This document shows positions 1 to 64,000 of a stretch of DNA of 64,000 nucleotides, piece after piece. This stretch comes from an uncultured Opitutia bacterium (GTDB lineage Bacteria > Verrucomicrobiota > Verrucomicrobiia > Opitutales > Opitutaceae). The notes beneath the pieces are model-generated. The model ran no database searches. It had not been told where the DNA came from and saw only the letters and a program-made list of their open reading frames with translations. Location of the stretch: the NCBI GenBank assembly GCA_903825285.1, contig CAIJZY010000014.1, forward strand, positions 248,001-312,000. The letters are read 5' to 3'. The position numbers and the translations under genes were made by a program. The first letter of the stretch is position 1; each line of letters starts with the position of its first letter.

Positions 1-578
1 ATCTCGGCATCGACTTCGACTCGACGACCGGTCACCTCGCGATCAAGAGCCAGGACAAGCTGTCGAGCGCGCTGGCGGATCATCCCGACGACGTGAAGGC
101 GTTTTTCCTGACGCCGGGCACCGGCCTCGTGTCGAAGGGCTACACCTACCTGACCTCGCTGCTCACCAACGAGAACGACCAGCAGAGCCGGCTGAACCAG
201 GCCTCGTCCGACATCGACACGCAGATCACCACGCTGCAGGCGCGGCTCGACAATGAGCGCACGACGCTGACCAACGCCTTCATCAAGATGCTCGATGCCC
301 AGTCGACGGCGCAGAGCCAGAACACCTACCTGACGAACACGTTCTTCAACAACAACAGCAACAGTTCCTGCTGGGTGGCGCGCGCGGTCTACGGCGCGGG
401 CAACCCGCGCTGGCTGGTGTTCCGCGGCTGGCTGCTCCACCGCGCGCCGGCATGGTTCCGCTGGCTCTACCTCCGTCATGGCGCGCGCTTCGCGGTCTGG
501 CTCGGCGACAAGCCGCGGCTGCAGGCGGTCATCCGCCGCTGGATGGACGCGCGCATTGCCGGCCTCGCGGCCGCCTGA
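1..578 (+). CDS. fliD: Flagellar filament cap protein FliD, 3' part, with an extra C-terminal tail
   Basis: FliD caps the filament and assists flagellin folding at its tip. The frame is open from base 3, so the 5' end lies outside the window. The visible part reads GIDFDSTTGHLAI, then a FliD D0-type helical region rich in Gln, Asn and Thr (STAQSQNTYLTNTFF). An ordinary FliD would stop here. Instead the same frame continues for about 66 residues through SSCWVARAVYG, NPRWLVFRGWLL and IRRWMDARI. This Cys-Trp-start tail resembles the CFI-box type C-terminal tails (CFIATAxYG) found on unrelated bacterial proteins. Their function is not known to me. The context (fliS and a FliT-like gene downstream) supports FliD. 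The identity rests on the C-terminal part only. Confidence 0.85.
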   Translation, partial: LGIDFDSTTGHLAIKSQDKLSSALADHPDDVKAFFLTPGTGLVSKGYTYLTSLLTNENDQQSRLNQASSDIDTQITTLQARLDNERTTLTNAFIKMLDAQSTAQSQNTYLTNTFFNNNSNSSCWVARAVYGAGNPRWLVFRGWLLHRAPAWFRWLYLRHGARFAVWLGDKPRLQAVIRRWMDARIAGLAAA

Positions 579-614
579 TTGATTGGCCGACGCTCCGCCG
601 GCCCCGACTTTCCC

Positions 615-1367
615 ATGCTTCCCTTTTTCCGCTCCCGCCCCGCCTTCGCCGCCGGCTTCCGCCCGTGGCTTCCCGTCGCCGGGCCGGCCCTGCTGGCGCT
701 CGGCCTGCTGGCCGGCTGCATGAACCCGCCCGCCAACGATGCGTCGCGCATCGGGCCCTTTTTCACTCCCACCAATCATCTGGGCGACCCGGTCCAGCCG
801 GCCGGCCTGCGCCGCGTGGTGCTGATGCCCCTTGCCGGGGAGGCGGTCGCCCCGGCCGCCAGCCTGGGCAACCTGGATCCCGTGGTGTCGGCCGCGCTGC
901 TGCGCCAGAACCGCTTCGAGGTCATCGCACTCTCGCGCGAAGCCTGCCTCCACCTCTTTGGCGCCGAGGAGTTCTCGTCGGTCGAGGCCCTGCCGGCCAA
1001 CTTCATGGCCGTGCTGCGCCGCGAATACGCCGCGGACGGCGTGCTGCTGGTGGACGTGACGGCCTTTCAGGGCTTCCGCCCGCTGATGATCGGGCTGCGC
1101 GCCAAGCTGGCGACCCTGCAGGACGTGCGCCTGGTCTGGTCCTTTGACACCCTGTTCTCGGCGGCCGACGCCACCGTGGCCAACAGCGCCCGCCGCCATG
1201 CGCTGGACGGCAGCCGCAGCGACGTGCCGGCGGATTTCACCCCGGCGGCGCTGCAGTCGCCCTCGCAGTTCATGGCCTACGCGGCCGACGCCATGTTCGC
1301 GACCCTGCCGCCGCTGTCGGCCCCCCCGTCCGGGGCAAAGCCGGCCGGTCACCCGGCGACCCATTGA
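615..1367 (+). CDS. Predicted lipoprotein of unknown function
   Basis: A 250-residue predicted lipoprotein. The N-terminus has Arg residues, a hydrophobic stretch and a lipobox ending LLAGC at about residues 33-37, so it should be lipidated after export. The mature part contains an RRVVLMPL strand and alternating alpha/beta segments (GVLLVDVTAF, DVRLVWSFDTLF), which loosely recall small LpoB/FlgO-like periplasmic lipoproteins. I cannot assign a family. The ATG at 615 is preferred over a TTG at 579, which directly abuts the fliD stop. The position between fliD and the fliS group suggests a flagellum-associated envelope role, but that is inference. Confidence 0.7.
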   Translation: MLPFFRSRPAFAAGFRPWLPVAGPALLALGLLAGCMNPPANDASRIGPFFTPTNHLGDPVQPAGLRRVVLMPLAGEAVAPAASLGNLDPVVSAALLRQNRFEVIALSREACLHLFGAEEFSSVEALPANFMAVLRREYAADGVLLVDVTAFQGFRPLMIGLRAKLATLQDVRLVWSFDTLFSAADATVANSARRHALDGSRSDVPADFTPAALQSPSQFMAYAADAMFATLPPLSAPPSGAKPAGHPATH

Positions 1368-1403
1368 GATGCGCATGACTGCCGCCCGGCCCTCCAATCC
1401 TGC

Positions 1404-1430
1404 TAAAGTTCCCGGCGTTTTGGCCGATCT
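1404..1430 (+). promoter_or_regulatory. Sigma-28 promoter for the FlgM-like/fliS group
   Basis: TAAA at 1404-1407, exactly 15 bases, then GCCGATCT at 1423-1430. This matches the FliA consensus TAAA-N15-GCCGATAA at 10 of 12 positions. The predicted transcript starts near 1437, about 70 bases before the FlgM-like start codon. Confidence 0.75.
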
Positions 1431-1505
1431 CCCCCATATCATTCAACGGCGTTCCCTGTACCCGAACTATCAGTGGCAGACCGTTTCGTAACTCGAAACA
1501 ACCCA

Positions 1506-1790
1506 ATGATACCCTCCACGTCCTCTTCTGATCGGACTGCCCGCACGGACGCCGTTTCGGCCCTTGGCCAGCCGGTGAACCGCATCAAGGCCCCCCGGGC
1601 CGACCAACTTTCCACCGAAAGCGCCGCCCTCCTGCGGACGGCGCTGGCGAAGGATCCCGAGGTTCGCCCGGCCGTCGTGGCCCGCGCCCGGGCCCTGGCC
1701 GCGGATCCCAGCTATCCGCCCATGACGGTGCTGCGGAGCGTGGCCCGTCAGATTCTGGCGACCCCGGACCTGAGCGAAGACCAATCCTGA
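1506..1790 (+). CDS. Putative anti-sigma-28 factor, FlgM-like
   Basis: A 94-residue protein with a disordered Ser/Thr/Arg-rich first third followed by helices (LSTESAALLRTAL, RPAVVARARALAAD, VLRSVARQIL). The size, disordered N-terminus and the pattern of Ser-Ala-x-Leu-Leu, then PEVR, then Val-x-x-(Arg/Leu)-Arg and a final amphipathic helix resemble FlgM, which binds and inhibits FliA until hook completion. The similarity is weak and read by eye. Two facts support it: a strong sigma-28 promoter at 1404-1430, as expected for an autoregulated flgM, and placement directly upstream of fliS. The ATG at 1506 is chosen over an in-frame upstream codon at 1473. It could instead be an unrelated small flagellar protein. 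Confidence 0.5.
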   Translation: MIPSTSSSDRTARTDAVSALGQPVNRIKAPRADQLSTESAALLRTALAKDPEVRPAVVARARALAADPSYPPMTVLRSVARQILATPDLSEDQS

Positions 1791-1797
1791 CGCGACC

Positions 1798-2223
1798 ATG
1801 GTCACCCACGGTTACGCGCAGACCTATCGCGCCAATGCGGTCCTGACGGCGAGTCCGGGCCAGCTTGTCCTCATGCTCTATGACGGGGTCCTAAAATCCC
1901 TCGCCATCGCGCGCGACGCCTTCTCCCGGCCGGTGGAGGATCCCCGCCGCATCGAGCTGATCAACACGCAGCTGCTCAAGGCGCAGACCATCATTGCCGA
2001 GCTCCAGGGCGGGTTGAACATGGAGGCGGGCGGCGAATTCGCGCGCACGCTCAACCAGCTTTACGACTATCACAACCGCCGCCTGCTCGAGGCCAACCTG
2101 CGCAAGCAGGTCGAGCCCGTGGTCGAGGTCGAGCGGCTCGTGCGCGAGCTGCGCGATGCCTGGGCCGAGATGCTGTGCAAGCAGGAGCTGCCGGCCGCCG
2201 AGGGCGTGCGGATCGTGGCCTGA
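1798..2223 (+). CDS. fliS: Flagellin export chaperone FliS
   Basis: A 141-residue cytoplasmic chaperone that binds the flagellin C-terminal helix and prevents premature polymerisation. It shows the FliS hallmarks: Tyr near the N-terminus (GYAQTYRANAVLTASPGQLVLMLYDG), a TQLLKAQTIIAELQGGLNME helix, and the closing LYDYHNRRLLEAN helix typical of the family. Length is normal. The gene begins 7 bases after the FlgM-like stop and is followed within 3 bases by the next gene, so it is part of one transcript. Confidence 0.93.
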   Translation: MVTHGYAQTYRANAVLTASPGQLVLMLYDGVLKSLAIARDAFSRPVEDPRRIELINTQLLKAQTIIAELQGGLNMEAGGEFARTLNQLYDYHNRRLLEANLRKQVEPVVEVERLVRELRDAWAEMLCKQELPAAEGVRIVA

Positions 2224-2225
2224 AG

Positions 2226-2594
2226 GTGACCGCCGACTCCCTATCGTTTGACCGCCTGGTGGGCGCCCTGGAGGACCTCGTGTCCCAGGAACGCGCGCAG
2301 CTGGCGGGCGAGGACCTGGCCGGGCTGCGGCACACGCAGTCCCGCGCCGAGCCGATCGTGCAGGAACTCGTCCGACTGGGCGAGACCGCCGCCACTCCCG
2401 CCACGCGGGCGCGGCTGGAGGCCCTGTTGATCCAGCGGCAGCAGAGCCAGGCAACCCTGCGCGCCCGCGTCGCCAGCCTGCGCGAGGCCCTGCGGCAGAA
2501 CGAGGCCAACCAGCGGCGAGCGGCCCGCATCGTCCCGGCCTATGCCGGCCATGGCGGCGGGGACGCGGCGCGACGCCTGAGCGCGCGCAGCTGA
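2226..2594 (+). CDS. Small helical protein, putative FliT/FlgN-like flagellar chaperone
   Basis: A protein of about 122 residues, nearly all helical, rich in Ala, Arg, Leu and Gln, with no membrane segment. The order fliS then a small helical gene is where fliT (the FliD chaperone) often lies, and the helix-rich composition fits that class. No diagnostic motif is visible. A GTG at 2226 lies just past the fliS stop and is the likely start. Longer in-frame starts would overlap fliS. The function is inferred mainly from position. Confidence 0.55.
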   Translation: MTADSLSFDRLVGALEDLVSQERAQLAGEDLAGLRHTQSRAEPIVQELVRLGETAATPATRARLEALLIQRQQSQATLRARVASLREALRQNEANQRRAARIVPAYAGHGGGDAARRLSARS

Positions 2595-2723
2595 GCCCGG
2601 CAATCGGGTGGGCGCGGCCCCGCGAAATGACCGTCAGCGAATCCGCCATTCACCGGCCTCGCGCAGTTCGCGCGCGGGCCCGGCGACAAAAAGCAGAAAA
2701 CAATCCCCGACCAGCCGAGGATC

Positions 2724-3134
2724 TTAGCCCGCGGCGGCGGCGAGCGTCCCGAGTTCCGGGACCGTCATCGTCGTGAGCGACGCGGTGGCCGGCGGACCGG
2801 CGAGCCAGACGGAGGCGATGGCCTTGGACTCAGCCGGCCAGTCGAGGCCGGGCTTCGCATACACGGCGAGCGTGGTCGTCGTGGCGGTGCCCTCCCAGCT
2901 CAGGCCGGCCTTCAGGCACAGCGAACCGTCGGCCAGGAGGAAACTCTGCAGGAAAATCGTCCCACCGGGGGCGGCCGCCTCGGCGCCGGGCGGCGGCGTG
3001 AGCGTCAGGCGGGCGAGTCCCGCCTTGTAGTTCACCATCCGGAGGCTGTCCCAGGAGGGACCCATGTTGGAGGCAGATTCCTTGATCAGGGCTTGCTCGA
3101 TGTCGGACAGGAAGGAAAGGAGGCGGGTGGCCAT
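2724..3134 (-). CDS. Hypothetical protein of the sigma-28 regulon
   Basis: A 136-residue soluble protein with no signal peptide, starting MATRLLSFLSDIEQALIKE and followed by a beta-rich body with many Thr and Ala residues. I recognise no family. An ATG at 3176 would lie inside the -10 element of a sigma-28 promoter (3173-3199, minus), so the ATG at 3134 is the credible start, with a leader of about 30 bases. The divergent neighbour at 3246 also has a sigma-28 promoter. Co-expression with motility genes is therefore likely, while the role is unknown. Confidence 0.6.
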   Translation of the reverse strand: MATRLLSFLSDIEQALIKESASNMGPSWDSLRMVNYKAGLARLTLTPPPGAEAAAPGGTIFLQSFLLADGSLCLKAGLSWEGTATTTTLAVYAKPGLDWPAESKAIASVWLAGPPATASLTTMTVPELGTLAAAAG

Positions 3135-3172
3135 GGTGTGGTGGGGGCGGAAGTGGAAGCGTCCGAACCCCT

Positions 3173-3199
3173 TCATCGGCGCGCCGGACCACGACTTTA
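3173..3199 (-). promoter_or_regulatory. Sigma-28 promoter, minus strand
   Basis: Reading the minus strand: TAAA at 3199-3196, 15 bases, then GCCGATGA at 3180-3173. This is an 11 of 12 match to the FliA consensus. Transcription would start near 3166 toward the gene at 3134-2724. It sits back to back with the plus-strand promoter at 3209-3235. Confidence 0.7.
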
Positions 3200-3208
3200 A
3201 GGAAAATC

Positions 3209-3235
3209 TCAAGTTTCAAGGCATTGGGTCGAACA
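3209..3235 (+). promoter_or_regulatory. Sigma-28-like promoter, plus strand
   Basis: TCAAGTTT from 3209, with 15 bases between TCAA and GTCGAACA at 3228-3235. The -35 is good and the -10 is moderate. The predicted start near 3242 is only about four bases before the ATG at 3246. Confidence 0.55.
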
Positions 3236-3245
3236 GTGCTCACGC

Positions 3246-3698
3246 ATGTTCTTCCCCGCCGTCCAGCCGGATTCACTGCCTGCGACCCCGTTAGCTCCCG
3301 TCGTCAAGCGGTCGGCCGGCGAGGCATCGGGCTCGATCCTGCTGATTGAGGATGAGCCGGCCATCGCCCGGATGCTGGCCCGCCTGTTCGCGCAGGCCGG
3401 GTTGCGCGTCGTGGCCGCGGCCGACCCGACGACCGGGCTGGGCCTGCTGGAGCGGAGCCCGGAGGACTTTGCCCTCGCCTTTGTGGATTGCCGCTGGGCG
3501 GAACTGCCGGCGTCGGACTTCTGCCGCCGGGTGCGCGCGATCCGGCCGCGGCTGCCGGTGCTGCTGGCGGGCGGCCCCGACCAGCCGGCCCGGTCCACGG
3601 CCGCGGGCGATGAGCGGACGCTGCACGTGTCCCGGCCCTACCTGCCGACCGAGTTGGTCTGGAAGGTGCGGGCCCTGCTGGCCATCCCCGTCGCCTGA
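3246..3698 (+). CDS. Stand-alone response regulator receiver with altered switch residues
   Basis: A 150-residue single receiver domain after a roughly 28-residue flexible N-terminus. ILLIEDEPAI gives the acidic pair and LAFVDCRW gives the phosphoacceptor Asp81. The usual Ser/Thr after strand 4 is Ala108 (VLLAGG), and the conserved Lys of the KPF motif is Arg130 (SRPYLP). Phosphorylation may be possible but classical switching is doubtful. No output domain is present. It precedes the sigma-54 activator gene, and its sigma-28 promoter implies late expression. It could be a CheY-like sink or a protein-binding decoy. Confidence 0.8.
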   Translation: MFFPAVQPDSLPATPLAPVVKRSAGEASGSILLIEDEPAIARMLARLFAQAGLRVVAAADPTTGLGLLERSPEDFALAFVDCRWAELPASDFCRRVRAIRPRLPVLLAGGPDQPARSTAAGDERTLHVSRPYLPTELVWKVRALLAIPVA

Positions 3699-3791
3699 GG
3701 CGGCGCAGAACATTTGTTTGAGCTGGCCGGGGAGGTTTGTCTTGCTCGTCGTTCGGCCCTGCCGAAACTTCGCGTGCCCGCCCATTACCCC

Positions 3792-5231
<1,440 letters not shown>

Positions 5232-5339
5232 GTCGGGTTTTTTCGGCCGGCGGCGCGCGCCGCCGACGGCGGGATGCGGCGGGGCTGGCCTCCGTGGCGG
5301 GGCCGGGCGCGGGTGGACGGAAGATTCCGCACAAACCGT

Positions 5340-5366
5340 TAAATCGCCGGGGTAACGCGCCGATAA
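5340..5366 (+). promoter_or_regulatory. Sigma-28 promoter of the cheX-like gene
   Basis: TAAA at 5340-5343, 15 bases, GCCGATAA at 5359-5366: a perfect match to the FliA consensus. The start should fall near 5373, leaving a leader of about 22 bases before the ATG at 5396. Confidence 0.85.
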
Positions 5367-5395
5367 GCTAGCAGCCCAACCAACGCCGCCGCCCC

Positions 5396-5929
5396 ATGCC
5401 CGCCATCCAGGAAATCACCGACAAGCTTATCCGGGACAACATCCAGCGTGCCGTGCACGACGTGTTCAAGACCATGCTCGGGCACCAGCCCGACTTCGTG
5501 TCCGCCTCGGTGCAGCTCGCCGGCGTGCATACGCCCGCGATGCCGGCCGCCGCGGAGAACAGCCACCCGAGCGTCGTCGGCACGGTGGGGTTTCTCGGCG
5601 ACGTCAACGGCCTGATCTATCTCTATTTCGACGTCGCCTTCGCCCGCCTGGCCACCAGCCAGCTCCTCAGCATGTCCGACGCGGAGCTCGATGACGCCGG
5701 CGACGAGGTCGTCAATGACGCCATCGGCGAGCTCACCAACATGACCGTCGGCAGCTTCAAGAACGGCCTCTGCGACGCCGGCTATCCCTGCAAGCTCACC
5801 ATCCCGTCGATCCTGCGCGGCAGCAATTTCTGCGTCGAGCCCATCAGCTCCGCCGTCCGCCACACGTTTTACTTCAACTGCGCCGGTCACCGTGTCGTGA
5901 CCGATATCCTTATGAAAATCGGCGATTGA
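5396..5929 (+). CDS. cheX: Chemotaxis protein CheX-like (CheY-P phosphatase family)
   Basis: A 177-residue CheC/CheX/FliY-family protein. The family removes phosphate from CheY-P using Glu and Asn side chains on one helix. Here the helix reads DEVVNDAIGELTNMTVGSFKN, giving the E-x-x-N pattern. The flanking GTVGFLGDVNGLIYLYFD strand and the single active helix fit CheX more than the duplicated CheC. A perfect sigma-28 promoter lies 30 bases upstream. The next gene starts 17 bases after the stop, so the pair is probably co-transcribed and functionally linked to receiver domains. Confidence 0.85.
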   Translation: MPAIQEITDKLIRDNIQRAVHDVFKTMLGHQPDFVSASVQLAGVHTPAMPAAAENSHPSVVGTVGFLGDVNGLIYLYFDVAFARLATSQLLSMSDAELDDAGDEVVNDAIGELTNMTVGSFKNGLCDAGYPCKLTIPSILRGSNFCVEPISSAVRHTFYFNCAGHRVVTDILMKIGD

Positions 5930-5946
5930 GCCGATCCTTACCTCCC

Positions 5947-7104
5947 ATGCGATACAAGCTCCTCACCGTCGACGATTCCAAGACCGTCCGCATCATCGTG
6001 CGGAAGGCCTTCAAGGGCTTTGACTGCGAGATCCTCGAGGCGGGCAACGGCGTCGAGGGCCTTGCCGTGGCCTCGAAGGAAATGCCCGACCTCATCCTGC
6101 TCGACGTCACCATGCCGGTCATGGACGGCGTGGAGATGCTGACCAAGCTCAAGTCCGACCCCGCGCTGAAGGGCATCCCCGTGATGATGCTCACCGCCGA
6201 GGGCGGCCGCGACCACGTGCTCAAGATCGCCAAGATCGGCGTCCGCGACTATCTCGTGAAGCCCTTCAAGGAGGAGGTCCTCATCGAGAAGGCCGGCCGC
6301 ATCATCGACCTCAAGCCGCTCTCCGAGGCCCCGGCCAAGGCCAAGTCCATCTTCGATCCGGCCGACATCCTCATCGTCGAGGACAAGCCCGCGATCATCC
6401 AGCAGATCCAGGAGGGCCTGAAGCACACGCCGTGGAAGGTCCATGGCGTCGCCACCCAGGGCGAGGCGATCGACTTCTGCTCGCGCACGCCGCCCGACCT
6501 CATCCTCGTCAGCCTCTCGCTGCCCGACGAGTCGGCCTTCACCCTGTTCCGCCTCGTGCGGACGAACGTGAAGACGAAGTACACGCCGGTGTTCGCCCTC
6601 GTGGTGAAGACCGAGACGACGCAGCAGCAGCAGGCGCAGACGCTCGGGTTCAACGCGATCGTCACCAAGCCGATCGACCTCGGCGAACTGGAGACGAAGA
6701 TGGCCAAGGCGATGAACCTCGACACCTCCCAGCGCTACTACGCGCTGGAGGGCGACACGCTGGTCATGCGCCTCCCCGAGAACTGCGCCCCCGCGGTGCT
6801 GGCCGAGGCGGCGGACTACATGAAGCCCAAGTTCGCGCAGGCGGTCGACGCCGGCCAGAACAAGGTCGTCATCGACATCCACCAGCTGAAGTCCCTGCAC
6901 ATGGGCGTGATCAAGCTGTTGTTCCAGGCCATGCAGACCTGCCGCGACCTCGCGATGCAGTTCGTGCTCGTCGGCAGCGCGCAGATCATCACCGAGTGCA
7001 AGGGCTTTGAGGACACGCGCGGTTGGACCTTCTTCGAGTCGATCGAGGAGGCGAAGGCCAACCTCAGCAAGAGCCCGGCCCCGCAACTGGCGTCGACGAC
7101 CTGA
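5947..7104 (+). CDS. Receiver / pseudo-receiver / STAS-like three-domain regulator
   Basis: 385 residues in three parts. Receiver 1 (residues 1-122) is complete: Asp9/Asp10, phosphoacceptor Asp53, Thr83 and Lys105 in VKPF. Receiver 2 (about 139-260) starts ILIVED and keeps TKPID, but the acceptor position is Ser189 (LILVSLSLP), so it should not be phosphorylated. The last part (about 268-370) resembles a STAS domain: a strand GDTLVMRLP, then KVVIDIHQLKSLHMGVIKLL and FVLVGSAQIITEC. I know no named protein with this exact order. Linked to the cheX-like gene upstream, it probably joins chemotaxis phosphorelay input to an anti-anti-sigma-like or scaffold output. The ATG at 5947 is the receiver start. 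Confidence 0.8.
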   Translation: MRYKLLTVDDSKTVRIIVRKAFKGFDCEILEAGNGVEGLAVASKEMPDLILLDVTMPVMDGVEMLTKLKSDPALKGIPVMMLTAEGGRDHVLKIAKIGVRDYLVKPFKEEVLIEKAGRIIDLKPLSEAPAKAKSIFDPADILIVEDKPAIIQQIQEGLKHTPWKVHGVATQGEAIDFCSRTPPDLILVSLSLPDESAFTLFRLVRTNVKTKYTPVFALVVKTETTQQQQAQTLGFNAIVTKPIDLGELETKMAKAMNLDTSQRYYALEGDTLVMRLPENCAPAVLAEAADYMKPKFAQAVDAGQNKVVIDIHQLKSLHMGVIKLLFQAMQTCRDLAMQFVLVGSAQIITECKGFEDTRGWTFFESIEEAKANLSKSPAPQLASTT

Positions 7105-7187
7105 GCGTCCGTCGCCCGGCCCGACGATCCGGGGTGGACACGGTGAGGCGATCCCCTATGGAGGAAACAGCCTGATTGGCTGCGCCC

Positions 7188-8195
7188 ATGCGGTTCCCCC
7201 CTGCTGTCCTGAGCCTTGCCCACCTGGGCGGCGGCATGGCGGTTGGACTGGGCCTGGCGATGGCCCTGACCCTGACGGGCTGCCGGCCGGATCCGGCCCC
7301 GGCCGCCGCGAACCCGCCCTTGCGCGTGGGCATCGACCTCTGGGCCGGCTACTATCCCCTCGTCCTCGCGTCCGAGCGGGGCTTGCTCCGCGAGGAAAAC
7401 GTGGCGGTGGACGTGCTGGTGCCGGGCGACACCCACCGCATGATCGCGGATTTTGCCGCGAGCCAGTATGACCTGATCGGCGTCTCGCTGGCCGATGTCG
7501 TGCTCGCCACGCGGGTGAACCCCGACATGCGGATGATCCTGAATTCCGACGAGTCCGCCGGCGCGGACCTGATCCTCGGCCCGCAGCCGCTGCTGATGCC
7601 GGCGCAGCTCCACGGCAAGCGCATCGGCACGACGCTCGGGGGCTTCGGGGAGCTGTTCGTCCGCCATTTTCTCGAGCTGCAGGGGATTCGTCCCGAGGAG
7701 GTGCTCCTCGTGAATACGGATGCGGCCAATGTGCCGGACCTGCTCAAGCGCGGGGCGATCGACGTGGGGCACACCTGGGAGCCGTATGCGGCCCAGGCCC
7801 GGTCGGCGGGATTCCAGGTGTGGTTCACGAGCGCGGAGACGCCCGGCCTGATCGTGGACGGCCTGGTCGCGCGCGGGACCGTGATCCGCGAGCGGGCACC
7901 GGAGCTGCGGGGGCTGGTGCGCGCCTGGTTCCGCGCCGTCGCCTGGTGGAAGGCCCACCCGGCCGAGGGCAACGCCCTCATCGAGCGGCGCCTGCGGCTG
8001 CCCGCCGGCTCGGTCTCGTGGCAGGGCATCCGCCTGCTGGATCAGGCCGACAACCGCCGCGCCTTCGCCCAGCGGCCGCCAGGCGCGCTACGACAGGCCT
8101 GCGCGAGCTACGTCGAGTTCTTCATTGCCCGCGGCACCCTGAGCGAACGCCTGCCGCCCGAGGCGCTGCTGGACGGCTCCTTCGTGGACGAATGA
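7188..8195 (+). CDS. ABC-type substrate-binding lipoprotein (NMT1/SsuA-like), likely sensor partner
   Basis: A 335-residue periplasmic binding protein. Signal sequence with lipobox-like LTLTGC near residue 32, then LRVGIDLWAGYYPLVLASERGLL, the entry motif of NMT1/SsuA/NrtA-type proteins that bind nitrate, sulfonates or pyrimidines. The remaining type-2 binding fold looks complete. No permease or ATPase gene is nearby. The stop overlaps the ATG of a membrane hybrid kinase (ATGA), so it probably delivers ligand information to that kinase rather than to a transporter. A TTG at 7176 preceded by GGAGG (7160-7164) is an alternative start. Confidence 0.85.
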   Translation: MRFPPAVLSLAHLGGGMAVGLGLAMALTLTGCRPDPAPAAANPPLRVGIDLWAGYYPLVLASERGLLREENVAVDVLVPGDTHRMIADFAASQYDLIGVSLADVVLATRVNPDMRMILNSDESAGADLILGPQPLLMPAQLHGKRIGTTLGGFGELFVRHFLELQGIRPEEVLLVNTDAANVPDLLKRGAIDVGHTWEPYAAQARSAGFQVWFTSAETPGLIVDGLVARGTVIRERAPELRGLVRAWFRAVAWWKAHPAEGNALIERRLRLPAGSVSWQGIRLLDQADNRRAFAQRPPGALRQACASYVEFFIARGTLSERLPPEALLDGSFVDE

Positions 8196-11100
8196 AGATC
8201 CGCACCCAGATGACCCTGGCGCTGGCGGCGGTGGCCTTGCTGCCGCTGTGCCTCGCCGGCGTCATCGCCTATCATTTAAGCCACTACCGCCTCGACGCCC
8301 AGGCCGACCGGACGCTGCAGACGTTCAACCGGCGCGTGGCGACCGAGGTGGACGACTTTGCCTTCCGCGCCGTCGAAAGCGTGCGGCTCGCCAGCCGCAT
8401 CCCGGCCATCGCTACCTACCTCGGCTCGCCCTCCGCCGAGGCGGGCTTTATCCGCCAGGCGAAAATCACCGACGTGCTGCTGGCCGCCGTCATTCCCGAC
8501 CCCGTCAACGTCACGTCCTGCGCCCTGTTTGACGTCAAGGGGCGCAAGCTCGTGGACACCGCGCCGCGCCTCGTGGACTTGGACGAGTCGGTCCGCCCCT
8601 GGGTGACCCGGCCGCTGACGGACGGCCTCGCGGTCATCGTGCCAAGCCTCGACCCGGCAACCGGGCCGGCGCTGTGGGTCGCGACCCCGGTGCGCGAGGC
8701 CTCGGGACGGATTCTGGGCGTCCTGCGGCTCCGCTACGAGCTGGCCGTGCTGCAGCAGATCGTCGCGCAGGCCGCCGAGGAGCGGAGCCGCGGCGTCTTT
8801 TCCGTGCTCTTCGACGAACAGGGCCGGGTGCTCGCGCACGGCACGGATCCCGCGTTCGTCGGCACGGCCGCGCTGCCGCTGCCCGCGACTTCCGCCAACG
8901 GCGAGGTCGCCTGGCTCCGCTGGTCGTCCGAGGCCCGGTCCGGCGGGTCACCCGACCGCGTGGCCGTGCGCCAGCTGGGCCGCGTGCCCTGGCGGCTGGC
9001 CGTCGCCGAGACCGGGTCGGTCTTCCACCTGGCGTCCGACGACCTGTTCCGCACCATGCTCGGGCTCGCGGCGCTGTCGATCACCTGCGGCACGCTGGCG
9101 GTGTTCCTCGCCTCATCCCGCCTCAGCCGCCCGATCACGCGCCTCGCGGTCGCGGCCGAGCAGATCGGCCGCGGTGAGCTCGACGTCACGGTCCCCGGGA
9201 CCGGGCAGGGTGAGGTGAGCCGCCTGGCCCGGACCTTCAATGAGATGGCGCGGCGGCTGGCCGGCACGCGGGGCGAGCTGGAGCAGAAGATCGCCGAGGT
9301 GCGCGCCAGCGAGGAGGGCCTGCGCGAGATCCTGGATGCCTCGCCGATCGGCATCCTGATCTATGACGAGCGGCGCGAGGCGCTGCTGATCAACCGGAAG
9401 TTTGTCGAGATGTTCGGCTACGACGACTCCCACATCCACCGCATCGACGAATGGTGGCCGCTGGCCTACCCCGATCCCGCCTACCGGGTCCAGGTGCAGG
9501 CGGAGTGGCGGCAACGGGTCGAGGAGGCGCGCCGCACGGGCCGCGAGCTGCGCCCGATGGAGACCCTCGTGTGCAGCCGCGACGGCACGCGGCGCGAGAT
9601 CGAGTTCCGCTACCGGGAAATCGGCGCCCGGCGCATCACGCTGATGGCCGACGTCACCGAGCGGCGCCGCGCCCAGCAGGCGCTGCAGACGAGCGAGGAG
9701 CGCGGCCGCGTCCTCCTGGAGCATGCGACCGACGCCACGTGCGTGCTCGATGTCGCGGCCGGCCGGTTCGTGGACTGCAACCCGAGCTTCGAGCGCATGT
9801 TCAAGCTCACGCGGGAGGACGTCCTGCGGCGGGGGCCGGCGGAGATCAGCCCGCTGGTCCAGCCCGACGGGCGGGATTCCGCGGACGCGGCGCGGCGGCA
9901 CATGCAGGCGGCGCTGGAGGGCGTAGGCCAGATCTTCGAATGGGCGCACCGCGACAGCACCGGCCGCGAATTTCCCTGCGAGGTGCGGCTGGTGCGGCTG
10001 CCCGACCCCGAGCGCCCGCTGCTGCACGCCGTCGTGATCGATGTCCAGGAGCGTCACCGCGCGATCGAGCAGTTGCGGCGGAGCGAGCAGCGCTTCCTCA
10101 CCGTCTTCAACGCCAGCCCGGTCGGCCTGGCCATCGCCACCGCGGACACGGGCGTGATCCTGGACGCGAACCCCGCTGTCTGCCGCCTCGTGGGCTTCCC
10201 GCGGGAGCAGGTCCTGGGCCGGAAAACCGCGGATTTCGCCACCTGGCTGCCGGGCGAGCGCGAGCGCATCACCGCGGAGGTACTGCGCACCGGTAGATGC
10301 CAGCCGTTCGAGAAGCAGCTGCACACCACGGCGGACCCCGTGACCGTGCTGGTGCACTTCGAGGCCATCGAGGTGGACGGCCAGCGCCGGCTGCTCGTGG
10401 CGCTGAACGACATCACCGACCGCAAGCGCACCGAGCGAACCCTGCGCGAGAGCGAGGAGCGCTTCCGGCTGCTCGTCGAGAACTCCAACGACCTCGTCGT
10501 CCAGGTCTCGCTCGACGGCACCATCCTCTACGCCAGCCCGAACCACGCGGCGATCACCGGCCGCGGCGCCGAGGAGCTGGTCGGCACCAGTGTCTTCGCG
10601 CGGGTCCATCCCGACGACCAGGCAATGGCGGCGGCCCGGTTCCGGGCCGGGGAAGGGCAGGGCCTGTTCCGCTACCAGTACCGGGACGGCTCCTGGCGCT
10701 GGCTGGAGTCCTCCGGCCGCCGGTACCGCCTGCGCAGCGGCGAGGAGCGCGGCGTGATCGTCTCGCGCGACGTCTCCGAGCGCGTGCAGGCGGACGAGAC
10801 GCGCAAGCACCTCGAGGCGCAGCTGCGGCAGGCGCAGAAGATGGAGGCGATCGGGACCCTGGCGGGCGGGATCGCGCACGACTTCAACAACATCCTCACC
10901 GGCCTGCTCGGCCACCTGCAGCTGATCGAGATGGATGTCCCGGCCGACGCCACGGAGCTGCGGCGGAGCCTGACCGAGGCCACGGCCGCCGGCGGGCGGG
11001 CCAAGGACCTGGTGGCCCAGATCCTCGCGTTCAGCCGCCAGCGTGAGCAGAAGCGCAGCGTGCTCTCGCTCACGGCCAATGTCCGCGAGGCCCTTCGTTT

Positions 11101-11983
11101 CCTGCGGGCCTCGCTGCCCGCGACGATCACGATCGAGGACAACCTGGCCGCGGCGGATTGCCAGGTGCTGGCCGACCCCACGCAGATGCACCAGGTGATC
11201 ATGAACCTTGGCGTCAACGCGGGCCATGCGATGCGCGAGCGGGGCGGGGTCCTGACCTTCGCCCTGGTCCAGGCCGATCCGCCGCCGGCCCTCGCCGCGG
11301 CCCAGGCGACGCTCCGGCCGGGGCGCACCCTGCGCCTGACGGTGGCGGACACCGGCAGCGGCATGGACGCGGCCACGCTCGAGCGCATCTTCGACCCGTT
11401 CTTCACCACGAAGCCGGTGGGCGAGGGCACCGGCCTCGGCCTCGCGATCGTGCACGGCATCATCCAGGACCACGGCGCCGCGATCACCGTGGACAGCCAG
11501 GTGGGTGTCGGCACCTCCTTCCAAATCTACTTCCCGATGGTCGAGAGCACGCCGGCGGTCGCGCCGGCCGTGCCGGCCGATGCCCCGCGCGGCCGCGGCC
11601 AGCACATCATGCTCGTGGACGACGAGCTGCTCGTCCTCTCCGTCGCGCAGCCGATGCTGAAACGGCTGGGCTACCGGACCACCGTGTTCGACAAGTCGCG
11701 CGCCGCGCTCGAGGCCTACCAGCAGGCCCCGCACGACTACGACCTGATCATGACCGACCTGACCATGCCGGAAATCACCGGCGTCGAGCTGGTCACTCGG
11801 ATCCGCGCCCTGCGGCCGGTCCAGCCCGTGCTGATCATGACCGGCTACCTGCGGGCCGTGGACCTGGCGTCGGCGCGGGCGAGCGGCGTGACCCAGTTCC
11901 TGACCAAGCCCTTCACGCTGACCTCGATGGCCGAGGCCCTGCAGCAGGCGCTGGGAAAACCCGGCGGCTCCGCGGGCACCTAG
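8192..11983 (+). CDS. Hybrid sensor histidine kinase (Cache-like sensor, HAMP, several PAS, HisKA, HATPase, receiver)
   Basis: 1263 residues. A first membrane segment (MTLALAAVALLPLCLAGVIAY) and a second near residue 300 (LGLAALSITCGTLAVFLA) enclose a Cache-like periplasmic sensor. A HAMP domain follows (SRPITRLAVAAEQIGRGELDV), then about four PAS domains. HisKA carries the phosphoacceptor His896 in GGIAHDFNN, followed by HATPase motifs (VADTGSGMD, GTGLGLAIV) and a C-terminal receiver with Asp1189 (IMTDLTMPE) and TKPF. The start overlaps the upstream binding-lipoprotein stop, so the two form one sensory unit. The downstream phosphotransfer partner is unknown. The DFNN-type H-box class often works with receiver-only outputs. 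Confidence 0.9.
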   Translation: MKIRTQMTLALAAVALLPLCLAGVIAYHLSHYRLDAQADRTLQTFNRRVATEVDDFAFRAVESVRLASRIPAIATYLGSPSAEAGFIRQAKITDVLLAAVIPDPVNVTSCALFDVKGRKLVDTAPRLVDLDESVRPWVTRPLTDGLAVIVPSLDPATGPALWVATPVREASGRILGVLRLRYELAVLQQIVAQAAEERSRGVFSVLFDEQGRVLAHGTDPAFVGTAALPLPATSANGEVAWLRWSSEARSGGSPDRVAVRQLGRVPWRLAVAETGSVFHLASDDLFRTMLGLAALSITCGTLAVFLASSRLSRPITRLAVAAEQIGRGELDVTVPGTGQGEVSRLARTFNEMARRLAGTRGELEQKIAEVRASEEGLREILDASPIGILIYDERREALLINRKFVEMFGYDDSHIHRIDEWWPLAYPDPAYRVQVQAEWRQRVEEARRTGRELRPMETLVCSRDGTRREIEFRYREIGARRITLMADVTERRRAQQALQTSEERGRVLLEHATDATCVLDVAAGRFVDCNPSFERMFKLTREDVLRRGPAEISPLVQPDGRDSADAARRHMQAALEGVGQIFEWAHRDSTGREFPCEVRLVRLPDPERPLLHAVVIDVQERHRAIEQLRRSEQRFLTVFNASPVGLAIATADTGVILDANPAVCRLVGFPREQVLGRKTADFATWLPGERERITAEVLRTGRCQPFEKQLHTTADPVTVLVHFEAIEVDGQRRLLVALNDITDRKRTERTLRESEERFRLLVENSNDLVVQVSLDGTILYASPNHAAITGRGAEELVGTSVFARVHPDDQAMAAARFRAGEGQGLFRYQYRDGSWRWLESSGRRYRLRSGEERGVIVSRDVSERVQADETRKHLEAQLRQAQKMEAIGTLAGGIAHDFNNILTGLLGHLQLIEMDVPADATELRRSLTEATAAGGRAKDLVAQILAFSRQREQKRSVLSLTANVREALRFLRASLPATITIEDNLAAADCQVLADPTQMHQVIMNLGVNAGHAMRERGGVLTFALVQADPPPALAAAQATLRPGRTLRLTVADTGSGMDAATLERIFDPFFTTKPVGEGTGLGLAIVHGIIQDHGAAITVDSQVGVGTSFQIYFPMVESTPAVAPAVPADAPRGRGQHIMLVDDELLVLSVAQPMLKRLGYRTTVFDKSRAALEAYQQAPHDYDLIMTDLTMPEITGVELVTRIRALRPVQPVLIMTGYLRAVDLASARASGVTQFLTKPFTLTSMAEALQQALGKPGGSAGT

Positions 11984-12019
11984 CCGGGATCACCGCCGGA
12001 ACCTGGCCCGATGGGGCGC

Positions 12020-12511
12020 TCAGACCGTCTGGACGAGGGCCTGGACCGTCTCGGGCGCGACCACGCGGTCGATGTCGAGCAGCGTCTTCACCTGGCCCTT
12101 CACCTTGGCCATGCCGAGGAGGTAGCCAGTGTCGACCTTCGCGCCGAAATCGGGTGTGGGCTCGATCTCGCCGGCGGTCAGCGTCACGACCTCCTCGACG
12201 CAGTCCACGATCAGGCCCATCTGCACGACCTGCTCGCTGGGCAGCTTGACCTGAACGACGACGATGCAGGTGCGCTCGCCGAACTCGGCCTTCAGGCCGA
12301 ATTTCACGCGGAGGTCGACGACGGGGATGACACGGCCGCGGAGATTGATCACGCCCTTCACGTAGCCCGGCACCTGCGGCACCGGCGTGATTTTCTGGAG
12401 GCGGATGATCTCGCGGACCTTCAGCACGGCAATGCCGTAGGCCTCGTTGTCGAGCACGACGGTGAGATATTTGCCCGGCAGGGCAGTGACGGGGGTGGCG
12501 GTGGTGGACAT
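12020..12511 (-). CDS. cheW: Chemotaxis adaptor CheW
   Basis: A 163-residue CheW that couples CheA to receptors. The family core is clear: KYLTVVLDNEAYGIAVLKVREI, then VPGYVKGVINLRGRVIPVVDLR (the NLRG signature), and a closing VKGQVKTLLDIDRVV. The ATG at 12511 gives a short flexible N-terminus. The gene has its own sigma-28 promoter (12566-12592, minus) and lies 103 bases downstream of an MCP gene on the same strand, so it may also be read from the MCP promoter. Confidence 0.94.
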   Translation of the reverse strand: MSTTATPVTALPGKYLTVVLDNEAYGIAVLKVREIIRLQKITPVPQVPGYVKGVINLRGRVIPVVDLRVKFGLKAEFGERTCIVVVQVKLPSEQVVQMGLIVDCVEEVVTLTAGEIEPTPDFGAKVDTGYLLGMAKVKGQVKTLLDIDRVVAPETVQALVQTV

Positions 12512-12565
12512 GGCGGTTGGATGGCTTTCCCGGAAATGGGAAGGAGCACTGGCTTCAAGGAGGTT

Positions 12566-12592
12566 AGATCGGCTGCACGGCGCGCGGCTTGA
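12566..12592 (-). promoter_or_regulatory. Sigma-28 promoter of cheW
   Basis: Minus strand: TCAA at 12592-12589, 15 bases, GCCGATCT at 12573-12566. A strong FliA-type match. The predicted start near 12559 leaves about 48 bases to the cheW ATG. Confidence 0.7.
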
Positions 12593-12614
12593 CGGAAATC
12601 TTTGCGCTTCGGCC

Positions 12615-14213
12615 TTAGCCGGCGAAATGGTCGTGATCGCCGTTTCCATGCCCGTTGGCGCCGGGCGCCTCGAGCGGCGCATACTTCAGCCGGGACTGTC
12701 CCCGGGCGGGGGGCCGTCCGTCCGCCGCCGGCGGGGCCGGGTGCCGGGTCCGGGGCGCCGCCGGTGCGTTCGGGACGGGAGCCGGCGTGATCGGGGTGGA
12801 CGACGCAGCGGGACGCCCGTCGCTGACCAGCGCGAGCAGCGCGGCGACGGACTCCTTCTGCATGACGGTCTGCGAGGTGAGTTCCTCCGCGGCCGCGGCC
12901 GACTCCTCGGCCCCGGCGGCGTTGGCCTGGGTGACCTTGTCCATCTGGCTGATGGCGATGTTGACCTGGCTGATGCCCTGGGTCTGTTCGGTCGAGGCGG
13001 TGGCGATCTCGGCCACCAGGGTGTCAACCTCGCGGGCCTTGGCGACGATCTCGCTCAGCGACTGCGCGACCTGGCCGCAGATCTGCACGCCGTGGGCGCT
13101 CCGCTGCACGGAGTCCCCGATCTTGCCGGCGGTCTCCTTGGCGGACTGGGCCGAGCGCTGCGCGAGGCTGCGGACCTCGTCCGCGACGACGGCGAAGCCC
13201 ATGCCGGCCTCGCCGGCGCGGGCAGCCTCGACGGCCGCATTGAGCGCGAGGATGTTGGTTTGAAACGCGATCTCGTCGATGGTCTTGATGATCCGCGAAA
13301 TCCCATCGGACGAGGCTTGGATCGCGTCCATCGCGCGCTTCATCTCTTCCATCTCCGAGGCGCCGGCGTCGGCCGCGGTGCGCGTCTGCGCCGCAAGGGC
13401 CTTGGCCTGGGTGGCGTTCTCGGCGTTCCGCTTGGTCATGCTGGCGATCTCCTCCAGCGAGGCGCTGGTCTCCTCGAGCGAGGCCGCCTGCTCGCTCGCG
13501 CCCTCGGCGAGCGACTGGCTGGAGGCCGACACCTGCGTGGCGGCGGCGGACGTCTGGTCCGCGCCCTGGTTGAGCTCCTCGGCGATGCGGCGCAGCTCGC
13601 GGTTGAGCGCACGGGACTGGAACGAGGTGACGACCAGGCAGAGCGCCAGCAGGCTGCCGATGCCGACGTAGGCGAACCTGGCCTGGGTGGCGAGGTTCGC
13701 CAGCCGGGTGTCGTTGAGCGCCTGGCCCTTGGCGCGGAGCGCGAGCACGAGCTGGTCGAACTCGTGGCGCGCGGGCAGGTAGGTCGAGGCGTAGAACGCG
13801 GCGGCCGCCTTCGGGTCGGTGCCGATCAGCTCGATGACCTGGTTCTCCTTCGCGTTGAGGTTCTGCTTGTCGTACTCGCCCATGGCATCCAGGGCGGCGA
13901 GCAGCTCGGGCTCCTCTGCCAGCCGGGCGTGCAGCGCGTCGACCGTCGCCCCCATGTCGGCGTCGGCGTCAAACTTCCGCTTGCGCTCCAGCGCGCTGTC
14001 CGGGCTGAGCAGCATGCCGCGCATGCCGTCGCTCATCTCGACCATCGTGTAGCGGATGTGCTCGATGGCGGTGGCCACCGCGGTGTTGTCCTCGCGCAGG
14101 CGCCGCTCGCGGTAATTCAGCCCGAGGGTCAGCGAGAAGCTGAGCACGACGAGGAGGACCGTGAGGCCCGTGAGGAGTTGGCGCGTGCGCCGGCTGGTAT
14201 GGGTGGATTTCAT
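12615..14213 (-). CDS. Methyl-accepting chemotaxis protein with four-helix-bundle sensor
   Basis: 532 residues. A transmembrane helix at about 12-34, a helical periplasmic domain of about 150 residues (4HB type) and a second membrane helix near 182-197 are followed by the cytoplasmic coiled coil. The hairpin tip has the invariant [24 protein letters not shown] and [16 protein letters not shown]. Methylation-region repeats ([17 protein letters not shown]) are present. The tail is Pro/Ala-rich and ends in a His/Gly/Asp stretch without a CheR-tethering pentapeptide of the NWETF type. It pairs with cheW downstream. The ligand cannot be read from sequence. Confidence 0.92.
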
Positions 14214-14299
14214 GCGGGAAAATCGGCCTGCGCCGGGAGGCGCCGCACCCGTGCAGACGGGTGCGGTCCCAAGGTGAATCCGGTGCGGCAGCGTTTACT

Positions 14300-14326
14300 A
14301 TTTCGGCCCATTTGCCCGCAGCCTTA
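14300..14326 (-). promoter_or_regulatory. Possible sigma-28 promoter of the MCP gene
   Basis: Minus strand: TAAG at 14326-14323, 15 bases, GCCGAAAT at 14307-14300. Spacing is exact, with three mismatches to consensus. It lies about 87 bases before the MCP start codon in the 254-base divergent region between the MCP and cheA. I see no equally good promoter for cheA. A TCAA-N16-TCCGAAGG at 14408-14435 has the wrong spacing. Confidence 0.45.
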
Positions 14327-14467
14327 GGTGTTTCTGCGGACGGAAACTCGCCGCGGGGCCGGAACCGGACCCCGGCCGGGCCGGGCCGGCGGAAGCCAAA
14401 ATAGGGTTCAAGCGCAGGCGGGAACGGTCCGAAGGGAGGGACACAGATCCCCGAACGATACCGTTAC

Positions 14468-16597
14468 ATGTCCATCTCATCCGACCAGTTCGCCCCGATC
14501 GAGGAGCTACTCAACCGCCTTGCCACCGAGTCGATCCTGGCCCAGCCGGGCCGCGACGAGGGCATGGTGCCCGCCTACAGCCTGTTGGGCGACCTGCGTG
14601 AGCTCTGCGCGCTGGAGGCCACGCTGCGCGAGCCGGTCATCGCGATGCACGTCGAATTTGAACGGCAGCTGGACGCCGCCAAGCCCTACGATGCCGAGCT
14701 GCTCGGCCGCCTCCGCCGTCTGGTGGACTGGCTGCCCGGCGCGATCGAGCAGGTGAAGGCGGGCCACCCGGCCTCGCCCTTGGGCGCCCCGCCGGCGACG
14801 GCCACCGCAGTTCCGGTGGCGGGGATCGCTGCTGCTGAGCCGGCCCCGGCGTCCGACGTGATGCTGAACCTCAACCTCGGCGAGAACCGCGAGCTGCTCG
14901 GGGAGTTCTACGGTGAGGCCGTCGAGCACCTGCAGCAGATCGAGGCCGCGCTGCTCGCGCTGGAGCAGGAGCCGGACAATCCCGAGGCGCTGAATTCCAT
15001 CTTCCGCTCGTTCCACACGTTCAAGGGCAACGCGGGCTTCCTCGGCCTCGTCCCCATGCAGTCGCTCGCCCACGAGGTTGAGTCGCTGCTCGACCTCGCG
15101 CGCAACCAGAAGCTGCGCCTGAACTCGGTCATCATCACGGAGATTCTCCGGAGCCGGGATGCGCTGCAGGCGCTCACCCAGCAGGTGGCGCGGGCGCTTG
15201 AGTCCGGCCACCTGCCGGATCAGATCGTGCCCGTCAGCCATCTCATTCGCTCCGTCAAGCGCCTCGCCTCCGCTCCCGACGCCCCCGCCGTCGTCGAGGC
15301 TCCCGTCACCGCGCCGGCTCCGGTGCCCGCGGCGGTAGCCGTGGCCGAATCCGTTTCAACCAACAGTGCGGCCCCGATGGCTCCGATTCCAGCCTCCAAG
15401 GCCGTGGCGGCGCCCGCCGGCGCCCCGGTCAAGGCCGCGGCCGGCGCGACCGTGCGCGTGAACACCGAGAAGCTCGACTCGCTCATGGACGTGGTCGGCG
15501 AGCTGGTCATCGTCCAGAGCCAGCTCCTCGAGACCGCGCGGGCGCATGCCGAGAACGGCTCGCCGCTGCAGCGCAACGTCGCCCAGCTGAGCCGCATCAC
15601 CAAGGAGCTCCAGCACACGGCGATGTCGCTGCGGATGATCCCGGTGAAGCCCACCTTCCAGAAAATGGAGCGCCTCGCGCGCGACCTGGCCCGCGACTTC
15701 GGCAAGAAGGTCCACTTCGCCACGAGCGGCGAGGACACCGAGCTCGACCGCACTGTCGTCGAGGAGATCGGCGACCCGCTGGTCCACATGGTGCGCAACG
15801 CGCTCGACCACGGGCTCGAGCCGACCGCGGACCGCCTGGCCAAGGGCAAGCCCGAGACCGGCACGCTTCTCCTCAAGGCCTATCACCAGGGCAGCAACAT
15901 CGTGATCGAGCTGCAGGACGACGGCCGGGGCATCGATCCCGACCGGATCATGCGCAAGGCCGTCGAAAAGGGCGTGGTGCCCGCCGGCGCCGCGCTCAGC
16001 CGGGAGGAAATCTACGCGCTGCTCTTCGCGCCCGGGTTCTCGACCGCCGAGAAGGTCACCTCCGTCTCCGGCCGCGGCGTCGGGATGGACGTCGTGAAGC
16101 GCAACATCGAGAAGCTCCGCGGCAAGATCGAGATCACCTCCGAGGTGGGCCAGGGCTCCACCTTCAAGATCAAACTCCCGCTCACCATGGCCATCATCGA
16201 CGGCCTGGTCGTCCGCGTCGGCGCCGACCGCTTCATCCTGCCCAGCACGTCCGTCCAGATGGCGCTGCGCCCCGCGCGCGATGCCATCTCCACGGTCCAC
16301 GGCCAGGGCGAGGTCCTCGACCTGCGCGGCCGCCTCGTGCCGGTGCACCGCCTGCACCGCCGCTTCGGCATCCCCGCCGACGCCCAGAATCCCTGGGACG
16401 GCATCGTCGTCATCGTCGAGCACTCGGGCAAGATCTCCGCCCTCCTCGTCGACGAGATGGTCAGCAAGCAGGAGGTCGTCATCAAGAACCTCGGCGCCTT
16501 CATGCAGAACCTCCCGGGCGTCGCCGGCGGCGCGATCCTGGGCGACGGCAATATTGCACTGATCCTGGACCCGGGCACCCTGCTGCTCGCCGCCTGA
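14468..16597 (+). CDS. cheA: Chemotaxis histidine kinase CheA
   Basis: 709 residues. The HPt domain does not start at the N-terminus: about 130 residues of extra helical sequence precede it. HPt carries the phosphorylated His183 in FRSFHTFKGNAGFLG. An Ala/Pro linker follows, then the P3 dimerisation helix (VNTEKLDSLMDVVGELVIVQSQL), the P4 kinase core with MVRNALDHGLE, DDGRGIDP and GRGVGMDVV, and a P5 CheW-like domain to the end (VDEMVSKQEVVIKNLG). A canonical CheY-binding P2 is not obvious. It phosphorylates CheY-type receivers and CheB. The HDOD gene follows 8 bases later. Confidence 0.95.
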   Translation: MSISSDQFAPIEELLNRLATESILAQPGRDEGMVPAYSLLGDLRELCALEATLREPVIAMHVEFERQLDAAKPYDAELLGRLRRLVDWLPGAIEQVKAGHPASPLGAPPATATAVPVAGIAAAEPAPASDVMLNLNLGENRELLGEFYGEAVEHLQQIEAALLALEQEPDNPEALNSIFRSFHTFKGNAGFLGLVPMQSLAHEVESLLDLARNQKLRLNSVIITEILRSRDALQALTQQVARALESGHLPDQIVPVSHLIRSVKRLASAPDAPAVVEAPVTAPAPVPAAVAVAESVSTNSAAPMAPIPASKAVAAPAGAPVKAAAGATVRVNTEKLDSLMDVVGELVIVQSQLLETARAHAENGSPLQRNVAQLSRITKELQHTAMSLRMIPVKPTFQKMERLARDLARDFGKKVHFATSGEDTELDRTVVEEIGDPLVHMVRNALDHGLEPTADRLAKGKPETGTLLLKAYHQGSNIVIELQDDGRGIDPDRIMRKAVEKGVVPAGAALSREEIYALLFAPGFSTAEKVTSVSGRGVGMDVVKRNIEKLRGKIEITSEVGQGSTFKIKLPLTMAIIDGLVVRVGADRFILPSTSVQMALRPARDAISTVHGQGEVLDLRGRLVPVHRLHRRFGIPADAQNPWDGIVVIVEHSGKISALLVDEMVSKQEVVIKNLGAFMQNLPGVAGGAILGDGNIALILDPGTLLLAA

Positions 16598-16605
16598 GGC
16601 ATCCC

Positions 16606-17496
16606 ATGGCCGCCAGCACACCCGTTCCTCCCACCCTTGACCAGGTCTGCGCGCAGGCGGTGCGCCTCCCGTGCGCCCCGGCGCTGATGCCGCGGCTGAT
16701 CGCGGTGCTGGAGGATGCGAGCAGCGGCGCCGACGACATCGAGGGTGTCATCCAGCTCGATCCGGCGCTGACCGCGTCCACGCTCCGCCTCGCGAACTCG
16801 GCCTACTTCGGCGCCGGCCGCACGGTGGAGACCGTGGCCCAGGCGGTGGTCCGGCTCGGCCTGCGGGAAATTTACCGGCTCGCGGCGCTCGCGCTCGTGA
16901 ACCGCTGGGAGACCGGCACCAACAAGTCCGGGTATGCCGGCGACCCGGGCGACTTCTGCCGGCATGCGCTCTGCACCGCGCTCGCGGCGGAGGTGCTGGC
17001 GGAGTTTAGCCACCAGGTTGATCCGCAGGCCGCCTACACCGCCGGGCTGGTGTCCGACATCGGCAAGCTCGCCGTGGCGCACGCCTGCGGCGCCTTCTTC
17101 CCCGCGATCCGCGCGCTCCAGCAGGAGCGCAGCTGCCCCTGGAAACAGGCCGAGCGCGACGTGCTCGGCTACGATCATGCGCAGGTCGGCGCCATGCTGC
17201 TGAAGGCCTGGCGCTTCCCGGTCATCTACACGGTGGCGGCGGAGTTCGCCCAGGAGCCCGCCCGCGCCCCGGCCGAGGCGCATGTCCTCCTGGCGCACCT
17301 GCACGCCGCCAAGTTCCTCGCCGCGTCCCTCGGGCCGGGCGTGGCTGAGGACGGTTTCCTCTTTGTCCTCGACGAGTCCTTCATCGCCGGCTGCGGCTTC
17401 ACGCCCGAGGTGCTGGAGCGCTCGCTGGTGACCGTGATGGAGCGCGCCGCGGCGCGGCTGCACGACAAGCTCACGCACGGAGCGGTGACGCTCTGA
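16606..17496 (+). CDS. HDOD-domain signalling protein
   Basis: A 296-residue protein with an HDOD domain, an HD-superfamily fold that usually lacks catalysis and acts in signalling. Diagnostic segments: LMPRLIAVLEDASSGADDIEGVIQLDPALTASTLRLANSAYFG near the start, then AVVRLGLREIYRLAAL, and HDOD-type helices around GLVSDIGKLAVAHACG. No receiver or output domain is attached. It is co-transcribed with cheA and probably modulates the chemosensory or c-di-GMP network. The partner is unknown. Confidence 0.85.
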   Translation: MAASTPVPPTLDQVCAQAVRLPCAPALMPRLIAVLEDASSGADDIEGVIQLDPALTASTLRLANSAYFGAGRTVETVAQAVVRLGLREIYRLAALALVNRWETGTNKSGYAGDPGDFCRHALCTALAAEVLAEFSHQVDPQAAYTAGLVSDIGKLAVAHACGAFFPAIRALQQERSCPWKQAERDVLGYDHAQVGAMLLKAWRFPVIYTVAAEFAQEPARAPAEAHVLLAHLHAAKFLAASLGPGVAEDGFLFVLDESFIAGCGFTPEVLERSLVTVMERAAARLHDKLTHGAVTL

Positions 17497-17530
17497 GTGG
17501 GCCTCCCGGAGGGGGTGCGTAGGTTTCCCC

Positions 17531-17557
17531 TCAAGTTGCGCGGGCCCCGTCCGATCT
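17531..17557 (+). promoter_or_regulatory. Sigma-28-like promoter in front of a non-coding stretch
   Basis: TCAA at 17531-17534, 15 bases, TCCGATCT at 17550-17557. The spacing and the CCGAT core agree with the other FliA sites here. It points away from the HDOD gene into a region with no credible ORF that ends at a strong terminator. Confidence 0.5.
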
Positions 17558-17563
17558 TCGCGG

Positions 17564-17668
17564 ATGTGCTACCGTTGGCCGCTTCGCGGCGACCCGCGGT
17601 GAAATCATTCGTCGGAAACGTTGTGTGGGGTACCGGTTCGGCGTTCGCGCCGAGCCGGTATTTTTTTT
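17564..17668 (+). ncRNA. Candidate sigma-28-dependent small RNA (or structured 3' UTR of cheA-HDOD)
   Basis: About 105 bases between the predicted start near 17564 and the poly-T end. No ORF with a plausible start is seen. The RNA could form a short hairpin GCCGC-TTC-GCGGC at about 17578-17590, a single-stranded AT-richer middle, and the terminator hairpin. It lies between convergent genes, and an antisense role toward cheD would need read-through. It matches no RNA family I recognise, including c-di-GMP riboswitches. The alternative is a long 3' UTR of the cheA operon. Confidence 0.4.
17631..17668 (+). terminator. Strong intrinsic terminator with UUCG loop
   Basis: A 13-bp stem: positions 17631-17643 pair with 17648-17660, with only one G-U pair. 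It is closed by a TTCG tetraloop and followed at once by eight T residues (17661-17668). Orientation is plus only. It ends the cheA-HDOD transcript and/or the candidate small RNA. Confidence 0.9.
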
Positions 17669-17690
17669 AGCCCCCGGCCCGCGGCGGCGT

Positions 17691-18215
17691 TCAGGCGCCG
17701 AGCGCGAACGAGTCCTGGCCGTTCGGGGTCTTGAGTGTCATCGCGCCCGTGCCGACCTCGAGGTGGATCGTGCGGTTGATGGTGCCGCCGACGGCGGGGT
17801 TGCGGATGCCGAAGCCCTGCCGCGTCAGGTAGTCAAGGGTGGCGCGGACATTGCGCTCGCCGATCTTGAAGGAGTCCGGCCCGGAGAGCACGCAGGCGCC
17901 GCCGGCGACAAAGATCCGCATGCGGGCCCGCTCGGCCTTGAGGCCGTTCAGCGAGCGAAACAGCAGCGGCAGGCCGGTGTCCGCGAACATTGCCGGCTGT
18001 GCCGCCGCCTTGTCCGGCGAGATCTGCGAGTCGGGCAGCATCAGGTGCAGCAGCCCGCCGGCCCGCGCCAACGGGTCGTAGACGACCACGCCGACGCAGG
18101 AACCCAGCGCGTACGTGCTCAGGGTGACCTGATGGTTGTTCGAGACCGCAAGGTCGCCCACGCCGATGACGACGCGCTGGGCGAACAAGGAGGCAACCGT
18201 GGGGGATCCGGCCAT
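17691..18215 (-). CDS. cheD: Chemoreceptor glutamine deamidase CheD
   Basis: A 174-residue CheD that deamidates Gln residues in MCP methylation segments and can be titrated by CheC/CheX-type proteins. The active-site Cys is in TYALGSCVGVVVYD, the His in GGLLHLMLPDS, and a conserved Thr precedes the Cys (LSTYALGSC). The C-terminal GERNVRATLDYLTRQGFGI and GGTINRTIHLEVGTG segments are typical. Length is normal. It has a probable sigma-28 promoter (18316-18342) divergent from the porin promoter. Confidence 0.94.
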   Translation of the reverse strand: MAGSPTVASLFAQRVVIGVGDLAVSNNHQVTLSTYALGSCVGVVVYDPLARAGGLLHLMLPDSQISPDKAAAQPAMFADTGLPLLFRSLNGLKAERARMRIFVAGGACVLSGPDSFKIGERNVRATLDYLTRQGFGIRNPAVGGTINRTIHLEVGTGAMTLKTPNGQDSFALGA

Positions 18216-18315
18216 GGTGGCTCAGCCCGTCCGGCCGCGCCGCCATCCGGCGAGGGTGGATTCGAGAGGGGAGGGAAAAGGCATGACTGCCGAGGGCGGA
18301 CCGACGGCAGGGATC

Positions 18316-18342
18316 AACTCGGTTGCCCACCGCCAAACTTGA
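18316..18342 (-). promoter_or_regulatory. Probable sigma-28 promoter of cheD
   Basis: Minus strand: TCAAGTTT with TCAA at 18342-18339, 15 bases, ACCGAGTT at 18323-18316. The -35 is strong and the -10 is weak (CCGA core only). The leader to the cheD ATG would be about 95 bases. Confidence 0.45.
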
Positions 18343-18380
18343 GGGCGTTCCCGGAGTAGGGAAAAATAGGTTAGAATTGT

Positions 18381-18407
18381 TAAAGTGGGCGGTGAAGCGG
18401 CCGAATG
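18381..18407 (+). promoter_or_regulatory. Sigma-28 promoter of the porin/binding-protein/MCP set
   Basis: TAAAGT at 18381, 15 bases after TAAA, then GCCGAATG at 18400-18407. An upstream ATG at 18405 is part of the -10 box itself, which rules it out as a start. Transcription near 18414 leaves about three bases before the ATG at 18417. Confidence 0.75.
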
Positions 18408-18416
18408 TACGGGGCG

Positions 18417-19640
18417 ATGAAATTACTTACGTACCTCTCCCTCCATGCCCGGTCGAAAGGCGCGTGCGTCGTCCTCGGCGCCTGCCTCGCGGCCGCGGCC
18501 CACGCTGCGATCCCGGTTGGCAGCTCGAACGTCCAGATCGGCGGCTTCTTCAGCCAGGGCTACCTTTACAGCTCGGACAACAACTACCCGACCGCCGACA
18601 AGGGCGGCACCTGGGACTTCCGCGAGATGGCGTTCAACGCCTCCACGACCGTCGGCGACCACCTGCGCATCGGTGGCCAGGTCTTCGCGCAGCGGCTCGG
18701 CGCGCTCGGCGCGGACAAGGTCGTCCTCGACTGGGCCGTGCTGGACTACAACGTCTCGCCCGCCTTCGGCCTGCGCCTGGGCCGCGTCAAGTACCCGAAG
18801 GGCCTCTACGGCGAGGCGCTCGACCTCGATGTCGTCCGCCCCTACGTGTTCCTGCCTGGCGCGGTCTACAGCCCGATCCTCCGCGACTTCAGCGCCTCCT
18901 TTGATGGCGGCATGGTCTACGGCACGATCGAGGCCGGCCGGAGCTCCTTTGACTACAAGGTGTTCTACGGCGACATCCCGATGTCCCCGGAGAAGGGCGT
19001 CGCGGAGTTCTACAACAACTCCGGCCTCTACGCCGCGCCCGGCGTCGCCGCGCTGAACATGGACTCCGTCGCCGGCGGCCAGCTGACCTGGAACACGCCC
19101 GTGAGCGGCCTCAAGTTCGTGTACTCGTACTCCGCCTACCGCAACCTCGCGACCGACGGCCCGTTCTTCGCCTATCCGCCGATCAACCTGCACTCGAACT
19201 TCCCCCGCTTCAGCTGGAACACCTACTCCGGCGAGTATGCCTGGAACAACTGGGTCTTCGCGGCCGAGTGGCAGCGCTGCGGCGGCGACATCAACTACGG
19301 CGCCGCGCCGCTGATGCCCACGGTGTATGACCGCTCGGGCTGGGATGGCTGGTACGCCGCGGCCTCGCGCCGCCTGAATGACAAGTTCGAAGTGGGCGCC
19401 TACTACGGCGACCTCGAGCAGCGGTTCAGCGCGCGCCCGAGCAGCGACCCGGTGGTCCACCAGCGCGACACGTCGGTCAGCGTCCGCTACGACGTGAACG
19501 AGCACCTCCTCTTCAAGATCGAGGCCCACCGCATCGACGGCGTCTACCAGACGTTCGACACCGCGCGCATCCCGAACCCGGCGGCCACGCGGCAGGACCA
19601 GACGACGGTCTTCGCCGTCAAGACCACCCTCAGCTTCTGA
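18417..19640 (+). CDS. Outer-membrane beta-barrel protein, porin-like
   Basis: 407 residues. A signal peptide (positive start, then VVLGACLAAAAHA) precedes a long series of alternating strands rich in Tyr, Phe, Trp and Gly, e.g. VQIGGFFSQGYLYSS, FGLRLGRVKYPKGLYGE, EVGAYYGDLEQRF. The last residue is Phe after a Thr-Leu-Ser strand, the usual outer-membrane barrel signature. It resembles the DcaP/porin-like proteins that precede a small phosphate-binding-like protein and an MCP in many motile bacteria. Here the same trio follows under one sigma-28 promoter, suggesting uptake of a chemoeffector to the periplasm. The substrate is unknown. Confidence 0.82.
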   Translation: MKLLTYLSLHARSKGACVVLGACLAAAAHAAIPVGSSNVQIGGFFSQGYLYSSDNNYPTADKGGTWDFREMAFNASTTVGDHLRIGGQVFAQRLGALGADKVVLDWAVLDYNVSPAFGLRLGRVKYPKGLYGEALDLDVVRPYVFLPGAVYSPILRDFSASFDGGMVYGTIEAGRSSFDYKVFYGDIPMSPEKGVAEFYNNSGLYAAPGVAALNMDSVAGGQLTWNTPVSGLKFVYSYSAYRNLATDGPFFAYPPINLHSNFPRFSWNTYSGEYAWNNWVFAAEWQRCGGDINYGAAPLMPTVYDRSGWDGWYAAASRRLNDKFEVGAYYGDLEQRFSARPSSDPVVHQRDTSVSVRYDVNEHLLFKIEAHRIDGVYQTFDTARIPNPAATRQDQTTVFAVKTTLSF

Positions 19641-19680
19641 GTCGGCACCACGCCCAATCGAAACTGGAGCATCCCATCAC

Positions 19681-20109
19681 ATGAAAAACCATTTCCTGCG
19701 CCGACTCATCCTCCTCGCGCTGCTGGCCCTCGCCGGCACGCCCGCCTTCGCCGCCCCCGTGATCATCGGCCACAAGGGCCTGGCCGCGGAAAAACTCACC
19801 GTCGCCTCCGTCAAGGCCGTCTTCCTCGGCAAGAAGGTGGCCTGGGACAGCGGCGGCCGCGTCATCCTCGCCGTCCTCAAGGGCGGCCCGGTCGCCGAGG
19901 ACTTCCTCAAGGCCAACGTCGAGCAGACCGCGAGCGGCTTCAACAACCACTGGCGCCGCCTCGCCATGACCGGCGGCGGCACGGCCCCGAAGGTCTTCGA
20001 AAAGGAGGAAGACCTGCGGAAGTTCGTCGCCGAGACCCCGGGCGCGATCGGCTTTGTCGACAGCGCCAATGCCGACGCCTCCGTCGTCGTCCTCACCCCG
20101 GGCGCCTGA
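19681..20109 (+). CDS. Small PstS-like periplasmic binding protein
   Basis: 142 residues, with a cleavable signal peptide (LILLALLALAGTPAFAA). The mature part is a short PBP-like fold: a start around HKGLAAEKLTVASVKAVFLGKK, a middle NNHWRRLAMTGGG, and an end TPGAIGFVDSANADASVVVL. The phrase GAIGF with downstream strand is typical of phosphate ABC transporter PstS-like domains. There is no transporter nearby. Lying between the porin and an MCP, it likely hands a ligand to the receptor. Confidence 0.8.
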   Translation: MKNHFLRRLILLALLALAGTPAFAAPVIIGHKGLAAEKLTVASVKAVFLGKKVAWDSGGRVILAVLKGGPVAEDFLKANVEQTASGFNNHWRRLAMTGGGTAPKVFEKEEDLRKFVAETPGAIGFVDSANADASVVVLTPGA

Positions 20110-20148
20110 TCGGCGCCCTGCCTATTTCCTTCCCGTCTCCGCCCAAGC

Positions 20149-21795
20149 ATGAGTTCCGCCGCCGCCACCCGTTCCTCCCTCAACCTGAAACGCGCCTTTC
20201 TCGCGATCACCCTCGGTTTCGCCTTCCTGGCGGCGCTCATCGTGGTCCTGGGCTCGACGACGTTCCAACTGTCGCGGACGGGCACGGCGCGGAGCGCCGA
20301 GCTGAGCGAGCGCCTGCTGCCCGCGCTGGAGTCCCTGGCGCGGCTGCAGGAGGCGACGCTCAAGTACAACCTCACGAACCTGGAGTTCGTGGTGGCCCGC
20401 GACGAGGAGACCATGGCGCGCAAGACGGCCGCCGCGGCCGCCTACCGCAAGGAGATCGACCGGCAGGCCGACGCGCTCGGCGCCCGCCTGGCCTCGGCCG
20501 ATGCCCGCGGGCTCGAGCAGCGGCTGGCCGCGGCCCTGTCAGCCTATGACGCCGCCGCCGCGCGCCTGCAGAAGGCGCTCAAGGCGAGCGAATTTGACGA
20601 GGCCATGAAGATCCTCGATGGCGACGTGAACAAGAACAACCTCGCCGTCGAGGCGGCGCTGAGCGAGCTCAACCACTTCGTCTTCACGCTCTCCACCGAC
20701 AACGGCACCGCGACCAAGGGCATCCTGGAGCGCAACCTGCGCCTCACGCTCGCCCTCAGCGCCACCATCGCCGCGCTCGCCCTCCTCTCGGTCGGCGCCG
20801 TGCAGTGGCTCTCCTTCCGCATCAGCCGCCGGCTGCAGGCGCTGTCCGACGGGCTCTCCCACCTGGCGGACGACATCTTCAGCCGGGCCGAGGGCTTCTC
20901 CTCCGCCAGCACGCACCTGTCCGACGGCGCCAGCCGCCAGGCCGCGTCGCTCGAGGAGACCAGCGCCTCGCTGGAGGAGATCGCCAAGGTCACCGGCCAG
21001 AACGCCGCCGACGCCGGCAAGACCAAGACGCTCGCGGCGCAGACCCGCGGCGCGGCCGACACCGGCGCGGCCGACATGGAGCAGATGACCAAGGCCATGG
21101 ACGAGATCAAGGCCTCGTCCGACGACATTTCGAAGATCATCAAGACCATCGACGAGATCGCCTTCCAGACCAACATCCTCGCGCTCAACGCCGCGGTCGA
21201 GGCCGCCCGCGCCGGCGAGGCCGGCGCCGGCTTCGCGGTCGTGGCCGACGAGGTCCGCAGCCTCGCCCAGCGCAGCGCCCAGGCGGCGCGCGAGACCGCG
21301 AACCGCATCGAGGACTCGATCGCCCGCAGCAACCGCGGCGTCGAGATCAGCGCGAAGGTCGCCGGCAGCCTCGGCGAGATGGTGCAGAAGACCCGCGAGG
21401 TCGACACGCTCGTGAACGGCATTGCGCGGGCCTCGCAGGAGCAGAGCACCGGCATCGGCGAGCTGAAGCAGGCGGTCGGGCAGATCAGCGAGGTCACCCA
21501 GAGCACCGCCGGCCATGCCGACGAGAGCGCCACGGGCGCCCGCGAGCTCATCCGTCAGGCCGCCGGACTCCGCGCGAGCGTGGACCAGCTCAATGTCTTT
21601 GTCGGGCTGACGGCCTCGGTTTCCGGCCGTCCGGCCGGTGCGGCGTCGCCGTCGCCCGCGGTCCCTGCCGCCCGGCCCAAGGCCGCGACGCGGTCCCAGC
21701 CGGTGAGCACGGTGCGTCCGCGTCCGGTGACACTGCGTCCTGCTCCCGCCTCCGTCCCTGCGACGGCGGCGACGGACAAGGATTTTTGGGCCTGA
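20149..21795 (+). CDS. Methyl-accepting chemotaxis protein
   Basis: 548 residues. Membrane helices lie at about residues 20-42 and 190-212. Between them is a mainly helical sensor of about 150 residues. The cytoplasmic part has [13 protein letters not shown] and the invariant hairpin tip [24 protein letters not shown]. The C-terminus is Ala/Pro-rich and ends DKDFWA, a short aromatic tail that is not a standard NWETF tether. It is close in sequence to the MCP at 12615-14213 over the signalling part but differs in the sensor. It is co-transcribed with the porin and binding protein, which probably feed it. Confidence 0.92.
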
Positions 21796-21850
21796 GCTCC
21801 GGTGCGGCCGGCTTGGGCCCTGGGCCCGGCGGCAAAGCCGGGCGGGCCGG

Positions 21851-23128
21851 TTAGCTGTAGACCAGCAGGCGCTGGCTGATGGGCGTGACCTGGTTGTGGC
21901 TCCGGATCTTCGTGATCGTGCCGGGGCTGAGCGCCTGGCCCTCGCCGATGAGCAGCAGCCCGTGCGGGCTGTAGATGCCGTTGGCGAGCACCATGCCGGG
22001 CTCGAGCTCGTGCAGCAGGATCTCGCGCACCTGCCGCGGCAGCTGCACGAGGTTGCTCACCTTGAGGAAGAGTCGCACGGCCTCGGGGTCGTAGGCGCTG
22101 CCGGACTTGGCCAGCACGGCCTCGATCGCGGCGGCCTTCGGCAGGCCGGATTCGACGAAGCCCACCGCCACCGCGAGGCAGCGCGCGGGCCAGGAGATGC
22201 CCTCGCCGGCGAGGCCGTCGGGATAGCCGCGGCCGTCGAAGCGCTCGTGGTGGGCGCGGATGATCTCGCCGGTCTCGGTCCGCGGGTCCACCAGGGCGGC
22301 AAGGGTCTGGCTGTACACCGGGTGATTGTGCATCATGCCCCGCTCGTGCTCGGTGAGCTGGTCGGGCTTGGTCCGGAACGCGCGCAGCATCTCCCGCGGC
22401 ATGCCGATGAGGCCCAGGTCGCAGAGGCGGGCGGCGGCCCGCAGCGCGTGGCGCTGGGTCTCGTCGAACTCCTCGGTCGCGGCCATCTGCTCGGCAAATT
22501 CCACCAGCGCCTTGGCCTGGCCGCCGAGGACGGGGTCGTAGGCGGTGAGGATGCGCCGGCAGAGCTCGAGCGAGTGGTCGTACTTTTCCGCCAGCTCCTG
22601 GTTGGCGGCATCGAGCCGCTGGCGCTGCTGCTCCAGGTCCGCCACCCGGCCCGCGAGGGCGGCGTTGGCGGTGGTGAGCTGGGCGTTGAGCATCGACGTC
22701 TCGCGCTGCAGCTCGATGTTGTGCGTGACCAGGTCGTGCCGCTGCACGGCGTTCCGCACGGTGGCGATCAGCTCCTCGCGCAGCCAGGGCTTCGCGACGA
22801 ACCGGAAGATCTCACCCTTGTTGATCGCGTCGACGATCGTCGGCAGGGCGAGCACCGCGGTGATCAGGATGCGCGAGGCCTGCGGGCGGATGCGCCGGCT
22901 CTCGATCAGGAAGTCGAGGCCCAGCATCTCGGGCATGCGCTGGTCGGAGATGATGACGGCGAAATCACGCTCCGCCAGGATGGCGAGCGCCTTGAGCGGG
23001 CTCTGGCAGGCGACCACGTGGAAGCGCTCGCGCTCCAGCGTCTCCTTGAGCGCGAACAGCACCACCGGCTCGTCGTCGACGATCAAAATGGTGGGCGGGG
23101 CGGCCGGGGCGGGGGCGGGCGAGGTCAT
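21851..23128 (-). CDS. Response regulator with degenerate HD-GYP-type output
   Basis: 425 residues. The receiver (12-125) is intact: Asp62 (ISDQRMP), Thr90 and Lys113 (AKPW). A coiled coil (about 135-185) leads to an HD-GYP-like domain. The metal-binding HD motif, normally HDIGK, reads CDLGL at 236-240, and the later D-x-x-x-A helix is VGFVESG. HHERFDGRGYP (293-303) is retained. Phosphodiesterase activity on c-di-GMP is therefore doubtful, though ligand binding is possible. The start overlaps the cheB stop by four bases, so this is the third gene of cheR-cheB-rec-HDGYP. Confidence 0.85.
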   Translation of the reverse strand: MTSPAPAPAAPPTILIVDDEPVVLFALKETLERERFHVVACQSPLKALAILAERDFAVIISDQRMPEMLGLDFLIESRRIRPQASRILITAVLALPTIVDAINKGEIFRFVAKPWLREELIATVRNAVQRHDLVTHNIELQRETSMLNAQLTTANAALAGRVADLEQQRQRLDAANQELAEKYDHSLELCRRILTAYDPVLGGQAKALVEFAEQMAATEEFDETQRHALRAAARLCDLGLIGMPREMLRAFRTKPDQLTEHERGMMHNHPVYSQTLAALVDPRTETGEIIRAHHERFDGRGYPDGLAGEGISWPARCLAVAVGFVESGLPKAAAIEAVLAKSGSAYDPEAVRLFLKVSNLVQLPRQVREILLHELEPGMVLANGIYSPHGLLLIGEGQALSPGTITKIRSHNQVTPISQRLLVYS

Positions 23129-24222
23129 GGGAGGCTGGCGGGGGCGGGCGCGGGGCGGGGCGCGGGATGTTCGTGGTGGCGGAGGATGAAATCGGCGGCC
23201 TGCTCGAGCGGGAGGCGCTGCATGGCGCCGCCATTTTCCCAGGCGGCGCGCGGCATGCCGTAGACCACGCTGGTGGCCTCGTCCTGCGCGAAGGTGGTGG
23301 CCCCGCGCTGGCGGAGCCGCAGCAGGCCCTCGGCCCCGTCCTTGCCCATGCCGGTGAGGACGCCGGCGATCGCATGCGGCGCGGCGCCGATGTCGGCGGC
23401 GGACTTGAACAGGAGATCGACGGCGGGGCGCTGGTGCCACACCGGCGGGCCGTCGACGACGCGCACGGCGTAGTGATCGGCGTGCCACTGCAGGAGCATG
23501 TGAAAATTGCCCGGGGCGATCAGGGCCAGGTTGGGCGTCAGGCGGTCGCCATCCACGGCCTCGCGGACCTCGAAGGCGCACTGCGAGCAGAGCCGGTCCG
23601 CGAAGGCCTTGGAGAAGACCGGCGGGATGTGCTGCACGATCGCGATGCCCGGCAGGCCGGCCGGCAGGCGGGTGAGCACCTCGCGGAGGGCCTCGGTGCC
23701 GCCGGTGGAGGCGCCGAGCAGGATAACCTGCCGCGCGGCGCCGGGACGCACCGGGGACGGGCGCGGGACGGGCGCGGCGGGGGCCGGGACGGCCACGGGG
23801 TGGGGCGGGGCGGAGCGCATCCGCGCGCCGGCGGTGGCCTTGATCCGCGCGATGAGCTGCGGGCCGAGGTCGCCGAAGGAATAGGAGCCGCTCGGCTTGG
23901 CCAGCACGTCGAAGGCCCCGAGCCGGAGCGCCTCGAGCGCGTAGCCCGAGCCGCGCTGCGAGAGCGAGCTCATGATGATCACCGGCAGCGGCCGTTGCTC
24001 CATGATGATCCGCAGGAAGGTCAGGCCGTCCATGCGGGGCATTTCCAGGTCGAGCGTCAGGACGTCCGGGTTCAGCTCGCGGATCTTGTCGCGCGCGACG
24101 TAGGGATCCATGGCGGTGCCGACGACCTCGATGTCGGGGTCGGCGCGGAGGGCGTCGCTCACGAGCTTGCGGACGACGGCGGAGTCGTCGACCACGAGGA
24201 CGCGGATCTTGCGGCTGGCCAT
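23125..24222 (-). CDS. cheB: Chemotaxis methylesterase/deamidase CheB
   Basis: 365 residues. The N-terminal receiver (VLVVDDSAVVRKL, LTLDLEMPRMDG, LAKPS) controls a C-terminal esterase domain. The catalytic Ser is in GASTGGTEAL, the His in VQHIPPVFSKAFADRL, and the Asp in VLTGMGKDGAEGL. It removes methyl groups from MCP glutamates when phosphorylated by CheA. An Ala/Pro linker (about 140-165) and a Pro/Ala tail are unremarkable. It lies directly after cheR (6-base gap). Confidence 0.95.
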   Translation of the reverse strand: MASRKIRVLVVDDSAVVRKLVSDALRADPDIEVVGTAMDPYVARDKIRELNPDVLTLDLEMPRMDGLTFLRIIMEQRPLPVIIMSSLSQRGSGYALEALRLGAFDVLAKPSGSYSFGDLGPQLIARIKATAGARMRSAPPHPVAVPAPAAPVPRPSPVRPGAARQVILLGASTGGTEALREVLTRLPAGLPGIAIVQHIPPVFSKAFADRLCSQCAFEVREAVDGDRLTPNLALIAPGNFHMLLQWHADHYAVRVVDGPPVWHQRPAVDLLFKSAADIGAAPHAIAGVLTGMGKDGAEGLLRLRQRGATTFAQDEATSVVYGMPRAAWENGGAMQRLPLEQAADFILRHHEHPAPRPAPAPASLP

Positions 24223-24228
24223 GGCAGG

Positions 24229-25050
24229 TCAGGCCCCGGTGGGCCGTTGGTAGATTGCGGGTCGGATCAGCTTCAGGCCATGCCGGAGGTTGGTGAGGCT
24301 CTCGGCGTGGCCGACGAACAGGTAGCCGCCCGGCACGAGCCGGCGCGTGAGCCGGTCCACAAGTTCCTCCTGCGTGGCCCGGTCGAAGTAGATCATGACA
24401 TTCCGGCAGAAGATGACCTGGAAGGGTTCCCGGAACGGCGGCTCGCCCTCGAGGAGGTTGAGCTGGTGGAAGTGCACGCGCTCGCGGAGCTCGTGGCGCA
24501 CGCGGTAATTGCCCTCCTGCGGGCCGAAGCCGCGCTGGAAGCACGCCTTGATGGTGGCCGGGGGCAGCTTGCCGACCGGTTCCTCGCGGTAAATGCCGGC
24601 CTGCGCCTTCGCGAGGATCCGATGCGAGATGTCCGTGGCCGCGATCTCCCAGGGCCACTGCGGCAGGCATTCGGCGAGCGTCATCGCGATGGAGTAGGGC
24701 TCCTCCCCCGAGGAGCAGGCGGCGCTCCACACGCGGAACTGCGCCCAGTGCTCCGCGCGCGCGCGGGCCGCCATCTCCGGCGCGGCCACGTCGCGCAGGA
24801 AGTCGAAGTGCGCCTCTTCCCGGAAAAAGAAGGTGTGGTTCGTCGAGATGACATCGATCAGGTGCGACAGCTCCTCATCGGCATTTTCCGACTGCAGCAG
24901 CCGGCAATAGTCCCCCACCGAGGCCAGGTTGGTGGCCCGCAGTCGCTTGCCCAGCCGGGCGGAGACCAGCTCGCGCTTGTCCGGCCCGAGGCTGATGCGG
25001 CTCCGCTCGTAAACGAGGCCACGGATGAACTCGAACTCATTATCCCTCAT
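24229..25050 (-). CDS. cheR: Chemotaxis methyltransferase CheR
   Basis: A 273-residue SAM-dependent MCP methyltransferase. The N-terminal helical domain is followed by the SAM-binding core: VWSAACSSGEEPYSIAM, IAATDISHRIL, and FCRNVMIYFDRATQEEL, all CheR signatures, and a final GGYLFVGHAESL. The ATG at 25050 gives a normal N-terminus (MRDNEFEFIRGLVYERSRI). Longer in-frame starts upstream add an unlikely basic segment that crosses the promoter candidate. It is the first gene of the cheR-cheB-HD-GYP group. Confidence 0.95.
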   Translation of the reverse strand: MRDNEFEFIRGLVYERSRISLGPDKRELVSARLGKRLRATNLASVGDYCRLLQSENADEELSHLIDVISTNHTFFFREEAHFDFLRDVAAPEMAARARAEHWAQFRVWSAACSSGEEPYSIAMTLAECLPQWPWEIAATDISHRILAKAQAGIYREEPVGKLPPATIKACFQRGFGPQEGNYRVRHELRERVHFHQLNLLEGEPPFREPFQVIFCRNVMIYFDRATQEELVDRLTRRLVPGGYLFVGHAESLTNLRHGLKLIRPAIYQRPTGA

Positions 25051-25065
25051 GAAGAATGTGAGGCT

Positions 25066-25092
25066 ATATCGGTACGTTTCGCCGCAAATGAA
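25066..25092 (-). promoter_or_regulatory. Possible sigma-28 promoter of cheR-cheB
   Basis: Minus strand: TTCA at 25092-25089, 15 bases, ACCGATAT at 25073-25066. The -10 is good and the -35 is weak. The start near 25059 would give a leader of about nine bases. Confidence 0.45.
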
Positions 25093-25243
25093 GACGCGAA
25101 TAGGGTCTCTGCCTTTGGCGCGGCCTCCCATCCCGGCAAAATTTTCCGCCACCGGCGTCGAGCGGCGGGTGCCAGCAGCGCTTTTCACCGGGCGTGAAAT
25201 CTATTCGACGGGTGATGAATAGGTTGCGGAGGCGGAATGGCAG

Positions 25244-25260
25244 CTGGCACCGCCCTTGCT
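25244..25260 (+). promoter_or_regulatory. Sigma-54 (-24/-12) promoter of the flgB operon
   Basis: CTGGCAC at 25244-25250 and TTGCT at 25256-25260. The GG (25246-25247) and GC (25258-25259) are separated by exactly 10 bases. This is essentially the full RpoN consensus TGGCAC-N5-TTGC. The predicted start at about 25271 is two bases before the flgB ATG at 25273. Confidence 0.88.
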
Positions 25261-25272
25261 AAATCGCGCCGC

Positions 25273-25659
25273 ATGATCGATCCAATTTTCCAAACCGACA
25301 ACTACCAGTTGGCGCGGAAACTCCTCGATGCGGCGGCCCTTCGTCAGGAGGCGATCGCGTCGAACGTCGCCAACGCCGAGACACCGGGCTACCACCGGCT
25401 CGACGTCGCGCCGGATTTTGCCCAGCAGCTCAAGGCCAGCGTCGAGCAGGGCGGCGTGGGCGCGGCCGGGGCGGATCTTCGTCCACAGCTGGCCGAGGAC
25501 CAGACGGCGCGCAGCCTGCGCCCCGACGGCAACACGGTGGAGATCGAGCACGAGCTCCTCGCCATGAACCGCAACGCCGTCGAGTACGACTACCTCACCG
25601 AGGTCGTCTCCAACAACCTGAAGCAGCTCAAGCTCGCCATCACCGGCCGCAGCGTGTGA
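25273..25659 (+). CDS. flgB: Flagellar proximal rod protein FlgB
   Basis: A 128-residue rod subunit exported through the flagellar type III apparatus and placed next to the MS ring and FliE. The family N-terminus is present (ALRQEAIASNVANAETPGYHRLDV), as is the C-terminal helix (EYDYLTEVVSNNLKQLKLAI). The ATG at 25273 is chosen because a sigma-54 promoter overlaps the upstream in-frame codon region. It is the first gene of the flgB-to-fliR operon. Confidence 0.95.
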   Translation: MIDPIFQTDNYQLARKLLDAAALRQEAIASNVANAETPGYHRLDVAPDFAQQLKASVEQGGVGAAGADLRPQLAEDQTARSLRPDGNTVEIEHELLAMNRNAVEYDYLTEVVSNNLKQLKLAITGRSV

Positions 25660-25682
25660 GCGGACATTCCTGACCCGTCCCC

Positions 25683-26096
25683 ATGAACCTCATCGCCGGC
25701 ATTGACGTCACCGCGGGCGCGCTCAACGCGCAGAAGACCCGCCTCGACATCGTCGCGCAGAACATCGCGAACGCGCAGACCACCCGCACGCCCGAGGGCG
25801 GCCCGTACCAGCGGCAGGTCGTTTCCTTTGAGACCGAGCTCGTGCGCCGCGAGGGCGGCGCCTCGCTGCAGAGCGTGAAGGTGGGCGGCATCAGCGCCGA
25901 CAAGACGCCCGGCCAGCAGGTCTACAACCCGCAGCATCCCGACGCCGGCCCGGACGGCCTCGTCACGATGCCCAACGTCAACCTCGCCTACGAGATGGTC
26001 GACCTCATCACGGCCTCGCGCGCCTACGAGGCCAACCTCTCGGTCGTCAAGAACGCCCGCCAGATGGCCATGAAGGCCCTGGATATCGGCAAGTAA
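25683..26096 (+). CDS. flgC: Flagellar proximal rod protein FlgC
   Basis: A 137-residue rod protein. The N-terminal helix has AQKTRLDIVAQNIANAQTTRTPEGGPYQRQVV and the C-terminal helix MVDLITASRAYEANLSVVKNARQMAMKALDIGK, both standard for FlgC. The length is normal. It sits 23 bases downstream of flgB and 9 bases before fliE. Confidence 0.95.
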   Translation: MNLIAGIDVTAGALNAQKTRLDIVAQNIANAQTTRTPEGGPYQRQVVSFETELVRREGGASLQSVKVGGISADKTPGQQVYNPQHPDAGPDGLVTMPNVNLAYEMVDLITASRAYEANLSVVKNARQMAMKALDIGK

Positions 26097-26105
26097 TCTC
26101 CCGCC

Positions 26106-26435
26106 ATGTCCCCCGTCGGCTCCATCAATCCCCTTGCCGCCTCGGCCCTGACCCGCCTCGACGCGCCGCTGCCGAAGGTCGGCCTGGCCAACGGCCCGCA
26201 GGCGACCCCGCCCACCGGCGGCTTCGGCCAGGTGCTCGACGGACTGATCGCCACGGTCGACGGCAAGCAGGCCACCGCCCAAGCGCTGACCCGCCAGGTG
26301 CTCCTCGGCGATTCCGGCCAGCTGCACCAGAGCGTGATCGCCATGCAGGAGGCCTCCGTCGCGTTTTCCATGATGGTCGAGGTGCGCAACAAGCTCGTCG
26401 AGTCCTACCAGGAACTGATGCGCATGCAGGTATGA
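26106..26435 (+). CDS. fliE: Flagellar hook-basal body protein FliE
   Basis: 109 residues. FliE links the MS ring to the rod. A disordered first half is followed by helices with the family pattern (FGQVLDGLIATVDGKQATAQAL, SVAFSMMVEVRNKLVESYQELMRMQV). It is the standard neighbour between flgC and fliF. Confidence 0.93.
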   Translation: MSPVGSINPLAASALTRLDAPLPKVGLANGPQATPPTGGFGQVLDGLIATVDGKQATAQALTRQVLLGDSGQLHQSVIAMQEASVAFSMMVEVRNKLVESYQELMRMQV

Positions 26436-26457
26436 ACCCATTTTTCCGTAACGTCCG

Positions 26458-28071
26458 ATGAAGAATTTTGCCCAATCCCTGCTCGAGCTGTGGAAACAGT
26501 TCGGCGTCAACCAACGCGTGTCGCTGATCGTCGCCGCCGTCGCCGTCATCGGCGGCCTCATCGCCGTCGTGCTCTGGTCCCAGCGGCCCGACTACCAGCT
26601 GCTCTACGCCCGCCTGGGCGAGAAGGACGCCGCCGCCGTCATCGGCTACCTGCAGGCCCAGAACATCCCGCATCAGGTCACCGCCGGCGGCACCGCCGTC
26701 CAGGTGCCCAGCAACCAGGTCTACAAGCTGCGCATGGACCTCGCGGCGAAGGGGCTGCCCAGCGGCGACGGCGTGGGCTTTGAGATCTTCGACAAGGGCC
26801 AGTTCGGCCTGTCCGACTTCGTACAGCGTACCAACTACCTGCGCGCCCTCCAGGGCGAGCTGGCGCGCACGATCTCCCAGCTGCAGGGCGTGCACTCGGC
26901 GCGCGTGATGATCGTGCAGCCGGAGAACCGCCTTCTCCTCACCGAGCAGGGCGTGAAGCCCACCGCCTCCGTCTTCGTCGACGTCGGCGGCGGCCGCCTC
27001 GAGCTCGACCAGGTCAATTCCATCCGCCACCTCGTGGCCAACGCCGTCCAGGGCCTCCAGACCGACCAGGTCGCCGTCGTCGACAACCGCGGTCACGTGC
27101 TCTCCGAGGAGCTCCGCCAGGATCCCACGCTGGGCACCGCCTCGAGCCAGATGCGCTACCGCCAGCAGGTCGAGGACTACCTCGCCAAGAAGGTCGAGTC
27201 CATGCTCGCCACCGTGATCGGGCCGGGCAACGCCGTCGTCCGCGTCTCCGCCGAGATCGACACCGAGGCCACGGTCCTGACCCAGGACAAGTACGATCCC
27301 GAGGGCCAGGTGGTCCGCTCGCAGACCGTGTCCGAGGACAACAACAACTCCTCCGAGGCCCGCACCACCGGCGGCGCCGTCGGGGTCAGCGCCAACGTGC
27401 CCGACAAGGCGGTCACCGGGGCCGACGCCGCGCGGCCCATCTCCACGAGCGAGCAGACGCGCAAGAACCGCACCACTTCCTACGAGATCAACCACACCAC
27501 CACGAACGTCACCCGCAGCCCCGGCACCGTGAAGAGCGTGACCGCCGCGGTCTTCATCGCGCCGCGGACGGCCGCGGCCGCCCCGGCGGCCGACGGCAAG
27601 GCCGCGCCCGCGGCCGAGCCCGCCGTCGTCAAGCGCACGCCCGAGGAGCTTAACGCGCTCCGGCAGGTCGTGATCAACGCACTCGGACTCAAGCCGGCGC
27701 CCGGTCAGTCACTCGACTCGCTGGTGTCGCTGCAGGAGATCGAGTTCCAGCCCCCCGAGCGCCTGCCCGCGCAGATCGAGGCGATCCAGGGCGAGGGCCG
27801 GCTCCAGGGCTGGATGGAAATGGCCAGCCGGTGGGCCTCCGTCGTCGGGGCCGCCGCCGTGCTGCTCTTTTTCTGGCGCGCCCTGTCGCGCCAGAAACCC
27901 GAGCCGGTGCCGGTCGAGGTCCTCGCCCTCACCCCGGACGCCGCCAACCGCTCGCTCCCGAGCGCCAACGCCGTCACCCCCGAGCTCCTCAACGAGCTGA
28001 TCCGCCAGAAGCCGGCCAACGTCGGCGTCGCGCTCCGCGACTGGGTCGCCGCCCCCGCCGGCAAGAACTGA
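26458..28071 (+). CDS. fliF: Flagellar MS-ring protein FliF
   Basis: A 537-residue MS-ring subunit. A membrane helix at about 20-40 (SLIVAAVAVIGGLIAVVLW) is followed by the YscJ-like ring-building motif region (YQLLYARLGEKDAAAVIGYLQ), periplasmic domains, an unstructured insert (DNNNSSEARTT to TTNVT), a second membrane helix near 460-475 (WASVVGAAAVLLFFW) and a FliG-binding C-terminus (ANVGVALRDWV). Length and order are normal. Confidence 0.95.
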   Translation: MKNFAQSLLELWKQFGVNQRVSLIVAAVAVIGGLIAVVLWSQRPDYQLLYARLGEKDAAAVIGYLQAQNIPHQVTAGGTAVQVPSNQVYKLRMDLAAKGLPSGDGVGFEIFDKGQFGLSDFVQRTNYLRALQGELARTISQLQGVHSARVMIVQPENRLLLTEQGVKPTASVFVDVGGGRLELDQVNSIRHLVANAVQGLQTDQVAVVDNRGHVLSEELRQDPTLGTASSQMRYRQQVEDYLAKKVESMLATVIGPGNAVVRVSAEIDTEATVLTQDKYDPEGQVVRSQTVSEDNNNSSEARTTGGAVGVSANVPDKAVTGADAARPISTSEQTRKNRTTSYEINHTTTNVTRSPGTVKSVTAAVFIAPRTAAAAPAADGKAAPAAEPAVVKRTPEELNALRQVVINALGLKPAPGQSLDSLVSLQEIEFQPPERLPAQIEAIQGEGRLQGWMEMASRWASVVGAAAVLLFFWRALSRQKPEPVPVEVLALTPDAANRSLPSANAVTPELLNELIRQKPANVGVALRDWVAAPAGKN

Positions 28072-28078
28072 CCTCCCC

Positions 28079-29101
28079 ATGGCCGCCGATTTCGACTATA
28101 CCAAGCTCAGTCGCCAGCAGAAGCTCGCGGTCTTCCTCGTGGTCATCGGGCCCGAGGCGGCCGCGGAGGTGCTGCGCCAGTTCGAGGACGCGGAGATCGA
28201 GGTGCTCTGCCGCGAGATGTCCACCCTCGGCATCATCCCGCACGCCGCGCAGAAGCTGGTCCTGGAGGAGTTCTCCACCGTCGTGGCCTCGAGCGCCAGC
28301 TCCGTCCTCGGCGGCCTCGGCTACGCCCAGCGCACGCTCGAGATCGCGAAGGGGGACTACAAGGCCTCCGCCATCATCGGGCGCGTCGGCCCGGTCGGCA
28401 CCTCGGTCGATGTCATCAAGGACATCAGCGAGATGGAGGGCCGCCAGATCTTCAACCTGATCAAGCACGAGCAGCCGCAGACGATCTCGTTCGTCCTGTC
28501 CTACCTCGACAGCGCCAAGTCCTCGGAGGTCTTCGCCCTGCTCACCCCGGAGCTGCGCGAGGAGGTCCTGGAGCGGCTCGGCACGATCGAGTCCACCTCG
28601 CTCGAGCTCGTGGCCAAGATCGTCCACAGCCTCGGCAAGCACTTTGACAGCAAGGTCCGCCCCGCCTTCCATCGCAGCGGCGGCGTGCGCGCCGTGGCCG
28701 ACCTGCTGAACCAGCTCGAGAAGGACATGAGCAAGAACCTGCTCGCGCGCCTCGAGGAGCGGAACGCCTCCCTGAGCGCCGCGATCCGCAAGAAGCTCTT
28801 CAGCTTCGACGACCTCACCCGCCTCCAGCCGGCCGACCTGCAGCGCGTGCTGCGCGAGGTCGACTCGGCCAACCTCGCCATCTCGATGAAGTCCGCCAGC
28901 GAGACGCTGCGCGAGCGCATCTACGGCGCCATCTCCAAGCGCGCCGCCGAGAGCCTGAAGGAGGAGCTCGAGCTGCTCGGGCCGGTCCGCCTCAAGGACG
29001 TCGAGGCCGCGCAGGACTCCATCATCCAGGTCGTGCGCCGCCTCGAGGAGGAGGGCCAGATCACGCTCGAGTCCGACTCGGCCCAGAGCCTCATCGCCTG
29101 A
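28079..29101 (+). CDS. fliG: Flagellar motor switch protein FliG
   Basis: A 340-residue rotor protein of the C ring that contacts FliF, FliM and the stator. Signature segments: LSRQQKLAVFLVVIGPEAAAEVLRQF, a middle domain with EHPQT-like KHEQPQTISFVLSYLDS, and a C-terminal torque helix with FDDLTRLQPADLQRVLREVD. Charged residues on the torque helix are present. It lies 7 bases after fliF. Confidence 0.96.
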   Translation: MAADFDYTKLSRQQKLAVFLVVIGPEAAAEVLRQFEDAEIEVLCREMSTLGIIPHAAQKLVLEEFSTVVASSASSVLGGLGYAQRTLEIAKGDYKASAIIGRVGPVGTSVDVIKDISEMEGRQIFNLIKHEQPQTISFVLSYLDSAKSSEVFALLTPELREEVLERLGTIESTSLELVAKIVHSLGKHFDSKVRPAFHRSGGVRAVADLLNQLEKDMSKNLLARLEERNASLSAAIRKKLFSFDDLTRLQPADLQRVLREVDSANLAISMKSASETLRERIYGAISKRAAESLKEELELLGPVRLKDVEAAQDSIIQVVRRLEEEGQITLESDSAQSLIA

Positions 29102-29103
29102 CC

Positions 29104-29685
29104 ATGGCCCTCGCCAAGCTCATCGCCTTCGACCGGCCGCTCGCCAGCGCCGTCCTGCGCGGCCAGGCCGGCCGCCTCGTCAACGAGACCGAGCTCGCCG
29201 ACCGCGACCAGGCGGCCTACCGCCGCGGCGTGGACGACACCCGCGCCGCCGCCGACCAGCAGATGGTCGAGTTCCGCGCCGACATCGGCCAGCTCAGCGA
29301 CGGCATCCTCAAGAATTTGTCCACGCTGGAAACCGCCCTGGTGGGCCAGCTGCGCGAGGCCCTGCCGGACCTTGCGCTGGAGATTGCCCGCCGGCTGCTG
29401 GCCGGCTACGAGCCGCCGCCCGAGGTCGTCTCGCGCCTCTGCGCCGAGGCGCTCGAGGAGCTGTTCCCCGAGCGGGAAAACCTGGAGCTGGTCGTCAGCC
29501 CCCGCGACGCCGAGCTGCTGGAAAAGCTCCGGCCGGAATGGCAGCAGCGCTACCCCGGCCTGCGCGTGCGCAGCGACGTGGCCCTCACGCCCGGCGACTG
29601 CCAGGTGCGCAGCCGCTTCGGCCTCACCGACGCCCGGCTGACCACCAAGCTCTCCGCGCTCACCCACAGCCTTTCCCCCGCATGA
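29104..29685 (+). CDS. fliH: Flagellar export ATPase regulator FliH
   Basis: A 193-residue, mostly helical protein in the fliH position. The central helix region (DQQMVEFRADIGQLSDGILKNL) and the V-ATPase E-subunit-like C-terminal domain (LALEIARRLLAGYEPPP, NLELVVSPRDAELLEKLRP) fit FliH, which tethers and restrains the FliI ATPase. Sequence conservation in this family is low, so position carries much of the weight. The stop overlaps the fliI start. Confidence 0.85.
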   Translation: MALAKLIAFDRPLASAVLRGQAGRLVNETELADRDQAAYRRGVDDTRAAADQQMVEFRADIGQLSDGILKNLSTLETALVGQLREALPDLALEIARRLLAGYEPPPEVVSRLCAEALEELFPERENLELVVSPRDAELLEKLRPEWQQRYPGLRVRSDVALTPGDCQVRSRFGLTDARLTTKLSALTHSLSPA

Positions 29686-31004
29686 CCTCCGTCGTCGCTC
29701 CGCTCGTCGAAGTGCTCCGCACGCAGGTCCGCCACGTGCCGCCGGTGCAGCGCCTGGGCACCGTCACCGGGGTCGCCGGCCTCGTCATCGAGTCCGACGG
29801 CCCGAACGTCGGCCTCGGCGAGCTCTGCCTCGTCCGCTCGGCGCGCGACAACTTCAGCGTCCGCGCCGAGGTCGTGGGCTTCCGCGAGCACCGCGTCCTC
29901 CTCATGCCCCTCGGGCCCATGGCGGGGCTGCACGTCGGCTGCGAGGTCGCGGCCTGCGACTATCCGCCGCTGCCGCGCCCCGGCCCGGAGATGCTCGGCC
30001 GCGTGCTCGACGCGCTGGGCCGGCCCTTTGACGGCCTGGGCATGCTGCCGGTGGACCGGCAGGCGCCCACGGCCGGCTCCCCGCCGCATCCGCTGCGCCG
30101 CCAGCGCATCCGCGCGCCGTTTGTCACCGGCGTGCGCGCCCTCGACGCCTTCACCCCCTTCGGCCGCGGCCAGCGCCTCGGCCTGTTCGCCGGCTCCGGC
30201 GTCGGCAAGTCCACGCTCATGGGCATGATCGCCCGCGGCTCCGACGCCGACGTCATCGTCGTCGCCCTTGTCGGCGAGCGCGGCCGCGAGGTGCGCGAGT
30301 TCATCGAGAAGGACCTCGGTCCCGAGGGCCTGAAGCGTTCCGTCGTGGTCGTCGCCACGTCCGACACCCCGGCGCCGCTGCGGCTGCGCGCGGCCTTCAC
30401 GGCCACCGCGATCGCGGAGGCCTGGCGCGACACGGGCCGCAACGTGCTCCTCATCATGGACTCGGTCACGCGCTTCGCCATGGCGCAGCGCGAGATCGGC
30501 CTGGCCATCGGCGAGCCGCCCGCCACGCGGGGCTACACGCCGTCCGTGTTTGCCCTGCTCCCGCGGCTGCTCGAGCGCGCGGGCGCCGGCGAGCAGGGGG
30601 CCATCACCGCGCTCTACACCGTCCTGGTCGAGGGCGACGACATGAACGAGCCGGTGGCGGACGCCGTGCGCGGCATCCTCGACGGCCACATCGTGCTTTC
30701 CCGCGCGCTGGCGCACTTCAACCATTATCCGGCCATTGACGTCCTCGAGAGCGTCAGCCGGCTGACCCGCGACGTCTGCACGCCCGAGGAGGTCGCGCTG
30801 GCCGGCCGGGCGCGCGAGCACCTCGCCCTGTACCGCAAGAACGAGGACCTCGTCTCGATCGGTGCCTACCAGAAGGGCGCGAATCCCGCGCTCGACGACG
30901 CGATCCTGCGGCACGGGCCGCTGCGCCAGTTTCTGTGCCAGGGGATCCACGAGCACACGCCGCGACTCCAGGCCTATTCCCAGCTAAAAACCATCCTGTC
31001 ATGA
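29682..31004 (+). CDS. fliI: Flagellar export ATPase FliI
   Basis: A 440-residue F1-beta-like ATPase that energises substrate delivery to the export gate. Walker A is GLFAGSGVGKST, Walker B is LLIMDSVTRFAMAQREI, and the family signature RGYTPSVFALLPRLLERAG is nearly exact. The ATG at 29682 overlaps the fliH stop (ATGA) and gives the usual N-terminus. The 3' end overlaps fliJ in the same way. Confidence 0.96.
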   Translation: MTSVVAPLVEVLRTQVRHVPPVQRLGTVTGVAGLVIESDGPNVGLGELCLVRSARDNFSVRAEVVGFREHRVLLMPLGPMAGLHVGCEVAACDYPPLPRPGPEMLGRVLDALGRPFDGLGMLPVDRQAPTAGSPPHPLRRQRIRAPFVTGVRALDAFTPFGRGQRLGLFAGSGVGKSTLMGMIARGSDADVIVVALVGERGREVREFIEKDLGPEGLKRSVVVVATSDTPAPLRLRAAFTATAIAEAWRDTGRNVLLIMDSVTRFAMAQREIGLAIGEPPATRGYTPSVFALLPRLLERAGAGEQGAITALYTVLVEGDDMNEPVADAVRGILDGHIVLSRALAHFNHYPAIDVLESVSRLTRDVCTPEEVALAGRAREHLALYRKNEDLVSIGAYQKGANPALDDAILRHGPLRQFLCQGIHEHTPRLQAYSQLKTILS

Positions 31005-31453
31005 AGCGCTTTCGCTTTAACCTCCGACCGGTCTCCGTGATCCGGACGCATCATGAGATGCGGGCCCGCGATGCCTTTGCCACTGCCGTCCATCTCTATG
31101 TCGAGGCCGAGGAGCGGCTCGCCCGCGTGCGGGAGCGCAAGGCCGAGTTCGAGGCCGCGCTCTTCGCCGGCCGCCGCGACCGGTTCCACGCCGCCGCCGA
31201 GGCGCAGACGCTCGCCGCCTACCGCCGCGAGTGCCTCGAGGAGATCGAAACCGAGCGCGGCGTGATCGCCGCGCGCGCACTGATGATCGAGCGCCGCGCC
31301 GAGTACGTCGAGGCGCACCGTCGCCTGGAGGTGGTGAACCGCCTCGAGGCCAAGGCCCGCGCCTCCCACCGCCAGGCCGCCAACCGCGAAGAGCAGGCCG
31401 AGTTCGATGAATTCGCCGGCCGCGCCGCGCACCGGAAACTTGCCGCCGTATGA
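31001..31453 (+). CDS. fliJ: Flagellar export chaperone/stalk protein FliJ
   Basis: A 150-residue coiled-coil protein with strongly charged, helix-forming sequence starting MKRFRFNLRPVSVIRTHHEM. FliJ inserts into the FliI hexamer and links it to FlhA. The start overlaps the fliI stop and the stop overlaps the next start, indicating translational coupling. The family is divergent, and identity comes from the KRFRF..L..V start, coiled coil and position. Confidence 0.88.
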   Translation: MKRFRFNLRPVSVIRTHHEMRARDAFATAVHLYVEAEERLARVRERKAEFEAALFAGRRDRFHAAAEAQTLAAYRRECLEEIETERGVIAARALMIERRAEYVEAHRRLEVVNRLEAKARASHRQAANREEQAEFDEFAGRAAHRKLAAV

Positions 31454-32067
31454 TCACGAAACTGCAGAACCCGCTCACGGCCATGGCCGTGAGCCTCGTG
31501 CTCAGCGTGGTGCTGGGCGCCGCCCTGTGCTGGCGCGCCGCCGCGCCCCTGCTGGAACTCGCCGCGGCCGCCCGGCCGAAGCCCGCCGCCGCGGGCAAGG
31601 ACAAGGGCTGGGATTTTTGGACGATTGAGATCGAGAACATCTCCACCGACCTTCGCGAGGAACGGGCCCGCCTCCACAAGCAGGCCGACCTGCAGGACCA
31701 GCGCGCCGCCCGCCTGGCCGCCGAGGAAAAGGAACTGGGCAAAATCCGCACCGACATCGAGGGCCTCCGCACGGAGATCGCCGACAAGGTCATTGAAATC
31801 ACCGCCGACGAGGCGAAAAACCTCCGGACGCTGTCCCAGACCTACACCAACCTGTCGCCCCGCGCCGCCGTCGCGATCCTGCGGGAAATGGACGACGTCA
31901 CCGTCGTCAAGATCCTCTCGCTGATGAAGCCCGACGTGGTCGGGCCCATCTTCGAGGAAATGAGCCACACCGCCAGCACCGATGGCCCGCTGGCCCGCCG
32001 CGCCGCCATCCTCTCCGAAAAACTGCGGCTGATGAAGGCGAACAAGCCCGCCAGCCCCAGCAGCTAA
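31450..32067 (+). CDS. motE: MotE-like periplasmic flagellar protein
   Basis: 205 residues: one N-terminal membrane helix (AMAVSLVLSVVLGAALCW), a long coiled coil (DLREERARLHKQADLQDQRAARL...), and a C-terminal MgtE-N-like helical domain (LSPRAAVAILREMDDVTVVKILSLMKPDVVGPIFEEM). This is the layout of MotE, which in other bacteria assists stator protein MotC/MotB function, and of similar genes next to fliJ. The gene symbol is by architecture and position. It is translationally coupled to fliJ. Confidence 0.78.
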   Translation: MITKLQNPLTAMAVSLVLSVVLGAALCWRAAAPLLELAAAARPKPAAAGKDKGWDFWTIEIENISTDLREERARLHKQADLQDQRAARLAAEEKELGKIRTDIEGLRTEIADKVIEITADEAKNLRTLSQTYTNLSPRAAVAILREMDDVTVVKILSLMKPDVVGPIFEEMSHTASTDGPLARRAAILSEKLRLMKANKPASPSS

Positions 32068-32127
32068 CCCGGAATTCCCCGCGTCCAAGGATGGATGCGG
32101 TTGCTCGCCACGGAGGGTGTCATCGCC

Positions 32128-33705
32128 ATGCAACTCTCCGCCTCCGTCCTTCCACTCGATCCCTCGCTCCCCACGTTGCCCGCCGCGGGCCTCACCGGCC
32201 CCGCCATCCCGGGCATCACCGGAAGACTGCCGGCAATCTTCGCCGATCTCCTGCCGGGCCAGCCGGCTCCGGCCGCGACTGGCGGAACGCAGAAAAATCC
32301 CGCGACGCCAGATTCCGCGACCCTTGAGGCTGCCGCCGCGCAGCTCGTGGGCTGGTTGTTCACCACGCCGGTCCCGGTCCAGCCGGTCGACATTTCCCTG
32401 AGTGCTGACCCGACTGCGGCCTCAGTCCCGACCGCGGCCCCGACTGCGAGCGCGGCCCCGGCTGCGAATGCTGCCGAGGGGATCGCGACGCTGGGAGAGA
32501 GTGGAGGAAGTGCGCCGGCCGCCGGTTTCTGGTCCGCCCCGGTGAATCCTGGTCAGGCGGGACCGATGCCGTTCCCGCAAACGGCGGCGTCCACCCCGAA
32601 AAGTCAGGCCGAATCCGGCGCGCAGCAGCCCCTCACGCCCCAGCCGCCCCAGCCACCCCAGCCGGCCCAGCCGCCCCTGACGCCTCCGCCACCTCTGATG
32701 CCTCTGTCGACACTCATGCCGCTCGCAGCCGCGCCCGCACCGCTGTCCAAGGCAGCGCTGCCGACTCAGGCGGAGAGAGTACCCGTGCCGTCGCCGACCG
32801 CGCCCGCTGGGCATGCGATCGAGCCGGCAACGGCCACTCCCGCGGCGCCGACCGTCGAGTTGGCGGTCGTGGCGTCCGTCGATTCGCAGCCGTCCGGAAC
32901 GACGCCACTCCGCCGGGCAGCCATGGACGAGCGCGGGGACGTGGCAGTCTCCGTGATCCAGGGGGAAAATATTGCCCCTGCGGCCGAGAAATTTGTGCCA
33001 CGGGAAAATTCCATCGTTTTGGCCGGGGATAAAAAAATTCTAAGCACTACGGACAAGCAGGTTACAGGACGGCCCGGCAGCCTTGGCATCGGCATTGCTA
33101 TGCCTGCGACCACCATGTCCATGACCGCCTCCCACCCGACGAATTCCACGGCGGCCCTGCCGCCGGCGGGAGCATTGGGGGCGAGCGCGGAGCGGACCGC
33201 GACGTCGGCGCAGGTGATCCTGCCCGAAACCACCGTGGCCAGCCAGGCGCAGCGCGCGGTTGAGGCGGTCACGACGGCTGCGGAACGGGCCAGCACGGCC
33301 GGCCGCACGTCCGTGCAGATCCAGTTTTCCCTGAGCGGCGCGGACCTGTCGGTGCGCGTCGAGCTCCGCGGCGACGCCGTGCATGCGACCTTCCAGACGG
33401 ATTCGAGCGAGCTGCGCACCGCGCTGGCCGCCGAGTGGCAGACCGCGAGCGCCGGTGCGGCGGGCGGGATGCGCCTGACCGAGGCCGTGTTCACGCCGGC
33501 CGCCCCGGCCGGCAATGCGGGCACGTCATTGTCCGGCGAGGGCGCCCCGCAGCAGCGTGAGAACCAAAGCCGCGAGGCCGCGGAAGTTTTCGACCACACC
33601 AGCCTGCGTCCGCTCGCCTCGGGCCGCCGCCGCACCGCGGCCGCCGTCTCCGACTCCCGGCCCTGGTCCGCCCGTTCCAACCTGAATCTCTACACCTTCG
33701 CCTAA
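32128..33705 (+). CDS. fliK: Flagellar hook-length control protein FliK
   Basis: 525 residues. The first 380 residues are low-complexity, rich in Ala, Pro and Thr, including a proline stretch around residues 170-210 ([19 protein letters not shown]). The C-terminal domain around [42 protein letters not shown] is the recognisable FliK core that triggers the export specificity switch. The ATG at 32128 is preferred since GGAGG lies 11 bases upstream (32112-32116). An in-frame ATG at 32095 is the alternative. It lies between motE and flgD, as expected. Confidence 0.85.
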
Positions 33706-33709
33706 CGCC

Positions 33710-34201
33710 ATGTCCTCGATCACCCCCGTTTCCAGTGCGATGAGCACGACGACCACCGGTGCCACCACCGGCACGACCACCTCGACCGTCGGCCAGCAGG
33801 CGCTCGGCCAGGCGGATTTCCTGAAGCTCCTCTCGGTCCAGTTCCAGAGCCAGGACCCGATGAAGCCGATGGACGACACGGCGTTCATCGCGCAGATGGC
33901 CCAGTTCACCTCCCTGCAGCAGACGCAGACCCTCACCCAGCAGATGACGCAGCTGCGCGCCAACCAGGACCTCGCGACGGCCAACAGCTACATCGGCCGG
34001 CAGCTCACGGTCGACGGCGGCAACGGCACCACCGTGACCGGCAATGTCACGGCGGTCGACGCCTCCGGCGCCGCGCCCCAGCTCATCATCAACGGCAAGC
34101 CCTACGCCCTGACCACCGTCCTCAAGGTGGAGCCCGGCGCGACACCGACCGCCACCGCTTCCTCCACCAGCACGCAACCGGCCGCCACCAGCGGTTCATA
34201 A
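33710..34201 (+). CDS. flgD: Flagellar hook capping protein FlgD
   Basis: 163 residues, hook scaffold protein. The conserved N-terminal part is clear: [45 protein letters not shown] short C-terminal region follows ([10 protein letters not shown]...), so this is a compact form without the full Ig/tudor insert seen in longer FlgD proteins. It lies immediately before the hook gene. Confidence 0.94.
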
Positions 34202-34232
34202 TCCCCCAACCTCTAAGTAAACCATCACCACC

Positions 34233-35111
34233 ATGTCACTCATCGGCACAATGGACAGCGGCGTCAGCGCCCTCCGGACTTTTCAAAAGGGTCTCGAGAT
34301 CATCGGCAACAACATCGCGAACGTTAACACGAGCGGCTTCAAGAGCGCCTCGGCGTCCTACGCGGACAGCTTCAGCAACATCCTCCAGCTCTCCTCGCCG
34401 GCGGCGGGCGGGGCCGGCTCCAACACGTCGACCATCGCGATCGGCACCGGCGTCAGCATCTCCGGCGTCTCCACCAATTTCGGCCAGGGCTCCCTCTCGA
34501 GCACGGGCAACACGACCGACCTCGGCATTTCCGGCAGCGGTTACTTCATCGTGAAGAACCCCAATGACGGCAGCAGCTACGCCACGCGCGACGGCAACTT
34601 CCGCCTGGATTCGGCCGGCAACCTCGTCACCCAGCAGGGCTACCACGTGCAGGGCCTCACCGGCGGCACCGCTGGCACCCCTCCCGCTACCGTGGGTGAC
34701 ATCACGCTCGGCACCCCGCCGGCCGGCACGCAGCTTCAGTCCTTCACCATCGATAAGACCGGCAACCTGGTCGAGTTCTACTCCGACGGCACGTCGACCA
34801 CGACGAACCAGGTCCTCCTCCAGAGTTTCCACGACCCGTCGGCCCTGACCAGCGTCGGCAACGGGCTCTTCGCGGGCATGGGCTCCGCCGGCCCGGTCAG
34901 CGGCTCGACGACCCTCTCCGCCGCCAGCAACACGGCTGGCAGCAATGGCCTGGGCACCGTGCAGTCCGGCACCCTTGAGCTCTCGAACGTCGACCTGACG
35001 CAGCAGTTCTCCGACCTGATCACGACCCAGCGCAGCTTCCAGGCCGCGTCGCGCCTGATCACGGTCTCCGACACCGTGCTGGACGACATCGTCAACCTGA
35101 AGACCCGCTAA
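34233..35111 (+). CDS. flgE: Flagellar hook protein FlgE (short form)
   Basis: 292 residues. The N-terminal rod/hook signature MDSGVSALRTFQKGLEIIGNNIANVNTSGFKS and the C-terminal helix SNVDLTQQFSDLITTQRSFQAASRLITVSDTVLDDIVNLK identify a hook-class axial protein. Position after flgD indicates FlgE. It is shorter than the usual 400 or more residues, meaning reduced surface-exposed D2 domains, though a FlgBL_D-like middle is visible (GSYFIVKNP-like GSGYFIVKNPND). Confidence 0.9.
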   Translation: MSLIGTMDSGVSALRTFQKGLEIIGNNIANVNTSGFKSASASYADSFSNILQLSSPAAGGAGSNTSTIAIGTGVSISGVSTNFGQGSLSSTGNTTDLGISGSGYFIVKNPNDGSSYATRDGNFRLDSAGNLVTQQGYHVQGLTGGTAGTPPATVGDITLGTPPAGTQLQSFTIDKTGNLVEFYSDGTSTTTNQVLLQSFHDPSALTSVGNGLFAGMGSAGPVSGSTTLSAASNTAGSNGLGTVQSGTLELSNVDLTQQFSDLITTQRSFQAASRLITVSDTVLDDIVNLKTR

Positions 35112-35122
35112 GGCATACTCCC

Positions 35123-35746
35123 ATGGCCGCTTCCAAAGCCGAAACTCCCGCCACTCCGGCCCCGGCCGCCGCGCCGGCGCCCGCGACTGCGCCTGCGGGT
35201 GCGGCTCCGGCGGCGGCTTCGGCCGTCAGCAAGCTCAAGCCCTGGCTGCCGGTGGCGGCCGCCCTGCTGCTGGCCCCCGCGCTCACCTTTGCGACCGCCG
35301 AGTTCGTCCTGGTGCCCCGGCTCCAGAAGAAGCTCGCGGCCGCCATGGCCAACCCGGAGGCCACCGCGGCCGCCGCGGCCCAGGCCAGCGCCGAGGGCCA
35401 CGGCGAGAAAGGCGGCAAGGACGGCAAGGAGGGCAAGGACAACGGCGCGCCCAATTACGAGTTCCAGAACGTCGTCGTGAATCTCGCCGGCACCATGGGC
35501 ACGCGCTACCTCAAGACCAGCTTCATGGTCACCGGCGCCGACGCCGGCATCAAGGAGGCCTTCGAGTCCAACAAGCCGCGCCTCACCGACGTCACGCTCA
35601 ACGTCCTGTCGTCACTCACGCTGGCCGACCTCGAGGAGCCCGGCGCCAAGAACGTCATCCGCGAGAAGCTCGTCACGGCCTACAACCAGGCCCTCGGCCG
35701 CAAGGTCGCCGAGCAGGTCTATTTCTCCGACTTCGTGATCCAGTAA
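35123..35746 (+). CDS. fliL: Flagellar basal body-associated protein FliL
   Basis: 207 residues. An Ala/Pro-rich cytoplasmic N-terminus (about 35 residues) precedes a single membrane helix (WLPVAAALLLAPALTFATAEFVL) and a periplasmic domain with the FliL pattern: FQNVVVNLAGTMGTRYLKTSFMVTG and LTDVTLNVLSSLTLADLEEPGAKNVIREKLV. FliL surrounds and stabilises the stator. The Gly/Lys/Asp-rich linker is low complexity. It lies directly before fliM. Confidence 0.92.
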   Translation: MAASKAETPATPAPAAAPAPATAPAGAAPAAASAVSKLKPWLPVAAALLLAPALTFATAEFVLVPRLQKKLAAAMANPEATAAAAAQASAEGHGEKGGKDGKEGKDNGAPNYEFQNVVVNLAGTMGTRYLKTSFMVTGADAGIKEAFESNKPRLTDVTLNVLSSLTLADLEEPGAKNVIREKLVTAYNQALGRKVAEQVYFSDFVIQ

Positions 35747-35758
35747 GGAGTCCGCGCG

Positions 35759-36808
35759 ATGGCCGACAACCCCAACCCTCCCTCCGACTTTCTCGACCAA
35801 TCCGAGATCGACAAGCTGCTCGCGCAGACGGTGGAGTCGGGCGCGCCCCGGCAGCAGCTGATCCGGTCCGACGGCGGCAAGGGTGACGCCTCGCTCAAGG
35901 TCGAGGCCTACGATTTTCGCAACCCCGCCTTCCTCTCGGAGGTCGAGCTGCGCCGCCTGCGCCTGATCCACGAGGACTTCATCCGCTACCTCAGCGCCCG
36001 GCTCTCGCTCTACATGCGCATGGAGTTCGGGATCAAGATGTCGAAGCTGACGACCGTCACGTACTCCAAGTTCACGGAGTCGCTGCCGAATCCCACCCAC
36101 CTGAGCCTTTTCAAGGTCGAGCCGCTCGTGGGCGTCGGCATCCTCGACATCAACCCGCGCCTGGCCCTCACGATTGCCGACCGGCTGCTCGGCGGCCGCG
36201 GCCATTCGGTCAAGGCCGAGCGCTACCTGACCGAGATCGAGGTCGCGCTGATCGAGGACGTGATCCTCATCCTCCTCGAGGAGTGGTGCGGGCAGTGGAA
36301 GCTGGAGCAGGACCTCCGCCCGCTGCTCATCGGCCACGAGAACAACGGCCGGTTCCTGCAGACCTCGCCGAAGGACGCCATCATCCTGGCGCTCACGCTC
36401 GAGGCCAGCTTCGGCGACTGCTCCGAGTCGATCCAGATCGGCGTGCCGTATTACATGATCGAGCCGGTGGTGAAAAAGATGCAGTCCCGCCGGCAGAAGG
36501 ACACCGCGGTGTCCACCACCGAGCGGCGCGCCGAGTGGCAGGACACCTATGGCCGCATCACCGTGCCCGTGCGCGCGGAATGGGCCGCCCTCGAGCTGAC
36601 CGTCCGCGAGCTCGTCAGCCTGCGCGTGGGCGACGTGATCGAGCTGCCCGCCGCCCTTTTCCAGGAAACCCGCGTGCTGCTCAACGGCACCCCCAAGTTC
36701 ATCGGCAGCGTCGGCCATGACGCCGACCGCGTTGCCGTTCAGCTCACCCGCAAGCTGCCCACCGAGGAAAACAACCATGCCAAATCTGATGGAAGAAAAA
36801 TCTCTTGA
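35759..36808 (+). CDS. fliM: Flagellar motor switch protein FliM
   Basis: 349 residues. The start region DFLDQSEIDKLLAQ combines the CheY-P-binding segment and the FliM DILSQ-x-EIDxLL hallmark. The middle domain contains YDFRNPAFLSEVELRRLRLIHEDFIRYLSARLS. The C-terminal SpoA domain ends around VLLNGTPKFIGSVGHDADRVAVQL. It binds CheY-P and transmits direction switching to FliG. The 3' end overlaps the fliN start by 32 bases. Confidence 0.95.
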   Translation: MADNPNPPSDFLDQSEIDKLLAQTVESGAPRQQLIRSDGGKGDASLKVEAYDFRNPAFLSEVELRRLRLIHEDFIRYLSARLSLYMRMEFGIKMSKLTTVTYSKFTESLPNPTHLSLFKVEPLVGVGILDINPRLALTIADRLLGGRGHSVKAERYLTEIEVALIEDVILILLEEWCGQWKLEQDLRPLLIGHENNGRFLQTSPKDAIILALTLEASFGDCSESIQIGVPYYMIEPVVKKMQSRRQKDTAVSTTERRAEWQDTYGRITVPVRAEWAALELTVRELVSLRVGDVIELPAALFQETRVLLNGTPKFIGSVGHDADRVAVQLTRKLPTEENNHAKSDGRKIS

Positions 36809-37040
36809 TATCCTGCTCGACGTGAAGGTGAAGGTCACCGTGCAGCTGGGCTCCGTCCAGCTGCCCATGCGCGACGTGCTCGAGCTCACCGCCGGCTCGG
36901 TGGTGCAGCTGCTGCAGCACGCCAGCGACCCGGTCGGCCTGTACGTCAACGACAAGCTCGTCGCCTACGGCGAGGTCGTCGTGGTCGAGGACAACTTTGG
37001 GATCAAGATCACCGAACTCGTCGGCAGCACGAAGGCCTGA
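36777..37040 (+). CDS. fliN: Flagellar motor switch protein FliN
   Basis: An 87-residue short FliN consisting almost only of the SpoA domain: LDILLDVKVKVTVQLGSVQLPMRDVLELTAGSVVQLLQ, then KLVAYGEVVVVEDNFGIKITEL. It forms the base of the C ring. The ATG at 36777 lies inside fliM and follows GAGGAAAAC. A second in-frame ATG at 36789 is possible. The stop overlaps the fliO ATG by one base. Confidence 0.93.
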   Translation: MPNLMEEKSLDILLDVKVKVTVQLGSVQLPMRDVLELTAGSVVQLLQHASDPVGLYVNDKLVAYGEVVVVEDNFGIKITELVGSTKA

Positions 37041-37438
37041 TGCGTCCGCTCCGCCGCCTTTTTGCCTCCGGGACGTTCCTGCTCGCGGCCGCCGCCGCGC
37101 TTGCGGCGAACGACACGCAGGTGATCTACCCCGGCGGCGCCGTCACGCCCGCGCACTCCGCCGCCGTGCCTGGCCCGGGCCTCGGCGCGGTGACGGTGCT
37201 GGGCAGCCTCGTCCTCGCCGGCGCCGGCGGCTGGCTCCTCTGGCGCGGCCGCCGCCTGCCGTTCCAGGGCCGCGACCTGCGCAAGCTCGCCATCGAGGAG
37301 ACCCGCTCCCTCGGCAGCCGCCAGTACCTCGTCGTCGCCTCCTACGAGGGCAGGAAACTGCTGCTCGGGGTCTGCCCCGGCCGCATCGACCTGCTCACGC
37401 CGCTCGACACGGTCTCCACCCGCGAAAGGGCCTCATGA
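37040..37438 (+). CDS. fliO: Flagellar biosynthesis protein FliO
   Basis: 132 residues. A signal-like hydrophobic start (LFASGTFLLAAAAALA), a periplasmic spacer, one membrane helix (LGAVTVLGSLVLAGAGGWLLW) and a small cytoplasmic domain (GRDLRKLAIEETRSLGSRQYLVVASYEGRKLLLGV), the pattern of FliO. It assists FliP pore assembly. It is translationally coupled on both sides (TGATG-type overlap with fliN and ATGA overlap with fliP). Confidence 0.87.
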   Translation: MRPLRRLFASGTFLLAAAAALAANDTQVIYPGGAVTPAHSAAVPGPGLGAVTVLGSLVLAGAGGWLLWRGRRLPFQGRDLRKLAIEETRSLGSRQYLVVASYEGRKLLLGVCPGRIDLLTPLDTVSTRERAS

Positions 37439-38241
37439 GACGGCTCCGCCATTTTCTGCTCCTCGCGGCCCTGACGCTGGCCAGCCTGGGCTTCGCGCCG
37501 CTGCCGGTGCAGGCCGAGCAGGCCGCGCCCGCCCCGTCCGCCGCGGCCCCGGCCAAGGCCGGCGACCCGTTCCGCCTTAGCATCGGCCTCGAGGGCTCCG
37601 GCCAGGCCGGCGGCCAGGTCAGCGTCGCGGTCCAGATCGTGATCGTCATGACCCTCCTCTCGGTGGCGCCGTCCATCGTGCTGCTGATGACGAGCTTCAC
37701 CCGCATCGTGATCGTGCTCGGCTTTGTGCGCACCGCGCTCGGCACGCCCAGCGCGCCGTCCAACCAGATCATCGTCGGTCTCTCGCTCTTCCTCACCTTC
37801 TTCCTCATGGGTCCGGTCTTCGACCGCGTCCAGAAGGAGGCGCTCAACCCGTACCTCGACGGCCACATCACCTCGGTGCAGGCCATTGACCGCGCCTCCG
37901 TGCCGCTGAAGGAATTCATGCTGAAGCAGACCCGCACGCGGGACGTGGAGTATTTCCTCGAGCTCGGCGGCTTCGGCCCCACCGCGGTCAAGGACCTGCC
38001 CATGCGCGTGGTGATCCCGGCCTTCGTGATCAGCGAGCTCCAGACCTCCTTCCAGATGGGCTTCCTGCTCTTCCTGCCGTTCCTCGTCATCGACTTCCTC
38101 GTGTCGTCGGTGCTCATGGCGCTCGGCATGATGATGATGCCGCCGACCGTGGTGGCGCTGCCGCTCAAGCTCCTGCTGTTCGTCCTCGTGGACGGCTGGC
38201 ACCTCGTCGTGAAGTCCCTCATCCAGAGCTTCATCACCTGA
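37435..38241 (+). CDS. fliP: Flagellar export gate protein FliP
   Basis: 268 residues. A cleavable signal peptide precedes the export-pore domain: VAVQIVIVMTLLSVAPSIVLLMTSFTRIVIVLGFVRTALGT, LSLFLTFFLMGPVF, and the final MMMPPTVVALPLKLLLFVLVDGWHLVVKSL. All FliP membrane segments are present. Length is normal. Confidence 0.96.
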   Translation: MRRLRHFLLLAALTLASLGFAPLPVQAEQAAPAPSAAAPAKAGDPFRLSIGLEGSGQAGGQVSVAVQIVIVMTLLSVAPSIVLLMTSFTRIVIVLGFVRTALGTPSAPSNQIIVGLSLFLTFFLMGPVFDRVQKEALNPYLDGHITSVQAIDRASVPLKEFMLKQTRTRDVEYFLELGGFGPTAVKDLPMRVVIPAFVISELQTSFQMGFLLFLPFLVIDFLVSSVLMALGMMMMPPTVVALPLKLLLFVLVDGWHLVVKSLIQSFIT

Positions 38242-38244
38242 GCC

Positions 38245-38514
38245 ATGAATCCCGACCTCGCCATCGACATCTTCAAGACCACCGTGATGGTGTCGCTCTA
38301 CGTGGTGGCGCCGTTCCTCGGCGTGACGCTCGTGGTGGGCCTGCTGGCGAGTCTCTTCCAGTCGGTCACCAGCATGCAGGAGCAGACCCTCACCTTCATC
38401 CCGAAATTGCTGGCGCTGGCCGGGCTCGCGCTGGTGCTGACCCCCTGGCTGCTGCGCGTGCTGTCCGAGTTTACGGTCACGATGCTCACCCGGATGGGCA
38501 CGCTCGGCCACTAG
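38245..38514 (+). CDS. fliQ: Flagellar export gate protein FliQ
   Basis: 89 residues, two membrane helices: VMVSLYVVAPFLGVTLVVGLLASLFQSVTSMQEQTLTFIPK and LALAGLALVLTPWLLRVL. This is the complete FliQ family pattern. It lies 3 bases after fliP. Confidence 0.95.
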   Translation: MNPDLAIDIFKTTVMVSLYVVAPFLGVTLVVGLLASLFQSVTSMQEQTLTFIPKLLALAGLALVLTPWLLRVLSEFTVTMLTRMGTLGH

Positions 38515-38571
38515 GCCGCGGCTCCCGTCCCCGCGCGATTCCGCCGACCCGGGCCAGGAGTCACCGACCGC

Positions 38572-39324
38572 ATGAGCCTCGATTACCTCCTGACCTGGAT
38601 GATGGTCTTCCTCCGCGGGCTGGGGCTGCTGCTCCAGCTGCCGGTGCTGGCCGGCCGGCCGCTGCCGGTGACCGTGCGGCTCGGGATCGGGGCCTGCCTG
38701 GCCACGCTCATGGCGGGCATCGTCGCGCCGGCCCCGGTGCCGGCGTCGCTGCCCGAGCTGGCGCTGATGACCGGGGGCGAAGTCCTCCTCGGTCTCGCGC
38801 TGGGGTTTATCACCCGCCTGTCTTTCGCCGCGGTGGAGATGGCGGGACGGCTGATGTCGTCGGAAATTGGCCTGTCGGCGACACCCGGCATGGGTGTGCC
38901 GGAGCCGGGCACCGAGCCGCTGGCCGCGCTGCTGTCCTCCTTTGCCATCGTCCTGTTCTTCCTGCTGGGCGGCCACCACCTGATGCTCGATGCGTTCGCG
39001 CGGAGCTTCCAGCTGGCCCGTGCGGGGCGGGCGTCGCTCGATCCGGCCGCGGCCGAGGTCCTGATCCGGGCCACCGGGCACATGATCGAGCTGGGCGTGC
39101 GCATCGCCGCGCCGTTCATCGCGATGAATTTCCTCGTGACCCTGGCCTTCTCGGTCCTGGGCCGGGCGGTGCCGAAGATGAGCGTCTTTGTGATCAGCTT
39201 TTCGGTCCGCGCCGTGGCCGGCCTGGCCCTGCTCAGCGCAGCCGGCGGGCTGATCGCCCGCTATCTGTTCGTGGAGTTTTCCTCCCTCCCGAACCAGATG
39301 CTGCAGGTGCTGCCGCTGCGGTGA
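38572..39324 (+). CDS. fliR: Flagellar export gate protein FliR
   Basis: 250 residues with about six membrane segments. Family features: [27 protein letters not shown], a [24 protein letters not shown] segment around the plug region, and a final helix with [15 protein letters not shown]. This is one of the few genes with a clear ribosome-binding site: AGGAG is about 12 bases before the ATG. It is the last gene of the operon that starts at flgB. Confidence 0.94.
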
Positions 39325-39360
39325 AAATCTGCCGGCGCGAGCCCCGCGCTCGGCCAAACG

Positions 39361-39382
39361 GGCAATAATTGCCGCCATTTTT
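39361..39382 (+). terminator. Weak terminator-like hairpin after fliR
   Basis: GGCAA-TAA-TTGCC at 39361-39373, then GCCA and TTTTT (39378-39382). The stem is only 5 bp. It falls between fliR and the flhB promoter, where an operon end is expected. Confidence 0.4.
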
Positions 39383-39415
39383 GACAGAAATTTGGGGTGG
39401 TTGGTTTTTTAGCCG

Positions 39416-39439
39416 ACCGGAAGGAATAGAAAAGTTTAA
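39416..39439 (+). promoter_or_regulatory. Shared upstream element, probable activator site for flhB
   Basis: ACCGGA (39416-39421), five bases, TAGAAAAGTTTAA (39427-39439). The same arrangement occurs at 46934-46957. In both places the element ends 42 bases before the -24 GG, placing it about 65-90 bases upstream of transcription start, a usual location for NtrC-family binding sites. The likely ligand is the regulator encoded at 3792. Confidence 0.6.
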
Positions 39440-39478
39440 AGCATTGGTGGCAAGGGCTTAGCGGTGACTGAAAAGGCA

Positions 39479-39495
39479 TTGGCATCTGCATTGCT
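39479..39495 (+). promoter_or_regulatory. Sigma-54 (-24/-12) promoter of the flhB operon
   Basis: TTGGCAT starting at 39479, and TTGCT at 39491-39495. The GG (39481-39482) and GC (39493-39494) are 10 bases apart. The start near 39506 is five bases before the flhB ATG. A weaker second candidate, TGGCAAGGGCTTAGC with GG at 39449-39450, also has correct spacing and would give a 37-base leader. Confidence 0.78.
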
Positions 39496-39510
39496 AACCT
39501 CACGCACCAC

Positions 39511-40614
39511 ATGGCCGAGACCGACCAAGATCAAAAAACAGAACAGCCGACCGAGAAGCGGCTGCACGACGCGATGGAGCGCGGGCAGTTTGCCAAGTCG
39601 CCCGAGCTGGCGGTCGCGTTGATCCTGGCGGCGGTGCTGGGTGTGCTGGCGCTGACGATGCCGTCGGCGGCGCGCGAGATCGCCGAGTATGCCGTGGGCA
39701 TGTTTTCCCGTTACGCGATGACGCCGGTCTCGTTCGAGACGGTCCCGGCGGAGCTGGGCACGGCGATGCTGACGGTGGGTCGCGTGCTGCTGCCGCTGCT
39801 GCTGGGCTGCGCGGGCGCGGCGCTGCTGGCGGGCGGGCTGCAGAGCGGATTTCAGCTCTCGCCCGAGGCCGTGACCTTCAAGTTCGAGAATCTCGACCCG
39901 GCGGCCGGGTTTCGCCGGATCTTTTCCCAGGCCGCCCTCGTCAAGGCCGGCATCGACACGCTCAAGCTGCTCGCCATCGCCGGCGTGCTGTGGCTCGGCG
40001 CCCGGGCGCTGATCGATGACCCGCTGTTCAGCGCCCCGGTGGAGGCGGCGTATCTCGGCGAGTTCCTGGCCCATGCCACGCTGGTGTTCCTCGGCCGGGT
40101 GCTGTTCGCGCTCGCCCTGATCACCGCGCTGAGCTTCGCCTACGAGAAGTTCAAGACCCAGCGCGAGCTCCGGATGACGCGCGAGGAAGTCAAGGAGGAG
40201 CGCCGCAACGCCGAGGGCGATGCGCACTCGAAGGCCGCGATGCGCCGCATGGCCCGCCGCCTCATGCAGAAGCAGATGCTGGCGGCGGTCGCGACCGCCG
40301 ATGTCGTCGTGACCAACCCGACCCACTTTGCCGTCGCGCTCAAGTACGAGCGCGGCAAGGACCAGGCGCCGGTCGTCCTCGCCAAGGGCGAGAACCGCTT
40401 TGCGCAGCGCATCAAGGCCCTGGCCGCCGAGCACGGCGTGCCCACGGTGGAGAACAAGCCGGTCGCGCGCCTGCTGTTCGCGATGGGGCAGGTCGGCGAG
40501 ACGATCCCGGCCAACCTCTACCAGGCCGTCGCCGAGATCCTCGCGGTCGTTTACCGGACCCACCGCTACTACTTCCACCGCCTGAAAGCCCGCCGGATGG
40601 AGGCGTCCGTCTAA
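39511..40614 (+). CDS. flhB: Flagellar export switch protein FlhB
   Basis: 367 residues. The N-terminus QDQKTEQPTEKRLHDAMERGQFAKSPEL is classic FlhB. Four membrane segments follow, then the linker with MTREEVKEERRNAEGD and the autocleavage site NPTH in VVTNPTHFAVALKY. It switches export from hook to filament substrates. It is the first gene of a sigma-54 operon. The ATG at 39511 lies five bases after the predicted transcription start. Confidence 0.96.
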   Translation: MAETDQDQKTEQPTEKRLHDAMERGQFAKSPELAVALILAAVLGVLALTMPSAAREIAEYAVGMFSRYAMTPVSFETVPAELGTAMLTVGRVLLPLLLGCAGAALLAGGLQSGFQLSPEAVTFKFENLDPAAGFRRIFSQAALVKAGIDTLKLLAIAGVLWLGARALIDDPLFSAPVEAAYLGEFLAHATLVFLGRVLFALALITALSFAYEKFKTQRELRMTREEVKEERRNAEGDAHSKAAMRRMARRLMQKQMLAAVATADVVVTNPTHFAVALKYERGKDQAPVVLAKGENRFAQRIKALAAEHGVPTVENKPVARLLFAMGQVGETIPANLYQAVAEILAVVYRTHRYYFHRLKARRMEASV

Positions 40615-40617
40615 GCC

Positions 40618-42798
40618 ATGACCCCCGCCGACGCCACGCCGAGTCCCATTGCCACGCTGCTCAAGCGGGCCGACCTGATCTTCACGGGCGGACTGTTCCT
40701 GACCGTCCTCCTGCTCATCGTCCCGATCCCGACGATCCTGCTGGACACGTTCCTGGCCCTCAACATCGGCCTCTCGCTGATGGTCCTGCTGGCGATCATC
40801 TACGTCAAGGACCCGCCGGAGTTCTCGAGCTTTCCCACGCTGCTGCTGGCCCTGACCCTGTTCCGCCTCGCGCTCAACATCAGCTCGACGCGCCAGGTGC
40901 TCATCAACGGCTACGCCGGCCAGGTGATCGATGCCTTCGGGCACTTCGTGATCCAGGGCAACTACATCGTCGGCGCGGTGGTGTTCCTGATCCTGGTCGT
41001 CATCAATTTCGTCGTCATCACCAAGGGCGCCGGCCGCATCGCCGAGGTGAGCGCGCGTTTCACCCTCGATGCGCTGCCCGGCAAGCAGATGGCGATCGAT
41101 GCCGAGCTCAACGCCGGCATCATCGACGAGGTCACGGCCACGGCGCGCCGCATCAAGGTCCAGAAGGAAGCCGATTTTTACGGCGCGATGGACGGCGCCT
41201 CGAAGTTCGTGCGCGGCGACGCGATCGCCGGCATCATCATCACGCTGGTCAACGTCATTGGCGGTTTCGCCATCGGCGTGTTCCAGATGGACCTGTCCCT
41301 GGCGGAGTCGCTGCAGAAGTTCACGCTGCTCTCGATCGGTGACGGCCTGGTCTCCCAGATCCCCGCGCTGATCCTGTCCGTCGGCGCCGGCATTCTGGTC
41401 ACGCGCGCCTCGGAGAACTCCAACCTCGGCACCCAGCTGGCGAGCCAGCTCTTCCGCTACCCGCGGGCGATGAAGATCGCCGCCGGCATGATGGTCATTT
41501 TCGGGCTGATGCCCGGCATGCCGATGCTGCCGTTCTTCACCCTGGGCGGCGTGGCGGCCTATCTGGCGAAGATCCTGCAGGACCAGGAGGACAAGACGGG
41601 TCACTCCCTGGGCGCCGAGCCCGTGGCGGCCGGCAAGTCTGCCGCCCCCGCCAAGGGTGCAGCGGGCAAGGCCGACGCCGCCGGGACTCCCGCCGCGTCC
41701 GGACCCGGGGCGGCGGAGGATGTCCGCAAGCTCATCGAGATTGATGTCTTTGCCATTGAGATCGGCTACGGCCTGCTGCCGCTCGCCGACGCGAAGAAGG
41801 GTGGGGAGCTGCTCGCCCGCGTCACGGGCGTCCGCAAGGCGCTCGCCCGCGAGAAGGGCATCGTGGTTCCCCCGGTCTCGGTCCGGGACAACCTCGAGCT
41901 CGAGCCCAACGACTACCGCTTCCTCCTGCGCGGCAAGCCGGTCGCCCGCGGCCAGCTCATGCCGGGCCGCCTGCTGGCCATGAACGTCTCCGGCAGCAAG
42001 GTCCGCCTCAAGGGCGTCCCGACCCGCGAGCCGGTGTTCAACCTCGAGGCGACCTGGGTCGACGAGGCCGAGAAGAAGACCGCCGAGATCAACGGCTACA
42101 CCATTGTCGACCCCGCGTCCGTCCTCATCACCCACCTGTCCGAGACCCTCAAGCTGTCGGCGCACCACCTGCTCGGCCGCCAGGAGGTCCAGCAGTTGGT
42201 CGACCATCTCAAGCAGACCCAGCCCGCGCTCATCGCCGAGCTGCTGCCCGACCTGGTCAATCTCGGCATCATCCAGCGCGTCCTCCAGAACCTCCTCCGC
42301 GAGAACGTCGCGATCCTCAACCAGCCCCTCATCCTCGAGGGCATCGCGGACTTCGCCTCGCTCTCCAAGAATCCGGACGATCTCAGCGAGCTGGTGCGCC
42401 GCCGCCTCGGGCTCTACTTCGTGCCGGAGTTCGAGTGCCGCCCGGGCGTCATCCGCGCGATCACGCTCGACCCGCGCCTGGAGCAGTGGCTGGCCGGCAA
42501 AATCCATCGCTCGCCCACCGAGGTCGGCCTCGCGCTCGACCCCGCCAGCGCGCGCCACCTGCTCGAGGAGTTCACCCGCCGCACCGGCGAGCTCGCGCAG
42601 GCGGGCCAGCCCGCGGTCGTGGTCGTCTCGACCGAGATCCGCCTGCCGCTCAAGCGCTTCTTCGAGTCCTCCTTCCCGCGCCTGGTCATGCTCGCCTTCC
42701 AGGAGCTCCCGGCGGCGACGGAGATCGAGAACGCCGGCATCGTGACGCTGCCGCCGCACATCAACCGCGTGGACACCCCGCTCAAGGCCGCCGCCTAA
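40618..42798 (+). CDS. flhA: Flagellar export gate protein FlhA
   Basis: 726 residues. About eight membrane helices in the first half hold the FHIPEP signature region (SSTRQVLINGYAGQVIDAFGHFVIQGNYIVGAVVFLILVVINFVVITKGAGRIAEVSARFTLDALPGKQMAIDAELN as separate blocks). An Ala/Gly linker near 330-365 leads to the cytoplasmic nonamer domain that docks chaperone-substrate complexes. Length is normal. It lies 3 bases after flhB. Confidence 0.96.
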   Translation: MTPADATPSPIATLLKRADLIFTGGLFLTVLLLIVPIPTILLDTFLALNIGLSLMVLLAIIYVKDPPEFSSFPTLLLALTLFRLALNISSTRQVLINGYAGQVIDAFGHFVIQGNYIVGAVVFLILVVINFVVITKGAGRIAEVSARFTLDALPGKQMAIDAELNAGIIDEVTATARRIKVQKEADFYGAMDGASKFVRGDAIAGIIITLVNVIGGFAIGVFQMDLSLAESLQKFTLLSIGDGLVSQIPALILSVGAGILVTRASENSNLGTQLASQLFRYPRAMKIAAGMMVIFGLMPGMPMLPFFTLGGVAAYLAKILQDQEDKTGHSLGAEPVAAGKSAAPAKGAAGKADAAGTPAASGPGAAEDVRKLIEIDVFAIEIGYGLLPLADAKKGGELLARVTGVRKALAREKGIVVPPVSVRDNLELEPNDYRFLLRGKPVARGQLMPGRLLAMNVSGSKVRLKGVPTREPVFNLEATWVDEAEKKTAEINGYTIVDPASVLITHLSETLKLSAHHLLGRQEVQQLVDHLKQTQPALIAELLPDLVNLGIIQRVLQNLLRENVAILNQPLILEGIADFASLSKNPDDLSELVRRRLGLYFVPEFECRPGVIRAITLDPRLEQWLAGKIHRSPTEVGLALDPASARHLLEEFTRRTGELAQAGQPAVVVVSTEIRLPLKRFFESSFPRLVMLAFQELPAATEIENAGIVTLPPHINRVDTPLKAAA

Positions 42799-42804
42799 CC
42801 CGCC

Positions 42805-43842
42805 ATGTCCACCCCCGCTCAGCCTTTCGCGCCCGGCGCCTACAAGTTCACGGTGAAGTCCGCGGCCGACGCCGTGCGGCTCATCCGCGAGAAGCTTGGC
42901 CCGTCGGCCCGCGTCCTGTCGGTCCGCGCCGTGGAGGCGTCCGGCTTCCGCCGGTTCTTCAGCGGGCCGCGGCTTGAGGTCATCGCCCAGATCGACCCGG
43001 TGCCGCCCGCGGCCGCCTCGCTGGCGGCGGTCTCCGGCGAGCCCGCGCTTCCGCCCTCCGCCGAGCTGCCGGCGTCTCGCCTCACCCCGCCTCCGGCGAG
43101 CTCTGCCGGCCTGGCCAGTCTCCTGCGCCGGTCCGGTCTGACCGAGACCGCGCTGTCGCGCCTGCAGAGCGGCACGCGGTGGTCCGAGCTGAACACGCTG
43201 CCGCTGCACCGCGCCCTGGCCGAGACCTCGCGCCTTCTCCAGGAAAGCGTCGGGTCCCGCCAGCAGCGCCCGCCGATCTCCCGGGCCGCCTTCCTCGGCA
43301 CGCCGGGCGTGGGCCGCACGACCGCCCTCTGCAAGTGGCTCGCCGTCGAGGTGTTTCGCCGCGCGCGCTTCGGCCACGTCGTGACCGTCGAATTTGACCA
43401 TCCCAACGCACTCGGGCCGCTGCCGGTGTTCAGCGAGGCGCTGGGCGTGCCGCTCGCCCATTTCCCGTGCGAGACCCGTCCGGCCGTGCCCGGCGGATTC
43501 GTGTATTACGACCTGCCCGGGCTCTCCCCGCGCCGGCCCGCGGCCAATGCGCCGATCGCCGAATTTCTCGACCGCGAGCAGATCACCGAGCGCGTGCTGG
43601 TGCTGAACGCCGCCTACGACCGGGCCGCGCTGAGCGAGGCCTACGCCGCGGGCCGCGACCTCGGGGCGACGCACCTGGTCTTCACCCACCTCGATGAGGT
43701 GCCGCAGTGGGGCAAGCTCTGGGACTACCTCTTCGACGAGCAACTCGAGCCCCTCTTCGTCACCACCGGCCCGTCGCTCACCGGCGACTGCGAGGAAGAC
43801 GTCCCCGCCGCCATCGCGCGGCGCACGCTGCCCGAAAACTGA
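42805..43842 (+). CDS. flhF: FlhF-like SRP-family GTPase with altered P-loop
   Basis: 345 residues. The N-terminal B domain fits FlhF (YKFTVKSAADAVRLIREKLGPSARVLSVRAVE), followed by an Ala/Pro linker and an NG domain. FlhF normally sets flagellar position and number. The P-loop reads GTPGVGRTT at 165-173: the catalytic Lys is Arg171. The G3 element is YDLPGL rather than DTAG, and the G4 TKLDE is THLDE. GTP binding may persist weakly while hydrolysis is doubtful. No flhG follows. A 74-residue membrane protein occupies that place. Confidence 0.83.
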   Translation: MSTPAQPFAPGAYKFTVKSAADAVRLIREKLGPSARVLSVRAVEASGFRRFFSGPRLEVIAQIDPVPPAAASLAAVSGEPALPPSAELPASRLTPPPASSAGLASLLRRSGLTETALSRLQSGTRWSELNTLPLHRALAETSRLLQESVGSRQQRPPISRAAFLGTPGVGRTTALCKWLAVEVFRRARFGHVVTVEFDHPNALGPLPVFSEALGVPLAHFPCETRPAVPGGFVYYDLPGLSPRRPAANAPIAEFLDREQITERVLVLNAAYDRAALSEAYAAGRDLGATHLVFTHLDEVPQWGKLWDYLFDEQLEPLFVTTGPSLTGDCEEDVPAAIARRTLPEN

Positions 43843-43853
43843 TCCCCCTTACC

Positions 43854-44078
43854 ATGAAATTCATCTTCCTCGCCGGCGGACTCGCCGGGTTCCTCCTCGC
43901 CGCCGCCACCGGCCTCTGGGCCGGCCGCGCCCCGGATCGCGTGCTGCTCGATGCCTCCCTCGGATGCCTCGCGGGCGCGCTCCTGTTCCGCTGGTTCTGG
44001 ACCGTGCTCGTGCGCGGCATCCGGGAAACGATTTTGCAACGCCATGCCGCCGCCACCGCGTCGGCCAAACAGAAGTAA
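43854..44078 (+). CDS. Small membrane protein in the flhG position
   Basis: 74 residues with two membrane helices (FIFLAGGLAGFLLAAATGLWAG and LLDASLGCLAGALLFRWFWTVLV) and a short basic C-terminus. I recognise no family. It lies 11 bases after flhF and 18 before fliA and must be part of the same transcript. The hydrophobic pattern and low codon ambiguity support a real gene. Its role, perhaps related to assembly or stator placement, is unknown. Confidence 0.65.
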   Translation: MKFIFLAGGLAGFLLAAATGLWAGRAPDRVLLDASLGCLAGALLFRWFWTVLVRGIRETILQRHAAATASAKQK

Positions 44079-44096
44079 CCGTCAGTCCATGCTGTC

Positions 44097-44891
44097 ATGA
44101 ATACCGCAACCGCCCCCGTCCCTGGCATGGAAGCTACGCCCGCCGCCGCCTGGCGCGCGTATCAGGGAGTCTCCCCCAGCGCTGTCGATGAAAAGGATTT
44201 GATCGAGCGCTATCTGCCCCTCGTCCGCAATGTGGTCGATCGGATCAAGCTCAACGTGCCCGCGCACGTGGACGCCGACGATCTCTACAGCGTGGGCATC
44301 ACCGGGCTCATCGCCGCCGTGCGCAAGTTCGACCCCGAACAAGGCAGCACGTTCGCCAGCTACGCCGCCATGCGCATCCGCGGCGCGATCCTCGACGAGC
44401 TTCGTCGCATGGATTGGTGCCCGCGCCGGGCCCGCGCCCGCGCGCGCAAGCTCAAGACGGCCATCAACGACGTCGAGCAGAAGCTCGGCCGCGCCGCGAC
44501 CGACGACGAGGTTCGTTCCTCGCTCGGGCTCGAACCCAAGGAGTACGCCAAGTGGGTCGAGGAGGCCAAACCGGTCACCTTCATTAACATCGACCAGGAG
44601 TCCGAGGCCGAGGAAGGCAAGGGCGGGACGCTCCACGAGCTCCTGGCGGACGAAAACGACGTCACGGGCCGCGACAACCTTGAAAAGGAGGAGTTCGTGC
44701 AACTTCTCACTCAACGGATCGCGGAACTGCCCGATATACCTAAGAAAATCATTGCCATGTACTACTACGAGAACCTCCGGTTGGCCGAAATCGCCGCCGT
44801 CTTCGGCCTGACGGAGTCTCGCATCTGCCAAATTCACGCCCAGACCATCCTCGGCCTGCGGGCGTACCTCCAGCGGGTGCGCGACCGCTAA
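44097..44891 (+). CDS. fliA: Flagellar sigma factor FliA (sigma-28)
   Basis: 264 residues. Region 2 is clear: LIERYLPLVRNVVDRIKLNVPAHVDADDLYSVGITGLIAAVRKFDPEQGSTFASYAAMRIRGAILDELRRMDW (in consecutive blocks), followed by region 3 and region 4 with YYYENLRLAEIAAVFGLTESRICQIHAQ. This matches FliA/WhiG sigma factors, which recognise TAAA-N15-GCCGATAA. About a dozen such sites are seen in the window. Being inside a sigma-54 operon places it in the class-II level of the cascade. Confidence 0.96.
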   Translation: MNTATAPVPGMEATPAAAWRAYQGVSPSAVDEKDLIERYLPLVRNVVDRIKLNVPAHVDADDLYSVGITGLIAAVRKFDPEQGSTFASYAAMRIRGAILDELRRMDWCPRRARARARKLKTAINDVEQKLGRAATDDEVRSSLGLEPKEYAKWVEEAKPVTFINIDQESEAEEGKGGTLHELLADENDVTGRDNLEKEEFVQLLTQRIAELPDIPKKIIAMYYYENLRLAEIAAVFGLTESRICQIHAQTILGLRAYLQRVRDR

Positions 44892-44918
44892 GCGCCGCCT
44901 GGCGCGGGTGTCTCTTCC

Positions 44919-45782
44919 ATGCTGATCCTAGTCGGAGCCTTCATCGTCCTGGCGTCGACCCTGGGCGGGTTCATGCTCGCCGGCGGCCAGCCGCTGGTGC
45001 TGCTGCACGTCTCGGAGTTCGTCGTCATCCTCGGCGTCGCGCTCGGCGTGCTCATCATCGCGAGCCCGGGCCATGTGCTGAAGGAAATCCTCCACAAGAC
45101 CAAGTCGGCGATCACCGGCAAGGCGGCCACGCGCGAGGAGTACACGGAGCTGCTGAAGCTGCTCTATGAGATCTTCATGGTCGGGCGCCGCAACGGCCTG
45201 ATCGCGCTCGAGGAGCACGTGATGGAGCCCCAGAAAAGCAGCATCTTCCAGCGGTATCCCTCGATCCTCAAGCATCACGAGCGCCTCGAGTTCCTCTGCA
45301 ACGGCCTCAAGCCCGTCATCGACGGCAAGATCAAGCCCGACCAGCTGGAGGAGCTCATGCAGGCCGAACTGATGGCCAAGGCCAAGGAGGCCGAGCATCC
45401 GGTCCACATCCTGCACCTCGTCGGCGACTCCCTGCCCGGCATCGGCATCGTCGCGGCCGTGCTCGGCATCATCAATACGATGGCCGCCATTTCCGAGGGC
45501 CCTGAAAAGGTGGGCGAAAAGGTCGCCGCCGCCCTCACCGGCACCCTGCTCGGCATTTTCGTCGCCTACGGTTTCGTCAACCCGCTGGCCAACCGGGTGC
45601 AGTTCAACAACGCCTCCGACGAGCTCTGCTTCAAGTGCATCAAGCAGGCGGTCGCCGGCTTCGCCAAGGGACTCGCCCCGCTGACCGCGGTCGAGATCGC
45701 CCGTCGTTCCCTCGACAGCTCCGTCCAGCCGGGCGGAGCCGAACTGGAGGCCGCGGTGAAGAACCTCGGCACCGCCAAGTAA
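44919..45782 (+). CDS. motA: Flagellar stator protein MotA
   Basis: 287 residues. Four membrane helices: two at the N-terminus (ILVGAFIVLASTLGGFMLAGG, FVVILGVALGVLIIA) and two late (GDSLPGIGIVAAVLGIINTMAAI, VAAALTGTLLGIFVAYGFVNPLA). The loop contains the charged contact region (EEHVMEPQKSSIFQRYPSIL). It forms the proton (or sodium) channel with MotB. It lies 27 bases after fliA. Confidence 0.95.
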   Translation: MLILVGAFIVLASTLGGFMLAGGQPLVLLHVSEFVVILGVALGVLIIASPGHVLKEILHKTKSAITGKAATREEYTELLKLLYEIFMVGRRNGLIALEEHVMEPQKSSIFQRYPSILKHHERLEFLCNGLKPVIDGKIKPDQLEELMQAELMAKAKEAEHPVHILHLVGDSLPGIGIVAAVLGIINTMAAISEGPEKVGEKVAAALTGTLLGIFVAYGFVNPLANRVQFNNASDELCFKCIKQAVAGFAKGLAPLTAVEIARRSLDSSVQPGGAELEAAVKNLGTAK

Positions 45783-45791
45783 CGCCCCGCC

Positions 45792-46613
45792 ATGGCCGGA
45801 GGTGCATGGAAGGTGGCGTACGCGGACTTCGTCACCGCAATGATGGCGCTGTTCATGGTGCTCTGGATCTCCGCGCAGGACCAGAAGATCCTCATCGCCA
45901 CGTCCCAGTACTTCCAAAACCCCTTCCACTCGCCGATGAAGGAGACGTCCGGCGTGCTCCCGTTCAACAGCAAGAACACCGCCCACAGCGAGGGGCGCGA
46001 CTCGGGCACGGAAAAAGAGCAGAACCGGGACCGGCAGATTGAGATGACCTTCCTCAACACCGTCGCCGCCGACTTTTACCGCCTGCTGCACCTCGACCAG
46101 AGCCTGGAGGACAAGCCGATCGACATCCAGGTCACCACGGACGGCCTGCGCGTGACGCTCTTCGACCGGGCCAAGCGGCCGCTGTTCAAGGAGGACTCCA
46201 CCGAGTTCACGGAGTGGGGAAAGTTCATCATGCAGAACCTGGCCTGGATGATCGACCGGCATCATTTCCGCGTCACGATCGACGGCCACACCCGCGCCCT
46301 GACCAAGGCACCGCCGAGCGACGACCGCGGCTGGGAGCTCTCCTCCTCCCGGGCCAACGCCTCGCGCCGCCTGCTGGTCTACTACGCCGTGGACCCCGGT
46401 TTGATCGAGCGCGTCACCGGCTACGCCAGCACCAAGCCGCTGCCCAACGAGTCACCCGCGGCCGAGGCCAACCAGCGCGTGACGCTGAGCCTCGCGCTGG
46501 CCTCCAAGGCCCGGCTCAAGGACAGCAAGATGGTCGAAACGCCGACCGCGAGCGCCGACATCGGCCCCAATGCCGTCCCGGCCCTCGCCGCCCTGCCCAG
46601 ATCTTCCCCATGA
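45792..46613 (+). CDS. motB: Flagellar stator protein MotB
   Basis: 273 residues. The N-terminal helix GGAWKVAYADFVTAMMALFMVLWI contains the ion-binding Asp12. A periplasmic plug/linker and an OmpA-like peptidoglycan-binding domain follow (FRVTIDGHTRALTK, LSSSRANASRRLLV). The cytoplasmic part before the helix is very short. The stop overlaps the next gene (ATGA). Confidence 0.94.
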   Translation: MAGGAWKVAYADFVTAMMALFMVLWISAQDQKILIATSQYFQNPFHSPMKETSGVLPFNSKNTAHSEGRDSGTEKEQNRDRQIEMTFLNTVAADFYRLLHLDQSLEDKPIDIQVTTDGLRVTLFDRAKRPLFKEDSTEFTEWGKFIMQNLAWMIDRHHFRVTIDGHTRALTKAPPSDDRGWELSSSRANASRRLLVYYAVDPGLIERVTGYASTKPLPNESPAAEANQRVTLSLALASKARLKDSKMVETPTASADIGPNAVPALAALPRSSP

Positions 46614-46855
46614 AATCCTTCCTCCAAGGCAAGAAGTCCCTGTCCGTCCCCCCGCTGCGCCTGCCGACCCCGTCGGTCGGCACTTCCCTGCCGCGGCCGG
46701 GAATGGGCCCGCGCTTGGCCGCCATTACCACCGATGCCTGCGCCGGAGCCGGTGTGGACGTCATCAAGGAAGGCGACAAGGTCACCCGCCTCGTTGTCAC
46801 CTGCACGTGCGGCGAGAAGATCGAGATCAACTGCATCTATCCGGTTGGTTCGTGA
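46610..46855 (+). CDS. Small conserved-type protein with a CxC motif
   Basis: 81 residues, cytoplasmic, starting MKSFLQGKKSLSVPPLRLPTP and ending VTCTCGEKIEINCIYPVGS. The C-terminal CTCGE...C pattern looks like a tiny zinc-ribbon or FliM-independent metal site. No known family was recognised. Translational coupling to motB and the end-of-operon position suggest a motility accessory function. Confidence 0.7.
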   Translation: MKSFLQGKKSLSVPPLRLPTPSVGTSLPRPGMGPRLAAITTDACAGAGVDVIKEGDKVTRLVVTCTCGEKIEINCIYPVGS

Positions 46856-46933
46856 GGTGCCGGAAGGGTGGCGGTGTGGGCAATTCCTGCCGCCTGGTCC
46901 GATCCAAAGCCGGGAAGGTGGGGTAATATTTTC

Positions 46934-46957
46934 ACCGGACCGTTTAGAAAAGTTTAA
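46934..46957 (+). promoter_or_regulatory. Shared upstream element, probable activator site for flgF
   Basis: ACCGGA (46934-46939), five bases, TAGAAAAGTTTAA (46945-46957). This is the partner of 39416-39439. GTTTA occurs twice here, 10 bases apart (46942-46946 and 46952-46956), giving a one-turn direct repeat. Confidence 0.6.
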
Positions 46958-46996
46958 TATAATCTAGGACATGTAGTTATGTGACAGGTGGGGAGT

Positions 46997-47013
46997 TCGG
47001 CACGCGGTTGGCT
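46997..47013 (+). promoter_or_regulatory. Sigma-54 (-24/-12) promoter of the flgF operon
   Basis: TCGGCACG with GG at 46999-47000, and TGGCT with GC at 47011-47012, 10 bases apart. It has one mismatch in each box to TGGCAC-N5-TTGC. The predicted start near 47024 is four bases before the flgF ATG at 47028. An unrelated TATAAT (46958-46963) is also present and could be a vegetative -10 without a convincing -35. Confidence 0.7.
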
Positions 47014-47027
47014 TATATGCCGCGCCC

Positions 47028-47777
47028 ATGAACATCGGACTCTACCAAAGTGCCTCTTCGCTTTCCGCGCTCGAGCGTTGGCAGGACTCCGTTGCCCAGA
47101 ATATCGCCTCGAGCCAGCTGACCGGCTACCGCAAGCGCACGGTCAATTTTTCCGCGGAGGCCGCGGGCGAGATCCAGACGGATCCGAAGGGGCGGGTCGG
47201 CCATGAGGGCGGCCAGCCGTCGATCTTCCCCAAGATCAACACCGGCATCAACTTTGTCACGGGCGACACCCAGCCGACGCGGCGCGAGCTCGACGTGGCG
47301 ATCCAGGGCGAGGGCTTCTTCGCGATGCAGCTGCCGGACGGCTCGCGCGCCTACACCCGCAACGGTGAGTTTCATGTGAACCCCGACCGCACGCTGGTCA
47401 GCTCCACCGGCGCCGAGATCCTGTCGGATTCCGGCTCGCCCATCACGCTCGTGCCCGGCGGCGGCGAGGTCACCATCAACCAGGACGGCACGCTGTTCCA
47501 GGGGTCCACGTCGCTCGGCAAGTTGTCCGTGCAGAAGTTCGCCGACAACTCGCAGCTCGCCCCCGTGGCCGGCGGCGCCTTCATCCCGACGGGCGGCATG
47601 ACCCCCATTCCCGTGGACAAGCCCCAGCTGCTGCAGGGCTACCTCGAGGGCAGCAACGTCACCCCGCTCCGCGAGATGGTGGACCTCGTCCTCATCTCCC
47701 GCGCCTACGAGGCCAACCAGAAGATGATCACGACCGTGGACGAGCAGATGCAGAAGACGCTCGACGCCCTCGGCTGA
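47028..47777 (+). CDS. flgF: Flagellar proximal rod protein FlgF
   Basis: A 249-residue rod protein of the FlgF/FlgG class. The N-terminal QSASSLSALERWQDSVAQNIASSQLTGYRKRTVNF is a divergent rod helix, LDVAIQGEGFFAMQLPDGSRAYTRNGEFHVN is the central FlgBL region, and the C-terminal helix is SRAYEANQKMITTVDEQMQKTLDALG. Being before flgG supports FlgF. It is the first gene of a sigma-54 operon. Confidence 0.9.
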   Translation: MNIGLYQSASSLSALERWQDSVAQNIASSQLTGYRKRTVNFSAEAAGEIQTDPKGRVGHEGGQPSIFPKINTGINFVTGDTQPTRRELDVAIQGEGFFAMQLPDGSRAYTRNGEFHVNPDRTLVSSTGAEILSDSGSPITLVPGGGEVTINQDGTLFQGSTSLGKLSVQKFADNSQLAPVAGGAFIPTGGMTPIPVDKPQLLQGYLEGSNVTPLREMVDLVLISRAYEANQKMITTVDEQMQKTLDALG

Positions 47778-47810
47778 AAACCGCCCGCCCCATGACTTTC
47801 CCAGACAGAC

Positions 47811-47875
47811 AACCGCAATCACGACTGACTGGCCGCGCGCGCGCTGGGAGCGCGCCGGCCCCAGTCGTGACGGTT
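47811..47875 (+). other. Large GC-rich hairpin between flgF and flgG
   Basis: The outer arms pair perfectly: TCACGACTG (47819-47827) with CAGTCGTGA (47862-47870), extended outward by AACCG/CGGTT. Inner arms GGCC and CGCGCT/AGCGCG close a GGG loop. CCTTTT follows at 47880-47884. It interrupts an otherwise tight operon (121-base gap) and could act as an attenuator, an mRNA processing or stability hairpin, or a palindromic repeat. Confidence 0.7.
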
Positions 47876-47898
47876 GCCGCCTTTTCCCCCACCGCCCT

Positions 47899-48684
47899 AT
47901 GAACTTGTCCCTGTATTCCGCCGCCACTGGCATGGAGGCGCAGCAGCTCAACCTGAACACGATCGCGAACAACCTCGCGAACGTGAACACCGCCGGCTTC
48001 AAGCGCAGCAAAATCGAGTTCCAGGACCTGCTCTATCAGAAGCCCACACGGTCCTCGGGCGCCGACACCGGCGGCGGCAATCTCGTCCCCAACGGCATCG
48101 AGGTCGGCAACGGCACGCGCGTGGCGGCCACCTCCAAGGTCTTCACGCAGGGCCAGCTGACGTCCACCGGCGAAAAGTTCGACGTGGCGATCCAGGGCGA
48201 CGGCTTCTTCGAGGTCCAGCGCCCGGACGGCACCATCGCCTACACGCGCGACGGCTCCTTCAAGCTCAACGCCCAGGGGCAGGTCGTGACGACCGACGGC
48301 ATGCCCGTGCTGAGCGGCTTCCAGCCGGTCCCCTCCGGCGCGACCGGCGTCAACATTTCCGAGAACGGCCAGGTCACCGTGCAGACGGCCGCCGGCTCGA
48401 CCAGCTACCGGCTCACGCTCACCCGCTTCCCCAATCCCTCCGGCCTGCGCAGTCTCGGCGGCAACCTCTATGAGGAAACCGGCGGCAGCGGCACGCCCGA
48501 GATCGGCAACCCTGGCGAGCAGGGCTTCGGCAGCACCATGCAGGGCTATAAGGAGGCCTCCAACGTCAACATCGTGGAGGAGATGGTGAACCTCATCACC
48601 GCCCAGCGCGCCTACGAGATCAATTCGAAGTCCATCCAGACGTCCGACGAGATGCTCCAGAACGTCGCCAACATGAAACGCTGA
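47899..48684 (+). CDS. flgG: Flagellar distal rod protein FlgG
   Basis: 261 residues. The family start SLYSAATGMEAQQLNLNTIANNLANVNTAGFKRSKIEFQDLLYQ, the middle VAIQGDGFFEVQRPDGTIAYTRDGSFKLNAQG, and the end YKEASNVNIVEEMVNLITAQRAYEINSKSIQTSDEMLQNVANMKR are nearly textbook. Length is normal. flgA follows within 2 bases. Confidence 0.97.
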   Translation: MNLSLYSAATGMEAQQLNLNTIANNLANVNTAGFKRSKIEFQDLLYQKPTRSSGADTGGGNLVPNGIEVGNGTRVAATSKVFTQGQLTSTGEKFDVAIQGDGFFEVQRPDGTIAYTRDGSFKLNAQGQVVTTDGMPVLSGFQPVPSGATGVNISENGQVTVQTAAGSTSYRLTLTRFPNPSGLRSLGGNLYEETGGSGTPEIGNPGEQGFGSTMQGYKEASNVNIVEEMVNLITAQRAYEINSKSIQTSDEMLQNVANMKR

Positions 48685-48686
48685 CC

Positions 48687-49421
48687 ATGCGCCGCTTCCT
48701 CCAGACATTCCGGCTTCTCGTTTCCGCCCTGCTGCTCGGCGGCGCCGCGCTCCGCGCCGCGGATGCCGTGTCCGACCCGGCCGTGCCGGCGGGCCCCTTC
48801 ACCCGCGACCAGCTCGTCGCCGCGCTCACGCGCGACCTGGCCGGGCACTTCAAGCTCGAGGGCGACCTGCAGCTCGAGCTGCTCCGCGCCTGGACGCCCC
48901 CCGCGCGCGTCGCGGCCGCCTGGAACCTCACCGTCCTCGAGTACCCGTCCATGCCCGCCTCCTCCATGCTCGTGCGCTGCCAGGTCAGCGCCGACGGGGA
49001 GACCGTGGCCGAGACCACCTTCGTCCTCCGCGCGTCGCTCTGGCGCGACGCGTGGGTGACGCGCCAGCCCGTGGTCGCCGGCGACACCTTTGATCCCACG
49101 CAGCTCGACGTCCGCCGCGTTGACCTGTTCCGCGACCGCGAGGCGCTGCCCGCCGCCGTGGGCGACCGCACCTTTGTCTTCACCCGGGGCGTCGGTGCCG
49201 GCCGTCAGCTCACCTGGCGCGACCTGAACCGCCGGCCGCTCGTCAAGAAGGGCGAGTTGGTCGAGGTCACCGCCGTCGAGGGCCAGCTCAACATCACCAT
49301 GAAGGGCCTCGCGATGGAGAACGGCGCCCAGGGTGACACCGTCACCATCCGCAATCCCGAGTCGCGCAAGGATTTTTCCGCCCTGGTCATCGATGAAAAC
49401 CATGTCCAAGTCCGCTTCTAG
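48687..49421 (+). CDS. flgA: P-ring assembly chaperone FlgA
   Basis: 244 residues. A signal peptide (LLVSALLLGGAALRAA) precedes the periplasmic SAF-type C-terminal domain: VVAGDTFDPTQLDVRRVDLF, GAGRQLTWRDLNRRPLVKKGELVEVTA, and GDTVTIRNPESRKDFSALVIDENHVQVRF. It assists FlgI ring formation. The last 29 bases overlap the flgH start. Confidence 0.93.
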   Translation: MRRFLQTFRLLVSALLLGGAALRAADAVSDPAVPAGPFTRDQLVAALTRDLAGHFKLEGDLQLELLRAWTPPARVAAAWNLTVLEYPSMPASSMLVRCQVSADGETVAETTFVLRASLWRDAWVTRQPVVAGDTFDPTQLDVRRVDLFRDREALPAAVGDRTFVFTRGVGAGRQLTWRDLNRRPLVKKGELVEVTAVEGQLNITMKGLAMENGAQGDTVTIRNPESRKDFSALVIDENHVQVRF

Positions 49422-50007
49422 TCTCCTGCTCCTGGCCGCCTTCGCGGTCACCGCGCGCGCGGGCTCGCTCTGGCCCGCCAACGGCACGGCCAGCACCAGC
49501 ATGTTCGCCGACCGCAAGGCCGCGGTCGCGGGCGACATCCTCACGGTGGTCGTTGACGAGTCCGCCGCCGCCCAGAACTCGCAGAGCAAGAAGTCCGAGC
49601 GCGACTCCAGCCTCGACGACGCCTTCACGAAGTTCCTCTACACCGGGCTCGCCGCGCATGCGGGCGAGCTGCCTGCGACCTCCGCCACCGGCAAGTCCAC
49701 CTATTCCGGCGGCGGCGAGATCTCCAATTCCCAGAGCCTGACGGCCCGCGCCGCCGTGCTCGTCACGGATGTCCTGCCCAACGGCAACCTCGTGATCGAG
49801 GGCGTCCGCATCGTCACCTTCTCCGGCGAGACCCAGTACGTGGTCCTCCACGGCCTGGTGCGGCCGGATGACATCGCCCGGGACAACACCGTCGCGTCCA
49901 CCAACATCGCCGACGCCCGCGTCGAGTTCTACAGCGAGGGCACGCTGACCGACGCGCAGAAGCGCGGCTGGTTCGCCAAGCTCTACGAGAAGCTGCGTCC
50001 GATCTGA
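49393..50007 (+). CDS. flgH: Flagellar L-ring protein FlgH without lipobox
   Basis: 204 residues. Core motifs are clear: GSLWPANG, SMFADRKAAVAGDILTVVVDESAAAQN, and GNLVIEGVRIVTFSGETQYVVLHGLVRPDDIARDNTVASTNIADARVEF. FlgH is normally a lipoprotein with a Cys at the end of its signal peptide. Here the signal peptide ends VTARAGSLW with no Cys, pointing to signal peptidase I cleavage. The ATG at 49393 (or 49402) lies inside flgA. Confidence 0.93.
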   Translation: MKTMSKSASSLLLLAAFAVTARAGSLWPANGTASTSMFADRKAAVAGDILTVVVDESAAAQNSQSKKSERDSSLDDAFTKFLYTGLAAHAGELPATSATGKSTYSGGGEISNSQSLTARAAVLVTDVLPNGNLVIEGVRIVTFSGETQYVVLHGLVRPDDIARDNTVASTNIADARVEFYSEGTLTDAQKRGWFAKLYEKLRPI

Positions 50008-50036
50008 CGCCCCCGTTCCCGGAAAGGATTCCACCC

Positions 50037-51158
50037 ATGTCCCACGCCTCTCTTTCTTCCGCCGGCCGCCGCCTGCTGGCCGCCGCGCTCAGCCTCGCGG
50101 CCTGCGGCCTGGCCCAGGCCTCGCGCGTCAAGGACCTCGCCCTCGTCGAGGGCGGCCGCGACAACCAGCTCGTGGGCTACGGCCTCGTGGTCGGCCTGGC
50201 GGGTGATGGCGACAGCAATGCCGCCACCACGCTCCGCAGCGTCGCCAACCTGCTCCAGCGCTACGGGCTCGCGATCAACTACACCGACATCAAGGCGAAG
50301 AACGTCGCCGCGGTCATGATCACCGCCGACATCAGCGCCTTCATGAAGACCGGCTCCCGGATCGACGTGAATGTCGCCTCCATGGGCGACGCCAAGACCC
50401 TCCAGGGCGGCGTGCTCCTGCAGTCCCCGCTCCTCGGCGCCGACGGCCGCGTCTACGCGGTGGCCCAGGGCCCGATCGCCATCGGCGGCTTCCTCGGCGG
50501 GCAGGGTGGGGCGGGCGGCGCCACCGTCCAGAAGAACCATCCCACCGTCGGCAACATCAGCAACGGCGCCATCGTCGAGCGCGAGATCCCGGCGACCTTC
50601 GTGCGCGACAACGCCCTGCGGCTCCTGCTGCACAATCCCGATTTCACCACGGCCGCGCGCATGACCGACGCCATCAACGCCCGCTGGCCCGGCGCGGCCT
50701 CGGCCGTCGACCCGGCCACCCTCCGCGTCAGCCTGCCGTCCGGCTTCCGCGGCCGCGACGTCGCCTTCATCGCCGAGCTTGGCGAGATCGACTCCGCCCC
50801 CGACACCGTCGCCCGCATCGTCATCAACGAGCGCACCGGCACGATCGTCGCCACCTCCACCGTCCGCCTCTCCCATGTCGCCATCGCGCACGGCTCGCTG
50901 ACCATCACCGTGAGCTCGAGCATCGGTGTCAGCCAGCCCAACGCCCTGAGCCAGGGCGGCCAGACCATGGCCGTGCCCAGCACCAAGACCGACGTGAACG
51001 AGGTCAAGGGCGGCTTCTCCGTCCTCAACGAGCCGCCCACCATCGAGCGGCTGGCCGCTGCGCTCAACGCACTCGGCGTCTCCACCCGCGAGATGATGGC
51101 CATCTTCCAGACGCTGAAGCGCTCCGGCGCCCTCCAGGCCGAGCTGGTCATCAACTAA
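50037..51158 (+). CDS. flgI: Flagellar P-ring protein FlgI
   Basis: 373 residues. A signal peptide (LLAAALSLAACGLAQA) and the family sequence SRVKDLALVEGGRDNQLVGYGLVVGLAGDGD at the mature N-terminus. Further blocks include NVAAVMITADISAFMKTGSRIDVNVASMGDAKTLQGG and a C-terminal LAAALNALGVSTREMMAIFQTLKRSGALQAELVI. Complete and of normal length. Confidence 0.97.
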   Translation: MSHASLSSAGRRLLAAALSLAACGLAQASRVKDLALVEGGRDNQLVGYGLVVGLAGDGDSNAATTLRSVANLLQRYGLAINYTDIKAKNVAAVMITADISAFMKTGSRIDVNVASMGDAKTLQGGVLLQSPLLGADGRVYAVAQGPIAIGGFLGGQGGAGGATVQKNHPTVGNISNGAIVEREIPATFVRDNALRLLLHNPDFTTAARMTDAINARWPGAASAVDPATLRVSLPSGFRGRDVAFIAELGEIDSAPDTVARIVINERTGTIVATSTVRLSHVAIAHGSLTITVSSSIGVSQPNALSQGGQTMAVPSTKTDVNEVKGGFSVLNEPPTIERLAAALNALGVSTREMMAIFQTLKRSGALQAELVIN

Positions 51159-51161
51159 GTC

Positions 51162-51500
51162 ATGAACATTTCCGCCCTCGCCTCCACTCTCGCCAGCCCG
51201 GTCCGCGCGTCGGACCCGGCCGTCGCCCGCGGCCCGGCCACGCCGGCCGACGAGGCCGCGCAGTGCAAGAAGGTCGCCGGCCAGTTCGAGGCCATCCTCG
51301 TCCGCCAGCTGCTGAGCAAGAGCGTCGGCTCGATGCTCGGCGGCGACGACGTCGCCGGCAGCGTCTACGGCGACATGATGACCGACGCGATCGCGCAGAA
51401 ACTCACCGCCGGCCCGGGCCTCGGCCTCGGCCGCATCATCGAACAGCAGCTCTCGCCGCACCGCGCGGCCCACGTCGCCACGCCCACCGCCCAACCATGA
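51162..51500 (+). CDS. flgJ: Rod-binding protein, FlgJ N-terminal domain only
   Basis: 112 residues corresponding to the rod-scaffold half of FlgJ: CKKVAGQFEAILVRQLLSKSVGSMLGGDDVAGSVYGDMMTDAIAQKLTAGPGLGLGRIIEQQL. The muramidase domain found in gammaproteobacterial FlgJ is absent, as in many other phyla. It is translationally coupled to the next gene (ATGA). Confidence 0.9.
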   Translation: MNISALASTLASPVRASDPAVARGPATPADEAAQCKKVAGQFEAILVRQLLSKSVGSMLGGDDVAGSVYGDMMTDAIAQKLTAGPGLGLGRIIEQQLSPHRAAHVATPTAQP

Positions 51501-51994
51501 CCACCACCTGGGAATTCATTGCCGACTGCCTCCGCCAGGAACTCGCCGACTACGGCGGCCTCCTGCACCTCTTCGAACAGCAGCAGTGCAGCCTCTTTGA
51601 CCGCGACCCCAACGCCGTGATGGGCCTGGGCGCCGCGATCGAGGAGCAGGCCCGCCGGGTCGCCACTGTCCGCGCCCGGCGCGAGGAGGCCGTCGCCGCC
51701 TTCGCCACCGAGCACGGCCAGCCGCGCCACAGCACGCTCCGCGCCCTGCTGCCGCAGATCGAGGCCGCCGCCCGCCCGCTGCTCGAGGCGCTCATCGACG
51801 AGGTCAACGCCCTCCTGCACCGCGTGCGCCGCATCAGCCGGCACAACCACACGCTGCTCACCCGCGCCATCGAGGTCCACCAGGAGGTGCTCCAGCAGCT
51901 CCGGCCCTCCGCCTTCACCAAGACCTACTCGCCCGCCGGGATGGTCTCCCTGACTTCGCCCCAGCCCGCGACCACGCTCTGCGTGGCCGGCTGA
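51497..51994 (+). CDS. flgN: FlgN-like chaperone for FlgK/FlgL
   Basis: 165 residues, helical, no membrane segment. The pattern LRQELADYGGLLHLFEQQQCSLFDRD and the late LLHRVRRISRHNHTLLTRAIEVHQEVLQQL segment are typical of FlgN, with a C-terminal tail expected to bind hook-filament junction proteins. It is placed immediately before flgK, which supports the call. Confidence 0.85.
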   Translation: MTTTWEFIADCLRQELADYGGLLHLFEQQQCSLFDRDPNAVMGLGAAIEEQARRVATVRARREEAVAAFATEHGQPRHSTLRALLPQIEAAARPLLEALIDEVNALLHRVRRISRHNHTLLTRAIEVHQEVLQQLRPSAFTKTYSPAGMVSLTSPQPATTLCVAG

Positions 51995-52004
51995 GTCCCC
52001 CGCC

Positions 52005-53417
52005 ATGTCCGGTCTCTACAGCAGCCTCAACGCCTCGGTCCAGTCGCTCAGCGCCCAGAGCCGGGCGCTCGAAATCGCGGGCAAGAACCTCGCGAACGTC
52101 AACAACGCGAGCTACGCGCGCCAGCGCGTCGTGTTCGGCGACCTGGGCACGGTGCAGACGTCCACGGGTCCCGAGAGCATGGGCCTCCAGGCGATGTCCA
52201 TCCAGCAGCTGCGCGACAGCCTGCTGGACCAGCAGGTCATGCGGGAAAGCTCCCTGTCCGCCGACTACACGGCGCAGCAGAGCGCCTACCAGCGCGCCCA
52301 GGCCGGCCTCGGCCAGTCGGTCTCCGGCACCGACGCCGCGTCGGGCTCCTCCAGCACCACCGACAACGGCATCGGCGCCGCGCTCGATGACGTGTTCAAC
52401 GCCTTCCAGGGACTCGCCGCCAGCCCGACCGATGTCGGCCAGCGCCAGACCCTGCTCCAGAAGACGGCCATCCTGACCGACCGCCTGCAGTCGGCCGACC
52501 AGAGCCTCGCGCAGGTGCAGACGGACCTGAACACCCAGATCGGCTCCGACGTCACCTCCGTCAACCAGCTGCTGCAGAACGTGGCCGACCTCAACGCCCA
52601 GATCGGGCGCTTCGAGGTCAACAGCCCCGGCTCGGCCGTCGACCTGCGCGACCAGCGCCAGGCCGTGCTGGAGCAGCTCGCCACCAAGCTTCCGATCACC
52701 GCCACCGAGGGCGCCAGCGGCCAGGTCCAGGTCAGCGCGAAGGACGCCTCCGGCAATCCCGTTGTCCTGGTCAGCCTCGCAGCGGTCACCGGCCCCGTCG
52801 CCTTCAACGGCACCCAGATCACGGCCGGCGCGACCCCGACGGCCCTGGCCCTGAATGCCGGCTCGATCCAGGGCGCGCTGACGGCCCGCGACGGCGCCGT
52901 GCAGACGCTGCGCAGCAATCTCGACCAGCTGGCCGCGCAGCTCGTCACGTCCATCAACGCCGCGTACAATCCCACCGGCACGACGGGCGACTTCTTCACC
53001 GCCAGTGGCACCACCGCCGCCACGATCCAGTTGGATCCCTCGGTGACGGCTGCGAACCTCAAGGCCAGCGATGGCGGCGCCGCCGGCGACAACACCGTCG
53101 CCACGGCCATCGCCCAGCTGGCGTCCCAGAAGTTCTCCACCGCCGGCGGCGACCAGATCAACGGCACCTTCAGCTCCTTTTACGCCAACAGCGTCAGCGC
53201 CCTCGGGCAGGCGCTGTCCACCGCCAACTCCCAGGCCAGCAACCAAAGCTCCATCGAGCAGCTCGTCCGCACCCAGCGCGACGGCGTCAGCGGCGTGTCG
53301 CTCGATGAGGAACTGGCCGACCTCCAGAAGTACCAGCGCGCCTTCCAGGCCTCGTCGCGCGTCTTCACCACGATCGACAACCTGCTCGACGTCGTCGTCA
53401 ACCAGCTCGGCCGGTAA
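52005..53417 (+). CDS. flgK: Hook-filament junction protein FlgK
   Basis: 470 residues. N-terminus: LYSSLNASVQSLSAQSRALEIAGKNLANVNNASYARQRVVF. Middle: long helices and DLRDQRQAVLEQLATKLPITATE. C-terminus: GVSLDEELADLQKYQRAFQASSRVFTTIDNLLDVVVNQLGR. All are classic FlgK (HAP1) features. Length is normal to slightly short. Confidence 0.96.
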   Translation: MSGLYSSLNASVQSLSAQSRALEIAGKNLANVNNASYARQRVVFGDLGTVQTSTGPESMGLQAMSIQQLRDSLLDQQVMRESSLSADYTAQQSAYQRAQAGLGQSVSGTDAASGSSSTTDNGIGAALDDVFNAFQGLAASPTDVGQRQTLLQKTAILTDRLQSADQSLAQVQTDLNTQIGSDVTSVNQLLQNVADLNAQIGRFEVNSPGSAVDLRDQRQAVLEQLATKLPITATEGASGQVQVSAKDASGNPVVLVSLAAVTGPVAFNGTQITAGATPTALALNAGSIQGALTARDGAVQTLRSNLDQLAAQLVTSINAAYNPTGTTGDFFTASGTTAATIQLDPSVTAANLKASDGGAAGDNTVATAIAQLASQKFSTAGGDQINGTFSSFYANSVSALGQALSTANSQASNQSSIEQLVRTQRDGVSGVSLDEELADLQKYQRAFQASSRVFTTIDNLLDVVVNQLGR

Positions 53418-53435
53418 GCCCCACCCGTTTTTCCC

Positions 53436-54332
53436 ATGCGCGTCGCCAGCACCACCGTCTCGGACAACATCATCCGCCAGATCCAGCAGCTCAGCAGCCA
53501 GCAGGCCCGCCTGCAGACGCAGGTGTCGACCGGCCAGCGCATCTCGGCGCCCGAGGATGACCCGGCGGCGGTCGCGCGGGTCCTCGACCTGACGACCGAG
53601 CGCCGGCAGCTCGCGCAGTACGGCCAGAACGCCAGCGCGGCGCTGGCGGTGAGCCAGGCCTCGTACTCCGGCCTGCAGAACCTCAAGCAGGTCTCCGACC
53701 GCGCCGGCGAGCTCGCCACGCTGGGCACGGGCACGCTCGGCACCGACGCGATGTCGGCCTACGCCACGGAGACCAACCAGCTCATCGAGCAGGCCGTGCA
53801 GGCCGCCAACGGCACCTTCAACGGGAGCTACCTTTACGCTGGCACCGCCGTCGACGCGCCGCCCTTCACCGTCGCCCGCGACGCCAGCGGCCAGATCACG
53901 GGCGTGACCTATGCCGGGAACTCGGCCCAGGCCGCGGTCGCCCTGTCACCCACCAGCAGCATCACGCCCAACACGGACGGGACCACGAACGCCGGGCTCG
54001 CCACGTTCATCAACCAGCTGGTGTCGCTGCGCGACGCGCTGGCCAGCGGCACCGCGAGCGCCGTCACCGCCGTCCAGCCCGGGCTCACCACCAGCGAGAA
54101 CCTCCTGGTCTCCTCCATCGCCGACGTCGGCGGCGTCCAGACACGCATCGAGGCCGCCCAGTCCCAGCAGACGGACCGCACGACCAGCCTCGACTCCCTC
54201 ATTTCGTCCGAGACCTCCACCGACCTGCCCACGACCATCGTGAAACTGAACCAGGTTCAGACCGCCTACCAGGCGGCGCTGTCCTCTGCCGCCAACATCA
54301 TGAGCCACTCGCTGCTCGATTACCTGAAATAA
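53436..54332 (+). CDS. flgL: Hook-filament junction protein FlgL
   Basis: 298 residues, flagellin-like at both ends: MRVASTTVSDNIIRQIQQLSSQQARLQTQVSTGQRISAPEDDP at the start and LPTTIVKLNQVQTAYQAALSSAANIMSHSLLDYLK at the end, the pattern of FlgL (HAP3). It lies 19 bases after flgK. Confidence 0.95.
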   Translation: MRVASTTVSDNIIRQIQQLSSQQARLQTQVSTGQRISAPEDDPAAVARVLDLTTERRQLAQYGQNASAALAVSQASYSGLQNLKQVSDRAGELATLGTGTLGTDAMSAYATETNQLIEQAVQAANGTFNGSYLYAGTAVDAPPFTVARDASGQITGVTYAGNSAQAAVALSPTSSITPNTDGTTNAGLATFINQLVSLRDALASGTASAVTAVQPGLTTSENLLVSSIADVGGVQTRIEAAQSQQTDRTTSLDSLISSETSTDLPTTIVKLNQVQTAYQAALSSAANIMSHSLLDYLK

Positions 54333-54345
54333 GCCTTCCTGAACC

Positions 54346-54810
54346 ATGAAAGTCCTGCCTGACCTTTACCCCACTGATTTCGATTCGCCGCCCGCGAACG
54401 AGCTGATCCTCCCGCAGGGTCTGATCGGCTTCGCCGACTACCAGCGCGCCGAGCTGCTCTATCTGCCGGACCACCTCCCTTTCCTCTGGATGAAGCTCCA
54501 CGGGCCGGAGACCCTCCACTTCATCGTCATCGAGCCGGGTGGCATCGTCCCTGGCTACGAGCCCGAGATCTTCGACGAGGACGCCATGCAGCTCGACCTC
54601 CGCAGCCCGGCCGAGGCGATGATCCTCAACATCGTCACGCTCAAGCGCCAGCAGCCGGTCGAGGCGACCGTCAACCTCATCGGGCCGCTCGTGGTCAACC
54701 GCCGCACGCGGATCGGCCGCCAGCTCGTCATCTCCAACTACTCGCGCTTCAGCGCGCACCACTCGCTCGTCGAAAACCCGCAGGCGGCCACGGTCGCCCG
54801 CACAGCCTGA
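54346..54810 (+). CDS. fliW: Flagellar assembly factor FliW
   Basis: 154 residues. The family features are complete: [45 protein letters not shown] and a final [25 protein letters not shown]. FliW binds flagellin or CsrA and relieves CsrA repression of flagellin translation once flagellin is exported. The order fliW-csrA-flagellin shows the full partner-switch module. Confidence 0.96.
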
Positions 54811-54817
54811 TCCCACC

Positions 54818-55075
54818 ATGCTGGTCCTTTCCCGCAAAATCAACGAGGCCATCATCATTGGGGACTCGATCGAGATCCGCATCACCCGCATCGAAGGCGA
54901 CGTGGTGAAGATCGGCATCGAGGCGCCCCGCGAGGTGCCCATCTTCCGCAAGGAGGTGCTGAGCGACATCGCCGCCAGCAACCAGGCCGCCGCGGTCCGC
55001 CCGGGCCATCCCGGCCAGCTGCCGGTGCTGCCCAGGAAGCCCGTGGCCGCCGTGCCGCCGCCCGTCCGGACCTGA
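54818..55075 (+). CDS. csrA: Carbon storage/translational regulator CsrA
   Basis: 85 residues. [47 protein letters not shown] is nearly the full CsrA consensus, with RNA-binding Arg in the LSRK and IFRKEV segments. A Pro/Ala/Arg tail of about 30 residues is longer than usual and may provide the FliW docking surface. It lies 7 bases after fliW and 48 before the flagellin gene, its likely main mRNA target. Confidence 0.96.
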
Positions 55076-55123
55076 ACGTCCATCCCACTCCGTCTCCACC
55101 TTCCATCCCCTGAACCCGATTCC

Positions 55124-56011
55124 ATGAGCGCCATCACCTCCAATCTCAACCTGCAGGCCCTCTCGGCCGCGCGCACCCTCGACCGCACCCAGGACCTGCT
55201 CAGCCGCTCGCTCAACCGCCTCTCTTCCGGCTCGAAGATCGTCGACCCCGCCGACAACGCGGCCGGCCTCGCCAGCGCCAGCCGGTTCGACGCCCAGAAC
55301 CTGCGCGTGACCGCCGCCCAGACCAACGTGCAGAACGCCGTGTCCTACGTGCAGAGCGCCGATGCGGCCGCCACCAGCCTGGGCAACGTCGTCACGCGCC
55401 TGGGCGAGCTCGCCACCCTGGCGCAGGACCCGACGAAGAACACGGCGGACATCGCGAACTACCAGCAGGAATTCCAGACCCTCCAGGACCAGCTCCGCGC
55501 CACGATTGGCGGGAGCACGGCCGAGATCGGCGGCACCGCCGACGTCACCTCGCCGCTGGCCAACTTCAACGGCGTGGCGCAGTTCGGCGCCACCGCCACC
55601 GGCGGCCGCACGCTCACCATCGGCGCGACGGCGGGGGAGACCATGACGATCCCCGACGTCAACCTCCGCACGGGCGCCATGGCGGCGCTCATGGCCCAGG
55701 ACGCCAGCGGCCAGTACTTGGTCCACGCGACCGATGCGAATGCGGCAACGCAGACGACCGCCGGGCTCCAGCAGCTGGCGGCCGGCCGGGCGACGCTCGG
55801 CGCGGCCCAGGCGCGTCTGGACCTCGCGGCCACGACGCTCTCGGTCGAGGGGCAGAACCTGACCTCGGCCGTGTCCGGCATCCGTGACGTGGACGTCGCC
55901 CAGGAGTCCACGCAGTACGCCAAGTACAACATTCTCGTGCAGTCCGGCACGGCCATGCTCACGCAGGCCAACCAGTCGCCGCAGGCGGTGCTGAAGCTGC
56001 TGAAAAGTTAG
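55124..56011 (+). CDS. fliC: Flagellin
   Basis: 295 residues. D0/D1 helices at both ends: LNLQALSAARTLDRTQDLLSRSLNRLSSGSKIVDPADNAAGLASASRF and a C-terminal ISGIRDVD-like SGIRDVDVAQESTQYAKYNILVQSGTAMLTQANQSPQAVLKLLK. The central part is short, so the exposed D2/D3 domains are minimal. No sigma-28 promoter or Shine-Dalgarno is visible in the 48-base pyrimidine-rich leader, and transcription probably comes from the flgF operon promoter. CsrA/FliW control is likely. A single visible GGA lies in the leader hairpin GGAC-N6-GTCC overlapping the csrA stop. Confidence 0.95.
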   Translation: MSAITSNLNLQALSAARTLDRTQDLLSRSLNRLSSGSKIVDPADNAAGLASASRFDAQNLRVTAAQTNVQNAVSYVQSADAAATSLGNVVTRLGELATLAQDPTKNTADIANYQQEFQTLQDQLRATIGGSTAEIGGTADVTSPLANFNGVAQFGATATGGRTLTIGATAGETMTIPDVNLRTGAMAALMAQDASGQYLVHATDANAATQTTAGLQQLAAGRATLGAAQARLDLAATTLSVEGQNLTSAVSGIRDVDVAQESTQYAKYNILVQSGTAMLTQANQSPQAVLKLLKS

Positions 56012-56051
56012 GAAGCGCCCCGGGGTGGTGTGGGAGGCGCGTCCGGCGGCC

Positions 56052-56163
56052 GCTCAACGCTCAACGTTCAACACCCAACGCTCAAGTGATTCCAGGCGCG
56101 CGGCGAGGGCGCCGCGGCTCCTTCTCGGGCCCATGAGCGTTGAAGGGTAAGCGTTGAGCGTTC
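56052..56163 (+). repeat. Imperfect inverted repeat built from AACGCTCAACG-type units
   Basis: The left arm (56052-56086) contains AACGCTCAACG and AACGCTCAAG. The right arm (56132-56163) contains their complements, CATGAGCGTT and CGTTGAGCGTT. The two 9-11 bp stems are separated by a 10-by-10 internal loop and enclose about 45 bases. It may serve as the terminator for the long flgF operon and looks like an extragenic palindrome. Confidence 0.65.
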
Positions 56164-56183
56164 CCAAACATTTTCCACCTCAG

Positions 56184-56232
56184 CGCACCGGCCAACCAGT
56201 CGCCCTTGGCGTTACTGAATTTTCTGAAGGCC
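56184..56232 (+). pseudogene. Remnant of a second flagellin 3' end
   Basis: Frame starting at 56188 reads PANQSPLALLNFLK, against QANQSPQAVLKLLK at the end of the intact flagellin 180 bases upstream. Fourteen consecutive bases (GCCAACCAGTCGCC) are identical. No start, upstream flagellin sequence or stop at the matching place is present. The frame runs into the convergent kinase gene. Most likely a decayed or recombined flagellin paralogue whose body was replaced by the inverted repeat. Confidence 0.6.
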
Positions 56233-56245
56233 TTGGTCCAACCCG

Positions 56246-59200
56246 TCACTCCGCCGCGCGGTTCAGCCGCAGCGCCTGGTGCAGGGCGTGACCGAGCTGC
56301 TCGGTCGTGAACGGCTTGGCGAGCAGCTCCACCGGGCCGAGCTCGTCGAGTTCGTGGGTGGAGATCTTGGAGAAGTAGCCCGACATGATCACCACGGGCA
56401 GGCCTGGGATCAATTTGCGCAGCGCGGCCGCCAGCTCGGTGCCCTGCAGGCCGGGCATGGTCTGGTCCGTCACGAGCACGCGGTACGCCGCCGGCTGCGA
56501 CTGCCAGGCGGCGAGGCAGTCCTCCGCCGAGCTGAAGGCCACGGCCTGATAGCCGAGTTTCTCGATCGTGGCCTTGGTGAAGCGGCCCACGATGCCCTCG
56601 TCGTCCACGATGCAGATCAGCTCGCCGCCGCCGCGGGGCGCGGGGCGGGACTCCGTCTCGTCCTCGGCCGTGTCCTCGGGGCTCATCGGCAGGTAGACAT
56701 GGAAGGTGGTGCCGACGCCGACCTTGCTCTCGAGGTCGATGACGCCGCGGTGCGCGCGCACGATGCCGTGGACCACCGCCAGGCCCAGGCCGGTGCCCTC
56801 GCGGGTGTTCTTGGTGGTGAAGAACGGCTCGAAGATGCGGTGCAGCGTGGCCTCGTCCATGCCGTGGCCGGTGTCCGTCATGGACAGGCGGATGTACCGG
56901 CCGGCCGCGACGCCGCCGAACCGGGCGCCCTGGTCGGGCGTGATCTCGGCCGGGCCCAGGGTGAGGCGCAGCGTGCCGCCGTGGGCGCGCATCGCGTGCG
57001 CCGCGTTGGAGCCGAGGTTGAGGATCACCTGGTGGATCTGGGTGGCGTCCGCGAGCACATGGCCGCAGGCCGGGTCGAGTTCCGTCTCGATGCTGATGTT
57101 CGCCGGCAGCGTGGCGCGGAGGAAGCGGCGCGCCTCCTCCACCACGAGGCCGAGGTCCACCGCGCCGTGCTCGGTCTCCGCCGACTGCCGGCTGAAGGTG
57201 AGGATCTGCTCGACCAGCTCGCGGGCACGCAGGCTGGCGTTGCGCGCCTCCGCCAGGCAGGCCCGCGCCGGGTGATCCTCCGGCACCGAGTCGGCCGCGA
57301 GCTCATGGTAGCCGATGATGCCCGTGAGGAGGTTGTTGAAGTCGTGCGCGATGCCGCCCGAGAGCGTGCCGAGCGTCTCCATCTTCTGTGCCTGGAAGAG
57401 CTGGATCTCCAGCTGCCGGCGGTCGGTCTCGGTCTGGTGCTGGTTGGTGATGTCCTGGAGGGCGCCGTGGACCCGCGCCGGCCGGTCGGCCTGCGCCTCG
57501 GCCCGCCCGATCACGCGGACCCAGATGTGGCGGCCCTTGGCCGTGATGAGCGGCAGCTCATGGTCGAAGGCGCCGACCACGGAGAGCGGCGCACCCGATT
57601 CGATCGCCTCGAGGACGCCAGGCGGGAAGAAACGGCGGACATCGTCCAGGGTGGGGTGATAGTCCTCGTCCACTTCGTGGATGCGGCAGACCTCGGCGGA
57701 CCAGGTGACCAGCGACGTGCTGAGGTCCACCTCCCAGCCGCCGATCCGCGCGATGCGGCTGACCTGGTCGGCGAGCTCGTCGGTGCGGCGCAGCCGCTGC
57801 TCGAGGTCGCGGCGGGCCGTGATGTCCGTGTGCGTGCCGACCATGCGCAGGGGCGTGCCTTCGGGGGTCCGCTTGACGATCTTGCCGCGGTCGAGGATCC
57901 AGCGCCAGTTGCCGTCCTTGGTCCGCATGCGGTACTCGGCCTGATAGAGGGGCAGGCGGCCGGCGACGTGCTCCGCGGTCGTGGCTTCGACGCCGGCCAG
58001 GTCCTCCGGGTGCACCAGGAGGCGCCAGCCGACGGTGGAGGAGTCCACCTCGCTCGGATGGTAGCCCAGCATGCGGGCCCAGTGCTCGTCGTGGTAGATC
58101 GTGCCCTGCTCGATGTCCCAGTCCCACACCGCCTCATTCGTGCCCTCGATCGCCAGCTGCCAGCGCTGCTCGGCCATGTGCAGCGCCTCCTGCATGGCCT
58201 TCTCGGCCGTGATGTCGCGGTTCAGGCCCACGAGCCGGAAGGGCCGGCCGGAGGAGTCGCGCTGGACGTAGCCGTGCGCCTCGACATGGTGCACCGCCCC
58301 GTCGGGCCGCACGATGCGGAACTCAGTGTCGTAGCTCGGCTCGTCGCCGCGCACGACGGCCTGGAAGACCGCCTGCGCGCTGGTGGCGTCCCCGGGGTGC
58401 AGGTACCGGACCCAGTCCGCCAGCTGGCCCCGGAAGTCCTCGCGCCGGAGCCCGTAGATCTCGAGCATGCGGTCGTCCCACTCGACGCGGGCCGACCCGA
58501 TGTCGAATTCCCAGACGCCGAAGCTCGACGAGCGCAGTGCCAGCTGAAATCGCTCGTTCAGGAGGCGGGTGCGCTGCGAGGCCTCGAACTGCGCGGTGAT
58601 GTCCCGCTCGGTGCCGATCACGCGGAGCAACTGCCCGCCGGCGTTGCGGACGACCAGCCCGCGCGACTCGATGTGGCGGACGGCGCCGTCGGGCCGCACG
58701 ATGCGGCAGTCGAGCGCGTAGGTCGGCGTGCCCTGGACCAGCTGCTGGAAGGCGGCGTGCGCGAGCGGCCGGTCCTCGGGGTGGATGCGCTGCATCCAGC
58801 TCTCGAGCGTGCCGTCGAATTCCGTGAGCCCGTAGATCTGGAGTGTCCGCCGGTCCCATTGGGTGCGGTGCGCGACCGCATCCCACTCCCAGATGCCGAG
58901 CGCGGCGGCCTGGGTGGCGAGCTCGAGCCGCTGGTTGAGCGCCTGCAGGCTGAAGTTGGCCTCGCGGAGCTCCTGCGTGCGCCGGGCGACCGTTTCCTGG
59001 AGCTGCGCGGCCTGCTGCTGCAGGCGGGCGGTCAGGAGCTCGCGGGTCTGGTCCGCGTTCTGGCGCTGGTCGTCGAGCGCGGTGGCGATCTGGGTGGCGT
59101 AGAGCACGACGGCGAAACCGCCCAGCAGGTAGAGCAGGGTGAGCAGCGCGGCGGCGTCCGGCAGGCTGAGGGTGGGGCCGCTGCGCCGGATGAGCAGGGC

Positions 59201-59917
59201 GGCGGAGAGGAGCAGGGGCGTGACGAGCACGCCGATCAGGAGCCGGCGCGCGAGCACGCCGGTGGCGGTGGCGGAAAGCAGCACGGCGGGCAGCTTGTCG
59301 TGCGGCCGGGCGCACAGCAGGCCGAGGCCGAGGAGCAGCAGCCCGGCGCAACCGGCGGCACTGAGCAGCGGGGCGGGTCCCAGCAGGTCGAGGCGGGAGC
59401 CGCCGGGATTGAGGCCCTGCGCGACGCAACCCGCGCCGGCGATGGCCACGACGATCACCGCCAGCCAGGTGTGGGCGTCATGCAGCGCGCGCGCCGGCGC
59501 CCGCGGCAGCGCGAGCAGGGCGGCCGCGGCCGCCGTGTAGCCGAGCGTGGTGTAGGCGCCGACGCGGCTCGGGAAGCTGCCGGCGGCCACGCCGAGGCCC
59601 GTGCCGAAGATCGCGGCGGAACCGCCCGTGTTCCAGTGCAAGAGCAGCTGGACCAGGTTGACCGCCACCGGGACGAGTGCGGCGATCGCCAGCCCCCGGG
59701 TGGAGCGCTGCCGCGTGCCGCCGGGCAGCAGACAGAGTGCACCGCCGGCGCAGGCGAGGGCCAGCCCGGTGCCGGCCAGCTGCACGGTCGAGTCCGGCGA
59801 CAGCGGCACCGCGACCCCGATCCGCGTCAGCCCGCCTGCCAGGATGGCCAGGCCCAGGGTGCCCGCGAGCCCGCCGGCGAAGCTGGTGGCGCGATGAAGG
59901 GTTTCGGCTTGGAACAT
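56246..59917 (-). CDS. Large membrane hybrid histidine kinase with four PAS domains
   Basis: 1223 residues. The first 270 residues form seven to eight hydrophobic helices with no large loop (a membrane-embedded sensor of MASE type). A coiled coil (ARLQQQAAQLQETVARRTQELREAN) leads to four PAS/PAC repeats (GIWEWD, GVWEFD, AVWDWD, GGWEVD starts, each followed by HPED-like and DITA). HisKA has His858 in GGIAHDFNN, then the HATPase (MTDTGHGMD, GTGLGLAVV) and a receiver (ICIVDDEGIV, LVTDQTMPGL, LAKPF). It resembles the 8192 kinase in its catalytic half. The plus-strand receiver gene at 60172 is divergent. A sigma-28 promoter candidate lies at 60028-60054. Confidence 0.9.
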   Translation of the reverse strand: MFQAETLHRATSFAGGLAGTLGLAILAGGLTRIGVAVPLSPDSTVQLAGTGLALACAGGALCLLPGGTRQRSTRGLAIAALVPVAVNLVQLLLHWNTGGSAAIFGTGLGVAAGSFPSRVGAYTTLGYTAAAAALLALPRAPARALHDAHTWLAVIVVAIAGAGCVAQGLNPGGSRLDLLGPAPLLSAAGCAGLLLLGLGLLCARPHDKLPAVLLSATATGVLARRLLIGVLVTPLLLSAALLIRRSGPTLSLPDAAALLTLLYLLGGFAVVLYATQIATALDDQRQNADQTRELLTARLQQQAAQLQETVARRTQELREANFSLQALNQRLELATQAAALGIWEWDAVAHRTQWDRRTLQIYGLTEFDGTLESWMQRIHPEDRPLAHAAFQQLVQGTPTYALDCRIVRPDGAVRHIESRGLVVRNAGGQLLRVIGTERDITAQFEASQRTRLLNERFQLALRSSSFGVWEFDIGSARVEWDDRMLEIYGLRREDFRGQLADWVRYLHPGDATSAQAVFQAVVRGDEPSYDTEFRIVRPDGAVHHVEAHGYVQRDSSGRPFRLVGLNRDITAEKAMQEALHMAEQRWQLAIEGTNEAVWDWDIEQGTIYHDEHWARMLGYHPSEVDSSTVGWRLLVHPEDLAGVEATTAEHVAGRLPLYQAEYRMRTKDGNWRWILDRGKIVKRTPEGTPLRMVGTHTDITARRDLEQRLRRTDELADQVSRIARIGGWEVDLSTSLVTWSAEVCRIHEVDEDYHPTLDDVRRFFPPGVLEAIESGAPLSVVGAFDHELPLITAKGRHIWVRVIGRAEAQADRPARVHGALQDITNQHQTETDRRQLEIQLFQAQKMETLGTLSGGIAHDFNNLLTGIIGYHELAADSVPEDHPARACLAEARNASLRARELVEQILTFSRQSAETEHGAVDLGLVVEEARRFLRATLPANISIETELDPACGHVLADATQIHQVILNLGSNAAHAMRAHGGTLRLTLGPAEITPDQGARFGGVAAGRYIRLSMTDTGHGMDEATLHRIFEPFFTTKNTREGTGLGLAVVHGIVRAHRGVIDLESKVGVGTTFHVYLPMSPEDTAEDETESRPAPRGGGELICIVDDEGIVGRFTKATIEKLGYQAVAFSSAEDCLAAWQSQPAAYRVLVTDQTMPGLQGTELAAALRKLIPGLPVVIMSGYFSKISTHELDELGPVELLAKPFTTEQLGHALHQALRLNRAAE

Positions 59918-60027
59918 GGGTGAGGCGGAAATGGACCAGTGACGGACCGTGATCGGTGGAAAGGAGTTAGGACCGGCCCGGGGCGGCCGGCAATCAAGCA
60001 ATCACGGCGGCACCGGCCGAGCCCAGA

Positions 60028-60054
60028 CTATCGGTCCACTAGGGGACTAATTCA
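60028..60054 (-). promoter_or_regulatory. Possible sigma-28 promoter of the hybrid kinase
   Basis: Minus strand: TGAA at 60054-60051, 15 bases, ACCGATAG at 60035-60028. A moderate match, about 100 bases before the kinase ATG. Confidence 0.45.
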
Positions 60055-60103
60055 GCGGCTTTGTCACCCGGCTCGGGCCCCGCCGCATTCCCTTGATCTC
60101 CCC

Positions 60104-60130
60104 TCAAGATTCGATCCCGGGGGCCGATTA
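60104..60130 (+). promoter_or_regulatory. Sigma-28 promoter of the receiver gene
   Basis: TCAAGATT with TCAA at 60104-60107, 15 bases, GCCGATTA at 60123-60130. A strong match. The start near 60137 excludes the TTG at 60133 and leaves about 35 bases before the ATG at 60172. Confidence 0.75.
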
Positions 60131-60171
60131 ATTTGAGCAATACTGCTTATTGCTTCCGCCTCCCGGAAATC

Positions 60172-60636
60172 ATGACCGACGATCCTTCGCCGTCCACGCC
60201 TCCAACGTCCCTGCCCGCCTCCGCCACCGCCGGGCCGGTCCCGGTGCAGCTGACTGCGCGGGACGTGCTGTTGATCGACGACGATGAGTCGGTCCGCTGC
60301 GTCCTCAGCGAAGTGCTGAAGCGCAACGGCTTTTCCTTCGAGAGCGCGGGCAACGGCCGGGCCGCCCTCGCGCTGCTGACGCGGCACAAGTTCCGGCTGG
60401 TGATCACCGACATCTTCATGCCCGACATGGACGGGCTCGAGTTCATCATGAAGTACACCGCGACGAACCGGCGCGCGCCGATCCTCGCGATCTCGGGCGG
60501 CGGCCGCGGCAGCCTGGCCGACACCAGCCTGAAGCCCGCGCAGCTGCTCGGCAGCCAGCGCACGCTCGCCAAGCCTTTTGGCCTGAAGGATTTTATCGCC
60601 GTCGTGCAGGATATGCTGCGCGAGCAGGCCGCCTGA
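60172..60636 (+). CDS. CheY-like single-domain response regulator
   Basis: 154 residues: a flexible Pro/Ser/Thr-rich start of about 30 residues and a full receiver. VLLIDDDESVRCVL gives the acidic cluster, LVITDIFMPDMDGLEF the phosphoacceptor Asp, AISGGG the Ser, and LAKPFG the Lys. No output domain. The sigma-28 promoter ties it to motility, and it is the best candidate in this window for a diffusible CheY-type output, although it could serve the divergent hybrid kinase. The final codons are inside a tandem repeat. Confidence 0.88.
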   Translation: MTDDPSPSTPPTSLPASATAGPVPVQLTARDVLLIDDDESVRCVLSEVLKRNGFSFESAGNGRAALALLTRHKFRLVITDIFMPDMDGLEFIMKYTATNRRAPILAISGGGRGSLADTSLKPAQLLGSQRTLAKPFGLKDFIAVVQDMLREQAA

Positions 60637-60674
60637 GGGGCGGAGCAGGCCGCCTGAGGGGCGGAGCAGGCCGC
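60622..60674 (+). repeat. Tandem 21-bp repeat across a stop codon
   Basis: Two and a half exact copies of a 21-base unit (starting GAGCAGGCCGCC, ending GAGGGGCG) at 60622-60642, 60643-60663 and 60664-60674. The first copy contains the last codons and stop of the receiver gene. The others repeat that end downstream without a frame. Confidence 0.9.
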
Positions 60675-60720
60675 GGCTTTCATTTGGCGGACGGAAATAC
60701 GCCGTCCCACTTCCCGCCCC

Positions 60721-61491
60721 ATGGTCTCGGCCCGCTCCCTGCGCCTCCCTCTCTGGCTGGCCCTGCTGCCGTGCCTGCTGCCGGCCGCGCGGCTGTGCGC
60801 GCAGGGCGGACCGCCGTTCCTGACCGACGATCCCGGCACGCCCGCCGCGCAGCGCTGGGAGGTGAACACCGCGTGGGCGTATGAGCGGCGACCGGGGTCC
60901 TGCCTCCAGTCGGCGCCGCTGCTGGATCTCGGCTATGGGCTGAGCGACCGCCTGCAGCTCAGCTACGTGGTGGCGCACGTGGTCGGCCATGAGGACGGCT
61001 CGCACCTGCGGCTAGGCCTGAGCAACTCGCAGGCGGGACTGAAATGGCGGTTCTTCGAGGACTCCGCCGCGGGTCTCTCCCTTTCCGTGGCCCCGCAGCT
61101 GGAGTTCCGCAATCCGGGTTCGAACTCGCCCGTGCGCGGGCTCGCGTCCGATGAAAACACCCTCGTCCTCCCGGTCGAGGGCCAGTGGATTGCCGGCGAC
61201 TGGAGCCTCACGACCGAGCTGGGGGCAATCCGCCCGAGCCGGTCGGATTCCGGCTGGCTCTACGGCCTCCTGCTGGGCCGCACGCTGAGCCCGCGCGTGG
61301 AAGCCGGCCTCGAGTTCCATGGCGAGGGCGATGAGCATCTCGCCCGCACGCAACTCGCGGCCAACGTCGGCGTGCGCCTCAAGCTGGACGAGCGGTTCCG
61401 CCTGCTGGCCTCGGTCGGCACCGAGCTGCACAACCAGCTGGCTCCCCGCTCCACGGTGCTGAGCTACGTGGGCATCCAGTGGACGCCCTAG
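60721..61491 (+). CDS. Predicted outer-membrane beta-barrel protein
   Basis: 256 residues. A signal peptide (LWLALLPCLLPAARLCAQ) precedes GPPFLTDDPGTPAAQRWEVN, then alternating amphipathic strands (LDLGYGLSDRLQLSYVV, AGLKWRFFED, LSLSVAPQLEFRN, VEAGLEFHGEGD). The layout resembles small outer-membrane MetA-pathway/transporter-like barrels. It ends in Trp-Thr-Pro rather than Phe. The role is unknown, and neighbours give little help. A short hairpin GGACGG-N7-CCGTCC lies just upstream. Confidence 0.72.
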   Translation: MVSARSLRLPLWLALLPCLLPAARLCAQGGPPFLTDDPGTPAAQRWEVNTAWAYERRPGSCLQSAPLLDLGYGLSDRLQLSYVVAHVVGHEDGSHLRLGLSNSQAGLKWRFFEDSAAGLSLSVAPQLEFRNPGSNSPVRGLASDENTLVLPVEGQWIAGDWSLTTELGAIRPSRSDSGWLYGLLLGRTLSPRVEAGLEFHGEGDEHLARTQLAANVGVRLKLDERFRLLASVGTELHNQLAPRSTVLSYVGIQWTP

Positions 61492-61511
61492 GCCGGCGCC
61501 TGGTCGCCGGC

Positions 61512-63794
61512 CTAAAACTCGTCGTACGCGATCTGCCCCTCCGCCACGCCGAGTGCGGCGAGCATCCGGGTGCAGGCCTTGATCATCTGCGGCGGTCCGC
61601 AGAGGTAGAATTCCACGGCCTGGGGTTGCGGGTGCGCGCGGAGGTACTGCGCGAGCACGACCTCATGGATCAGGCCCGTGGGCCCGGTCCAGGCGTCCTC
61701 CGGCAGCGGAGCCGAGAGCGCGAGGTGGAACGTGAAGTTCGGGTGCGCCCGGGCCAGCGCGGCGAAGTGGTCGTCGTAGAAGATCTCCTGCCGCGAGCGG
61801 GCGCCGTACCAGAAGCTGACCCGGCGGGCCGTGCGCTGCGTCTCGAACAGGTGCGACAGGTGCGACCGCAGCGGCGCCATGCCGGCGCCGCCGCCGATGT
61901 AGACCGCCTCCTTCTGCGTCGGCTTGAGGTGGAAGTCGCCGAAGGGCCCGATCGCGGTGACGACATCGCCGGGGCGGAGGCTGAACACATAGGCCGAGCC
62001 GACCCCCGGCGGGCAGTCCTGCCCGGGCGGCGGCGTGGCGAGGCGGACGTTGAAGCGCAGGAGGCGCTCGGTGGCGGGGTTGCTGGCGAAGGAGTAGTTG
62101 TTGCGCCGCCCGCCGGCGGGATGGCGGGCCACGAGGTCGAACACGTGCCAAGCGTCCCACACGGCCGCGTACGGCGCGGGGATGTCGAAGTCGCGGAACC
62201 GGATCTCTTCGTAGGCGGGGATGTCGAGCTGCAGGTAATCGCCCGGGGTGAAGTCGAGGGCCGCGCCGTCCAGCGGCTCCAGCACCAGCTCCTTGATGAA
62301 GGTGGCGACGCTGCGGTTCGAGACCACGCGCAGCCGGCAGGGATGCGGCGAGCGGGCCCCGGCGCCGCCGGGCCGGGCGACGTTGAGGTACAGCCGGCCG
62401 TGCCGGTCCTCGAGCGGGTAGGTGGCCAGGCCGCGGCAGATCGGCGAGCGCGCGGGCGAGCCGTCGGCGAGGTGGAAGCGGCCGTTGTGCTTGGGACACT
62501 CGAGCTGGCCATGCCGCACCAGGCCGTCCCCGAGGTGCGTGTTGCCGTGCGTGCAGATGCCGTCGGTGGCGTGGAGCCGGCCGTCGGTGTCGCGGCACAG
62601 CGCATAGGTCCGGCGCCCATGGTCGAAGCGGATCACGTCCTCGCGGCCGAGGTCGAGCGCGGCGCAGACCTCGACCCAGCCGTCGGCGTCGGGGCGCGCG
62701 TCGCCGCGGCCGGCCGTGGACGCGGACACGCGCGTTGGCGGCGCGGGCAGCCGGCGCCGCACATAGTAACCCGGGTCCTTCGCCTGGCGGATCACGGCGG
62801 GAACGATCTCGCGGTAGGCCGCGAGGATGCTGGGGTAGGGCGCGGGCATGTCGGCCCGCACCGCGGCATGCAGCTGCGGCAGCGCGTGGTAGGGCACCAG
62901 CGGGAACATGTGGTGCTCCACATGGTAGTTCATGTTCCAGTAGAGGTACCGGTGAACCGGGTTCATGTAGACCGTCCGGCAGTTGAGGCGGTGATCGAGG
63001 ACGTTCTCGGCCAGGCCGGCGTGCTGCGTGAGTCCATAGACCACCATCAGCCACGAGCCGTAGAGATTCGTGAGGCCGACATACATCAGCGGCAGGACGC
63101 TGCGGGTGGCGAGGGCGAGCGCGATGACGCCGGCGTAGATGAGCACGTAGATCCGGGCGCGGAGGCAGATCTTCGGGAATTCGCTTTCCGGGATGAAGGT
63201 CTTCTCCGCGGCGGACATGCGCCCGGCGGCATGGGTGAGAATCGCGCGGAAATACTTCGGGTAAACGGGCAGGTTGAAGAAGGCCAGGACGATGGCCTTC
63301 AGGTCGGCGGGGCGGGGGACAAAGATCTCGGGGTCGCGCCCGACGATGATGGTGTCGCTGTGGTGGCGCGTGTGGCTCCAGCGCCAGAGCGTGGACTCGC
63401 GCATGACCATGAACGAGGCGAGCTCGTACAGGGCGTTGTTCATCCAGTCGGTGCGGAAGGCGGTGCCGTGCTCGGACTCGTGCCAGCGCGAGTCGGACGT
63501 CGAGGCGTAGAGCGTGCCGTAGATCGCGAACGGGATGACGGCCCACCACGTGCCCCAGAGCCGGTAGCCCGCGTAGGCGCTGCCGAGGATCAGGGCGAAC
63601 CAGAGGAGCGTGTCGCGGATCGCCGGGCCGTTGCGGCGCTCGAGCAGGCGGCGCAGCGTGGTGCGCGGCACGGGGCTCTGGTACCAGTCGGCCTCGGCGA
63701 GGCCCTGCGCGATCGCGGCGGCGGTCGTCACGCCCGTGAGGCTGTAATCCAGGCGGGCGGGGGGAGGGGTCGTGACGGCGGGTTCGGAACTCAT
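61512..63794 (-). CDS. Fatty-acid-desaturase / Rieske ferredoxin / flavin reductase fusion (MocD-MocE-MocF type)
   Basis: 760 residues, three enzymes in one chain. Residues about 1-350: membrane di-iron desaturase/hydroxylase with His boxes HESEH, HTRHH and HVEHH and four to six membrane helices. About 375-475: Rieske [2Fe-2S] domain with CTHGNTHLGDG and CPKHNGRFHL (Cys-x-His / Cys-x-x-His). About 480-760: ferredoxin-NAD(P)+ reductase with FAD motif RRNNYSFAS, GGGAGMAPL and a final YLCGPPQMI. The separate versions are known as rhizopine-catabolism-like MocD, MocE and MocF. Fusing them makes a self-sufficient NAD(P)H-driven monooxygenase or desaturase. The substrate is unknown. Confidence 0.9.
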   Translation of the reverse strand: MSSEPAVTTPPPARLDYSLTGVTTAAAIAQGLAEADWYQSPVPRTTLRRLLERRNGPAIRDTLLWFALILGSAYAGYRLWGTWWAVIPFAIYGTLYASTSDSRWHESEHGTAFRTDWMNNALYELASFMVMRESTLWRWSHTRHHSDTIIVGRDPEIFVPRPADLKAIVLAFFNLPVYPKYFRAILTHAAGRMSAAEKTFIPESEFPKICLRARIYVLIYAGVIALALATRSVLPLMYVGLTNLYGSWLMVVYGLTQHAGLAENVLDHRLNCRTVYMNPVHRYLYWNMNYHVEHHMFPLVPYHALPQLHAAVRADMPAPYPSILAAYREIVPAVIRQAKDPGYYVRRRLPAPPTRVSASTAGRGDARPDADGWVEVCAALDLGREDVIRFDHGRRTYALCRDTDGRLHATDGICTHGNTHLGDGLVRHGQLECPKHNGRFHLADGSPARSPICRGLATYPLEDRHGRLYLNVARPGGAGARSPHPCRLRVVSNRSVATFIKELVLEPLDGAALDFTPGDYLQLDIPAYEEIRFRDFDIPAPYAAVWDAWHVFDLVARHPAGGRRNNYSFASNPATERLLRFNVRLATPPPGQDCPPGVGSAYVFSLRPGDVVTAIGPFGDFHLKPTQKEAVYIGGGAGMAPLRSHLSHLFETQRTARRVSFWYGARSRQEIFYDDHFAALARAHPNFTFHLALSAPLPEDAWTGPTGLIHEVVLAQYLRAHPQPQAVEFYLCGPPQMIKACTRMLAALGVAEGQIAYDEF

Positions 63795-63811
63795 GGTCGG
63801 CGGGAAAAGGT

Positions 63812-64000
63812 TCAGCAGGTCGAAAAGGCGTAGGTGGTGCAGCGGCGCTGGGGCTGGCCGGGCCGCACCAGGATGTCGCCGAAGCCCGCCCGCGTCGTGG
63901 CGTCGGGATAGCCCTGACACTCGAGGCACAGGCCGGCATGCGGTCCGTAGAGGCGGCCGGTCTTGCCGACCAGCGTTCCGTCGAGCGCCACGCCGGTGTA
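63812..64000 (-). CDS. galM: Aldose 1-epimerase (galactose mutarotase), C-terminal part
   Basis: About 62 codons on the minus strand, running off the window edge. The segment reads GKTGRLYGPHAGLCLECQGYPDAT, then ILVRPGQPQRRCTTYAFSTC and a stop. The GLCLE-x-Q-x-(Y/F)PDA block, including the catalytic Glu, and the RPG...TTYAF end are typical of GalM. It is followed after 17 bases by the desaturase-fusion ATG on the same strand, so the two may be co-transcribed. The 5' part is outside the window. Confidence 0.78.
   Translation of the reverse strand, partial: YTGVALDGTLVGKTGRLYGPHAGLCLECQGYPDATTRAGFGDILVRPGQPQRRCTTYAFSTC

Follow-up and report, generated by a model that had tools for sequence, protein, structure and literature searches.

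The 13-base sequence TAGAAAAGTTTAA, which precedes both flhB and flgF in this uncultured Opitutaceae bacterium, a member of a little-studied family, is a real and conserved regulatory element of a familiar kind in a new setting. It probably forms the left arm of a roughly 35-bp target for an IHF-like protein, lying between an FlbD-type enhancer and a sigma-54 promoter, where a bend would enable the activator to contact the promoter. The features concerned are given below for the window, by which we mean the whole 64,000-nucleotide stretch of DNA that was analysed. Positions with a minus sign count from the first G of the -24 GG, which was set as zero.

3792..5231, +, NtrC-family activator with a receiver, an AAA+ domain with GAFTGA and a Fis-type HTH; proposed binder of the palindrome
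25135..25147, +, candidate enhancer palindrome GGCAAAATTTTCC of the flgB promoter, centre -105, one mismatch
25194..25229, +, diverged IHF-like site of flgB, -52 to -17
25244..25260, +, sigma-54 promoter of flgB, CTGGCACCGCCCTTGCT
32964..32976, +, candidate enhancer palindrome GGAAAATATTGCC of the intragenic promoter, centre -115
33033..33068, +, weaker IHF-like match at the intragenic promoter
33083..33099, +, sigma-54 promoter TTGGCATCGGCATTGCT inside the ORF at 32095-33705, with GG at 33085 and an ATG at 33115
39361..39373, +, candidate FlbD-type enhancer palindrome GGCAATAATTGCC of the flhB promoter, centre -114
39416..39421, +, ACCGGA at flhB, first block of the element as first annotated, not conserved
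39427..39439, +, TAGAAAAGTTTAA at flhB, the 13-base block, putative left arm of the bend site (-54 to -42)
39429..39464, +, whole IHF-like site of flhB, -52 to -17, centre -32 (39449)
39437..39446, +, core of the flhB IHF-like site, TAAAGCATTG
39479..39495, +, sigma-54 promoter of flhB, TTGGCATCTGCATTGCT
44097..44891, +, FliA/WhiG-family sigma factor, above curated cut-offs
46879..46891, +, candidate enhancer palindrome GGCAATTCCTGCC of the flgF promoter, centre -114
46922..46934, +, weak second palindrome GGTAATATTTTCA at flgF, near -71, abutting ACCGGA (46934-46939)
46945..46957, +, the 13-base block at flgF
46947..46982, +, whole IHF-like site of flgF, -52 to -17
46997..47013, +, sigma-54 promoter of flgF, TCGGCACGCGGTTGGCT

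Sigma-54 promoters in the window and in relatives

The first-pass annotation had taken the promoters of flhB, flgF and flgB to be of the sigma-54 type, and this is borne out by GG-N10-GC sites near the gene starts. In the relatives, a GG-N10-GC site in the context TTGGCAC-N5-TTGC lies near the start in 57 of the 70 flhB upstream regions, in all 28 for flgF and in 21 of 29 for flgB; it is absent from the other 13 flhB and 8 flgB regions. An FlhB match was found in 83 of 150 genomes of the family, and 70 of these 83 supplied the flhB upstream regions. The set is without G144, G089, G019, G110, G057, G012, G063 and G102, and without G109, G069, G070, G134 and G079, in which the FlhB match is split, partial or distant. 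The flgF set holds 28 of 30 regions, leaving out G129 (gene broken over contigs) and G087 (a partial match to another rod protein), and the flgB set holds 29 of 30, leaving out the truncated G084. A row was retained if a site scoring 7.8 or more for sigma-54 lay no farther than 50 bp from the start, which gave 57 + 28 + 21 = 106 promoters.

Some particulars of these promoters may be recorded here. The flgF promoter of the window (46997-47013) carries the variant -24/-12 form CGGCACG..TTGGC, and a G precedes the -12 GC in 10 of the 28 flgF promoters. The flhB genes with no nearby sigma-54 site are those of G036, G042, G013, G010, G083, G056, G029, G033, G120, G127, G078, G048 and G008; 12 of these 13 FlhB-positive genomes keep the activator ortholog, and in G083, where the site is missing near flhB, the switch precedes flgB (L224). 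Beyond the window the genome has six strict sigma-54 matches. Five of them (L050, L054-L057) were scored, the sixth (C61:5563) being left out, and with bend scores from -39.7 to -4.9 and palindromes at 2-4 mismatches they lack the architecture described here. Two other identities for the block were rejected by eye. The core AAAGTTTAA recalls the -35 of a sigma-28 (FliA) promoter, but the -10 of the sigma-28 consensus, which is GCCGATAA-like, is missing at both flhB and flgF. The CtrA consensus is TTAA-N7-TTAA, and only half of it is matched in the two copies.

Position and conservation of the element

The first annotation described ACCGGA-N5-TAGAAAAGTTTAA as a single element standing 42 bases from the -24 GG. 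Exact copies (0 mismatches each) are found at 39416-39439 and 46934-46957, upstream of FlhB (39511) and FlgF (47028), and the gap to the GG pairs at 39481-39482 and 46999-47000 is the same at the two promoters, although its length is 41 bases. The shared TTTTCACCGG noted before flgB, the gene of the third promoter, is present at 25182-25191. At up to three mismatches the element has these two matches only in the window (0 in 100 shuffles), and a search of both strands of the whole genome (3.74 Mb, 96% complete) returned the same two copies and no further occurrence.

As one unit the element held up in part. When the promoters of relatives are aligned on the -24 GG, TAGAAAAGTTTAA is seen to be one version of a conserved motif, and the conserved columns among the 106 promoters (A-rich at -51 to -48, TTTAA at -46 to -42, YTG at -37 to -35, AR at -28/-27, then -22 to -18 and the promoter itself) support the 13-base block as a real regulatory site, fixed in position and common to flhB and flgF. 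The ACCGGA part, in contrast, is found exactly at -65 to -60 in one of 57 flhB and one of 28 flgF promoters, each time that of this genome. At flgF it adjoins the weak second palindrome near -71, and a similar site is present in 9 of the 28 flgF promoters; the pairing of ACCGGA with the block is best taken as chance. The exact 13-base string occurs in none of the 17 loci of FlhB relatives, all 17 of which are titled as Verrucomicrobia, Opitutae/Opitutia, Opitutaceae, Opitutus or Didemnitutus MAGs. The two copies are thus identical because each lies close to a consensus, and their identity as such is not conserved. Before the promoters were aligned on the -24 GG, the missing 13-mer had resembled non-conservation.

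The candidate enhancer palindrome

The pattern GGCAA-N3-TTGCC, with at most one mismatch, is present in 45 of 57 flhB, 28 of 28 flgF and 17 of 21 flgB upstream regions, compared with 0.6, 0.4 and 0.2, respectively, in shuffled sequence. The best palindrome, at up to two mismatches in 105 promoters, is centred at -117 to -112 in 57 and at -106 to -103 in 29, the remaining centres being -97 in 4, -83 to -79 in 7, -70 in 1 and -60 to -58 in 7. Across the genome the palindrome alone, with one mismatch, gives 81 matches per strand against 82 in a reversed control, and a longer form gives 79/87 against 123/120. Genome-wide, the palindrome alone is no commoner than its control and carries no information, and specificity belongs to the palindrome taken together with the promoter. 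As one pattern the two are found in 46 of 150 genomes (0 for the reversed control). Flagellar context was checked at 28 loci from a larger number of matches to this combined pattern; all 28 carry a flagellar gene, with a FliA-like sigma factor at L219. The palindrome and a sigma-54 promoter also occur in the fliA/motA region of some relatives: L219 (G064), L234 (G034) and L245 (G004).

The probable IHF-like bend site

Since TAGAAAAGTTTAA spans -54 to -42, it makes up the left arm only of a pseudo-palindrome that extends over about 35 bp around a centre at -32 and is located between the enhancer and the sigma-54 promoter. Mirror symmetry about -32 is seen in the pooled promoters and in each of the three genes separately, and the pooled value was equalled in 0 of 2000 column permutations. 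When the site is set against the IHF consensus WATCARNNNNTTR, the core YAANNNNYTG is conserved at -44 to -35, and the match to the full consensus is partial. With up to two mismatches, the reverse consensus YAANNNNTTGATW begins at -44 in 29 of the 106 rows and the forward consensus lies at the mirror place, -32, in 13, over a background of about 0.6 rows per average offset. About 9 bp lie between the conserved steps at T (-36) and A (-28), which is also the spacing of the two proline kinks in IHF-family complexes. Because it holds the IHF core together with its mirror image, the candidate site is most likely the target of an IHF-like bending protein. Another regulator with a long symmetric site would suit the partial consensus match, but the core, the mirror core and their placement agree with IHF at sigma-54 promoters, and we consider such a regulator unlikely.

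The site can be recognised from other genomes and from other genes. A bend-site model whose training set leaves out this genome and retains the same-genus relatives G015 and G124 gives the two top places among the window's 127,846 positions to the sites of flhB and flgF, with flgB in sixth place and the intragenic site in thirteenth, and a model of bend site plus promoter gives the four window promoters scores of 42-59, the next site scoring -0.9. Training on flhB only places flgF at rank 2, flgB at 17 and the intragenic site at 36; training on flgF only places flhB at rank 2, flgB at 7 and the intragenic site at 4; and training on flgB only places flgF at rank 1, flhB at 4 and the intragenic site at only 169.

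Geometry of candidate enhancer, bend site and promoter

Of the 97 promoters with an enhancer beyond -75, 90 have the highest-scoring bend site at the standard place and 94 have it within 1 bp of that place. Where the enhancer is nearer, the whole motif lies 12 bp closer to the sigma-54 site in 7 of 8 promoters, all of them of flgF. The same 12-bp shift is seen at flgF of G039, which has its enhancer at -79, and at flhB, six promoters whose enhancer is at -82/-83 keep the bend site at its standard place. The shift does not simply follow enhancer distance. A helical period is not clearly marked among the enhancer positions themselves (R 0.67 at 10.5 and 0.64 at 9.5). A displacement of roughly one helical turn is easily accounted for if the module is a bending joint. 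An UP-like contact for the C-terminal domain of the RNA polymerase alpha subunit, or intrinsic curvature of the DNA that needs no protein of its own, would account for the A/T-richness of the element and its constant distance from the promoter. Such an explanation is quite improbable, as it fits poorly with the mirror symmetry, with the sharply conserved T-36, A-28 and T-22 far from the A-run, and with the displacement of the near-enhancer motifs as a unit.

The activator and the IHF-like protein

The regulator at 3792 is very probably a flagellar activator, as the first annotation had it, judging from its co-occurrence with FlhB across genomes. An ortholog scoring at least 528 bits is present in 67 of 70 FlhB-positive genomes (it was not found in G138, G143 and G036, which are 70-83% complete), and in ten of ten genomes with no FlhB match the score is at most 374 bits. 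The split between activator and FlhB is imperfect, since G030, one of these ten, has flgF with a promoter of the type described here and no activator ortholog was found in it. The activator scores 408.3 bits against the FlbD model, below the cut-off of 750, and this is its second-best model after AtoC. Its receiver looks complete (D11, D54, T82, K104), and its recognition helix is conserved in 30 aligned sequences, the window's own being included twice. Downstream of it are a response-regulator protein (5926-7104) and a large PAS/hybrid histidine kinase (7820-11983), which might feed its receiver.

The first annotation assigned the element itself to this activator. The fixed place before two flagellar sigma-54 promoters and the co-occurrence of the activator with flagellar genes are consistent with that assignment. 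However, each of the four window promoters has, further upstream, a separate palindrome of the FlbD class, which agrees with the motif published for activators of this kind, CCCGGCAxxxxxTGCCGGG for FlbD (PMC3333781); the FlbD-type enhancer (ftr) pattern GGCA-N5-TGCC is thus found before the flagellar sigma-54 promoters. The element, on the other hand, is close to the promoter, A/T-rich and part of a 35-bp symmetric pattern that is IHF-like in form and place. By its match to the FlbD motif, GGCAA-N3-TTGCC is a better candidate than the element for the activator's binding site, and we find it very unlikely that the element serves this purpose. We propose that the palindrome is bound by its cognate activator on two grounds, namely co-occurrence and the conserved recognition helix. 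The suggestion that flgB may be activated differently also fares poorly, its promoter having the same palindrome and, in diverged form, the bend site as well. A chance repeat, to which the mere two exact copies in the genome and the probably fortuitous ACCGGA might point, can be dismissed for the 13-base part. The whole element gave no match in the shuffles, and the 13-base part is met again in other genera at an unchanged position and is recovered by the held-out-genome model and by training across genes.

The genome has one rpoN match (411.9 bits, cut-off 277.35) and two genes of the HU/IHF family (PF00216), one HU-like and one nearer to IHF. The latter scores 65.6 bits for IHF-beta and 63.5 for IHF-alpha, against cut-offs of 115 and 111, and 37.1 (HU-alpha) and 33.5 bits for the HU models; as its IHF scores exceed its HU scores and fall below the curated cut-offs, we call it IHF-like only. 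The 20 HU/IHF genes from relatives, sorted by eye, comprise 16 IHF-like, 3 HU-like and 1 misread. The closed genomes G113, G004, G020 and G013 have an IHF-like gene only, G013 being one in which the sigma-54 site is missing at flhB. A lone IHF-like subunit would be expected to pair with itself, and such a homodimer would suit a site with mirror symmetry. The rpoN gene (G000:C6:16712-18133) and the IHF-like gene (C6:20462-20731) are about 2.3 kb apart.

An intragenic promoter in the fliK region

The fourth promoter of the window lies within a fliK-like ORF (32095-33705) that sits directly upstream of flgD. It was compared over ten sites, that of the window and those in 9 of the 17 relatives' loci. 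An in-frame ATG follows exactly 30 bp after the GG in all ten, and the palindrome is best at -115 in nine, that of L016 being at -118 with two mismatches. The reading frame upstream is open for 876-1983 bases in nine and runs off the contig end in one. The bend-like site is weak here, scoring 12.9 in the window and from 12.5 down to -6.0 in the relatives. The promoter was not found in L015 and L017, where about 9-10 kb upstream of flhB is covered, and the other six of the 17 loci have too little upstream DNA to show it. It may serve flgD or a short FliK product. The ORF that precedes the fliK-like ORF (31450-32067) shows weak similarity (41.7 bits, cut-off 110) to FlbB, a flagellar collar protein of the periplasmic type.

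Proposed mechanism

Computation shows the conserved elements with their geometry and symmetry, the flagellar setting of the combined pattern at every locus examined, and genes for sigma-54 (rpoN), for the activator and for an IHF-like protein. In the mechanism that we propose, the activator encoded from 3792 would bind the GGCAA-N3-TTGCC enhancer and an IHF-like protein would bend the DNA at the fixed site between enhancer and promoter. The bend would fold the enhancer-bound activator back onto sigma-54 RNA polymerase, after which the activator's ATPase would open the promoter. We infer the pairing of each protein with its site, the bending of the DNA and the dependence of transcription on the bend, and the design may be common to flhB, flgF, flgB and the intragenic promoter in the fliK region. 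More speculatively, the Opitutaceae may rely on one homodimeric IHF-like protein that recognises a symmetric stretch of about 35 bp, which would be a dedicated joint, rigidly placed, in flagellar sigma-54 promoters, and the switch inside fliK may yield a short C-terminal FliK product. If this tentative extension is true, a homodimer site in the Opitutaceae replaces the asymmetric heterodimer site of Proteobacteria, and the short product would be made together with the hook genes. The enhancer, bend site and promoter constitute a testable promoter grammar for the entire family.

Comparison with known systems

In the open-licence literature that was searched, little was found on how Verrucomicrobiota control their flagellar genes, and for sigma-54 flagellar promoters or IHF in this phylum nothing on the architecture described here. 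A 2025 survey reports that sigma-54 regulates motility in Opitutia (PMC12316311), and the accessible text of that survey does not mention IHF, integration host factor or "upstream activ". FlrC and FleQ belong to the same AAA+ class of sigma-54 activators and are both among the solved relatives of the activator described here; the palindrome found here, by its match to the published motif, is of the FlbD kind.

RpoN-dependent promoters often have IHF between themselves and their enhancers (PMC7962754, PMC3897727). At the orp promoters of Desulfovibrio vulgaris, an IHF site likewise lies between the activator site and the sigma-54 promoter, and a functional IHF site there may match the E. coli consensus poorly; these promoters, unlike ours, are non-flagellar, use heterodimeric IHF and, as described, show no rigid family-wide spacing (PMC3897727). 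The FlbD homologue DVU1063 of the same species is associated with GGCAxxxxTGCC before flagellar genes, a printed spacer one base shorter than the one found here, and its receiver is atypical; the accessible text on DVU1063 does not mention IHF (PMC3333781).

A close parallel is provided by the class III/IV promoters of Caulobacter crescentus, with FlbD at ftr sites, where late flagellar genes require sigma-54 polymerase, IHF and FlbD (PMC3096577). The two systems have in common a sigma-54 promoter, IHF and an NtrC-family flagellar activator, and the Caulobacter FlbD enhancer has the same GGCA-N5-TGCC as ours, although the receiver of FlbD is atypical and that of our activator looks complete (PMC3333781). 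An enhancer, an IHF bend and a sigma-54 promoter are thus a known architecture, that of Caulobacter FlbD/IHF. What is new here is the phylum, Verrucomicrobiota, the rigid spacing and the apparent symmetry of the IHF-like site, which suggests that FlbD/IHF/sigma-54 logic reaches far beyond Proteobacteria and that a single IHF-like protein may replace the heterodimer.
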